This document shows, one piece after another, positions 1 through 41,344 of a stretch of 41,344 bases of DNA. The DNA comes from Dehalococcoidia bacterium. GTDB taxonomy: Bacteria; Chloroflexota; Dehalococcoidia; UBA2979. Each line of letters begins with the position of its first letter. The stretch's first letter is position 1. Both the position numbers and the translations under genes were made by a program. Under the pieces are notes generated by a model. That model was not told where the DNA came from and made no database searches. It saw nothing but the letters and a program-made list of their open reading frames with translations. The stretch lies in NCBI GenBank assembly GCA_022451865.1, contig JAKUNM010000006.1, forward strand, positions 1 to 41,344, in the 5' to 3' direction.

Positions 1-38
1 CGCGGATAGAACTATCCCGTGAGATTAGGAGTAATTCC

Positions 39-860
39 ATGTCTAATGATGTGGTTCGTGCGCATCTAATTGCAGGTGGCTACCCAGCTGGTCAAGCCGC
101 TGGGCACGATCATGATTACGCACGACTTAAAATACTTGAGCAACTGAAAGAACGAGACCATGTTCACACTAGTTTGTCTGGAGATTATGAAGACATTGAA
201 AAATGGCTTCCTCAATGCAAATTATTAATTACTTACGTGGCAGGACCTGTAGCAACAGATGATCAACATGAAGTACTAAGGCAGTGGGTTGAAGCTGGTG
301 GAAGGTGGCTAGCATTGCATGGTAGTAGTGGCGGTAAAGCTGCACGAAGGCCGGATTCATCACAAAGAGAAATGGTTAAGATGGATTACCACAACACATT
401 AGGTGGTTTTTTTATACATCACCCTCCGATCAGAAAATTTCAAGTTTCCCTTGTTGATACAAAACATCCACTAACGCAAGGACTACCTGAAACATTTGAA
501 ACAATCGATGAACCCTACATGGTTGAATTGCAAGCACCAAATGATACTGATGTCTTATTGACTGCAGATTGGGGTATCGTGCCTCCTAGTGAACAGGGCT
601 TTTACTACGAGCAAGATACCGCTATTTTACCTGGTGGTTCTAAAAGAGCAATTGCATTTGAACGTAAACTAAGTCAAGGTGCAGTAGCCTATACTACTCT
701 TGGCCACTGTCATACTCCCACCACAAATAGCCAAAGAACTGTTCATGAAAGTGTTTCTCCTGATCGCAAGCCTCCTTTGAATCTGCGTGGCTCTTGGGAA
801 ACAGAAGGATTCCAAACCTTATTGCGTAATGGTATTTCTTGGTCATTAGGAGAAATTTAA
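39..860 (+). CDS. ThuA-like domain protein
   Basis: A 273-residue cytosolic protein with no signal peptide. The strand/helix pattern of a class I glutamine-amidotransferase-like fold is visible: a segment ending in LLITYVAGP (about residues 62-70), then a turn with WLALHGSSGG (about 90-99), and a late YTTLGHCHTP segment, which together match the ThuA-like (trehalose utilization) family. ThuA proteins occur in sugar-utilization loci, but their chemistry is poorly defined, so no reaction is assigned. The ATG follows a good AGGAGT Shine-Dalgarno at 27-32. The frame closes about 200 bases before the sigma factor gene, so it is probably the last gene of a unit that begins left of the window. The family call is fairly firm; the function is open. 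Confidence 0.65.
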   Translation: MSNDVVRAHLIAGGYPAGQAAGHDHDYARLKILEQLKERDHVHTSLSGDYEDIEKWLPQCKLLITYVAGPVATDDQHEVLRQWVEAGGRWLALHGSSGGKAARRPDSSQREMVKMDYHNTLGGFFIHHPPIRKFQVSLVDTKHPLTQGLPETFETIDEPYMVELQAPNDTDVLLTADWGIVPPSEQGFYYEQDTAILPGGSKRAIAFERKLSQGAVAYTTLGHCHTPTTNSQRTVHESVSPDRKPPLNLRGSWETEGFQTLLRNGISWSLGEI

Positions 861-1021
861 TTTCTGAACTAAAAAAACCAAGTAGAGAACATTTTGCTGC
901 GTATGATATGCTAAACTTTACGAATCAAAAAATGTTGCTTTACTCTCTGATTATTGGTTAACAAGTTAAAAAATTCTTAACAGATGTAACAGTAGCTTTT
1001 CTTGATTTGAAAAATGCGTCG

Positions 1022-1051
1022 TTCGCATAAAAAATTGATAATAAATATAAT
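1022..1051 (+). promoter_or_regulatory. Possible sigma-70 promoter of the sigma factor gene
   Basis: A perfect TATAAT lies at 1046-1051 with a weak TTCGCA (four of six consensus bases) 18 bases upstream at 1022-1027. If used, transcription would start near 1058, leaving a leader of only about six bases before the ATG at 1064. The remaining intergenic stretch from 861 is AT-rich, with no strong hairpin or small gene seen. Confidence 0.25.
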
Positions 1052-1063
1052 AGGATAGAAAAA

Positions 1064-2440
1064 ATGGCGCAAAAAGCTGAACGTACTACTAGCTTGACTA
1101 ACTCCTCCTCACGTGCAGTTAGCCCTACCGTTCTTGCAGAAGCTAAACGTGTTGCAGAACAAGCTGGGATTGATGATCCGGTAAGACAATACCTAAACAG
1201 AATCGGACAGGTTGCATTGTTAACTGCTGCTGATGAAAGATATTTAGCAAGGCAAATGGAAGAATGGTTACATATTGTTGCCATTGAAGAATTATTATTC
1301 GAGGAAACAGGACGTGAAGCAAATCCTTCTGAAATTCTTGTACAACTATTTAGAGAATTCCAACAAGAACGCGAAACTTACAGATTAATAAGTAAATATC
1401 TTGATCTTCCTAGGCAAAGTGTTCTTGAGCGAATACAAGATACTAAATTCAGGGAATGCGTAGATGGCGTACTAGATGAAAAGGCTTTGAAAGTTCTCAC
1501 TGAAAACACTGGGTGGGAAGATGATCGAGTAAAAGCGGCAATAGTCAACATGTCTATTATCACTACACTTATGAAACCGGAGTATGTTGAATGGGCGAGT
1601 GAAATCACTAACTCAGAGCCAAAAATTTTTACAGCACCACCTGAGCTAGCTGAAAAATTACAATCAGAATATGAAGGAAAGCTCCAGTATCAATTTGAGA
1701 AAATACGCTATGATGGCGAACGTGCAAAGCGTCACCTAACAGAGGCAAATCTACGTCTGGTTGTTGCAGTAGCTAAAAAATATCTTGGTCGTGGACTTTC
1801 TTTTCAAGATCTTATACAAGAAGGAAATATCGGATTAATGCGTGGAGTCGAAAAGTTTGATTACCGTAGAGGTTTTAAATTCTCGACATATGCCACGTGG
1901 TGGATTCGTCAAGGAATTACACGTGCACTAGCTGATCAAGCCCGTACGATAAGAATACCCGTTCATATGGTAGAGGTAATCAATAAGATGGTCCGCATCT
2001 CACGGAGATTACAACAAGAACTAGGTCGCGAAGCTACTTCGGAAGAGATTGGAAAAGAACTCGAACTACCGCCTACACGTGTACAAGAATTACGTAAAAT
2101 TGCTCAAGAGACTGTTTCTTTAGATACGCCAGTCGGTGAAGATGAAGATTCTGACTTAGCTGATTTTGTTCCTGACGACACTGTTGAACTCCCCTTTGAC
2201 CAAGCTTCTTATCAGTTGTTTCGACAACAAGTCGCAGATGTATTATCTTCTCTCACTCCTCGTGAACGTAGAGTATTGGAGTTAAGATTTGGACTTGAGG
2301 ATGGAAAAGCTCGGACCTTAGAAGAAGTGGGAAGAGAATTCAACGTTACTCGAGAACGTATTCGACAAATCGAAGGAAAAGCATTAAGAAAGCTAAGAAG
2401 CCCTTCACGTTCCAGACAGCTAAAAGACTACTTAACTTAG
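1064..2440 (+). CDS. rpoD: RNA polymerase sigma factor, primary (RpoD/SigA) type
   Basis: A 458-residue sigma-70 protein that directs RNA polymerase to -10/-35 promoters. Region 1.2 is visible near residues 39-70 ([13 protein letters not shown]). Region 2 has the hallmark NLRLVV, then [22 protein letters not shown], the -10-recognition stretch around [11 protein letters not shown] (about 280-290) and the RTIRIPVHM turn. Region 3 follows, and region 4 ends with the helix-turn-helix [19 protein letters not shown]. The N-terminal acidic region 1.1 of large RpoD proteins is absent, so this is a short SigA-like or group 2 factor; the conserved C-terminal SRQLKDYL favours the primary factor. About 80 residues of less conserved sequence separate regions 1.2 and 2. 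It is transcribed as a single gene. Confidence 0.9.
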
Positions 2441-2477
2441 CGCATTATCAATTTCCTATTTCTTTTCGGTATACTAA

Positions 2478-2506
2478 TCATTCACGATGAATGGGACTGT
2501 TTTTTT
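2478..2506 (+). terminator. Weak intrinsic terminator-like hairpin after the sigma factor gene
   Basis: A stem of six perfect pairs plus one wobble pair (CATTCA / TGAATG, loop CGA, 2479-2493) is followed five bases later by seven T residues at 2500-2506. The stem is AT-rich, so termination would be partial. A TATACT at 2470-2475 could instead be a -10 element for the downstream dehydrogenase. Confidence 0.3.
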
Positions 2507-2529
2507 AATGAGTCAGTGAAGGGAAAATT

Positions 2530-3615
2530 ATGCAAGCAGCTATTTTACATGGCCCCCAAATACCGTTAGAGATTACCGAAGTAAACATAGATGAACCTCG
2601 AGCAGGGGAAGCACTTGTGCGTGTCATTGCAGCTGGTGTTTGTCATTCAGATCTTCACTTCATCGAAGGTACTTATCCGGGTAGATATCCAATGGTCCTA
2701 GGTCATGAAGTCGCTGGAATTGTTGATTCAGTTGGACCAGGAGTTACAAATGTCTCCTCCGGTGACAGGGTAATTATGGGTTTTGTTCAACCATGTGGGC
2801 ATTGTAAAGTATGCGATCAAGGTAGACCAAATCTATGTTCCAATTCAACACGTGATAGAACTTCTGACCAACCTGCACTGCTCTTGGAGGAAAAGCCAGT
2901 TACACAAATGGCTAATGTGGGAGGATTCGCAAGATATTCAGTTATGGCTTCTTCAGGGTTGTTGAAGATACCTGATTCGATAGGACTCGATGTTGCTGCA
3001 TTAGTTGGTTGTTCAGTTATGACTGGATATGGTGCTGTAGTAAATACAGCTAAAGTAGAACCTGGTTCAACAGTCGCTGTCATTGGAGCTGGTGGTATTG
3101 GACTTAACATTATTCAAGCTGCAAGGCTTGCAGGAGCTAGTCAAATAATTGCAATCGATATGGTCGAGCATAAATTATCAACAGCCAAAGAATTTGGTGC
3201 GACCGATATTGTAAATGCGATAGAAAGCGATCCAATTGAAGCTGTGAAGGATTTAAGTTCTGGTGGTGTTGATTTTTCATTCGAAGCTATAGGGTTAAAA
3301 ACAACATCTGAACAGGCTTACCAAATGGCAACTCGTGGAGGCACAGCTGTCATTGTGGGAATGGTTCCGCCTACAGATAATATCGAAATACCTGGACGAA
3401 TTTGGGTTGAAGAAAAAACATTAAAAGGAAGTTTTTATGGCTCGGCACGTTTCCATGTTGATATGCCTAGAATATTTGATTTATACCAACAAGGGAAACT
3501 GAATATCGATGGATTAGTCACAAAGCGTTGGCCATTTGAAAAGATTAACGAAGCATTTACGTCACTAAAAAATGGTGAGGTAGCACGTTCCATTCTTGAA
3601 ATTGGATCTGAATAG
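2530..3615 (+). CDS. Zinc-dependent alcohol dehydrogenase (MDR superfamily)
   Basis: A 361-residue medium-chain dehydrogenase/reductase that oxidizes an alcohol or reduces an aldehyde with a nicotinamide cofactor. Catalytic zinc ligands are C38 (GVCHSD), H59 with E60 (LGHE) and a later Cys near C161. The structural-zinc lobe has C89, C92, C95 and C103. The Rossmann motif GAGGIG spans 186-191, with an acidic residue at D210 that favours NAD over NADP. The sequence resembles class III-type or mycothiol/NDMA-dependent alcohol dehydrogenases, but the substrate cannot be read. An MmgE/PrpD gene follows 13 bases later and then a class III aminotransferase, so a catabolic operon in which this enzyme handles an aldehyde or alcohol intermediate is likely (inference). 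Confidence 0.85.
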   Translation: MQAAILHGPQIPLEITEVNIDEPRAGEALVRVIAAGVCHSDLHFIEGTYPGRYPMVLGHEVAGIVDSVGPGVTNVSSGDRVIMGFVQPCGHCKVCDQGRPNLCSNSTRDRTSDQPALLLEEKPVTQMANVGGFARYSVMASSGLLKIPDSIGLDVAALVGCSVMTGYGAVVNTAKVEPGSTVAVIGAGGIGLNIIQAARLAGASQIIAIDMVEHKLSTAKEFGATDIVNAIESDPIEAVKDLSSGGVDFSFEAIGLKTTSEQAYQMATRGGTAVIVGMVPPTDNIEIPGRIWVEEKTLKGSFYGSARFHVDMPRIFDLYQQGKLNIDGLVTKRWPFEKINEAFTSLKNGEVARSILEIGSE

Positions 3616-3628
3616 TTAAGGAGCCATT

Positions 3629-4990
3629 ATGTCTTCTGATAACCCAACTGCTCATCTAGCTAAGTTCATTTCAACAACTTCAATTGATGAAATATCTGAA
3701 GAAGTTCTCCATGAGGCAAACAGAACACTGATTAATATAATTGCAGTAGCTCTATCAGCTTCAAATGACCCATCAGCAAGTACACTTTTAAATTGGGATG
3801 GGGGAAAACATTCTGAAAGAATGACAACAGTTATCGGGAAAGGTCAAGCGCATCTTGAACGTGCCGCTTTGGTAAATGGTTACCTTGCACACCTTCAGGA
3901 TTATGATGATACCCATTTCCCCACAATACTTCATCCAAGTGCCCCCATTTGGCCTACAGTCTTGGCAATTGCCGAAACAGAAAACTTATCTGGTTCTGAG
4001 GCTTTGGCAGCTTTCTCTATTGGTGCGGAAACTGCTTGTAGCCTTGCAATGTCTATTCATCCTTGGCACTACAATGCCGGTTGGCATATTACCGGCACTG
4101 TAGGTGTGTTTGGTGCCACAGCAGCAGCGATACATGCACTAAAACTTTCACCTGAACATGCAGAACAAACTCTCGGGCTAGCTGGAACACATTCTGCTGG
4201 TGTTCGTGAAACTTTCGGAACAAATGCTAAAGCATTACACGCAGGAAATGCTGCATCACATGGATTACGTTCGGCCTACCTTGTAAAATCAGGTTTCACT
4301 GGACCACTTAAATTTTTGGAGGGAAGACGTGGATTTTGGGCAATACAATCGCCAGAAAAACATGACCAGACTTGGATAGATAACATCGGTACCACTACTC
4401 AATCTTGGCAATTATTAAGTAACGGCCTTAAGCCATTTGCTAATGGAATCGTGTCCCATCCTCTTGAAGAGGCAGTCATAACCCTACGTAATCAACATAA
4501 TATTCAAAGTGAACAAGTCCAATCGATTCAAGCACAGGTCCATCCACTAGTCATCGAATTAATGAACAGGCCAAACCCGAGTGTAGGTCTTGAAGGAAAA
4601 TTTTCTTACCAACACTGTGCAGCTGTTTCACTCGTTGACGGATCTGCGCATGATGCACAATTTTCCGATGAACGGGTGATAGATCCTGAAATCATTGAAC
4701 TACGTGATAAAGTTTCAGCACAAATCGATAAATCACTCAAAGAAGAAGAAGTTCATGTTTCAATAGAACTTACAGATGGACAAACCCACTCAATACATAT
4801 ACCTTCTGCCACAGGATCACCTTCTAACCCAATGACTGATTCACAGCTCGATGATAAATTTTTTGCACTTTCGAATGAAATATTAGGTGAAGGAAAAACT
4901 CTGAAACTACTTAAATTGTTAAAAGAAATTAATTCCGCACCAAATATAAATGAAATAATGAATATGCTAAGGACTGATCATGATGAATAA
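3629..4990 (+). CDS. MmgE/PrpD family protein
   Basis: A 453-residue protein of the MmgE/PrpD family, which includes 2-methylcitrate dehydratase, cis-aconitate decarboxylase and iminodisuccinate epimerase; these act on di- and tricarboxylates. The characteristic segment HLQDYDDTHFPTILHPSAP lies at about residues 90-108, followed by the glycine/alanine-rich helical core (GAETACSLAM, HITGTVGVFGATAAA) and a C-terminal lid region. The length is normal for the family. A good Shine-Dalgarno (AAGGAGCC) precedes the ATG. The 3' end overlaps the aminotransferase start by 11 bases, implying coupled translation. Methylcitrate synthase and methylisocitrate lyase genes are absent nearby, so a role in the 2-methylcitrate cycle is not supported. 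The overlapping aminotransferase suggests an amino-dicarboxylate substrate (inference). Confidence 0.82.
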   Translation: MSSDNPTAHLAKFISTTSIDEISEEVLHEANRTLINIIAVALSASNDPSASTLLNWDGGKHSERMTTVIGKGQAHLERAALVNGYLAHLQDYDDTHFPTILHPSAPIWPTVLAIAETENLSGSEALAAFSIGAETACSLAMSIHPWHYNAGWHITGTVGVFGATAAAIHALKLSPEHAEQTLGLAGTHSAGVRETFGTNAKALHAGNAASHGLRSAYLVKSGFTGPLKFLEGRRGFWAIQSPEKHDQTWIDNIGTTTQSWQLLSNGLKPFANGIVSHPLEEAVITLRNQHNIQSEQVQSIQAQVHPLVIELMNRPNPSVGLEGKFSYQHCAAVSLVDGSAHDAQFSDERVIDPEIIELRDKVSAQIDKSLKEEEVHVSIELTDGQTHSIHIPSATGSPSNPMTDSQLDDKFFALSNEILGEGKTLKLLKLLKEINSAPNINEIMNMLRTDHDE

Positions 4991-6365
4991 CAAAACTGGA
5001 AATAATGTGAATGAATCCTATAGAGAACGAGCATTAAATCATCTATGGGTCCAAACTCAACAATATAATGACCTAGCTGCTGAAAATGGACTTCTCTTCA
5101 TAGAAAAAGGACATGGCATCTATCTAGAAAATATGGATGGCAAAAAATATATAGATGCAATGTCAGGTTTATGGGTTGTAGCTGTAGGGCATGGTCGAAA
5201 TGAGTTGGCAAAAATTGCTGAGAAACAGATCAGTGAATTAGCGTTTGCGAATCCATTTGCTTATGCAACGCCTCCTGCAGTAGATCTCGCATCAAAACTT
5301 GCCGAATTAACACCATCAAGTATCAATAAATTCTTTTTCGTAAATTCAGGTTCAGAGGCTGTAGAAACGGCAATACGAATGGCCAAACAATACCACTATA
5401 ACAATGGTGAATCGAAACGATACAAGGTTATATCGCGAATAGGTTCATATCATGGCACAACAATGGGAGCATTGAGTGTAAATGGATCTCCGATGTTAAA
5501 TCGAGCACCATTTGAACCTTTATTACCAGGTATAGTTCATGTTCCAAATACAAATGGCTTCGGTGAAATAAAAAATGAAAAAACAGGACTGGATGATATG
5601 TTTTGGGCACGATATACAGAGGAACGTATTAAATTCGAAAGACCCGAGACAATAGCAGCTTTGATCGCTGAGCCTATTTCGACTTCAAATGGAAGTCATG
5701 TACCTTCAAAGGAATATTGGGAACATATACGTAAAATTACTAAAGAACATGGAATACTCCTCATACACGATGAAGTCATCAATGGTTTTGGTCGTACTGG
5801 GAAGTGGTTCGCATCCGAACATTTTGGGATCGAACCAGATCTTTTAACTATGGCTAAGCAATTATCTTCTGGTTACGCACCAATTGCTGCAGTTGGTGTT
5901 TCTGATCATGTTGCTGAATGTTTTGTTGGGGAAAAAGAAGATTCCTTTGTAGGTGGAACAACATGGGGGGCTAACCCTGTAAGTTGTGCGATAGCATTGG
6001 GTAATTTAGAGATCCTAGAATCAGAAAGGCTCCCTCAGAACAGTGCTGTAACAGGTGAATATCTAAAAACACAATTAGAAAAACTTAAGAATGATCATCC
6101 TATTATTTCTGATACACGAGGTATTGGCCTTATGCATTCTATTGACTTACTTCGCAATCCAGAAAGTGGTGAAGATTTTAAACCTGAAGATAATATTGCA
6201 AAACGTATGCCACAATTATTACTCGATGCAGGCATACTTTCACGTGCAGGGAGTTCAATACAGGTCGCACCTCCATTAGTAATTAACCGAGAGGAAATAG
6301 ATGAACTTGTAGACGGAATAGACCAAGCTATAGGAAATTTTGAAGCTGAAATAGGCGTTAGTTAG
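4980..6365 (+). CDS. Class III (omega) aminotransferase
   Basis: A 461-residue PLP-dependent fold type I enzyme. The Schiff-base lysine is K293 in LLTMAKQLSSGY and the pyridine-nitrogen aspartate is D264 in LIHDEVINGFGRTG; the phosphate-binding NSGSEAVETA is at 122-131. This is the omega-amino acid:pyruvate / beta-alanine / diamine transaminase class, which converts primary amines or omega-amino acids to aldehydes. Two in-frame ATGs occur together (4980 and 4983), and either may start the protein. It is the third gene after the alcohol dehydrogenase and MmgE/PrpD protein, which suggests the trio degrades a nitrogenous compound through an aldehyde. It converges on folE2 with their stop codons overlapping by four bases and no room for a terminator. 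The substrate is unknown. Confidence 0.85.
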   Translation: MMNNKTGNNVNESYRERALNHLWVQTQQYNDLAAENGLLFIEKGHGIYLENMDGKKYIDAMSGLWVVAVGHGRNELAKIAEKQISELAFANPFAYATPPAVDLASKLAELTPSSINKFFFVNSGSEAVETAIRMAKQYHYNNGESKRYKVISRIGSYHGTTMGALSVNGSPMLNRAPFEPLLPGIVHVPNTNGFGEIKNEKTGLDDMFWARYTEERIKFERPETIAALIAEPISTSNGSHVPSKEYWEHIRKITKEHGILLIHDEVINGFGRTGKWFASEHFGIEPDLLTMAKQLSSGYAPIAAVGVSDHVAECFVGEKEDSFVGGTTWGANPVSCAIALGNLEILESERLPQNSAVTGEYLKTQLEKLKNDHPIISDTRGIGLMHSIDLLRNPESGEDFKPEDNIAKRMPQLLLDAGILSRAGSSIQVAPPLVINREEIDELVDGIDQAIGNFEAEIGVS

Positions 6366-7159
6366 TCTTCAAAACCACCTGTAATTTCAGCAAATGCAGA
6401 GTGATTATGGATAGATTCAAAGTTTTCCACAGTGACACAAAATTTGCCAATTCGGTCGTCTGTATTAAATGCCATTGCAACATCACGTGCAATGTCTTCT
6501 ACAAATTTCGGGTTTTCATATGCACGTTCAGTCACATACTTTTCGTCAGGACGTTTTAATATCGGATAAAGCTCACATGAACCTTGAACTTCAAGAACTG
6601 AAATTAAATCATCAATCCAAATTGAGCTAACTATTTCAACGGTAGCAGAAACTAAACTTCTCTGATTATGTGCACCGTAATCAGAAATAGTTTTCGAACA
6701 TGGGCAAAGACTGGTAACGGGCACTTCTATTGTAAGTTGTTGTTTTAGATTCCCTGCATCCCATTCACAAATCATAGTTACTTGAAAGTCTAGAGTACTT
6801 TTCACTCCAGTAACTGGAGCTGCCTTTTCCATAAAATAGGGAAATGACATTTCAACTTCACAGTGATCAGCATTTAAGCGCTCAGCAACAGCCTGAATCA
6901 GTTCTGGAAAATTAGTTAACGACAAAGCACCTTCATGTTCTTCCAACACTTCTACAAACCTAGACATATGGGTACCTTTGACTTCAGGAGCAAGTTGAAC
7001 AAACATCCCAAAAGTTGCAATAGTAGGCTGCTCTAAGCCAGAACGATCAATTATTTTAACCGGTTGCCGAATATCTCGGATCCCTACTTTATCTATTGAT
7101 AAATTACGTGTATCAGGTAAAGCTTGAACATCTGGTATGGAGGCTAGACGTATAACCAC
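6362..7159 (-). CDS. folE2: GTP cyclohydrolase FolE2 (type IB)
   Basis: A 265-residue enzyme that converts GTP to 7,8-dihydroneopterin triphosphate, the first step of folate and other pterin synthesis. The diagnostic FolE2 motif SLCPCSKTISDYGAHNQRS is at 150-168, with the catalytic Cys in C152/C154 and H164. The N-terminal PDVQALPDTRNLSIDKVGI (9-27) and the C-terminal ENPKFVEDIARDVA also match the family. FolE2 works with manganese or other metals and replaces zinc-dependent FolE in many bacteria. The start is GTG at 7157-7159. The Nudix gene lies 109 bases upstream in the same orientation. No folB, folK or folP is visible, so the pathway is only partly clustered. Confidence 0.93.
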   Translation of the reverse strand: MVIRLASIPDVQALPDTRNLSIDKVGIRDIRQPVKIIDRSGLEQPTIATFGMFVQLAPEVKGTHMSRFVEVLEEHEGALSLTNFPELIQAVAERLNADHCEVEMSFPYFMEKAAPVTGVKSTLDFQVTMICEWDAGNLKQQLTIEVPVTSLCPCSKTISDYGAHNQRSLVSATVEIVSSIWIDDLISVLEVQGSCELYPILKRPDEKYVTERAYENPKFVEDIARDVAMAFNTDDRIGKFCVTVENFESIHNHSAFAEITGGFED

Positions 7160-7268
7160 TTTGTCTCTTTTCTTCTAATAGCTTATTTGTTACCAAAATC
7201 GCTAAAGCAATAATATCAGCGTTTTTGCTAATATATTGCATATTCTCTCTGATCAATCCACTGAATCG

Positions 7269-7745
7269 TCATAATATTTCTACTGAACTAATCAATTCTT
7301 CACGTGATTTCAAAAGATTTTCTACAGCACGAGCACCATCACGTTGTGCAGGCCAATCAAGTAAATTAACGATATCTTCAATTAAGCACCAGCGAAAATC
7401 ACAGTGTTCGTCATTTAACATTGGATTAATATCTTGATTAACTAAAGCTAAAAATACAGGTATGGAATTTAGGTGATCAGATTCCCATTCATAAAAACTT
7501 GAAACAAAAGGCACAACGAAAAAACGAAAATCATCAAATTGAGTTTCCTCTTTAACTTCTCGTCTAGCTGCCTGCCATGCAGATTCAGACTGTTCTACTT
7601 TGCCCGTAACAATACGCCACTGCCCAGAATAAATTTTTTTAGAAGATCTTTTTAAGGCGAGATATTCAAATTCACCTAAATTCTGACTTGAGGGACGTGC
7701 GACGTGACAATCTATTAAATGAATCGGTAAAGAATACATTGCCAT
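7269..7745 (-). CDS. Nudix hydrolase, possibly dihydroneopterin triphosphate pyrophosphatase (NudB-like)
   Basis: A 158-residue Nudix protein. The Nudix box runs from G48 to about residue 70: G48, E54, R62-E63 and E66-E67 are all in register; the final glycine is replaced by Q69. The fold is complete (early LALKRSSKKIYSGQWRIVTG, late strands with FRWCLIEDIVNLL). NudB removes pyrophosphate from dihydroneopterin triphosphate, the direct product of FolE2, and this gene sits next to folE2 on the same strand. That specific assignment is an inference from position and general resemblance to the dATP/DHNTP pyrophosphatase group. The ATG at 7745 has AGGA upstream. It starts 10 bases after mogA ends, so mogA, this gene and folE2 may be cotranscribed. 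Confidence 0.8.
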   Translation of the reverse strand: MAMYSLPIHLIDCHVARPSSQNLGEFEYLALKRSSKKIYSGQWRIVTGKVEQSESAWQAARREVKEETQFDDFRFFVVPFVSSFYEWESDHLNSIPVFLALVNQDINPMLNDEHCDFRWCLIEDIVNLLDWPAQRDGARAVENLLKSREELISSVEIL

Positions 7746-7754
7746 AAAGCTATC

Positions 7755-8294
7755 CTAGTAAATTGGTCCAGGTGATGTGTGATCGCCTTGAACTTTATCA
7801 GTTACGGCTATTGATGGTCCCCCTAGCAATTCAATACAATTTGGGACAGCACCAAATATACCGTCCAGAATTTGTGCTATCGCCGCAGGATTCCCGGGTA
7901 AATTTAAAATTAACGCGTTTTTCCGAGATGCTCCTACTTGGCGTGAGAGTGAGGCGGTAAGTACATACTTAAGAGAAATTGTACGCATAAGTTCACCTAG
8001 CCCAGGCAAAATCTGATCTGCAACATTAATAGTTGCTTCAGGAGTCACATCGCGCTCACTGGGACCTGTTCCACCAGTTGTTAGAACCAAACAACAATGT
8101 TCTTCATCTATTAACTTTGTCAAAGCTGCTTCGATCAAATGCTGATCATCCGATACAATCTGATACAAAGATTCCCAATGAGAAGATATAGCCTCTCCAA
8201 GCCAGCTGATAATAGCAGGGCCTCCTTTGTCTTCGTAGAGTCCTTTGCTAGCTCGGTCAGAAATCGTAACGATACCTATTCGAATATCACTCAT
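7755..8294 (-). CDS. mogA: Molybdopterin adenylyltransferase MogA/MoaB family
   Basis: A 179-residue protein of the MoCF-binding family. MogA adenylates molybdopterin before molybdate insertion. Key motifs are IGIVTISDRAS at 6-16, the nucleotide/pterin-binding TTGGTG at 72-77 followed by RDVTPEA (81-87, with the conserved acidic D82), and LNLPGNPAAI near 150. The fairly long N-terminal KGLYEDKGGP segment resembles MogA more than MoaB. No Shine-Dalgarno is obvious before the ATG. It is divergent from the split methionine synthase genes and heads the leftward mogA-Nudix-folE2 set; molybdopterin and folate share GTP-derived pterin chemistry, though no other Moco gene is in the window. Confidence 0.88.
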   Translation of the reverse strand: MSDIRIGIVTISDRASKGLYEDKGGPAIISWLGEAISSHWESLYQIVSDDQHLIEAALTKLIDEEHCCLVLTTGGTGPSERDVTPEATINVADQILPGLGELMRTISLKYVLTASLSRQVGASRKNALILNLPGNPAAIAQILDGIFGAVPNCIELLGGPSIAVTDKVQGDHTSPGPIY

Positions 8295-8338
8295 AATACA
8301 ATCAAAATTTTAAATATATTTTTTTATTAGTCAGTATT

Positions 8339-8356
8339 ATGAAAACATATTTTCAT
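8339..8356. promoter_or_regulatory. Inverted repeat in the mogA/metH divergent region
   Basis: A perfect 7-bp inverted repeat (ATGAAAA / TTTTCAT with a four-base centre) lies between mogA and the first methionine synthase gene, 20 bases before the latter's ATG. A TATTAT at 8335-8340 overlaps its left edge, so the repeat could be an operator. The divergent space (8295-8375) is far too short for a cobalamin or SAM riboswitch. Confidence 0.22.
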
Positions 8357-8375
8357 TAACAACATAAGGGGAAAG

Positions 8376-9440
8376 ATGTCACAAAAAGAACGTGTCGAAC
8401 TTTTATATCAATATATTAAGAACAATCTCCTTGTTCTAGATGGTGCTTATGGTGTGTTATTACAGTCAGAAAAATTAACCGAGAAAGACTATCAAGGGGA
8501 AAGATTTAAGGGGCATTCTCAACCTCTACAAAATAATGTTGATGTTCTGAATATAACTCAACCACAAATAGTAGCGAAACTTCATTCAGAATATCTCGAT
8601 GCCGGTGCAGATATCATTACAACAAATACATTTTCTTCTACATCTGTGAGTCAATCTGATTTTAATCTAGAAAAAGAAAGTTATGCGCTCAATTTGGCGG
8701 GGGCACAAATTGCTCGAGAAGAAGCTGACCGATGGACTCAAGAAAATCCTAATAAACCTCGATGGGTAGCAGGATCACTTGGACCGACGAATAAGACGAC
8801 TTCTGTGGCAATCGATCTTAGTGATTCATCCATACGAGCCATAGAATTTGATGTTCTGAAAGATAGTTATAGTAATGCTATTCAAGGATTGTATGATGGT
8901 GGCGTTGATATTTTATTGGTGGAAACTATTTTTGATACCCTTAACGCTAAAGCAGCAATACTTGCAGCAGATGAGTTTTGTCAAAGAAACCAGGTAGTAC
9001 TACCTCTCATTCTTTCATGGACTGCCACTGACCTCTCAGGAAGAAATCTTTCAGGGCAAACAATAGAAGCATTTTGGATTTCAATAAAACATGCTAACCC
9101 ATTTGCCGTTGGATTAAACTGCTCATTTGGAGCACGGGAGCTTAGAGAAAGTGTAATGAACCTTGCTAATATTGCTGATGTAGCAATCATAGCTTATCCA
9201 AACGCTGGCTTACCAAATGCATTAGGAGAATTTGATGAAACTGCAAATATAACTGCAGGTTATTTACATGAATGGACTAAAAATAGATTAGTCAATATCG
9301 TTGGTGGGTGCTGTGGAACTACACCAGAACACATCCAACAAATATGTAAACGTATTGAATCTGAAATGCCCAGAAAAATACCACAGCACAATAAGAACCT
9401 ACAGCTGGCAGGTATCGATAAATTCGAAATAATTAACTAA
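8376..9440 (+). CDS. Methionine synthase, homocysteine-binding subunit (split MetH N-terminal module)
   Basis: A 354-residue protein equal to the first module of cobalamin-dependent methionine synthase, a zinc-dependent homocysteine S-methyltransferase barrel. The three zinc-ligand cysteines are present: C249 in GLNCSFGARELRE and C312-C313 in VNIVGGCCGTTPEHI. Early motifs LDGAYGVLLQ (21-30) and NITQPQIVAKLHSEYLDAGA (59-78) are typical of MetH. The remaining MetH modules are encoded by a separate gene 12 bases downstream with its own start. This is a genuine split, because the protein ends after a short linker and a Shine-Dalgarno-like AGAGAG precedes the next ATG. Its start has a strong AGGGGA site. 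The two products must associate to form methionine from homocysteine. Confidence 0.9.
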   Translation: MSQKERVELLYQYIKNNLLVLDGAYGVLLQSEKLTEKDYQGERFKGHSQPLQNNVDVLNITQPQIVAKLHSEYLDAGADIITTNTFSSTSVSQSDFNLEKESYALNLAGAQIAREEADRWTQENPNKPRWVAGSLGPTNKTTSVAIDLSDSSIRAIEFDVLKDSYSNAIQGLYDGGVDILLVETIFDTLNAKAAILAADEFCQRNQVVLPLILSWTATDLSGRNLSGQTIEAFWISIKHANPFAVGLNCSFGARELRESVMNLANIADVAIIAYPNAGLPNALGEFDETANITAGYLHEWTKNRLVNIVGGCCGTTPEHIQQICKRIESEMPRKIPQHNKNLQLAGIDKFEIIN

Positions 9441-9452
9441 TAGAGAGATTTA

Positions 9453-12110
9453 ATGAACGAAATTAACAATAGCTCTATCGCTTCTTTTATTAACATTGGT
9501 GAACGCACCAATGTCACTGGATCTGCACGTTTTAAAAAATTGATCTTAAATGGAGATTTTGAATCAGCTATCAATATCGCACGTCAGCAAGTTGAAAATG
9601 GAGCACAAATACTTGATATCAATATGGATGAAGGTTTACTGGATTCAAAAAATGCCATGATTAAATTTATCCGATTGATAGGTGCTGAACCAGATATTAG
9701 CCGAGTCCCAATTATGTTGGATTCATCCAAATGGTCAGTATTAGAGGCAGGATTAAAAAATTTAGCTGGTAAACCAATCGTAAATTCGATCAGCCTTAAA
9801 GAAGGTGAGGATATTTTTCTCGAGCAAGCAAGAAAAATCAAAAGCTATGGTGCAGCAGTTGTAGTAATGGCTTTCGATGAGGATGGGCAGGCTGAAACAG
9901 CTCAACGAAAATTCGAAATTTGTCAGAGAGCTTATACTCTCTTAACGAAAAATATTGATTTTCCAGTTGAAGACATTATTTTTGATCCTAATATCTTTGC
10001 CATAGCGACTGGATTAGAAGAACATAATGATTATGGTAACGCTTTTATTGAAGCGACCCGACTGATAAAAAAACATTTACCACACGCCCATGTCTCTGGT
10101 GGAATATCTAATATTTCTTTCTCATTCAGGGGAAATAATTTTGTACGAGAATCGATGCATTCTATCTTTCTTTTCCATGCCATACGTGCAGGTTTAGATA
10201 TGGGAATTGTCAATGCTGGCGCGTTACCGATATACGAAGATATAGATGCTGATTTACGTGATGCTATTGAAGATGTCCTTTTCAATAGAAAAAATAATGC
10301 TGCCGATAAATTGATAGCAATGGCTGCAGATTATTCCCAAGGATCTAATGTCATCAATCAAGTAGATCTTAATTGGAGAGACAATTCTGAAAGCAGTCGT
10401 ATCACGCATGCGATGGTAAACGGTATAGATGAATTCATTATCGAAGACGTTGAATCACTTCGCAAATCTTCTGAAAATCCTCTTGAAATCATCGAGGGAC
10501 CGCTTATGGATGGTATGAATGTCGTGGGTGAGTTATTTGGCTCTGGGAAAATGTTTCTTCCACAAGTAGTGAAAAGTGCACGCGTTATGAAAAAAGCAGT
10601 CGCGCACTTAATACCTTTTATAGAAGAAACACAATCTGATTCAAATAACTCTAGTACAAATGGGAAAATAGTATTGGCAACTGTAAAAGGTGATGTCCAT
10701 GACATTGGAAAAAATATTGTAGGCGTAGTTATGCAGTGCAATAATTACGAAGTTATCGACCTCGGTGTGATGGTGCCCGGACAAAAAATACTGGATACTG
10801 CTTTAGAAGAAGGTGCAGATATTATTGGGCTTTCGGGCCTAATAACTCCCAGTCTGGAAGAAATGGTTGGATTTGCAAACGAACTTGAACGTCAAGAATT
10901 AGATATCCCTTTATTAATTGGTGGTGCGACCACCAGTCGAGTGCATACAGCAGTTCGAATAGATCCTGCATACCAAGGACCTGTGATATACGTACAAGAT
11001 GCGTCTAGGGCTGTAGGAGTAGCTTCACAATTATTGTCTGAACAAAACAAAACTACTTTCGTAAAAGAAACATCATCTTTGTACAAAGACATCAAGGAAC
11101 AATATGAAAATCGAATGGAAACAGTCGATAGATATAGCATCCTTCAAGCTCGCGAATTAAGAAAATCCATTAACTGGAGCAATTACAATCCACCAAAACC
11201 AAAAAAATACGGCATTACAAATTTCTCCAATTTTCCTCTAAACGAATTAATAAATCGAATAGACTGGAAACCATTTTTTCAAACTTGGGAATTATCAGGG
11301 AGTTTTCCAGAAATTTTAGATGATCCTATAGTTGGACACACAGCAAGAGATTTGTTCGATGATGCCAAAGAAATGTTAGACCAAATTCTTAGTGAAAAAT
11401 GGCTCATTGCAAAAGCGGTAGTAGGTATCTGGCCAGCAAATTCGGTTGAAGATGACATCGAAATTTTTTCAAATGATGAACGATCTGACACTTTGGCTAT
11501 CATGCACACACTTCGCCAACAAACAAATATGAAGCGAAAAAGAGAAAATATTGCACTTGCTGATTTCATTGCACCAAAAAAATTGAATATCCCAGACTAC
11601 ATTGGAGGATTCGCAGTCACAGCAGGTATAGGTCTCGACACAATAGTCAAGGCATTTGAAAAGGACCATGATGATTATAAATCCATCATGATAAAAGCCT
11701 TGGCAGATCGTTTGGCAGAAGCTCTTGCAGAAAAAATGCATGAAATAGTAAGGCAAGATCTTTGGGGATATGCACCTGAAGAAGCTTTCAAAAATACTGA
11801 ACTCATCGCTGAAAAGTACCAAGGCATACGCCCTGCTCCAGGATATCCCGCATGTCCTGATCACACCGAAAAACAAACTTTATTTGATCTGTTAGATGCA
11901 AGAAATGCTACAGGGATATCTCTCACGGAAAATTATGCGATGACTCCTGGTGCTTCTGTAAGTGGGTGGTATTTCAGTCATCCAGATGCACATTATTTCG
12001 GAATAGGGAAAATCTTACGAGACCAAGTGGAAGACTATGCGGCACGCAAAAAATTGACGGTTGCTGAAATAGAAAAATGGCTGGCTCCAAACCTTGAATA
12101 TAAGAATTAG
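9453..12110 (+). CDS. metH: Methionine synthase, folate/cobalamin/activation subunit (split MetH C-terminal modules)
   Basis: An 885-residue protein carrying MetH modules 2-4. The pterin-binding barrel occupies about 1-290 ([20 protein letters not shown] near the start). The cobalamin cap and Rossmann domain follow, with GDVHDIGKN at 413-421; H416 is the expected lower-axial cobalt ligand and [11 protein letters not shown] lies in the cobalamin fold. The C-terminal AdoMet reactivation domain has [12 protein letters not shown] at 793-804. It transfers methyl from methyltetrahydrofolate via cobalamin to homocysteine bound by the upstream-encoded subunit. The first module is missing from this chain. 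The gene ends nine bases from the convergent metF stop, which makes the methyl-donor substrate. Confidence 0.93.
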
Positions 12111-12119
12111 CTCAATCCA

Positions 12120-12980
12120 TTAATGTGAATTAAAACCTAAATGTTGTAATAATTCCTCAGTCTCTTGCCAACGATTCATTGGGTAGAAATGTATCCCTGG
12201 TGCGCCTGCTTTAAGTAGTTGTTTTACCAGTTGTATAGAATGGTTGATACCGATACGTTGTTTCAATTCTTGATTACTTGCGTTGTTCATTTCTTCCCAC
12301 AATTTTTCTGGGAAAGTTCCACCAGCTAATCGAATCATACGATCAATCTCTGTAGGATTAGTTACTGGTATAATACCGGGAATAATAGGAACAAATACTT
12401 TTCTTTTTTTCATTTCTTCACAAAATAAAATATAGTGATCCACATCGAAAAAAAATTGGGTAATAGCAAAATCAGCTGTACGAATTTTTAAGGATTGGTG
12501 CTCCAAATCACTGTTACGGTTAGACGCTGCAGGATGTCCTTCAGTATGTGCTGCAACACCTAAAGACAAATCATAATTAATGCGAAGAAAATCAATTAAA
12601 TCAGTGGCAAACTTAAAATCACCTTCTGGTAATACAACAGAATTTCTTGGTTGATCTCCGTGCAATGCCAGAATATCTGTAATTCCTGAATCGACATACT
12701 GATTAACAAGTTCCTCTATTTCATCACGTGTATGTCCAATACAAGTTAGATGGGGAAGTATTGCAGATCTCGTATTATGTTTTAGTTCCTTAACAATTTC
12801 CAATGTCTGTTCACGACTCGATCCGCCTGCTCCATATGTAATCGATATAAATGATGGATTATAGGGAAGGAGATGTTCCATAGTTGTCATCAACTGTTTA
12901 GCACCTTTTTCTGTACGCGGTGGATAAAACTCAAAGGAAAAAGTCGTACCTTGTGACAACAGGCCAGCTATTGAAGTCAA
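12120..12980 (-). CDS. metF: Methylenetetrahydrofolate reductase
   Basis: A 286-residue FAD-dependent reductase that makes 5-methyltetrahydrofolate, the methyl donor for methionine synthase. N-terminal TTFSFEFYPPRTEKG (12-26) contains the catalytic glutamate; ISITYGAGGSSREQTLEIV, LTCIGHTRDEI, DILALHGDQPRN and AVAQFFFD-like (FAITQFFFDVDHY) segments follow in family order. The length is the bacterial catalytic-domain size without the eukaryotic regulatory domain. The start is a TTG at 12978-12980 preceded by a strong GGGAGGAA Shine-Dalgarno. It converges on the split metH pair, so the two halves of the methyl-transfer route sit tail to tail. Confidence 0.94.
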   Translation of the reverse strand: MTSIAGLLSQGTTFSFEFYPPRTEKGAKQLMTTMEHLLPYNPSFISITYGAGGSSREQTLEIVKELKHNTRSAILPHLTCIGHTRDEIEELVNQYVDSGITDILALHGDQPRNSVVLPEGDFKFATDLIDFLRINYDLSLGVAAHTEGHPAASNRNSDLEHQSLKIRTADFAITQFFFDVDHYILFCEEMKKRKVFVPIIPGIIPVTNPTEIDRMIRLAGGTFPEKLWEEMNNASNQELKQRIGINHSIQLVKQLLKAGAPGIHFYPMNRWQETEELLQHLGFNSH

Positions 12981-13016
12981 AAATTCCTCCCACTACAAAA
13001 ATTCATTTAAAGAATA

Positions 13017-13532
13017 TTAGGTGGCTTGTGCAAATTCTTCTATTTCGACAGTTATTTCCGATTTTGAAATGTATAGCCATCCAATAGTTCCTGGGACATG
13101 AAATGAAGGGTATCCTTGACCTGCATTAATGAAACGCATGCCTTCAGCATCAACATCCATTGTTTCATGCAAGTGTCCGAAACAAATAATATCCAGTTTG
13201 CCACAGTCATCAAATGGGAAATCAGGTATTAATTTCTCTGGACCAAATTCTTCCCGACCCCATGCAGGATGAATTAGTCCTATCCTTACTTGTTCTATTT
13301 CTATGATCTCGCGATACGGTAACGTTTCACGTATTGCAACTGGGTCTGAATTACCATGCACAACGAAAGATTGCTTTGCTTGTTTTTGAAAACCTTCAAC
13401 AGCATCCAATCCAACCCAATCACCTGCATGTAATGCAATATCTGCCTGACGAACAGCACGTTGTAATTCAGGATGTGCGGAATCCCAATTAAGAATGTGT
13501 GTATCACCAACTAAAAGAACTTTTGTCGTCAC
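13017..13532 (-). CDS. YfcE/MJ0936-type metallophosphoesterase
   Basis: A 171-residue calcineurin-like phosphoesterase of the small YfcE/MJ0936 group. The dimetal site is complete: D10 and H12 (GDTH), D38 (AGDW), N61 (HGNSD), H88 (IHPAWG) and the closing GHLHE with H120 and H122. Such enzymes hydrolyse phosphodiesters in vitro; the physiological substrate here is unknown. The start is GTG at 13530-13532, just inside the space after pyrC (stop at 13537), so it is probably translated from the pyrC message. No signal peptide or membrane segment is present. Confidence 0.85.
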   Translation of the reverse strand: MTTKVLLVGDTHILNWDSAHPELQRAVRQADIALHAGDWVGLDAVEGFQKQAKQSFVVHGNSDPVAIRETLPYREIIEIEQVRIGLIHPAWGREEFGPEKLIPDFPFDDCGKLDIICFGHLHETMDVDAEGMRFINAGQGYPSFHVPGTIGWLYISKSEITVEIEEFAQAT

Positions 13533-13536
13533 TTAA

Positions 13537-14883
13537 TTAGCTTCCTTCATCAGCTTCGTAAACTTTACAACCTGCTGCGATCGTCATCATGATACTTCCT
13601 TTCAGAGTATCGTCTAAATATGGTGTGTTCATCCCCAAGGAGTGTATCGTCCCTTGGTTCACATCCCATACGGAATCTAAATTAATGATTGTAATATCGG
13701 CAATACCACCAACTTCTAAAGAACCTAGACCTTTGATGTTTACCCTTCTAGATAAATCCCATGCCTGAACTGGACCTTGTGTAAAAGCCTTTATTAAAAG
13801 AGGAAGATCAATCAAGTGATTATCTACAAGCTTCAAACCTAAAGAAAAAGCAGTCTCCAAACCAATTAATCCAGGAGGTGCATTGTGAATATCAGTTTGT
13901 TTTTCTTTCACTGCATGTGGAGCATGATCTGTTGCAATTGCATCGATAGTCCCATCTGCTAATCCTTCTATACAAGCAGCAACGTCAAGACCTGTTCGAA
14001 GTGGAGGGTTACATTTGGCAAATGTGTCATACGGAAGATTTCCGCGACCACTTAACAGCGCATAGTCCGTTAAATTTAAATGATGTGGTGTAACTTCTGC
14101 TGTCACATTTACACCCTGTGCCTTTGCTTTCCGAATTAATTCAATTGTGCCAGCAGCACTCACATGTTGAATATGAGAATGTCCCTTAGTTTCCATAGCC
14201 AATTGAATTTCGCGCTCAACAGCATAAATTTCACTGTCGTTTGATCTTCCAGCTATACCTAAACGAGCAGAAATATCACCATCATTAACCAATCCGTTTA
14301 ACACTAATGAAGGCATCTCACAATGCTGTGATATGGGAAGATCTAGAGATCTTGCAAGTTTAAATACTTTTCTCATAAGTTCAGTATCCACTACAAAATC
14401 ACCATCATCAGTAAGGGCAACGGCACCTGCTTCAGCCATGTCTCTTATATTAACTGCTTCAACACCATGCCTTCCTTTTGTGATAGTTCCAGTAGTCAAA
14501 ATCCTAATAGATTCCTGTTCTGCACGTTTATTTACTTCACGTATTCGTTCTGGTGAATCAAAAGGAGGTTCTGTATTAGGCATCTGTACTACTGTTGTAA
14601 ATCCTCCAGCTGCAGCCGCACCTGCTCCACTTGAAATTGATTCTTTATGCAGTTGACCAGGATCACGAAAATGTACATGTAAATCTATAAAACCCGGTAC
14701 AACAACTAAACCTGTCGCATCAATGATTTCTACATCAGGAATCTGTTGAGCCAGTCCAACATCGATAGCCTTAATTTCACCATTAACGATGTATATATCT
14801 GTAATTTCATCTCGGCTGGTCAACGGGTCAATAATACGACCACCCTTAATAACAATAGATTTAGGTGCTTGTAGGTTCCCCAC
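13537..14883 (-). CDS. pyrC: Dihydroorotase
   Basis: A roughly 449-residue amidohydrolase that cyclizes carbamoyl-aspartate to dihydroorotate in pyrimidine synthesis. The metal-binding DLHVHFRDPG lies near residue 68 and ATDHAPHA (aspartate acid/base) near 310; RIREVNKRAEQESIRI and SQHCEMPSL fit the class I dihydroorotase group. The longest frame opens with a TTG at 14910 that lacks a Shine-Dalgarno. The in-frame GTG at 14881-14883 is preceded by GAGAGGG at good spacing and begins MGNLQAPKSIVIKGG, so I take it as the start. The upstream gene space is divergent with an MFS transporter; no other pyr gene is in the window. Confidence 0.92.
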   Translation of the reverse strand: MGNLQAPKSIVIKGGRIIDPLTSRDEITDIYIVNGEIKAIDVGLAQQIPDVEIIDATGLVVVPGFIDLHVHFRDPGQLHKESISSGAGAAAAGGFTTVVQMPNTEPPFDSPERIREVNKRAEQESIRILTTGTITKGRHGVEAVNIRDMAEAGAVALTDDGDFVVDTELMRKVFKLARSLDLPISQHCEMPSLVLNGLVNDGDISARLGIAGRSNDSEIYAVEREIQLAMETKGHSHIQHVSAAGTIELIRKAKAQGVNVTAEVTPHHLNLTDYALLSGRGNLPYDTFAKCNPPLRTGLDVAACIEGLADGTIDAIATDHAPHAVKEKQTDIHNAPPGLIGLETAFSLGLKLVDNHLIDLPLLIKAFTQGPVQAWDLSRRVNIKGLGSLEVGGIADITIINLDSVWDVNQGTIHSLGMNTPYLDDTLKGSIMMTIAAGCKVYEADEGS

Positions 14884-14937
14884 AATATCCCTCTCAATAT
14901 TTTCAGACAAAATAATAGTATATTAACTAGTTTCTAT

Positions 14938-14958
14938 AGTGTGCCGCGGTAGCATACT
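14938..14958. promoter_or_regulatory. Imperfect 21-bp palindrome between pyrC and the MFS gene
   Basis: Arms AGTGTGC and GCATACT (six of seven bases complementary) flank a GC-rich CCGCGG-containing centre in an otherwise AT-rich divergent intergenic region of about 110 bases. The position midway between two divergent starts would suit an operator. There is no further support. Confidence 0.25.
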
Positions 14959-14992
14959 AAGGGTGAATTATAACGAAATGAACTAAAACCTA

Positions 14993-16216
14993 ATGCACAA
15001 AATTTTTGAAGCTTTGACTATTCGTAGTTATGCAATTCTCTGGGCAGGATCTCTGTTTACATTTACAGCATTTTTTATGTCAACTGTTGTCCAGTCAATT
15101 ATTGCATTCGAACTAACTGGTCGAAACAGTGCAGTTGGAGCAGTACTACTTGCTCAAGGGATCGGTTCAGCTGTTTTTTCACCCTTTGGAGGAGCAATAG
15201 CCGATCGAGTCTCCAAAAAATTCATTAGCACACTAAGCCAATTAGCGATTGCTGCAGTCTTTTTCGTTACTGCATATTTAATTTATCAAGATCAAATCGA
15301 ACTTTATCATCTCTCTATTGGTGCGTTCGTTACTGGTGCAAGTTTTGCCTTTTTAGGTCCTGCACGCCAAGCATGGGTTGTCGAACTCTTACCTCTTGCT
15401 TTAAGGCCAAATGCGGTTGCACTCACACAAATCTCTCTTAGTGCAGCTCGAATATGGGCACCTGCACTGGCGACATTACTTGTAGCAAGTCTTTTATTCG
15501 GATCAGCCGGAGCTTATTGTGTAATGGGTATACTCTTTACAATTGCCACAATTACTTTATTTTTCTTGCCAGCATCAATACCAGAAAATTCCCATAAAGA
15601 TAATTCTATTTTTGGAGATATGATAGAAGGGATAAAGTATGTAAAACAGCATTCAAGATTAAAATGGATGCTTACTCTTTTCTTCATAATGGTCATACTA
15701 GGTTTGTCATCGACGACTGTACTACCTGGTCTACTCGAGAATGAGCTCAATAAACCAGTCGAGCAATTAGGTACACTTCAAACTGTTAATGCACTCGGAG
15801 GATTAATTGCAAGCCTACTCGTTGCCTCTTTCGCAGGATCAAAAAAAGCTCTCTTCATATACACATTAGGAGCTTTACTCAGTGGAATTGCACTAGTTAT
15901 TACAGGCCTTAGTCCAACTTTTATCATCGTACTCATTCCAATGTTGTTACTAGGGTTAGGTAATGGAGCTTTCCAAACGCTAAATGGTGCAGTAATAGTA
16001 TTAGAGGCAGATCCAGCTTTTTATGGACGCGTTATTTCAATTACACAACTAGCATTCTCAGGATTTATGCTCGCAGGTTTACCGATTGGACTAGCAGCTG
16101 ATCACTGGGGCGAACGTAACACGCTCATAGCAATCGGTTTAACATTAATTTTAGCTGTGCTCGTACTTTCTCCTCTCATCGCAAGAGGATCACGATCGAA
16201 TATCGTCAATAATTAG
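14993..16216 (+). CDS. MFS transporter (EntS-like/MFS_3 type)
   Basis: A 407-residue integral membrane protein with about 12 hydrophobic segments in two groups of six, separated by a hydrophilic stretch near residues 195-220 (SIPENSHKDNSIFGDM). The loop GGAIADRVSKK after the second segment is the family's conserved loop 2-3 motif. The overall pattern (a first helix with SYAILWAGSLFT, DRVSKKF, PARQAWVVELLP) resembles the drug/siderophore-exporter branch of the MFS. The substrate is unknown. No clear Shine-Dalgarno precedes the ATG. It is transcribed alone, divergent from pyrC. Given the iron genes elsewhere in the window, siderophore export is conceivable, but nothing in the sequence shows it. 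Confidence 0.82.
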   Translation: MHKIFEALTIRSYAILWAGSLFTFTAFFMSTVVQSIIAFELTGRNSAVGAVLLAQGIGSAVFSPFGGAIADRVSKKFISTLSQLAIAAVFFVTAYLIYQDQIELYHLSIGAFVTGASFAFLGPARQAWVVELLPLALRPNAVALTQISLSAARIWAPALATLLVASLLFGSAGAYCVMGILFTIATITLFFLPASIPENSHKDNSIFGDMIEGIKYVKQHSRLKWMLTLFFIMVILGLSSTTVLPGLLENELNKPVEQLGTLQTVNALGGLIASLLVASFAGSKKALFIYTLGALLSGIALVITGLSPTFIIVLIPMLLLGLGNGAFQTLNGAVIVLEADPAFYGRVISITQLAFSGFMLAGLPIGLAADHWGERNTLIAIGLTLILAVLVLSPLIARGSRSNIVNN

Positions 16217-16276
16217 AAGTTTAGATCAAACTACTCTGAGTCATCATGTCGAAATCGTATTTCCTAGTTCTATGTC

Positions 16277-16305
16277 TTGACGCTTAGACAAAATATTAGT
16301 ACAAA
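16277..16305 (+). promoter_or_regulatory. Possible promoter of the 1046-residue fusion gene
   Basis: TTGACG at 16277-16282 and TACAAA at 16300-16305 are separated by 17 bases, giving five of six and four of six consensus matches. The predicted leader to the ATG at 16440 would be about 128 bases. The rest of the 223-base gap after the MFS gene shows only a short AGTTT/AAACT repeat near its left end and no small gene. Confidence 0.25.
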
Positions 16306-16439
16306 CTAATTCGATTTGTTATGCATACGAAAAAATAATAGTTAGGCAAACAATTTAAATCAATTAAGGCTGTATACTTTTATAGGAACGTACCTACATT
16401 TTTTATAGATATGTATCCAAAATAATAAGAGGCGAGTGA

Positions 16440-19400
16440 ATGCAAACTCTTTTCAATTTCAGACAGCTGCGGGTAGACGATACACGCATGATTCCAGGCC
16501 CTTCCATAGGAATTGTACGTCTATCCGTAGCTTTATTTATTTCATTTACGATGATCGTTTTTTTATTCTTTTACATTGATACGGATTTATTTAGCAATGG
16601 AATTAAGGAACTTATACAGCGCCCATTACTCGTGGGAACTATTGGATTAATATATTTAAGTGCATTCGTATTAAGAACATTAGCATGGCAATCTCTTCTT
16701 TCTCCAACTACAAAACCAAAGAAAATGTATCTGTTAGCAATTCTCCACACAGCTCTCCTCGCTAATCACGCATTACCTATTAAAGCTGGAGAATTCATAC
16801 GCCCATACTTGGGCAATAAATCAGGCATCCCATCTGGTGAAGCTCTAGTCTCAACACTGCTAGCACGTTTGCTTGATACTGCTGCTTTATTAGCAATAGC
16901 GGCAATGCTCTTACCACTTACTGTAGGTATAGATTCATCAACACCTATTATTTTCCCAGCAATACTAATGCTAATAGCAACTGGAATTTTACTTTGGCTC
17001 AGAAAAACGGATTTTGCACCTAAGCAATCACAAAAGATTAATACTATTTGGATTTCAGCCCAAGAATCACTCAGGACTGTTTCCCTTAACAAAATCTTTA
17101 TTGCAACTTGCCTGACTATCCCGAGTTGGATTTTGGAAGCAGCAGTTGTTTATGGAGCAGCAGAGGCATTAGGCTTTGACCTTTCAATACAAGGTGCAAT
17201 AACAGTTACAGCTTGCACAATACTTTTTCAAATCATTCACCTCACACCAGGAGGAATTGGTATTTATGAAGCAAGTATGACTCTAACATTGCAGTTATTA
17301 GGCATGCCATTCTCTGAAGCATTTACACTTGCAGTATTAACGCACAGTTTGAAATTCATTTATGCTTTCGCGATCGGATTGAGCCCACTAGGGCTCCTCT
17401 ATATCACTGGAATCCCGTCTTTAGGTTCATTACGTGGAAGTAAAGATGATGCCAAATCTGCCAGCAAATTCGAACTCATAGCTGCGCGCTTATGGAATGT
17501 ATTAAATGAAGGCAAGCCATTTACACCTGTCTTCTCATTAGGAATATTATTCTTACTAAGTCTTCCCAATTTCTTTGATGCAAACTATTGGATACATTTA
17601 GGTATTTCATTAATTTTGTTACTACCACTTGTGACAATGTTTTATCGTTTTGACTTTCCATTAAACTTACGTGCAGGTTTATGGCTATTTCTTATACCGG
17701 TCTTCTTTATTACAAATTCTGTTGATTGGGTTGCGCTCACTTTCGTACTAAGTATTTATCTCTTTTTTACAGTCATTTTTTGGGGAAGCATTTATTATCA
17801 CATTCGTATAGGCACAAAATTAACAAACTTCACTCGATTTTGGCGATTAGTAGTTGAGAATCCTGATCCTACAAGTGGCAACTTTTTGGAACAAGTTCCA
17901 AAATTACTCATCCTTATTTTTCTGACACGTTTTTTGACAACAGATCTATCACTTAATTCAGTACTAACAGTAGAGATTTATACTCTGATAATTACTGTAG
18001 CTGCAATACTTATTCACCAATGGTGGTTCACATGGAAACCTTTGGAACCCGTCACACCTACAAGATTAATAAATAATAAAAATGGTCGCATAAGTAAACG
18101 TATAATCCTAATTGTTATTGATGGCTGTAGACTTGATCGCTTCCATGAAGCAAAAACTCCTTTCTTTGACAAGTTAATAGCAGAAGGTACTGTTTGTACA
18201 GATATGCGTACTGTCTATCCAGCACGCACAGTGACAGCTTTTAGTTCAATGCTTACTGGAGCAGTGCCTCGCAACCATGGAATGACAAGTAATTTCGTTC
18301 CGTCACTTGGAGTAAAATGCGAATCAATCTTTGATGTACTCACAGAAAATAATATAGAAAATCGATTGGTTGGAATTGCACATTTAGTAGATGCCTTTGG
18401 AGAAGAAACTGTCGAAACTGTCACAGCACTTACCCCAAATGAAGAAATTGACCCCGCATTAATAGCACAAGCATGTAAAACAATGGATGAGCAAAATCCT
18501 GAATTTTTAGTCTTGCAGACTTTATCCGTTGATCAAACTGGGCATTCACGAGGGAGCTATTACCCTGAATACCTCGAAAAAATTGAAATCACTGATCAAC
18601 TCCTTGAAGAATTCTTTAGTTGGTGCACTGAAAAAGGATATCTAGAAAACACCACTGTTTTTATTACGTCAGATCATGGACAAGGTAAAGGAATTGGAGG
18701 GCATGGACACCTCACAGAACCTGAAAAGCGTGTACCTTTTATTGCTTGGGGAGAGGGAATACAAGCTGGTGATAAAATCACAGAAACACGAAGTTTATTA
18801 GATGTTGCACCAACAGTAGCTTATTACTTAGGAGTCAATCCACCAGAAAATTCAGTAGGACAAGTGTTATTCACTCCTACAGGTCCTAACAATGAATCTA
18901 ATGGACCACTTGCCATAGTCATCCCTGCATACAATGAATCGGTAACCTTACCAACATTACTGACACGAATCCCTACGGAAATAAAAGAAAAATCCGTAAT
19001 CATCGTAGTCGATGATGGATCAAATGATAATACTGCAGAACTTGCACAAAAAAATGGTGCTAACCATATAGTCATACACAAGACAAACCAAGGCCTAGGT
19101 GCAGCATTAAGAAGTGGACTAGCAAAAGCCCGTGAGATAAATGCGTCTGCTGCTATATATATAGACGCAGACCTTGAATATGACCCTCAAGAAATACCTT
19201 TATTATTGGAACCTATTCAATCTGGTGATGCAGAATATGTTTTGGGTTCTCGATTCCTTGGTAAAAGATCAGGTCATCCACTGTGGAGATCTATAGGAAA
19301 TCGCTGTTTCACGGTTCTACTGAACATTATTGCGGGACGAAAAATTTCTGACGGACAAACTGGATTTAGAGCTTTTTCAAAGAATGCTCTTGAAGTGGCC

Positions 19401-19580
19401 GAAATTATTCATGATTACAACTATGCACAAGTATTGACGTTAAATCTCTTAGGAAAAGGCATTTCGATGAAAGAAGTTCCAATTACGTACAACCATCGTA
19501 CGCAAGGACAATCTTTTATTAATACAAACTATCTTTGGCGAGTACCTCTTGGAATGGCCAGAGAAGTATTAAGTAAGTAA
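16440..19580 (+). CDS. Flippase-like membrane domain + alkaline-phosphatase-superfamily + GT2 glycosyltransferase fusion
   Basis: A 1046-residue protein with three modules. Residues about 1-330 form a multi-pass LPG_synthase_TM/AglD-like (UPF0104) domain with LANHALPIKAGEFIRPYLG and the family-typical TPGGIGIYEAS. About 345-545 adds more membrane segments. About 553-810 is a type I phosphodiesterase/phosphatase domain: metal-binding VIDGCR (D561), candidate nucleophile T597 in PARTVTAF, DQTGHSRG, and SDHGQGKG (D745, H746) with a later GHGH. About 823-1046 is a DPM1-like GT2 domain: PLAIVIPAYNES, VVDDGSNDNT and the DAD motif D909/D911. Known members of these families act on lipid-linked substrates at the membrane. 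My inference is a self-contained glycolipid enzyme that makes, moves or trims a polyprenyl-phosphate-linked group. The Shine-Dalgarno AAGAGGCGA supports the start. The next gene starts 23 bases later. Confidence 0.85.
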   Translation: MQTLFNFRQLRVDDTRMIPGPSIGIVRLSVALFISFTMIVFLFFYIDTDLFSNGIKELIQRPLLVGTIGLIYLSAFVLRTLAWQSLLSPTTKPKKMYLLAILHTALLANHALPIKAGEFIRPYLGNKSGIPSGEALVSTLLARLLDTAALLAIAAMLLPLTVGIDSSTPIIFPAILMLIATGILLWLRKTDFAPKQSQKINTIWISAQESLRTVSLNKIFIATCLTIPSWILEAAVVYGAAEALGFDLSIQGAITVTACTILFQIIHLTPGGIGIYEASMTLTLQLLGMPFSEAFTLAVLTHSLKFIYAFAIGLSPLGLLYITGIPSLGSLRGSKDDAKSASKFELIAARLWNVLNEGKPFTPVFSLGILFLLSLPNFFDANYWIHLGISLILLLPLVTMFYRFDFPLNLRAGLWLFLIPVFFITNSVDWVALTFVLSIYLFFTVIFWGSIYYHIRIGTKLTNFTRFWRLVVENPDPTSGNFLEQVPKLLILIFLTRFLTTDLSLNSVLTVEIYTLIITVAAILIHQWWFTWKPLEPVTPTRLINNKNGRISKRIILIVIDGCRLDRFHEAKTPFFDKLIAEGTVCTDMRTVYPARTVTAFSSMLTGAVPRNHGMTSNFVPSLGVKCESIFDVLTENNIENRLVGIAHLVDAFGEETVETVTALTPNEEIDPALIAQACKTMDEQNPEFLVLQTLSVDQTGHSRGSYYPEYLEKIEITDQLLEEFFSWCTEKGYLENTTVFITSDHGQGKGIGGHGHLTEPEKRVPFIAWGEGIQAGDKITETRSLLDVAPTVAYYLGVNPPENSVGQVLFTPTGPNNESNGPLAIVIPAYNESVTLPTLLTRIPTEIKEKSVIIVVDDGSNDNTAELAQKNGANHIVIHKTNQGLGAALRSGLAKAREINASAAIYIDADLEYDPQEIPLLLEPIQSGDAEYVLGSRFLGKRSGHPLWRSIGNRCFTVLLNIIAGRKISDGQTGFRAFSKNALEVAEIIHDYNYAQVLTLNLLGKGISMKEVPITYNHRTQGQSFINTNYLWRVPLGMAREVLSK

Positions 19581-19603
19581 ATAACAACTTGAAAGGAGTT
19601 GTA

Positions 19604-20809
19604 ATGAAAATTACTAAATCTTCGTGGCACATGAAAATTTTTACAATTTTATGTGTCGCACTGCTCAGCTTTGCAGCTGCATGTAGTGATGATGACGGAG
19701 AGGATCGCCCAGGAACTGTTTCCGTTATTGGAGCCAGTGGATCTGGATCGGCCTCTGGATCAGCATCTGGATCAGCATCTGCTTCAGCATCTGGTACATC
19801 TGGATCAGCATCTGGATCAGCATCTGGATCAGCATCTGCTTCACATGCACACGACCACGACCACGCAGCAATCGGTGGTTATGAACCAGCATCTGATGTT
19901 GTAAGTCACTCATTGGTAGTGGTAGATGTAGCAGAAATCAACGCACTGCTCGGTGCAGATAAAATTGATTTTGCAGCAGTAAAAGCGCTTTATGAAGATG
20001 GGAAAAATTCAGTTAAATCATCTGGAATTCGAACCATCGCAGGATTTGCACGTAGTGAACGTTCTGAGCGAATTTGGGACGATTATACTGCGTACTACAA
20101 CGACCAAACTTGGTTAGACACCTATGTAACCCATGCTATTGATGGCACTGGACCATTCGAAGGTGAAGCTGATGGAGTTCGAAAGCAAGGTGTTCAAAAA
20201 GGTATTCAAAACCAAATTATGATTGCCTGGGCACTTCATGAAGTTGTAGCTGCTGAAGAAAAGGTCGCTGCAGGAAATATTGATGTAAATAAAGGTGCTC
20301 CGCATAACTGGGATGAATGGTGGGCTTTCTACCATGGAGACAACGATGCAGCACCTAAAGGCTCGCCTTTTGCAACAGCTGATAAAAGAGGTGGGAATTT
20401 TGGAACAGGTTCTGCTGTGAACGATGCTTTATTGAAAGCAACGAACGAAGGACTTGAAGCAAGTAAGAGTGGAGATGCATCAGCTTTAGCTGCTGCAGCT
20501 GACGAAATACTACGACAAGTAACTATCACTTATGTTCAAGCAACCATCCGTTACGGAAGTAAAATGCAAGCTGATCTTGAAGCTGGAGATGATGCAAAAG
20601 CTCGTATCCATCAAGCTGAAGGTTGGGCTTTCTTCCGTGTCATTGAGCCTCTCGTAGCTAAGGCAAATGCCTCCAGTGCGAAAGATCTTAATGCCATCTA
20701 CAACTTAGAAAACCAACCTTCTAAGTCAGCAGATAAGGTACTTAGTGCCATAGAAGCTGCATATAGTGGTTTGAACATCACTAAAGCAGAAGTAGGAACT
20801 TTACAATAA
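19604..20809 (+). CDS. Lipoprotein with Ser/Gly/Ala linker, His cluster and Fea1-like (iron assimilation) domain
   Basis: A roughly 401-residue exported protein. The ATG at 19604 follows AAAGGAGTT; a TTG at 19589 extends the frame but lies before that site. Residues 10-27 form a lipoprotein signal peptide ending LLSFAAAC, so C27 would be lipidated. Residues about 44-80 are a Ser-Ala-Ser-Gly repeat linker, followed by HAHDHDH (81-87), a likely metal-binding cluster. The globular part resembles the low-iron-inducible periplasmic protein Fea1/H43 of green algae: VDVAEINALLG, VKALYEDGKNSVKSSG, the aromatic/acidic GAPHNWDEWWAFYHG segment, and ADKRGGNFGTGS. This family recognition is from memory. 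Fea1 proteins assist iron uptake, and a ferric ABC transporter lies 4-9 kb away. The role here is inferred. Confidence 0.65.
   Translation: MKITKSSWHMKIFTILCVALLSFAAACSDDDGEDRPGTVSVIGASGSGSASGSASGSASASASGTSGSASGSASGSASASHAHDHDHAAIGGYEPASDVVSHSLVVVDVAEINALLGADKIDFAAVKALYEDGKNSVKSSGIRTIAGFARSERSERIWDDYTAYYNDQTWLDTYVTHAIDGTGPFEGEADGVRKQGVQKGIQNQIMIAWALHEVVAAEEKVAAGNIDVNKGAPHNWDEWWAFYHGDNDAAPKGSPFATADKRGGNFGTGSAVNDALLKATNEGLEASKSGDASALAAAADEILRQVTITYVQATIRYGSKMQADLEAGDDAKARIHQAEGWAFFRVIEPLVAKANASSAKDLNAIYNLENQPSKSADKVLSAIEAAYSGLNITKAEVGTLQ
19739..19841 (+). repeat. In-frame tandem repeat encoding a Ser/Gly/Ala linker
   Basis: About eight copies of a 12-base unit close to GGATCAGCATCT, with some copies diverged to GCTTCAGCATCT and GGTACATCTGGA. 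It is wholly within the lipoprotein gene, and each unit adds four residues (Gly/Ala-Ser-Ala-Ser). Copy-number change by slippage would lengthen or shorten the linker without breaking the frame. Confidence 0.85.
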
Positions 20810-20823
20810 TAAAGTTTCATTAG

Positions 20824-20853
20824 TTCTAGGGGGACGATATCGTCCCCCTAGAA
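20824..20853 (+). terminator. Perfect 30-bp palindrome after the Fea1-like gene
   Basis: The arms (20824-20838 and 20839-20853) are exactly complementary over 15 bases with no spacer, including a run of five G and five C. In RNA this gives a very stable GC-rich hairpin 14 bases after the lipoprotein stop. There is no T-tract, so it may act as a factor-dependent terminator or as an mRNA 3'-end stabilizer; as DNA it could be an operator. It ends only eight bases before an ATG of the next gene. Confidence 0.5.
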
Positions 20854-20861
20854 TCATATAA

Positions 20862-21659
20862 ATGGAAAATAAAATGACAAAAATAACGATCGCAGGATAT
20901 GGTTCAGTAGGTCATTATGTGGCAAAAATATTTGATGATTACAACCCTGTTATATATGACCCTCCACTTGGTTATAACGAACCGAACGATTTAATTGATA
21001 CTGATTTTGTAATTGTATGTGTCCCTACAGCACGTCTTCTTTCAGGTGCGTGTGATACATCAATTGTTGAAGAAATAGTCAGGCTTGCAGATCCAAATGA
21101 TGCGATTATTTGCCATAGCACAATTAGTGTAGGGACAACCGATAGATTAATTAAAGAAACAGGAAAACCATTAGTTTTTATGCCAGAATATGCTGGAGAA
21201 TCTGAAATACACCCTCTGAGAAATCCTGACAACCGTGAATTCTTAATATATGGAGGTTATGGACCTGCGGTTTCAAAAGTACAATCCCTCTACGAAAACG
21301 TATATACCAATAACAACATCCAGCACTTCCCTACAGAACCAAAAACTGCAGAAATTGTGAAATACATGGAGAATGCTTTTTTGGCAACAAAAGTCGCCTT
21401 CTGTAATGAATTCTATGATCTCTGTGAAGCAACTGATGTTGATTATGAAGAAGTAAAATCACTTTGGCTTCAAGATAACCGAATCAATCAAAGTCATACT
21501 ATCGTTACAAAAGAACGCGGATTTGGCGGACAATGTCTACCTAAAGATTTAGCTGCTATTTGTAATACTGCACGAAATATTGGCTCCCCTATGCACATAC
21601 TGGAAGCGGTGGAAGAGGCAAACAATCATCATCGACAAAAAGCACAAGGTAAAATTTAG
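20862..21659 (+). CDS. Short UDP-glucose/GDP-mannose dehydrogenase-like protein lacking the C-terminal domain
   Basis: A 265-residue protein (261 if the ATG at 20874 is used, which has a slightly better GGAAAA site). The NAD-binding Rossmann motif AGYGSVGHYV is at 11-20, with VCVPTA and HSTISVGTTDRL following. The middle helical domain has VKYMENAFLATKVAFCNEFY and the catalytic GFGGQCLPKD with C225, K228 and D229. Ordinary family members are about 400-450 residues and close with a nucleotide-sugar-binding C-terminal domain, which is absent: the chain stops about 35 residues after the catalytic Cys. It may be a distinct short subfamily, may use a different substrate, or may have lost activity. 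It is directly abutted by the next gene and lies among envelope-glycan genes. Confidence 0.75.
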   Translation: MENKMTKITIAGYGSVGHYVAKIFDDYNPVIYDPPLGYNEPNDLIDTDFVIVCVPTARLLSGACDTSIVEEIVRLADPNDAIICHSTISVGTTDRLIKETGKPLVFMPEYAGESEIHPLRNPDNREFLIYGGYGPAVSKVQSLYENVYTNNNIQHFPTEPKTAEIVKYMENAFLATKVAFCNEFYDLCEATDVDYEEVKSLWLQDNRINQSHTIVTKERGFGGQCLPKDLAAICNTARNIGSPMHILEAVEEANNHHRQKAQGKI

Positions 21660-22157
21660 ATGAATCATCTGAAATTGCGGATTCGAAGCTTGCAACCGGA
21701 ATTATGTGAATGCAAACAACACGGTTGGGTTACGCTACATCCTGTCGATCATGACAAACATATTCGTTTGATTATACAAAAAGATTTAATAGATTTTTTG
21801 GACTTTGAAAATGATACAATTCTGAACCACACAGCTTATCTTTTATCTGGATTTCTAGAACTTTACCATGCAATCGGCTGCGAACCTGTAGCAATGCTCA
21901 TTCATAAAAGAGGGATCAAGGCTGACATTAGACTACGCTTTTCAAATGGACATACACAAACAGACATTGCCTGTGACACCCTCATGGCATTATTAGTTGC
22001 GAATGAATGCCAGTTGCCAATTCTATTAACAACCGAAAAAACGTCATTATTAAGCAAGATGAAAGAAAATGCCATTACGCCAATACCAGATATTTTCCAT
22101 GATACATTAATAGAACTTAGACTAATGTCAGACACTAACCAAAACAGTTGCAGTTAG
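21660..22157 (+). CDS. Possible DUF151/bifunctional-nuclease-like protein
   Basis: A 165-residue soluble protein whose ATG directly follows the stop of the preceding gene, implying translational coupling. The central and C-terminal part (about 55-125) resembles the DUF151 (bifunctional nuclease) fold: HTAYLLSGFLELYHAIGC, a VAMLIHKRGIKADIRLRFSNG hairpin, DIACDTLMALLVANECQLPI, then ILLTTE. This parallels the family order of helix, V.I....G.F.A.L.L...G, DARPSDAIALAL, PI.V. The similarity is distant and was judged by eye. The first 50 residues hold three cysteine/histidine residues (CECKQH) in a short cluster. The function in this context is unknown. It converges on the next gene with a four-base overlap. 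Confidence 0.5.
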   Translation: MNHLKLRIRSLQPELCECKQHGWVTLHPVDHDKHIRLIIQKDLIDFLDFENDTILNHTAYLLSGFLELYHAIGCEPVAMLIHKRGIKADIRLRFSNGHTQTDIACDTLMALLVANECQLPILLTTEKTSLLSKMKENAITPIPDIFHDTLIELRLMSDTNQNSCS

Positions 22158-23539
22158 TTAATAATAGTTTTTGATCTGAATGCTATTAAAACTGCTAAGA
22201 TTCCAAATGCAATCCAAATCAATGTTAAAACCCACGTCATTGAATTCCAAGATGTGTATAGAGGAAAAAAATTATTAGTAAATTGAAAAACAGGTGAACT
22301 CATCTCAAAAGGGTCAACTGCAATTACAATCTGTCGAGAATGTCCTGCCATAGCAAGAACTATAGTAATCATCACTGAGTAAATTCCACTAATAATCAAA
22401 GGTAATCTAAATCGAGAATAGACATTAATGACAAAAAAACTTAATGGAATCGTCAGTAATGGAAATATTGTCATTAATGTCCTTCCAGAGAACCACCAAC
22501 CCATCATGGTTATAGCCACAAAAGTAGCCATCAATATTTGCATTATAATTAAACTAAAAACAAGGCGATGCAGAGCATTCCCACGTATCGTAAGAGCTAA
22601 TCCAGGAATTACAAAGAGAAGAATCGGAGCCCACCTTGCAATCCCAAAATGTCTGTCAATAAATAACCCCCACAACCTATAGAATCTATCGAAAAAATTG
22701 ACATGTCGTTCCACGATTGAGACGGTAGAATCACCAGCATAAACGAGATTTACATAGTACGGAGTCAAAGAATCATATGCAGCAAGATGAAAGAGAATAT
22801 ATGTAAAGGCAAACAATAATCCAACCACTATAAGTAATATTCGCGCAATTGAAGTACATTTCCATAGAGTGTACAAACCAACAAGTGCTGCTAAGGGAAC
22901 ATATTTTACAGCAAGCCAAGGCAGTGTAGATATACAAATTAATACTGCAAAAGCACGTACAACGTGTACTCGATCACATTTCACAAGAAATAGTAATGAC
23001 AATACAAGAAAAAATGCAGCAGGTATTTCAGGATATATTTCAGAAGAGTAGATAAATGCTGAAGCACTGAGAGCAATAATTATCGTTACCAACCAAACAA
23101 ATAGCGGTTTCAACGGCATCAATTTCAATGTCAGAAGGTAAGATAAAACCCAAGTAGAAGCTGATAATAAAACCATTTGAATTTGCGTCCCGATAAGACC
23201 GCCCATAAGAAAACCAGGAATTAATAATATAGTTAGACCAATATTATGTGGGCTGACAAGTCTTCCATCTTCCAGAGGAACAGATTGTGTCCAAAGTCCA
23301 TCAGGATGATCAAAAAAAGAACGATAAGAGTGGTCTTGATATTGAGCCCGCAAATCAATATTACTGTCTTGAATAAGACTTTGCGTTGTAATCAAATAAA
23401 ACGGTTCATCAGCTGTAATTGATGCCCCTCGTGTTGCCCTAATATCAATAGAAAAAAAATATACTGAAATTAAAACTACAAACAGTGCTAAAGAACCCAA
23501 TATCTCTGGACGTTTTAAGATTTGGATATTTAGAGACAA
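22154..23539 (-). CDS. Polytopic GT-C type glycosyltransferase (PMT/ArnT-like)
   Basis: A roughly 461-residue membrane protein with about ten hydrophobic segments. After the first segment an extracytoplasmic loop carries ITADEPFYL, the acidic motif expected of GT-C enzymes that take sugars from polyprenyl phosphates, and later EIYPEIPAAFF. This fits the dolichyl-phosphate-mannose/ArnT-like group, but the donor and acceptor are unknown. The frame can be extended to a TTG at 23557. An in-frame TTG at 23537-23539 has GGAGA six bases upstream and opens directly into the first membrane segment, so it is preferred. The GT2 domain of the fusion protein 3 kb away could make its lipid-linked donor (inference). 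Confidence 0.68.
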   Translation of the reverse strand: MSLNIQILKRPEILGSLALFVVLISVYFFSIDIRATRGASITADEPFYLITTQSLIQDSNIDLRAQYQDHSYRSFFDHPDGLWTQSVPLEDGRLVSPHNIGLTILLIPGFLMGGLIGTQIQMVLLSASTWVLSYLLTLKLMPLKPLFVWLVTIIIALSASAFIYSSEIYPEIPAAFFLVLSLLFLVKCDRVHVVRAFAVLICISTLPWLAVKYVPLAALVGLYTLWKCTSIARILLIVVGLLFAFTYILFHLAAYDSLTPYYVNLVYAGDSTVSIVERHVNFFDRFYRLWGLFIDRHFGIARWAPILLFVIPGLALTIRGNALHRLVFSLIIMQILMATFVAITMMGWWFSGRTLMTIFPLLTIPLSFFVINVYSRFRLPLIISGIYSVMITIVLAMAGHSRQIVIAVDPFEMSSPVFQFTNNFFPLYTSWNSMTWVLTLIWIAFGILAVLIAFRSKTIIN

Positions 23540-23573
23540 AAAAATTCTCCAATACAAATATATCTAAGTATCA

Positions 23574-24146
23574 TTATGCAAAGTTGTACCAATTTACTAT
23601 CGGCTGACGGCGTTGAGGTTCAGTATTCAGATCTTTTTTTCCATACCCCATATAAATGAACCCGACAATGCGTTCAGTGTTTTCCAATCCTAAAAAATTG
23701 AATACACCTTTTTCATAAACTAATTTCCCTGTGCTCCATTTTGTATTTAATTCTTCTGCATGTGCTGCAAGAAGTAAATTTTGAATAGCACAAGCACAGG
23801 CAGCATAATCTTCGAGAATACGATCAGAGTCATCGTCATGATTTGAAAATTGAGTCACTATTATCATCAAAGGAGAACGATAAAATTTCCTCTCAATAAC
23901 AGCGATTTCCTTAGTAATATCTTCCTGAGCATACCCCTTAACACGGTAATCATCTTGAATAGCAAGCAATAATTGCTCACGTGCTTTCCCTGCAATTACG
24001 TGAAATCGCCAAGGCTCAGTACGTCGATGGTTAGGCGCCCAAGTTGCGGCTTCAATTATTTTCGAAATTAAATCTTTAGACGGTATTTTTTCAACATCCC
24101 ACTCTGTTGCAGTCCTACGATACTTTAGTGCGCTTAGTACATCCAT
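23574..24146 (-). CDS. Nitroreductase family protein (YdjA-like)
   Basis: A 190-residue FMN-dependent oxidoreductase. The N-terminal KYRRTATEWDVEKIP and the FMN-binding AATWAPNHRRTEPWRFHVI (about 33-51) are the nitroreductase signature. AACACAIQNLLLAAHAEELNTKWSTG (helix over the flavin) and IVGFIYMGYGKK near the end match the short, single-domain YdjA/TdsD-type group. The enzyme would reduce a nitro, quinone or other electrophilic compound with NAD(P)H; the natural substrate is unknown. The ATG has an AAGGAT site nine bases upstream. It sits 27 bases after the VOC gene on the same strand and may share its transcript. Confidence 0.83.
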   Translation of the reverse strand: MDVLSALKYRRTATEWDVEKIPSKDLISKIIEAATWAPNHRRTEPWRFHVIAGKAREQLLLAIQDDYRVKGYAQEDITKEIAVIERKFYRSPLMIIVTQFSNHDDDSDRILEDYAACACAIQNLLLAAHAEELNTKWSTGKLVYEKGVFNFLGLENTERIVGFIYMGYGKKDLNTEPQRRQPIVNWYNFA

Positions 24147-24173
24147 CTAAGATCCTTAATCTAAATAATCAGG

Positions 24174-24608
24174 TTAATCTTCACGGAAAGGAACAATTTC
24201 TGTAAGAACGCCACCTACACTACTTGGGTGAAAAAATGCAGCTGTAGGACGACCATCGGCAGTAGCCGATAATTCAATTTGCCGCATACCTTGTGCACGT
24301 AATCGTTCAACTTCTTCGTTTACATCCCTTGCCGCAAAGCAAATATGATGTAATCCTGGTCCATTTTTTGCCAAATATTTTGCAGTCCCGCTAGTAGCAT
24401 CTTCAGCAGGAATAAGAACTTCTATCTGTGTCTCACCTTTTGCAATTTGGAAAAAATAATTAAATGTTTGTTCTGGTGCAAAAAAACTACCATCGGGCCA
24501 ATTGGATTTTTTCTCATCAATATCCAATCCTAATTGGTCTCCCAAAATAGTTTTTGCTTCATCAATTGTGTAAGCTACAAGCCCCACATGATCTAATCTT
24601 ACAAACAT
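24174..24608 (-). CDS. VOC family protein, methylmalonyl-CoA epimerase-like
   Basis: A 144-residue glyoxalase-fold protein. Expected metal ligands are H7 (LDHVGL), Q61 (ETQIEVL), H87/H88 (GLHHICFA) and E137 (LTEIVPF), the H-Q-H-E set of methylmalonyl-CoA epimerase, which interconverts the methylmalonyl-CoA stereoisomers in propionate metabolism. The family call is firm, but the specific epimerase call is moderate because no mutase or propionyl-CoA carboxylase genes are nearby. The ATG at 24608 is preceded by GGAGGG at ideal spacing; a longer frame from a TTG at 24620 would place that site inside the gene. It lies between the iron transporter permease and the nitroreductase on the same strand. 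Confidence 0.78.
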   Translation of the reverse strand: MFVRLDHVGLVAYTIDEAKTILGDQLGLDIDEKKSNWPDGSFFAPEQTFNYFFQIAKGETQIEVLIPAEDATSGTAKYLAKNGPGLHHICFAARDVNEEVERLRAQGMRQIELSATADGRPTAAFFHPSSVGGVLTEIVPFRED

Positions 24609-24640
24609 TGCACCCTCCAAATTTAATAATTACTTTGGTA

Positions 24641-26293
24641 CTAACGTAAGTGAATTGCATTACGAATAACAACTAACCAAGTCAACACTGCTGACAAAAT
24701 AACCAATAACAATGATGCCACTCCTGCATCAGCCAAAAATCCTGCTTCATTAAGAGCCCAAATATGAGTGGCCAGTGTCTTAAATCCTATTGGTGAGGCA
24801 AGTAATGTAGCAGGAAGTTCTTTCATAGTTGAGAGCATCACCAAACCTCCACCTGCTGCCAAAGCAGGTAACATTTGAGGAAGTTCAATTTTTATCAATA
24901 ATAGCAATCGACCGGTACCAAGAGTACGTGCTACCTCACTGAGACGATTGTCAAGATTTAAAACTCCAACTTGAGCTGTTCGATATGCCTGTGCACCAAA
25001 ATGGATAATATATGCAAGTAGTAATATCGGTAATGTTTGATAGAGAAAATAGAACCCTGTGACATTGATAGATAGAAAAACTATTGATAATGCAACCACT
25101 AAACCAGGTAAAGCGAAGCCTGACACGATTATCGCATTAATGGGAGTAATTAAAATACTGCGAAAACGTGTCACAAGAAAAGCAATTGGCAGTACTAAAA
25201 GTACAGTGGTTAAAGCTGCAGAAACGCTCATAACTACAGTATTAACTGTAGGTAAAGCAAGTGTCATCAAATCTGAAGTAGTCGCAAACCCAGCAGTTTG
25301 ATTAATGAAACCTCTATATGCCCACCAAAAAAGAATAATAATTGGTGAAAATAATCCCGCGCCAAGTGCAATTACTATTGTAAACAACGCCATTGGTTGC
25401 CAACGTCCTAATTTAAGTTTAGTAGGACGAATAGAAGGATTGTCATTTACCAAATTTAATTCCTTACTGGAAAATCTTTCACCTAAAACAATTAACAATG
25501 CTACAAGTCCTAAAACCAAACCTAACGCCAAGGACAATTCAGTATCAGCCAAGCGTGTATTGAATATTCTAGTTGTCAGTGTAGAATATCCCATCAGTTG
25601 AACTACGCCGAAATCACTCACTACATACAAAAAAATCAATAGCGTCCCTGCACGTATAGTAGGAAAAATTTGAGGTAAAGTTACACGTTTAAAAGTGGCA
25701 AATGAGTTATAACCCAATAAACGAGCTGCTTCTTCAGTTGAAGATGGCAGTGTAGAAAACCGAGCAGCTACTGGTAAATACACATAAGGAAACGTTATAA
25801 AAGTTAATACTAAAAAAGAACCAATATAGCCATCAAGTCTATGAAATTGCTCAATACCAAGTGGTAAAAATATAAACTCAAAAAAACCACCTGGCGAGTA
25901 AGCAGAAATTAGAGTGGTACCAACGACAAACGAGGGGAAAACCAAAGGTAACGGACACAAAATCCGCCATAATGACCCCCAGTGTACATCAGTACGAATA
26001 GTAATCCATGCCAACAATACACCAATGAAAGAAGCAGCAATTGAAACAGTAAATGCTAAATAGAGAGTTTTCATTAAAGGGTAGAAAGTTAATTTGGAAA
26101 AGAAAATATTCGCCAGATCATTAATATTGACTATATTACGCACTGCCAAATAAAAAAATGGAACGGCAAACAACAGGGCAACAACAATAGACACTAGAAG
26201 TAAAAGAACAGGTGTTTTTTCTTTTACCTCTAGTGCACTAAATGAATTCTTATCTTCACTATCAGATCGACTAAATATCGAATCCTGCCTCAC
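24641..26293 (-). CDS. fbpB: Ferric iron ABC transporter permease (FbpB-type, two permease domains)
   Basis: A 550-residue membrane protein with about 12 segments and two BPD-type permease halves. EAA loops that dock the ATPase are visible in each half: STEEAARLLGYNSFATFKRV (about 180-199) and RLSEVARTLGTGRLLLLIKI (about 458-477). A fused double permease is typical of FbpB/FutB/AfuB iron importers. The start is GTG at 26291-26293 with TGGAG upstream. The coding region overlaps the end of the binding-protein gene by 23 bases, so translation is probably coupled. It is the last gene of the iron operon; the VOC gene starts 33 bases beyond its stop. Confidence 0.88.
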   Translation of the reverse strand: MRQDSIFSRSDSEDKNSFSALEVKEKTPVLLLLVSIVVALLFAVPFFYLAVRNIVNINDLANIFFSKLTFYPLMKTLYLAFTVSIAASFIGVLLAWITIRTDVHWGSLWRILCPLPLVFPSFVVGTTLISAYSPGGFFEFIFLPLGIEQFHRLDGYIGSFLVLTFITFPYVYLPVAARFSTLPSSTEEAARLLGYNSFATFKRVTLPQIFPTIRAGTLLIFLYVVSDFGVVQLMGYSTLTTRIFNTRLADTELSLALGLVLGLVALLIVLGERFSSKELNLVNDNPSIRPTKLKLGRWQPMALFTIVIALGAGLFSPIIILFWWAYRGFINQTAGFATTSDLMTLALPTVNTVVMSVSAALTTVLLVLPIAFLVTRFRSILITPINAIIVSGFALPGLVVALSIVFLSINVTGFYFLYQTLPILLLAYIIHFGAQAYRTAQVGVLNLDNRLSEVARTLGTGRLLLLIKIELPQMLPALAAGGGLVMLSTMKELPATLLASPIGFKTLATHIWALNEAGFLADAGVASLLLVILSAVLTWLVVIRNAIHLR

Positions 26294-27296
26294 GAATCAA
26301 CTCCAGAGTACGTTCTAATCCACTTCCCAATATATTAAAATCACCGAAATCAATTGTAGGTGGTTTAGAAAGATCATGCTTCGATTCTATGCCTGCTAGT
26401 ACAGGATATTCGTATGTACGATCAGTAAAATACTGCTGAGCTGCTGTGTCTAACAAAAAGCGAATGAGTTTTTCAGCATTTTTTTCATTTCCACCAGGAA
26501 TTATACCCGCAACAGTTGCAATAGTTACAGAACCAGAATCACCATCAACAAATCGATGATTCTCACTAGGGGTATCTGGATTTTCTACTTTTAGGCGAGC
26601 ATTATAATAGTGATTCACGAGACCACCATCTACTTCACCACGTGCAGTGGCTTGAACTATTGAATTGTTATTTGCATAGACCTTAACCTCATTTGCAACC
26701 ATTTGTTTCAGCCAATCAAGTGCAACATCATCTCCATGTTTCAGGCGAAATAGAGTAAAGAAATCTTGAAATGATCCATTTCTTGGAGCAATTGCCAATC
26801 TGCCTTTCCATTTAGCTTCAGTGAGTTCAAAAACACTTTCTGGCAATTCAGATTCTGTAACATTCTCTCGATTATAGACTAGTACACGTTGACGGCCGCT
26901 TACTGCGACCCAATTGCCTGCATCACTCCCCGGGCTAATTGCTAGCACATCTTCTGGAAGATCACTTAGTAAATCACGTTCTGCCAAGTATGCAACTGGA
27001 CCTGGGCTCTTTGATATATAGACATCAGCAGGAGATTTTTCTCCTTCTTCTTCAATAAGCAAAGCCAAATCTACAGAACCGCCATAACGGACTTGTACAT
27101 CTATACCTGTGCTTTCAGCAAAAGAATCAAGAATTGGATTTATCAAGTATTGACTTCGACCAGAATAAATCACAAGGCTTTCTTCATCAGTACTATTGCA
27201 ACCAACAAAAGCACTTGAGACAAACATCATTCCAAGAAAAAAGTATATATATTTTTTCACTATCAGGTTAACCTTTCTTTTGTAATTAGGGTGCAT
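26271..27296 (-). CDS. fbpA: Ferric iron ABC transporter substrate-binding lipoprotein (FutA/FbpA-type)
   Basis: A 341-residue extracytoplasmic solute-binding protein. The lipoprotein signal ends in SSAFVGC (C33), followed by SLVIYSGRSQYL, the first strand of the Fe3+-binding FutA/FbpA family. The tandem tyrosines Y230-Y231 in LVNHYYNAR are the family's iron ligands. ADVYISKSPGP and AAQQYFTDRTYEYPV also match. The ATG at 27296 gives a 12-residue extension before an in-frame GTG at 27258-27260 that would open KKYIYFFLG directly; either is possible and the GTG gives a more normal signal peptide. It is the middle gene of the operon, between the ATPase (51 bases upstream) and the permease (overlapping). 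Confidence 0.9.
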   Translation of the reverse strand: MHPNYKRKVNLIVKKYIYFFLGMMFVSSAFVGCNSTDEESLVIYSGRSQYLINPILDSFAESTGIDVQVRYGGSVDLALLIEEEGEKSPADVYISKSPGPVAYLAERDLLSDLPEDVLAISPGSDAGNWVAVSGRQRVLVYNRENVTESELPESVFELTEAKWKGRLAIAPRNGSFQDFFTLFRLKHGDDVALDWLKQMVANEVKVYANNNSIVQATARGEVDGGLVNHYYNARLKVENPDTPSENHRFVDGDSGSVTIATVAGIIPGGNEKNAEKLIRFLLDTAAQQYFTDRTYEYPVLAGIESKHDLSKPPTIDFGDFNILGSGLERTLELIREAGFDI

Positions 27297-27347
27297 ACCT
27301 TTAAAATAAATTCAAATTACCCCTATATAATTCAAAAAATTCATGTT

Positions 27348-28442
27348 TTAACTATTTACAGATTGGTAAGCCATTGTTGGAGGGCCAACATAACGGACAG
27401 AAACATAATCTCCAGTTTGATAAATCGGATTAGTGAATGATCTCACTTGTAGAGTCTTCTCTTCTTCGCCTTTAAGTTGATACATCGAATCATGCCCATA
27501 AAATTCAACTGACGAAACTAACCAATTTCCTCCTGATTGAATTTCCAAGCATTCCGGCCGTAAAAGTACGTCAACAGAAGAACCTGCTGCACAATCCAAC
27601 TGGTCAGATAACGGAACAGAGCCAAGGGAAGTTATTACACTTTGATTATCAGTTGATCCTGAGACCATATTAGCTTCACCCACAAACTGAGCAACCCAAG
27701 GATCTATAGGTTGCTCATAAATTGTACTAGGCACATCAATTTGGAGAATTCGACCTTCATTCATTACTGCAATTTCATCACCTAAAACAAATGCTTCACC
27801 CTGATCATGTGTAACAAACAGACTTGTAATATTTAGATCCTGAAGTAATTGACGTACTTCTGTACGCAATTGAACACGCATAGATGCATCAAGACTTGCG
27901 AAAGGTTCGTCAAGCAGTAGAACAGATGGCTCTGGGGCCAAGGCGCGTGCGAGTGCTACACGCTGGCGTTCTCCACCGGAAAGATTATCAGGTGCACGGT
28001 TTGCCATCGCTGTTAAACCAACCATCTCAAGAACATCTTTCACACGATTATCACGATCAAAACTATTACTTAAACCAAAGCGAACATTTTCAGCAACTGT
28101 GAGATGAGGGAACAATGCGCCGTCTTGAAAAACCATTCCAACACGGCGTTTTTCAGCTGGAACAAAACAATCTGGAGATGTGACCGCATTTCCATCTATT
28201 GTAATTACACCAGTATCTAGTTTCTCTAAACCAGCAATAGATCGGAGTAACGTAGTCTTACCACATCCCGATGGACCCAATAAAGCTATAGATTGACCGG
28301 CTTCTACATTAAGAGAAACACCACGCAATACACTTACAGCGCCAAAATTGAAATATGCATCTTCAATTTTGATACTAGATGTATTGCCATTTCCTGAAAA
28401 AAAACCCTGCTCTTGCATAAAATACATGCTACCAAGCATCAA
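27348..28442 (-). CDS. fbpC: Ferric iron ABC transporter ATP-binding protein (FbpC-type)
   Basis: A 364-residue ABC ATPase. Walker A is GPSGCGKTT (56-64), the Q-loop is VFQDG, the signature is LSGGERQ (154-160), Walker B is LLLDEP (175-180) and the switch histidine is H212 in VTHDQGEA. A C-terminal TOBE-type domain (about 270-360, with VLLRPECLEI) matches the FbpC/PotA/CysA group. The binding protein and permease downstream identify it as an iron importer. The first 20 residues before SSIKIEDAYFNFG are not conserved, and the ATG at 28442 lacks a Shine-Dalgarno, so an internal ATG may be used. It is the first gene of the operon, whose upstream region holds the TTAGG/CCTAA palindrome. Confidence 0.88.
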   Translation of the reverse strand: MMLGSMYFMQEQGFFSGNGNTSSIKIEDAYFNFGAVSVLRGVSLNVEAGQSIALLGPSGCGKTTLLRSIAGLEKLDTGVITIDGNAVTSPDCFVPAEKRRVGMVFQDGALFPHLTVAENVRFGLSNSFDRDNRVKDVLEMVGLTAMANRAPDNLSGGERQRVALARALAPEPSVLLLDEPFASLDASMRVQLRTEVRQLLQDLNITSLFVTHDQGEAFVLGDEIAVMNEGRILQIDVPSTIYEQPIDPWVAQFVGEANMVSGSTDNQSVITSLGSVPLSDQLDCAAGSSVDVLLRPECLEIQSGGNWLVSSVEFYGHDSMYQLKGEEEKTLQVRSFTNPIYQTGDYVSVRYVGPPTMAYQSVNS

Positions 28443-28490
28443 TTATTAGTAGCAACCATATTCAAATAATTACTATAGAAATTTTAAAGA

Positions 28491-28504
28491 TTAGGGTACC
28501 CTAA
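28491..28504. promoter_or_regulatory. Perfect 14-bp palindrome, possible iron-regulator operator
   Basis: TTAGGGTACCCTAA is exactly self-complementary and lies 49-62 bases upstream of the iron ABC ATPase start. On the minus strand a TATAGT follows within about 20 bases (28471-28476), so the palindrome would overlap the -35 region of that promoter. The half-sites TTAGG and CCTAA are those of DtxR/IdeR-family metalloregulator boxes, although the spacing is shorter than the classic 19-bp box. The site also lies in the 88-base gap after hemL. Regulator identity is inference. Confidence 0.42.
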
Positions 28505-28530
28505 GAAAAAATAAATGTACTAACAGGTTA

Positions 28531-29835
28531 TCAGTTAGATTGACATGCCATCAGAGCCTCACGGGCGTAATTTACAGTCTGATCAATAAGTTTTTCATCA
28601 TGTGCTAGTGACAAAAACCAAGCTTCATATTGAGAAGGTGCTAAATGAACACCTCTGTTTAACATTTCACGATGGAATTTAGCAAACATTGCAGTATCAG
28701 AACGTGTAGCTTCATCATAATTGGTAGGAACAGCATCCTGAAAAAATGCAGTTAAGGTAGATCCAATTTGCACAACACTTAGAGGGATACCTATATCTTT
28801 TGCTGCAGATTCAAGCCCTGCAGCAAGTCTTACACCTAGAGAATTTAGATAATTATATGCTTCTGAATCTGCAAGTAAAATATTTAACGTGGCTAACCCA
28901 GCAGCCATAGCAATCGGATTACCTGACAAAGTACCGGCTTGATAGATATCTCCAGTAGGTGCCATTTCTTCCATTAGTTCACGAGAACCACCATACGCAC
29001 CTACTGGTAATCCTCCACCGATAATCTTCCCCAAAATTGTAAGATCAGGATGAACATCAAAAAAACCTTGAGCACCTGAAGCAGAAACTCGAAATCCGGA
29101 AATAACTTCATCAAAAATCAATAATGCGTCATTTTGATCACATAATAATCGCAATCCGGCAAGGTATTCTGGTTGAGGAACAACGACACCCATATTACCG
29201 GCAACAGGCTCAACAACGACTGCAGCGATTTTATCTGGATGAGCTTCAAAAATAGACTTAACTACCTCCAAGTTATTGTACGGAGCAATTAGTGTTTGAG
29301 CTGCCATTGCTGCAGGCACACCTGGTGAATCTGGTAATCCAAACGTAGCCACACCTGATCCTGCAGAGGCTAACAATCCATCAGCATGACCGTGATAACA
29401 GCCTTCAAATTTAATAATGAGATCTTTTTTTGTTTGTCCGCGAGCTAGACGTATAGCACTCATAGCAGCTTCTGTACCTGAATTTACGAATCGGACCATC
29501 TCTATTGAGGGAAACGTTGAGGCCACTAATTCAGCTAAATCAACTTCAGGTTCAGTAGGTGCACCAAAAGAGGTGCCAGATTTTGATGCCTCTTGCACTG
29601 CGTGAATAACATCCGGATGGGCATGTCCTAGTATTAGAGGACCATACGAATTCACATAGTCAATGTATTCATTACCATCAACATCAGTGATCATCGCACC
29701 ATTACCACTCCTCAGAACAACTGGATCTCCGTCCACAGCACGATAAGCTCTGACCGGTGAATTAACACCACCGGGCAAATGTGCACGTGCACGATTCATT
29801 ATTTCGAGTGATTTTTTAAAATTGCTACTAGTCAT
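28531..29835 (-). CDS. hemL: Glutamate-1-semialdehyde 2,1-aminomutase
   Basis: A 434-residue PLP enzyme that makes 5-aminolevulinate from glutamate-1-semialdehyde, the last step of the C5 route. The Schiff-base lysine is K270 (LTILGKIIGGGLPVGAYGG region) and the pyridine aspartate D242 (FDEVISGFR). HLPGGVNSPVRAY at 19-31, FVNSGTEAAMSAIRLARG and CYHGHADGLL are HemL signatures. It is the last gene of the tetrapyrrole operon; its ATG lies inside the end of hemB (8-base overlap) with GAGGG just upstream. It works with HemA, four genes upstream. No intrinsic terminator with a T-tract is obvious after it. Confidence 0.96.
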   Translation of the reverse strand: MTSSNFKKSLEIMNRARAHLPGGVNSPVRAYRAVDGDPVVLRSGNGAMITDVDGNEYIDYVNSYGPLILGHAHPDVIHAVQEASKSGTSFGAPTEPEVDLAELVASTFPSIEMVRFVNSGTEAAMSAIRLARGQTKKDLIIKFEGCYHGHADGLLASAGSGVATFGLPDSPGVPAAMAAQTLIAPYNNLEVVKSIFEAHPDKIAAVVVEPVAGNMGVVVPQPEYLAGLRLLCDQNDALLIFDEVISGFRVSASGAQGFFDVHPDLTILGKIIGGGLPVGAYGGSRELMEEMAPTGDIYQAGTLSGNPIAMAAGLATLNILLADSEAYNYLNSLGVRLAAGLESAAKDIGIPLSVVQIGSTLTAFFQDAVPTNYDEATRSDTAMFAKFHREMLNRGVHLAPSQYEAWFLSLAHDEKLIDQTVNYAREALMACQSN

Positions 29836-30826
29836 TGGCCCTCAGCCATTGTGCTGCTTCTTTAGCGTGATACGTAATTAGAATATCTGCTCCCGCACGA
29901 CGAATCGCAGTTAACGTTTCTAAAATAACACGTTCTTCTTCTAACCAGCCATTCTGAATAGCGGCTTTGAGCATCGAATACTCTCCACTCACGTTATAGG
30001 CTGCCAAAGGAAGATCTGTTCTTTCGCGAACACGTCGAATGACATCTAAATAAGCAAGAGCAGGTTTTACCATGACAATATCTGCTTGTTCATCAATATC
30101 TGCCTCGACTTCACGCAATGCCTCTCGAACATTTGCATGATCCATTTGATAGCCTCTACGATCACCAAATTGAGGTGTTGAATCTGCAGCTTCACGAAAT
30201 GGCCCGTAGAACGCTGAAGAATACTTTGCGCTATAGGCCATAATTGCTTTTTGTGCATGGCCTGTCTCATCAAGTGCATGTCTAATAGCTTGCACTCTAC
30301 CATCCATCATGTCAGATGGAGCTATGATATCAGCTCCTGCATCTGCACAAGTTACCGCCATCTCAGATAATAAAGACAGACTTTCATCATTAAGCACTTC
30401 ACCGTTTATATTAATCAGCCCGCAATGACCATGATCAGTATATTCACACAAACAAACATCACAGATGACAATTAATTCAGGGTCCGCATCTTTCAAAACC
30501 CTTACAGCTTGTTGCACGATTCCATCAACAGCGTATCCTTCTGTTCCTTCGGCATCTTTATAAGATGGAATCCCAAAAAGTAATACTGCACGCACACCTA
30601 AAGACTTCAATTCTTTTGCTTCGTTAGGAAGCTGATCCAAAGAAAGACGATATTGACCAGGCATAGCAGCAATTGCTTGGCGTACATCCTGACCATGTGT
30701 CACGAAAATTGGATAGACAAAAGAAGAGGGTTCTAAATGTGTTTCTTGAACTAAGCGTCGCAGATTATCAGTCCGCCTTGTTCGGCGAGTGCGTGTAAAT
30801 AAAGCTTGATGCGTATTAATTGTCAT
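29828..30826 (-). CDS. hemB: Porphobilinogen synthase (delta-aminolevulinate dehydratase), zinc type
   Basis: A 332-residue enzyme that condenses two 5-aminolevulinate molecules to porphobilinogen. The catalytic zinc cysteines C125, C127 and C135 are in DVCLCEYTDHGHCG, so this is the zinc-dependent rather than magnesium-only form. Schiff-base lysines are K201 (YSAKYSSAFYGPFR) and K254 (VKPALAYLD). The basic N-terminal RTRRTRRTDNLRRLV is normal for the family. It lies 14 bases after the cobA-hemD stop, the largest gap in the operon, and overlaps hemL by eight bases. Confidence 0.96.
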   Translation of the reverse strand: MTINTHQALFTRTRRTRRTDNLRRLVQETHLEPSSFVYPIFVTHGQDVRQAIAAMPGQYRLSLDQLPNEAKELKSLGVRAVLLFGIPSYKDAEGTEGYAVDGIVQQAVRVLKDADPELIVICDVCLCEYTDHGHCGLININGEVLNDESLSLLSEMAVTCADAGADIIAPSDMMDGRVQAIRHALDETGHAQKAIMAYSAKYSSAFYGPFREAADSTPQFGDRRGYQMDHANVREALREVEADIDEQADIVMVKPALAYLDVIRRVRERTDLPLAAYNVSGEYSMLKAAIQNGWLEEERVILETLTAIRRAGADILITYHAKEAAQWLRAND

Positions 30827-30840
30827 AATCAGTTCCCATT

Positions 30841-32379
30841 CTATACCGTACTATTGCTCCAATGGTATATCCGTAAGGCTTGAAGCAAGCCATTAATTGA
30901 ATGCTCCTTTGCTACGATATCAGGCTCTAGCCCTAAATCTCTAGCAGTTGATGCTGTAGTCGGCCCAATACATGCGATTAACACATCATCTAAGCATTTA
31001 CGATCATCTCCAAGTATTCTCACCAAATTTTTTACTGTCGAAGAAGATGTAAATGTAGCAATATCTAGTCCACCTGATCGAATGACTTTCAACATCTCGC
31101 CTGAAGGAATAGCAGGTGGAACAGATAGATAGAGCGTCAATTCATCAACATGCATTCCTTTCTCGTTAAGTACATTAAACAACGCTGGATCTGCATTTTC
31201 AGCACGTGGCAAAAGAATAGATTTTTCAGAACCGGTACATCGAGTAAGTATTGCATGTGCAAGATCTTCACCAGTGGAGTTTTCAGGGACAATATCTGGG
31301 AAAAGCATATACGATCGTAGTTCCTCAGATGTCGCTTTACCAACAGCACCTATTTGAATATCCCCCAACTGTCTTACATCAATATTTTGCTCAATTAACA
31401 ATTCAAAAAACGCTCTTACAGCTACGGCGGAGCTAAACGCAATCCATTCATATTTCCCTGCCAATAAATTTTCTACTGTCGCAGAAAGTTGCTGATCATC
31501 TACACGTCTTTCAGTTTCGATCGTAGGCAATACAATAGGAAATGCTCCTTCTGCACGAAGTGATTCTACGAATATTGATGCTTGCTGTCGGCTTCGGGTA
31601 ACCAATACACGCTTACCTGCCAGTGGAGCTAACCGACTAGGGTTCAATTCAGAACGTAAATTGACTACATCACCTATTACGAAAAGTGCAGGTGAACGAA
31701 TTGCATGATCTACTGCAGCTTGAGCAATTTCTGATAAAGGAGCTGTTACTACACGTTGATCGGGAGTAGCTGCTTGTTGTACTAACGCAGAAGGCGATTG
31801 TGGATCTCGTCCTCCTGCAATGAGTTGTTCAGCAATAAGATCAATCCGATCTACGCCCATCAAAACAACCAATGTGTCGGTCGCTGTGGCTAATTTTCTC
31901 CAATTGGCTTGTTCACTAGGCTTCGTGGGGTCTTCGTGACCGGTGACAACAGAAAAAGAAACGGCAACACCGCGATATGTCACAGGAATACCCGCTGCAC
32001 TTAACCCAGCAATTGCTGAAGTGATGCCTGGCACTACAGTACAAGGGATACCTGCCTCAGCTAAAATCTTAGCTTCTTCTCCACCACGTCCAAAAACATA
32101 TGGATCTCCTCCTTTGAGTCGAACGACTTTCTTCCCCAACCGACCGTAAGAAATTAACGTCTCATGAATTTCATCTTGAGAAAGCTTTTGTTGGCTCGGT
32201 GATTTACCTGCGTCTATAACAATCGCGGAATCTGGCACAAAAGTCAGAAGTTCTTTTGGAGCTAGCCGATCAAACACAACAACATCTGCGTCTCGAAGTA
32301 TCTTTCCCCCAATATCAGTGATCCAGCCAGGATCTCCTGGGCCAGAGCCTACTAACCAGACATGTCCGAGATCTGTCAC
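30841..32379 (-). CDS. cobA-hemD: Uroporphyrinogen-III C-methyltransferase / uroporphyrinogen-III synthase fusion (CobA-HemD)
   Basis: A 512-residue bifunctional protein. Residues about 5-245 are the SAM-dependent uroporphyrinogen-III methyltransferase: VWLVGSGPGDPG (7-18), VVRLKGGDPYVFGRGGEE (85-102) and PGITSAIA. Residues about 254-505 are uroporphyrinogen-III synthase, beginning GKRVLVTRSRQQ with the weakly conserved HemD strands and FTSSSTVKNLV. The fusion closes the uroporphyrinogen ring and immediately methylates it to precorrin-2, favouring siroheme over uroporphyrinogen decarboxylation. The start is GTG, overlapping the hemC stop by four bases (GTGA). The neighbouring gene supplies the dehydrogenase/ferrochelatase that completes siroheme. 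Confidence 0.94.
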   Translation of the reverse strand: MTDLGHVWLVGSGPGDPGWITDIGGKILRDADVVVFDRLAPKELLTFVPDSAIVIDAGKSPSQQKLSQDEIHETLISYGRLGKKVVRLKGGDPYVFGRGGEEAKILAEAGIPCTVVPGITSAIAGLSAAGIPVTYRGVAVSFSVVTGHEDPTKPSEQANWRKLATATDTLVVLMGVDRIDLIAEQLIAGGRDPQSPSALVQQAATPDQRVVTAPLSEIAQAAVDHAIRSPALFVIGDVVNLRSELNPSRLAPLAGKRVLVTRSRQQASIFVESLRAEGAFPIVLPTIETERRVDDQQLSATVENLLAGKYEWIAFSSAVAVRAFFELLIEQNIDVRQLGDIQIGAVGKATSEELRSYMLFPDIVPENSTGEDLAHAILTRCTGSEKSILLPRAENADPALFNVLNEKGMHVDELTLYLSVPPAIPSGEMLKVIRSGGLDIATFTSSSTVKNLVRILGDDRKCLDDVLIACIGPTTASTARDLGLEPDIVAKEHSINGLLQALRIYHWSNSTV

Positions 32380-33293
32380 TTCGCACCATCTTCATTAGGG
32401 CCTGATAATAATTGCCTCCCCAAGTTCGATCCAATTGCTATAGCTTCATCTATACCACCAATCGCATCACCAAAATCAGGCATAGTTTTAGTATCATCAG
32501 TTAATACCATTGCCCGTAAATTAATAGTCTTATTATCAACCACTGCATATGCACCTACAGGGAATGAACAACCCACACCCAGTACACTTAAAAACGCACG
32601 TTCAGCATCTGTTGCACGTCGAGTATTCGCATGGTCAATACTTTGCACAATACTTTTTATATCTTCGTCATTATCGCGACATTGCACGGCAAGAGCACCT
32701 TGACCAGGCGCTGGGATAAATTCTTGAGGATCAAATCTCTGACTAATTTCATCGTCCATTCCCAATCGTTCTATTCCAGAAGCAGCCAGAATGACAGCAT
32801 CAACCACGCCATCATGTACTTTTTGTATACGTGTATCTATATTACCTCTGATATCGACTACTTCTAAATCAGGTCTTATAGCACTTAACAAGACTGCACG
32901 ACGCCTCGAACTCGTTCCGATTTTGCAACCTGCACTTAATTCAGCAAGTTTATATTTATTGTTTGCAACAAGAACATCGCTAGGATCTGCTCTCTCTGTA
33001 ATAGCCGGAAATGTCAAGCCTGAAACTTCTTCCGTAGGGACATCTTTAAGCGAGTGCACTGCAATATCAGCAACACCATCTAATAACGCTTGTTCAACTG
33101 CTTTTACGAATACACCTCTCCCACCCAGAACAGTCAGTGGAGTTTCTCGATCAATATCACCTTCAGTCTCAATTAGCACTAGCTCTATAGAAAGTTTTTG
33201 ATTAATTCTCTTCAATGCATCCATTACTAAGTTGGCTTGCTCAAGTGCAAGTCGAGATTTTCGAGTCGCAAGACGAATAGTAGTAGTCATCAC
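32376..33293 (-). CDS. hemC: Hydroxymethylbilane synthase (porphobilinogen deaminase)
   Basis: A 305-residue enzyme that joins four porphobilinogens into hydroxymethylbilane. The dipyrromethane cofactor cysteine is C242 (LGVGCSFPVGAY) and the catalytic aspartate is D84 (HSLKDVP). N-terminal RLATRKSRLALEQA, GRGVFVKAVEQALL, GTSSRRR and PAPGQGALAVQCR are all in place. The ATG overlaps the hemA stop by four bases (ATGA) and the stop overlaps cobA-hemD by four, so expression is tightly coupled. Confidence 0.96.
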   Translation of the reverse strand: MMTTTIRLATRKSRLALEQANLVMDALKRINQKLSIELVLIETEGDIDRETPLTVLGGRGVFVKAVEQALLDGVADIAVHSLKDVPTEEVSGLTFPAITERADPSDVLVANNKYKLAELSAGCKIGTSSRRRAVLLSAIRPDLEVVDIRGNIDTRIQKVHDGVVDAVILAASGIERLGMDDEISQRFDPQEFIPAPGQGALAVQCRDNDEDIKSIVQSIDHANTRRATDAERAFLSVLGVGCSFPVGAYAVVDNKTINLRAMVLTDDTKTMPDFGDAIGGIDEAIAIGSNLGRQLLSGPNEDGAK

Positions 33294-34585
33294 AATCTAT
33301 CATCTTCAGGTTGCTCACTGACAGACAAGTCCGTTAACGATGAAAATTCATCATTCAGTCCAAACAGTTTATGAACGACTTCTACATAGTGAGTATCCTG
33401 ATTGCCATATTCTCTCAATGCAACAATGGGATCATGTAAAATTCTCTTCACAATTGCACGAGTTAATGCATCAATTTCATCTTGTTGAGCTTCATCAAGA
33501 TGCAGACGCCGTAAGGATTTCTCAACTGCATCTTTTCGAATTTTTTCAGATCGAGCGCTGAGACTTGCAATAGTAGGTTGAGTTTGAAGATTTTCAAGCC
33601 ATACAGAAAATTCTTTTAATTCTTCTTCTATGAGGTGTTCCGCTGCACCAATTTCTTGAGCACGTGCTTTACCATTTTCAGCAGCAATCTCCTGCAATGC
33701 CTCCATATCAAAATAGGTTACATTCGGTAAATCAGAGATTCGGGGTTCAACATCACGAGGTAAACCAATATCCATAATAAGTAAAGGTGTGTTTTGTCGA
33801 AACTGTATCGTCTTGTTCATTTCTTCGAAATTGATAAGTGTGCCTGGTGCACCTGTAGCCGTAATTACTACATCAACATCATTAACAACTTCCATCAAAT
33901 TTGAATATTGCACCGCAATACCATCTAATTCTTTTGCCAACGATTCAGCACGTGATTGAGTTCGGTTAGCCACATAAATTTGTGAGACATCTTGTTCAAC
34001 CAAAGATTCAGCAATTAACCTTGCGGCTTCACCCGCTCCAATTATCAATACATTAGCTTTTTGCAAGTCATTATGATGATCACGTATTTTTTGAACTGCA
34101 ATAGAAGATACGGAAACTGAACGATGCCCAATACTAGTTTCTGATCGAACACGACGTCCTGCACGTATTGCACCGTGAAATAAACGTACCAACATCGAAT
34201 CATCTACACCTGAATCTGCGGCATGTGCAAAAGCAGTACGAACCTGTCCAAGTATTTCTGCTTCACCAATTACCAATGATTCTAAACCTGATGACACCCG
34301 ATAAAGATGCCTTACAGCTGATTCTCCTTGATATATTCGGAAATAATCTTGAACTTCGGTTTCATTCATATGGGTTTCTTGCTGAAGATAAGTAGTTAAT
34401 TGTTCAAGATTTTCAGTACCTGTTGTATAAAACTCAAGACGATTACATGTACTAATGATAGCGGTGGGACCTAGGTGTCGTTGAACACGTACAAGAAGAT
34501 CATCGAGTTCATTGTCAGCGACAGAAATCTTCTCTCTTACATCAAGTGAGGCCGTATGATGGTTAACAGTTGCAACTGAGAGCAT
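33290..34585 (-). CDS. hemA: Glutamyl-tRNA reductase
   Basis: A 431-residue NADPH enzyme that reduces glutamyl-tRNA to glutamate-1-semialdehyde, the first committed tetrapyrrole step. The catalytic cysteine is C47 in ISTCNRLEFY; GLESLVIGEAEILGQVR, the Rossmann motif GAGEAARL (about 190) and the long C-terminal dimerization helices (EELKEFSVWLENLQTQP) are present. The start overlaps the preceding stop by one base (TAATG). With hemL it establishes the C5 pathway rather than ALA synthase. HemA is normally the flux-control point, so its mid-operon position ties its dosage to the siroheme-branch genes upstream. Confidence 0.96.
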   Translation of the reverse strand: MLSVATVNHHTASLDVREKISVADNELDDLLVRVQRHLGPTAIISTCNRLEFYTTGTENLEQLTTYLQQETHMNETEVQDYFRIYQGESAVRHLYRVSSGLESLVIGEAEILGQVRTAFAHAADSGVDDSMLVRLFHGAIRAGRRVRSETSIGHRSVSVSSIAVQKIRDHHNDLQKANVLIIGAGEAARLIAESLVEQDVSQIYVANRTQSRAESLAKELDGIAVQYSNLMEVVNDVDVVITATGAPGTLINFEEMNKTIQFRQNTPLLIMDIGLPRDVEPRISDLPNVTYFDMEALQEIAAENGKARAQEIGAAEHLIEEELKEFSVWLENLQTQPTIASLSARSEKIRKDAVEKSLRRLHLDEAQQDEIDALTRAIVKRILHDPIVALREYGNQDTHYVEVVHKLFGLNDEFSSLTDLSVSEQPEDDRL

Positions 34586-35325
34586 TATAGATCACCTGTA
34601 TCTTCAGACAATTCAGCACGATCTTTTAATGGCTCATCGATCTTCAAAGAATTAATTAACCTGTCTTTCGCTGAATCATATTTTCCTTGATGCAATAACT
34701 CTCTTAAATCTTCATCAATTGCCTGTTGCCATAACTCAGGTTCAATTCGATTAGGACATTCTTTACACAATAATGGTGGTGGAGTTTGCGTGAGATCACA
34801 TTCACTTGCACATTCACGATCACGCTGACGCACCAAAATCCTTACTTCAGCCAAAAGATCTCCGAGAGACACCACCTCATCTGAAAGAAAAAGTTCCATC
34901 TGTGTACGTAGCCAACGAGCGAGAGCAGGACTACTTCCACCCGTAGATGTAGCAATTGCAATTTTGCCGCGCTTCGCCAACGATGGAAGAATAAAATCAC
35001 AATTTGCAACATCATCAGCCGCATTAACCCAAATGCCTTTGGAGCGAGCTTCATCTGCAACTTGCTTATTTATCACTCCATTGTCAGTCGCCACCATAAC
35101 AACTTCAAACCCATCAGTGTCGCCAGGCTCGAAACTTCTCTCATGCCAAATAGCTTGACCATTTTCTACATACTTCTGTACTTGAGGAATGAGATCAGGA
35201 GCAACAATCGTAACTTGGGCACCAGCATCAACCAACTTATGAATTTTTTCGTCGGCCACATTTCCTCCACCAACCAATAAAACGGGGCGCTCTTCCATTT
35301 CCCAAAAAACAGGATAATAACCCAC
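34585..35325 (-). CDS. Precorrin-2 dehydrogenase / sirohydrochlorin ferrochelatase with a four-cysteine insert
   Basis: A 246-residue protein of the Met8p/SirC/CysG-N family that oxidizes precorrin-2 with NAD and may insert iron to give siroheme. The NAD site is LLVGGGNVADEKIHKLVDAG (16-35); VNAADDVANCDFILPS (100-115) carries the catalytic-aspartate region D104-D105; ATSTGGSSPALARWLR is the typical substrate loop. The odd feature is a C-terminal segment with C172, C176, C187 and C190 (CX3CX10CX2C), not a usual feature of the family as I know it and suggestive of zinc or iron-sulfur binding. The GTG start shares one base with the preceding TAG and has AGGAGG upstream. Whether it chelates iron itself cannot be read from the sequence. 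Confidence 0.87.
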   Translation of the reverse strand: MGYYPVFWEMEERPVLLVGGGNVADEKIHKLVDAGAQVTIVAPDLIPQVQKYVENGQAIWHERSFEPGDTDGFEVVMVATDNGVINKQVADEARSKGIWVNAADDVANCDFILPSLAKRGKIAIATSTGGSSPALARWLRTQMELFLSDEVVSLGDLLAEVRILVRQRDRECASECDLTQTPPPLLCKECPNRIEPELWQQAIDEDLRELLHQGKYDSAKDRLINSLKIDEPLKDRAELSEDTGDL

Positions 35326-36476
35326 TACAAATTACCTCCTGCTGTCATATCTCCTAAGTCAATACCATTACTTTCACACCACTGTTGGTACGCAAGAGGA
35401 GAAATTTCAGATGGTTTAATTTCACTCCGCCCACCCCAAAAAACATTGGTATAACTGACAGGTATATTCAGTTCACTCAAATGATCATCAATGGCTTTTT
35501 TATGATCTAAGATCAATTGCTTATCAGTTCCATGAACCACGCCCATAACATTAACATTTTGAAATTCAGGACCACCTTCACGCCAATAAGCATGCGTCAT
35601 AATATGGTGTCTACCCAATTCTTGACCTGCCTTAAGTTCCATGCCTTCAGGAACTGCCCAATGAAATAAAGCATTGTAGCGAGTGACCCTTTCACCATCA
35701 GCCGTAGGTTTCACGTGCTCAAGAAAAGTGGAAAATCTTCCTATCAATCCTTTAGATTCAAGTTCATCTGCCGTGTCATAAAGTTCTTGAAGAGTAATTC
35801 CTATCTCATCAGCTCTTTGCTGCCATAAATCTTGTACCAATTCTGAAACTGCAAATTCACGTTTTAAAACTTCCATAATTTTCCATTGTTCTGATGTGAG
35901 AGGAATAATTTCGGTATCAATTACTCGCCCAGGATCTTCACTGCGTGACCCAGGGAGAATTTGTTTACGACGAGTATGACCTACCCCAAGAGCAAATAAT
36001 TTCTTGGCAGGCATTAATCGATATGACTGTGCACCAACTTTTTCAGCAAGAAAATCAGCATGTTTTTCAAGTGAAAATTGTGGAGGTACTTTCAATGTCG
36101 TCCACAAACGATAGCGTTCACCAGCAGAACCGACATCTGCAGTTCGAATTACAACATGCCCCGAAAAGGGATCTTCTTGGAACATATAGTCGAATGCGCC
36201 ATTCAATTTACTTTCCTCTAATTGCCATGCAACTAATGAACCACGGGCAAGACTGGTTGTAATCATAGTTTGACGCACTCGGCGTATAGTGCCTGATGCA
36301 AGCATTGCCTTAATACGATCTATAACAGTATCGACAGGGATTTCTGTAAGACGAGATATTTCTCCAAATGGATCTGTCTGAAAACCTGAAAGAAGATCCT
36401 CAGAAACTGACAATATTTTTTGATTGATCGGATCACTAATTGTCACTGGAATAGTCGTTCCTACCGCATTTTTCAC
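35325..36476 (-). CDS. ahbAB: Siroheme decarboxylase, AhbA-AhbB type fusion
   Basis: A 383-residue protein with two Lrp/AsnC-like halves, each with a winged helix followed by a ferredoxin-like domain. The first half (about 12-175) has QKILSVSEDLL...GEISRLTEIPVDTVIDRIKAML and then GERYRLWTTLKVP (119-131). The second half (about 192-360) repeats this and carries IMTHAYWREGGPEFQNVNVM and GVVHGTD (312-318), matching the AhbB pattern of a conserved His region before an N-x-x-x-MVHG strand. AhbA and AhbB normally are separate proteins of about 150-170 residues that decarboxylate siroheme to 12,18-didecarboxysiroheme. The alternative is a transcription regulator, but the gene's place between siroheme synthesis and HemQ argues for the enzyme. 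The GTG start has GGAGAG upstream. Confidence 0.85.
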   Translation of the reverse strand: MKNAVGTTIPVTISDPINQKILSVSEDLLSGFQTDPFGEISRLTEIPVDTVIDRIKAMLASGTIRRVRQTMITTSLARGSLVAWQLEESKLNGAFDYMFQEDPFSGHVVIRTADVGSAGERYRLWTTLKVPPQFSLEKHADFLAEKVGAQSYRLMPAKKLFALGVGHTRRKQILPGSRSEDPGRVIDTEIIPLTSEQWKIMEVLKREFAVSELVQDLWQQRADEIGITLQELYDTADELESKGLIGRFSTFLEHVKPTADGERVTRYNALFHWAVPEGMELKAGQELGRHHIMTHAYWREGGPEFQNVNVMGVVHGTDKQLILDHKKAIDDHLSELNIPVSYTNVFWGGRSEIKPSEISPLAYQQWCESNGIDLGDMTAGGNL

Positions 36477-36478
36477 TA

Positions 36479-37270
36479 TTACTCTCCAGTATTTTTGGCG
36501 TCTTCAGAAATAGTATTCGATGAACCAAGCCCAATATGATTGATCAAATGATTTATTTCCATTCTTCGACATGTAAACATTGGGGTATCAAAATCAGTAA
36601 AATAGGTAGAATCTGAAACTCGTAAATCACGCACTAAAGCTAAAAATTGCCCTGGCGAATCTCCTTCAAAAGCTACTACAAATTCCTGATCATCTAATCC
36701 ATAGGAATATGTAGTATTAATCTTAATTTCGGGATAGGCATGCCCTATGCGAATATGCTCAGCCATAGCCTTATTACGAAAAGTACTTGAAGATTGATAC
36801 CAATCTTTGGTTTTTGCCATCGGGTAAACAAACAGCCAATCATTAACTCCACCATCTTCGCGAAATCGATCTCTTTTCTCTATACCGTCAGTAAATTGAT
36901 TTTGGTATTGAGAACGCATTGTCATTGAAAGAAAAGAGTGTGATTGTTCCAAACTCCAACTAAGATCATTATTCAATAACAAAGACTGCCAATTCATTAT
37001 TTCTTCCAAATCATCAGAAACTTGCCAAACCAAGAAATCAGTATCTGCTCTAGTACCAACAGTGGAGTACACGCGCGTAAGCATTTTTTCAGAAGAAATA
37101 TTTAACAATGAAACTAGCTCTGTACCCAAATCAGCACGCTCCTGAGAATCCAGTACACGTACAGAATGATGGAGTTTATAAAAATTAAACTTTACAAACT
37201 GTTTCCCATGAGGAGATTGTTGCGGTGGTGGCGCAGACAAGGAGGCTTTTAGCCATGGAGGTTGACTCAT
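36479..37270 (-). CDS. hemQ: HemQ, coproheme decarboxylase (chlorite dismutase family)
   Basis: A 263-residue cytosolic heme-pathway enzyme. The HemQ core is clear: FVYPMAKTKDWY with catalytic Y149, K153 and W157, then MAEHIRIGHAYPEIK with H172 in the position of the proximal heme ligand (by spacing), SYGLDDQEFVVAFE, and a closing YFTDFDTPMF. The Tyr/Lys pair separates coproheme decarboxylases from chlorite-degrading enzymes. The N-terminal 20 residues are Pro/Gln-rich and not conserved. HemQ decarboxylates Fe-coproporphyrin III to heme b using peroxide or oxygen. It is encoded two bases before ahbAB and overlaps the aldo/keto reductase stop by four, so it is cotranscribed with the siroheme route, an unusual pairing. 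Confidence 0.9.
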   Translation of the reverse strand: MSQPPWLKASLSAPPPQQSPHGKQFVKFNFYKLHHSVRVLDSQERADLGTELVSLLNISSEKMLTRVYSTVGTRADTDFLVWQVSDDLEEIMNWQSLLLNNDLSWSLEQSHSFLSMTMRSQYQNQFTDGIEKRDRFREDGGVNDWLFVYPMAKTKDWYQSSSTFRNKAMAEHIRIGHAYPEIKINTTYSYGLDDQEFVVAFEGDSPGQFLALVRDLRVSDSTYFTDFDTPMFTCRRMEINHLINHIGLGSSNTISEDAKNTGE

Positions 37271-38277
37271 CTTGTTGATAAACCTGCTTCTCTTACTCTT
37301 TCAAGACCATAATTCGATTCAAAAAGATGTTCAATTTTGCTCGCATGATCATCCGATATATCGGGGACATCAGCTGCCGTAGCAAATTCGTTTAATTGGT
37401 CGAAATCATAAATATTAGGAAAAGCACTCACAATCTGAGGTGAGCGCATCACATACTTCAATGCTGCTTGTCCTAAAGTGCGGTTACCTTCTGATGTTAG
37501 AAATCCAAGTTGATCAACTTTCTTAATACCATTTTCGAGCCATGCACGTGGTCGATGTTTTCTATGATCGTTAGGTCCAAATTGAGTATCTAAAGTATAT
37601 TTTCCTTCCAGCATACCGCTTGAATGAGGAACTCTAACTAACAAAGATTTATTATATTTTTCTGCTCCATGAATTAACTCACGACCGGGATCAAGCTCTA
37701 AAGCATTATAAATCATATAGACTATTTCGATTGGCAAGTGTTCAAGTGCATACATACCTTCATCAAGCCATCCAATTGCAGGGCCGAGAGCTATACCAAC
37801 CGATCTAATCTTTCCTTGAACACGAAATTTATCTAATAGCGTCCAAATATCATCACGCAAAAGATGTTCCATTCGGACATTATGCAATTGCCACAAGTCT
37901 ATACGATCAGTTGCAAGACGCTGTAATGAATTATGCAATGCACGTTCTATAAAATCAGGTTCGAAACAATGCTCAGCTGGTTGATGATCCTTTTTAGAGC
38001 GATCTACTGATTCCCAGTCATAACCGAATTTAGTACTGATAACAATCTTGTCTCTAGCAGCACCAGGGAATGCGTGAGCAAGAATCTCTTCTCCTCGACC
38101 GCGACCATAAGTATCTGCAGTATCAATAAAGTTAATCCCCAAATCAACTGCACTTTGTAACATATCTACCGCTGCAGAATCAGAATAATCACCCCACCAG
38201 CCTGCAGTCAGTGTCCAAACACCAAATCCAACTTCAGAAACTTCAATATCTGTACCTGCAATTGTCCTATACTGCAT
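37267..38277 (-). CDS. Aldo/keto reductase, first gene of the tetrapyrrole operon
   Basis: A 336-residue TIM-barrel NADPH oxidoreductase. The catalytic tetrad is visible: D and Y in NFIDTADTYGRGRGEEIL, K in VISTKFGYDW and H in LWQLHNVRME. The C-terminal cofactor segment (LTSEGNRTLGQAALKYVMR, SAFPNIYDFDQLNEFA) is standard. A longer frame opens with TTG at 38310, but the ATG at 38275-38277 has AAGAAGG at good spacing and begins MQYRTIAGTDIEVSEVGFG, the usual family N-terminus. Its stop overlaps hemQ by four bases, so it belongs to the operon. Its substrate is unknown; a link to heme metabolism is inferred only from position. Confidence 0.87.
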   Translation of the reverse strand: MQYRTIAGTDIEVSEVGFGVWTLTAGWWGDYSDSAAVDMLQSAVDLGINFIDTADTYGRGRGEEILAHAFPGAARDKIVISTKFGYDWESVDRSKKDHQPAEHCFEPDFIERALHNSLQRLATDRIDLWQLHNVRMEHLLRDDIWTLLDKFRVQGKIRSVGIALGPAIGWLDEGMYALEHLPIEIVYMIYNALELDPGRELIHGAEKYNKSLLVRVPHSSGMLEGKYTLDTQFGPNDHRKHRPRAWLENGIKKVDQLGFLTSEGNRTLGQAALKYVMRSPQIVSAFPNIYDFDQLNEFATAADVPDISDDHASKIEHLFESNYGLERVREAGLSTR

Positions 38278-38437
38278 TATGCCCTTCTTAAATTTTCTCT
38301 TAGTGAACAATCGCTCGATTTGTCATCAACATCAACTGTTAGATTGGTAAGATATATATAGTTTTAAGTAGATTTTTTTACTAAATTTACGAAGATTTCA
38401 GCAATTTAACACTAATTTTTGTGCTGTCTCTACATAA

Positions 38438-39229
38438 TTATACAACTGGTGCCATACCACCGTCGACATTAATCGATGCTCCTGTAACATAACTGGCTTT
38501 ATCAGATGCCAAGAAGCAAATTACATCACCTGCTTCTCCTGCTTCTCCTATACGTCCTAGTGGTACTCGTGAACCCATATTGTCGTAATATGCATCGAGA
38601 TTGAGATTGGAATCTTCAGCTTGAGCTGTTGTAAACCTGCGTTCATGCTGACCTGCCTTGATCAATCCGATACAAACAGTATTGACCAATATATTATCTT
38701 TTGCCAAATCACGAGACATAGCTTTTGTCATAGCAATACCTGCAGCTCGAGAAAGGCTAGTGGGTAAAGAAGATGCGGCAGGAGCTTTCCCACCTCCGGT
38801 AGTAATATTGATAATTCGACCACCACCTACAGTACGTAAATGAGGAATAACAGCCTGTGATGTGTAAAGAGCTCCATAAACTTTTAAGGTAATATCTGAA
38901 GTCAATGTCTCTTTTGTCATAGCTTCGACAGGCATAGCAGAAGATGTACCTGCATTATTAACAAGAATATCTATACGCCCCCATTTTTCATAAATATGCG
39001 CTACAAATTGTTTTACAGCATTCTCATCAGTAACGTCACATACGTAGGGTTCCACTTCTCCTGATGCTTGCGATCGAATCTCTTCTGCGGCAGCTTCTAG
39101 TATATCCTCACGTCGAGCACATATAGCGACCTTTGCACCTTCACGGGCAAGAGACAGTGCGGCGCCTTTACCAATACCGTCACTACCACCTGTCACTATC
39201 GCAACTTTACCTTGTAACCCTAAATCCAT
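38438..39229 (-). CDS. SDR family protein with altered catalytic residues
   Basis: A 263-residue short-chain dehydrogenase/reductase fold protein. The NAD(P) motif VTGGSDGIGKG (12-22), NNAG (91-94) and C-terminal GRIGEAGEAGDVICFLASD with GASINVDGG are typical of FabG-like SDRs. At the YxxxK catalytic site, however, the sequence reads LPTSLSRAAGIAM, placing T157 and R161 where Tyr and Lys belong, and the Ser position is ITTGGG. It may be a divergent active subfamily or a non-catalytic protein. The ATG has GGAG upstream. It lies 32 bases after the pterin dehydratase gene on the same strand. Confidence 0.83.
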   Translation of the reverse strand: MDLGLQGKVAIVTGGSDGIGKGAALSLAREGAKVAICARREDILEAAAEEIRSQASGEVEPYVCDVTDENAVKQFVAHIYEKWGRIDILVNNAGTSSAMPVEAMTKETLTSDITLKVYGALYTSQAVIPHLRTVGGGRIINITTGGGKAPAASSLPTSLSRAAGIAMTKAMSRDLAKDNILVNTVCIGLIKAGQHERRFTTAQAEDSNLNLDAYYDNMGSRVPLGRIGEAGEAGDVICFLASDKASYVTGASINVDGGMAPVV

Positions 39230-39261
39230 TTTCTACTCCATTTCTAAATACCTTTGATAAT

Positions 39262-39543
39262 CTATATCAAATTAGTAATTTCACTCGCCAACATAATATC
39301 TTTATCAGTAACACCACCTGCGTCATGCGTAGATAAAGTAATAGAAACACGATTATAGACATTCCAGATCTCTGGATGATGATCTGCTTTCTCTGCAAGT
39401 ACACCTATCTTAACTATGAAACTCAGAGCTTCAACAAAATTTGAAAAGATAAATTCACTCTTGATTTGGCCATCATGCACATTCCAATCACTTAAATTAG
39501 ATAAAGCTTTAGTAATCTCATTAGATGAAAGTAAATCCGACAT
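39262..39543 (-). CDS. phhB: Pterin-4-alpha-carbinolamine dehydratase
   Basis: A 93-residue protein that dehydrates 4a-hydroxytetrahydropterins. The motif EKADHHPEIWNVYNRVSITL followed by STHDAGGVTDKD (about 53-83) contains the expected His-His-Pro and downstream His of the active site. The full-length family size is about 95-100 residues. The ATG has a strong GGAGG site. No phenylalanine hydroxylase is in the window; in bacteria without one, these proteins are thought to serve other pterin-dependent processes. Together with FolE2, the Nudix protein and MogA this makes four pterin-related genes in 41 kb. Confidence 0.92.
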   Translation of the reverse strand: MSDLLSSNEITKALSNLSDWNVHDGQIKSEFIFSNFVEALSFIVKIGVLAEKADHHPEIWNVYNRVSITLSTHDAGGVTDKDIMLASEITNLI

Positions 39544-39647
39544 TCAAACCTCCAATGTTCGTTACAATCAGAGTACAATAATTGAATACTTGCCTGAGAG
39601 TAATACTAAACTGAAACTATTGATAAGACTAAATAAGTAGGTAAACC

Positions 39648-41003
39648 ATGGCAAACATTCTGACAACTTTTGAATCACTACACTCTTCTTCAAAAAAATT
39701 AGCTGCGGAAGCTTCATCAGTATTCCCTTCAGGCGTAACGCATGACGCTCGAGCATTCGAGCCTTTTCCCATTTACGTAGAAAAAGCTCAAGGTGCAAGA
39801 AAATGGGATGTCGATGGTAATGAAATAGTAGATTATATCGGTGGACATGGTTCGTTAATACTAGGTCACAATCACCCTGAAGTAATCGAAAATATCCAAA
39901 AAGCCCTCCTCCGAGGTACGCATTTTGGATCATCACACGACTTAGAGGTTGCCTGGGGTCAACAAGTCCTCAAAATGGTGCCATGTGGAGAAAAATTACG
40001 ATTCACAAGTTCAGGCACAGAAGCAACAATGATGGCATTGCGATTAGCACGTGCATATACCGGACGTGAAAAAGTAGTGAAACTTAGTGACCATTTTCAT
40101 GGTTGGCACGATATTGTGGTTGGCAAACAAAGCAATGATGAATCACAACCACAATCTTTAGGGGTACCAGATAGCTTTTATGAGTCGCTGATAATTATAA
40201 AACCAAATGACATCGAAAACTTATCGGATGTTTTGGTAAAGAACGAAATAGCAGCTGTAATACTTGAACCAACAGGAGCGCATTGGGGAGAAGTACCACT
40301 CGATCCTGGATATTTACAAAAGGTAAGAGCACTTACAAAGGAAAATAATACTTTAATGATAATGGATGAGGTTATTACAGGTTTTCGGATGGCCCCAGGT
40401 GGAGCACAAGAATATTACAATGTACTGCCAGATCTCTCGACACATGCAAAAATCGTTGCAGGTGGTTTGCCAGGCGGATGTGTGACTGGGCGTGAAGAAA
40501 TAATCAATATTTTAGAAATGAACACTGGTGGTTCTAATCATAATTCACAACTACAAGATCGCGTTGCACACCAAGGTACTTACAATGCTAATCCTGTTTC
40601 AGCTGCTGCAGGACTTACGGCATTAAAAATTATCAGTACCGAAAATGTAAATGAGCAAGCAAATTTAACAACAAAAAAACTTGTTAATGGGTTGAATGAT
40701 ATTTTTCGTCAATCATCAGTACCCGGATCTGCATGGGGAATATCGAGCATGTGGCATTTTAATTTAGGCTATGAAGCACCATTCCCAAATAATGTAGAAT
40801 GGGATGCAAAAGAAACTCCTCGAGGTGTTCCTGACAAAAAATTAATGCAGGCGTTACGGTGGTCACTATTTAACCACGGAGTTGATTTGATGAGTCATGG
40901 TGGGATGGTTTCTGCCGCACATGGAGACAAAGAAGTCGATGACACTCTTACAGGGTTCACCAAGGCAATAGCTGATTTAAGATCAGAAAAATTATTAGCG
41001 TGA
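39648..41003 (+). CDS. Class III aminotransferase, glutamate-1-semialdehyde-aminomutase-like
   Basis: A 451-residue PLP enzyme. The Schiff-base lysine is K268 (THAKIVAGGLPGG), the aspartate D240 (MIMDEVITGFR), and the phosphate-binding SSGTEATMMALRLARAY is at 121-137. The N-terminal FPSGVTHDARAF and WDVDGNEIVDYIGGHGSLILGH resemble HemL, but key HemL sequences differ: the gating region and GCYHGH become HFHGWHD, and a true hemL is present in the operon. It is more likely an aminotransferase or aminomutase for another substrate. It stands alone, divergent from the pterin dehydratase, with only a weak AGGT Shine-Dalgarno. A ChlI-like gene follows 119 bases later. Confidence 0.82.
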   Translation: MANILTTFESLHSSSKKLAAEASSVFPSGVTHDARAFEPFPIYVEKAQGARKWDVDGNEIVDYIGGHGSLILGHNHPEVIENIQKALLRGTHFGSSHDLEVAWGQQVLKMVPCGEKLRFTSSGTEATMMALRLARAYTGREKVVKLSDHFHGWHDIVVGKQSNDESQPQSLGVPDSFYESLIIIKPNDIENLSDVLVKNEIAAVILEPTGAHWGEVPLDPGYLQKVRALTKENNTLMIMDEVITGFRMAPGGAQEYYNVLPDLSTHAKIVAGGLPGGCVTGREEIINILEMNTGGSNHNSQLQDRVAHQGTYNANPVSAAAGLTALKIISTENVNEQANLTTKKLVNGLNDIFRQSSVPGSAWGISSMWHFNLGYEAPFPNNVEWDAKETPRGVPDKKLMQALRWSLFNHGVDLMSHGGMVSAAHGDKEVDDTLTGFTKAIADLRSEKLLA

Positions 41004-41122
41004 AGTTTAACTTTACAGATCTCAATTAATTTAGCAGAAAAAAAAGAAATAATTAGACGTGGCGTAGTCCAACGAGTAGATTATCGACATTGATATCTCA
41101 AATTATGTAGAAGGAATGATCA

Positions 41123-41344
41123 GTGACAAAAAAACTCCCAACCAACCTGCGAGGATTAAAAGCAAATAATTATCAACTATTACCTGTTCGAGAAGAGTTA
41201 AGAAAAAATTTGATAACAAAACTACAGAATGGAGAGGAAATTTTCCCTGGTATAGTTGGTTACGAAAACTCAGTAATACCACAATTACAAAATGCTATTC
41301 TTTCCGGACAAGACATTATACTTCTGGGTGAACGCGGACAAGCA
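41123..41344 (+). CDS. ChlI/MoxR-like AAA+ ATPase, N-terminal part (cut by window end)
   Basis: An open frame of 74 codons runs to the window end from a GTG at 41123 with GAAGGA about seven bases upstream. It reads MTKKLPTNLRGLKANNYQLL, then PVREELRKNLITKLQNGEE and FPGIVGYENSVIPQLQNAIL, then GQDIILLGERGQA. This is the start of the magnesium-chelatase subunit I-like group of AAA+ proteins; GERGQA is the beginning of Walker A, interrupted by the edge. In non-photosynthetic bacteria these ATPases usually partner with a von Willebrand A domain protein rather than chelate magnesium, so a role in chlorophyll synthesis is not implied despite the nearby heme genes. Confidence 0.75.
   Translation, partial: MTKKLPTNLRGLKANNYQLLPVREELRKNLITKLQNGEEIFPGIVGYENSVIPQLQNAILSGQDIILLGERGQA

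Follow-up and report, generated by a model that had tools for sequence, protein, structure and literature searches.

What does a protein do that joins a flippase-like membrane domain, a phosphoesterase and a glycosyltransferase in a single chain? Such a protein is encoded in the 41,344-nucleotide stretch of a Dehalococcoidia bacterium contig analysed here (JAKUNM010000006.1; hereafter, the window). The reading that we favour, with a probability of roughly 0.55, is that it would unite in one chain the three components of a conserved system whose task in the iron-starvation response is to make a lipid-linked sugar and export it, aiding iron delivery. The gene and its parts are:

16440 to 19580, forward strand: three-part fusion ORF (ATG start, 1046 aa), in the order flippase-like domain, six transmembrane (TM) helices with an alkaline phosphatase (AP)-superfamily phosphoesterase, and DPM1-like GT2
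16530 to 17378, forward strand: PF03706 (LPG_synthase_TM) flippase-like domain, residues 31-313, from Pfam
17454 to 18029, forward strand: membrane module, residues 339-530, six predicted TM helices, N-in/C-in, from hydropathy and AF2
18096 to 18869, forward strand: AP-superfamily (NPP-like) domain, residues 553-810, from Pfam, conserved residues and fold match
18909 to 19565, forward strand: GT2 domain, residues 824-1042, with DPMS and ArnC as nearest solved structures, from Pfam, sequence and fold

All Pfam domain matches of the protein were above their cut-offs. The first domain belongs to PF03706 (1.1e-31; 110.9 bits against a cut-off of 33.4, covering profile positions 4-302 of 302). The second catalytic region was matched by Phosphodiest from residue 556 (3.5e-27), Sulfatase (566-798) and Metalloenzyme (553-800), and the third by Glycos_transf_2 (826-985, 4.4e-25). 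In the AP domain, residues D561, T597, D698, H702, D745, H746 and H755 were conserved in 100% of 80 homologues, so that the two-metal ligand set (D, T, D, H / D, H, H) and the Thr nucleophile of an NPP-like enzyme are complete. Four of these (D561, T597, D745 and H746) had been pointed out in the initial annotation, and D698, H702 and H755 complete the metal site. The D909/D911 pair of the GT2 domain, a DXD metal motif, was conserved in 97% of 80 sequences. The domain set, its order and the intact active sites that had been proposed for this chain were borne out, and loss of active-site residues in homologues, a weakness considered beforehand, was not seen in the 80 sequences. By family the AP domain would be an NPP-like phosphoesterase, predicted to hydrolyse phosphodiesters: its fold matched 2gsn, and in a Foldseek search with the TM-AP model Xac NPP ranked first and PbgA superposed poorly. 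The GT2 domain is of the DPM1/ArnC type, matching 5mlz by sequence (6.9e-19) and 5mlz and 9asc by fold, with DPMS and ArnC found by Foldseek; its acceptor is probably polyprenyl phosphate.

The gene was found at 96% and 93% identity in two other genomes of the genus, and at 51% and 48% in two of the family. A chance fusion or an assembly error was discarded, since the fusion recurs in these same-genus and same-family genomes and in about 20 other genomes of Dehalococcoidia. An MFS transporter gene (14993-16216, same strand) lies immediately 5' of the fusion, and is a neighbour in both sister genomes too.

On which side of the membrane do the catalytic domains work? Six TM helices precede the AP domain according to hydropathy averaged over the family, combined with the helices modelled by AF2. 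The loops on the N-terminal side were all positive (+3.0, +2.5 and +3.8, followed by the AP linker) while those on the opposite side had a charge of about 0. Two AF2 models had mean pLDDT values of 88.4 (residues 331-817) and 87.5 (whole chain, pTM 0.71). No TM helix separates the AP domain from the GT2 domain, and the GT2 of Bacilli, a protein of about 250 aa, has no leader. Because of this uninterrupted junction, the positive inner loops, the AP-GT2 fusions and the leaderless stand-alone GT2s, both catalytic domains are most likely cytoplasmic. The initial annotation had suspected that the GT2 and phosphatase domains face different sides; topology and structure prediction instead place both in the cytoplasm, and opposite faces were rejected because loop charges, AF2 model and AP-GT2 fusions all speak against them. 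PbgA/YejM, LtaS and EptA also have a TM domain followed by an AP-superfamily domain, but there 5 TM helices carry an extracytoplasmic domain, whereas here 6 helices are predicted to carry a cytoplasmic one that is nearer to NPP. An extracytoplasmic transferase of the LtaS/EptA kind was rejected on the number of helices (6, not 5), the loop charge, and the fusion of the GT2 without an intervening helix.

We scanned about 85,000 species genomes and found 327 loci, of which 79 were retrieved for ORF analysis. The three parts occur in three states. They are fully fused in Dehalococcoidia and in one MAG labelled Elusimicrobia; in Acidimicrobiia, Thermoleophilia and allied MAGs, TM-AP is joined to GT2 and the flippase-like gene, where found (L073), is separate; and in Rubrobacter and Bacillota (Bacillus, Paenibacillus, Fictibacillus, Rossellomorea, Halobacillus and Ca. 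Frackibacter) there are three genes, consecutive and overlapping or almost touching in the majority of loci. The membrane module is located between the flippase-like and AP domains of the fusion, at about residues 361-529; taken as 339-530, it begins at exactly the same point as the TM-AP proteins that Bacilli make separately. Two changes suffice to explain the split, part-fused and fully fused states on the AP-domain tree, some deep branches of which are weak. By sequence comparison, then, the gene is the counterpart, fused into one, of a three-gene operon that is conserved in Bacillota and Actinomycetota. The initial annotation knew of no described function for the three-part order: a domain-architecture search showed that it is not isolated, and no assigned function was found.

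Within the class, the TM-AP module was present in 14 of 294 genomes. Two genomes of the same class (G043 and G108) keep the iron cluster with a flippase-GT2 fusion devoid of the AP module, and the AP module is therefore dispensable or replaceable in them. These AP-less fusions lie inside the same iron cluster (L124:10134-12590 and L125:7539-9344). An amine-oxidase-type FAD protein is encoded in or beside the cluster in these relatives (L125:4706-6094 and L124:13204-15504), and may stand in for the AP function.

The fusion gene has the following neighbours in the window:

19589 to 20809, forward strand: FEA1-related lipoprotein (NF038033, 4.6e-129), 8 bp after the fusion
20862 to 21659, forward strand: short NDP-sugar-dehydrogenase-like protein (265 aa), the sole PF00984 gene found in the genome
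22154 to 23557, reverse strand: polytopic protein of neighbour family c8, probable GT-C-type transferase, with a GDEPFY motif
24641 to 26293, reverse strand: ferric iron importer ABC permease (family c26)
26271 to 27296, reverse strand: FbpA-type Fe3+-binding protein (PDB 7w3w, 2.4e-69)
27348 to 28442, reverse strand: ferric iron importer ABC ATPase (family c9)

The lipoprotein has a Ser-rich stretch behind its signal. Between its gene and that of the short dehydrogenase there is a perfect 15-bp inverted repeat without a loop (20824-20853; TTCTAGGGGGACGAT/ATCGTCCCCCTAGAA), either a terminator or an operator.

Neighbours were clustered by single-linkage BLAST, related genomes being non-independent data points. 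The recurrent partners were FEA1-related lipoproteins (c1), UDP-GlcA-4-epimerase-like SDR proteins (c2), UDP-glucose-dehydrogenase-like proteins, full or short (c7), GT-C-like membrane proteins (c3, c8 and c23), FTR1 (c5) and ferric ABC importers (c6, c26 and c9). The c1 lipoproteins of Bacilli match the FEA1 model only weakly (2.7e-6). In some loci the FEA1-like gene is replaced by a small lipoprotein (c32; L048:7555-8253) that looks cupredoxin-like by eye, a likeness to which we give no weight because the family had no match in Pfam or PDB. Matches to PMT_2 and TMEM260-like protein O-mannosyltransferases were obtained for GT-C-like neighbours, with c3 (7 of its 11 members) and c23 matching PMT_2 in Pfam; c3 gave no match in PDB. 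The c8 family had no match in either database, and is assigned as a probable GT-C-type transferase because of its GDEPFY motif and a weak profile similarity.

Which sugar is loaded? The nearest solved relatives of the c2 epimerases include the UDP-GlcA 4-epimerase of B. cereus (6zl6, 6.2e-51), in which Arg185 holds the carboxylate of UDP-GalA (PMC12338863). This carboxylate-binding Arg is kept in 33 of 36 c2 proteins, as expected of UDP-GlcA 4-epimerases. The short dehydrogenase retains the central domain and the catalytic Cys motif and lacks the C-terminal nucleotide-binding domain; it may oxidise a non-nucleotide sugar, for example a lipid-linked one. Similar short forms are found in Paenibacillus loci. 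The two genes are mutually exclusive, with 36 epimerase loci, 13 short-dehydrogenase loci and none shared (Fisher p 1.7e-4, uncorrected for kinship), which suggests that they provide two routes to one acidic sugar. The loaded sugar is thus probably a uronic acid, e.g. galacturonic acid. The identity of the sugar is less certain in the window genome, since no epimerase was detected there at the search sensitivity used.

A rival reading gives the same parts a different use, namely an iron-responsive remodelling of lipids: a cytoplasmic, phospholipase-C-like AP domain would make diacylglycerol, the GT2 would glycosylate it and the flippase-like domain would move the glycolipid outward. Lipid phosphodiesterases do exist in the NPP family (NPP2 and NPP6 are among the matches), MprF, which handles lipid amino acids, belongs to PF03706, and glucuronosyl-diacylglycerol would suit a uronic-acid donor. 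Yet the GT2 is nearest to the polyprenyl-phosphate enzymes DPMS and ArnC, and the conserved GT-C-type partner requires a polyprenyl-phosphate donor. We consider glycolipid synthesis quite unlikely, and keep to a lipid-linked sugar exported under iron starvation.

The link with iron is found in several groups of bacteria. Of the 294 class genomes, 11 have a member of the FEA1-related family, and 10 of these also bear the glycan system (Fisher p 8e-14, uncorrected). In seven of these ten the FEA1 gene adjoins the three-part gene, in two an AP-less flippase-GT2 fusion is located no more than 6 kb away from it, and in one both genes are at contig ends. Among 20 system-bearing Bacillota genomes of 3-8 Mb, 16 had FTR1 within 10 kb of the system, and for most of the 16 it was the sole FTR1 gene. 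In Frackibacter, ferric ABC genes occupy the position of FTR1. The importer hence differs by group, being FTR1 in Bacilli and an Fe3+ ABC system elsewhere, including the FbpA-type neighbour in the window.

In another reading, a PMT-like GT-C enzyme would attach the sugar to surface proteins, the FEA1/EfeO-like lipoproteins or others, and the glycan itself would not bind iron. The resemblance of the GT-C neighbours to PMT_2 and TMEM260-like O-mannosyltransferases is in line with this, as are the near confinement of FEA1-family genes to these loci and the Ser-rich stretch of the window lipoprotein. Against it, the lipoprotein is absent from operons L062, L076 and L101 but the Fur box is kept. 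Protein glycosylation with no iron-binding role for the glycan is therefore unlikely in our judgement, and a direct contribution of the exported sugar to iron delivery is still preferred.

Operator-like sites point in the same direction. Across loci L056-L111 there were 87 Fur boxes with up to two mismatches, where mononucleotide shuffles led one to expect 6. Most of them, exact boxes included, lie directly 5' of an operon's first gene, either in the glycan operon or in the c4-FTR1 operon. In Fictibacillus, where c1 is missing and no importer is adjacent, the box precedes the epimerase gene, and in L101 it precedes c3. From these boxes upstream of first genes, exact or with 1-2 mismatches, the Bacilli operon is predicted to belong to the Fur regulon and to be induced by iron starvation. 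No classical Fur box was found upstream of the fusion in the Dehalococcoidia loci examined, and a TTAG-N6-CTAA dyad is found instead. The window has two:

16295 to 16310, no strand: TTAG-N6-CTAA dyad ATTAGTACAAACTAAT, a site to which an iron-dependent repressor may bind, about 130 bp upstream of the fusion
28491 to 28504, no strand: TTAG-N6-CTAA dyad TTAGGGTACCCTAA, second and last in the window, 48 bp upstream of the iron ABC operon

Exactly two dyads is not an unusual number for the window, being reached in 24 of 100 shuffles, but their positions are unusual. In Dehalococcoidia and Actinomycetota the dyad precedes the target gene in 10 loci, against 0.21 sites expected (uncorrected for kinship). 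Its half-sites resemble those of the known 19-bp DtxR/IdeR box with a different spacing, and among the regulators encoded in the genome one is of DtxR type and two are of Fur type.

One could argue that this is an ordinary cell-wall or S-layer glycosylation unit that sits beside iron genes by accident: combinations of GT2 and PF03706 are common and serve mostly general glycosylation, and several more GT2 genes are present in the window genome. But iron importers, and differing ones, accompany the unit together with operator-like sites in Chloroflexota, Bacillota and Actinomycetota, and we regard an accidental vicinity as improbable.

The export of a lipid-linked sugar for iron delivery would then proceed as follows. 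On the cytoplasmic face, the GT2 domain would load a sugar, probably a uronic acid (e.g. galacturonic acid), onto polyprenyl phosphate, this sugar being a product of the enzyme encoded nearby, either the UDP-GlcA 4-epimerase or the short dehydrogenase. On the same face, the membrane-anchored AP phosphoesterase would act on a lipid phosphate or pyrophosphate. Its most plausible role is the preparation of the carrier (polyprenyl-PP to polyprenyl-P) or the trimming of the product, and this is the least certain step. The PF03706 domain would bring the lipid-sugar to the outer side, and there the GT-C-like neighbour may transfer the sugar to an acceptor on the surface. Together with the FEA1-like lipoprotein, this acidic product would help bring iron to the adjacent importer (an Fe3+ ABC system here, FTR1 in Bacilli). 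Making and then moving a polyprenyl-phosphate sugar, as the initial annotation had suggested, is still the best reading of the fusion, the carrier and the flipping being predicted.

Known systems share parts of this scheme. In the ArnC/ArnD (deformylase)/ArnE-F/ArnT pathway, a DPM-like GT2 also makes a polyprenyl-phosphate sugar that is modified in the cytoplasm, flipped and used by a GT-C enzyme; the fusion has PF03706 in place of ArnE/F, an AP phosphoesterase in place of the deformylase, and a link to iron import, and no Ara4N enzymes were among the clustered neighbours. AglD and DPM synthases with PF03706 or GtrA-like membrane domains likewise join a DPM1-type GT2 to a multispan domain, but in the fusion the order is reversed and a TM-AP module is added in the middle; G043 and G108, whose fusions lack AP, come nearest to them. 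RgtE with RgtA-D is the dodecaprenyl-phosphate-GalA system of Rhizobium, composed of a DPM-like GT2 and GT-C enzymes. If the sugar were GalA the kind of donor would be the same, but the RgtE gene has neither a flippase or AP module nor a link to iron. EfeUOB/FTR1 and FbpABC importers are neighbours in the same clusters, and no described importer operon with glycan genes was found.

Each part belongs to a known family. In the open-access papers searched, a set that misses most subscription papers, we found no description of the system, nor of the combination, the predicted cytoplasmic AP module or the putative iron regulation. Tentatively, and at somewhat less than even odds, these loci may represent an undescribed strategy of iron acquisition in at least three phyla, in which starved cells would use a cytoplasmic phosphoesterase, a GT2 and a flippase to make a polyprenyl-linked acidic sugar. 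This sugar would cover the cell surface or a lipoprotein, and the iron captured would pass to an importer, either FTR1 or a ferric ABC system. The membrane-bound AP-superfamily enzyme, predicted to be cytoplasmic, contrasts with the extracytoplasmic LtaS/EptA/PbgA type, and the fusion may serve as a one-chain model for the coupling of carrier preparation, sugar loading and flipping. The gene set to which it belongs is a widespread and unnamed group of glycosylation genes, probably tied to iron uptake, with cultivable hosts in Bacillus methanolicus, Paenibacillus and Rossellomorea.
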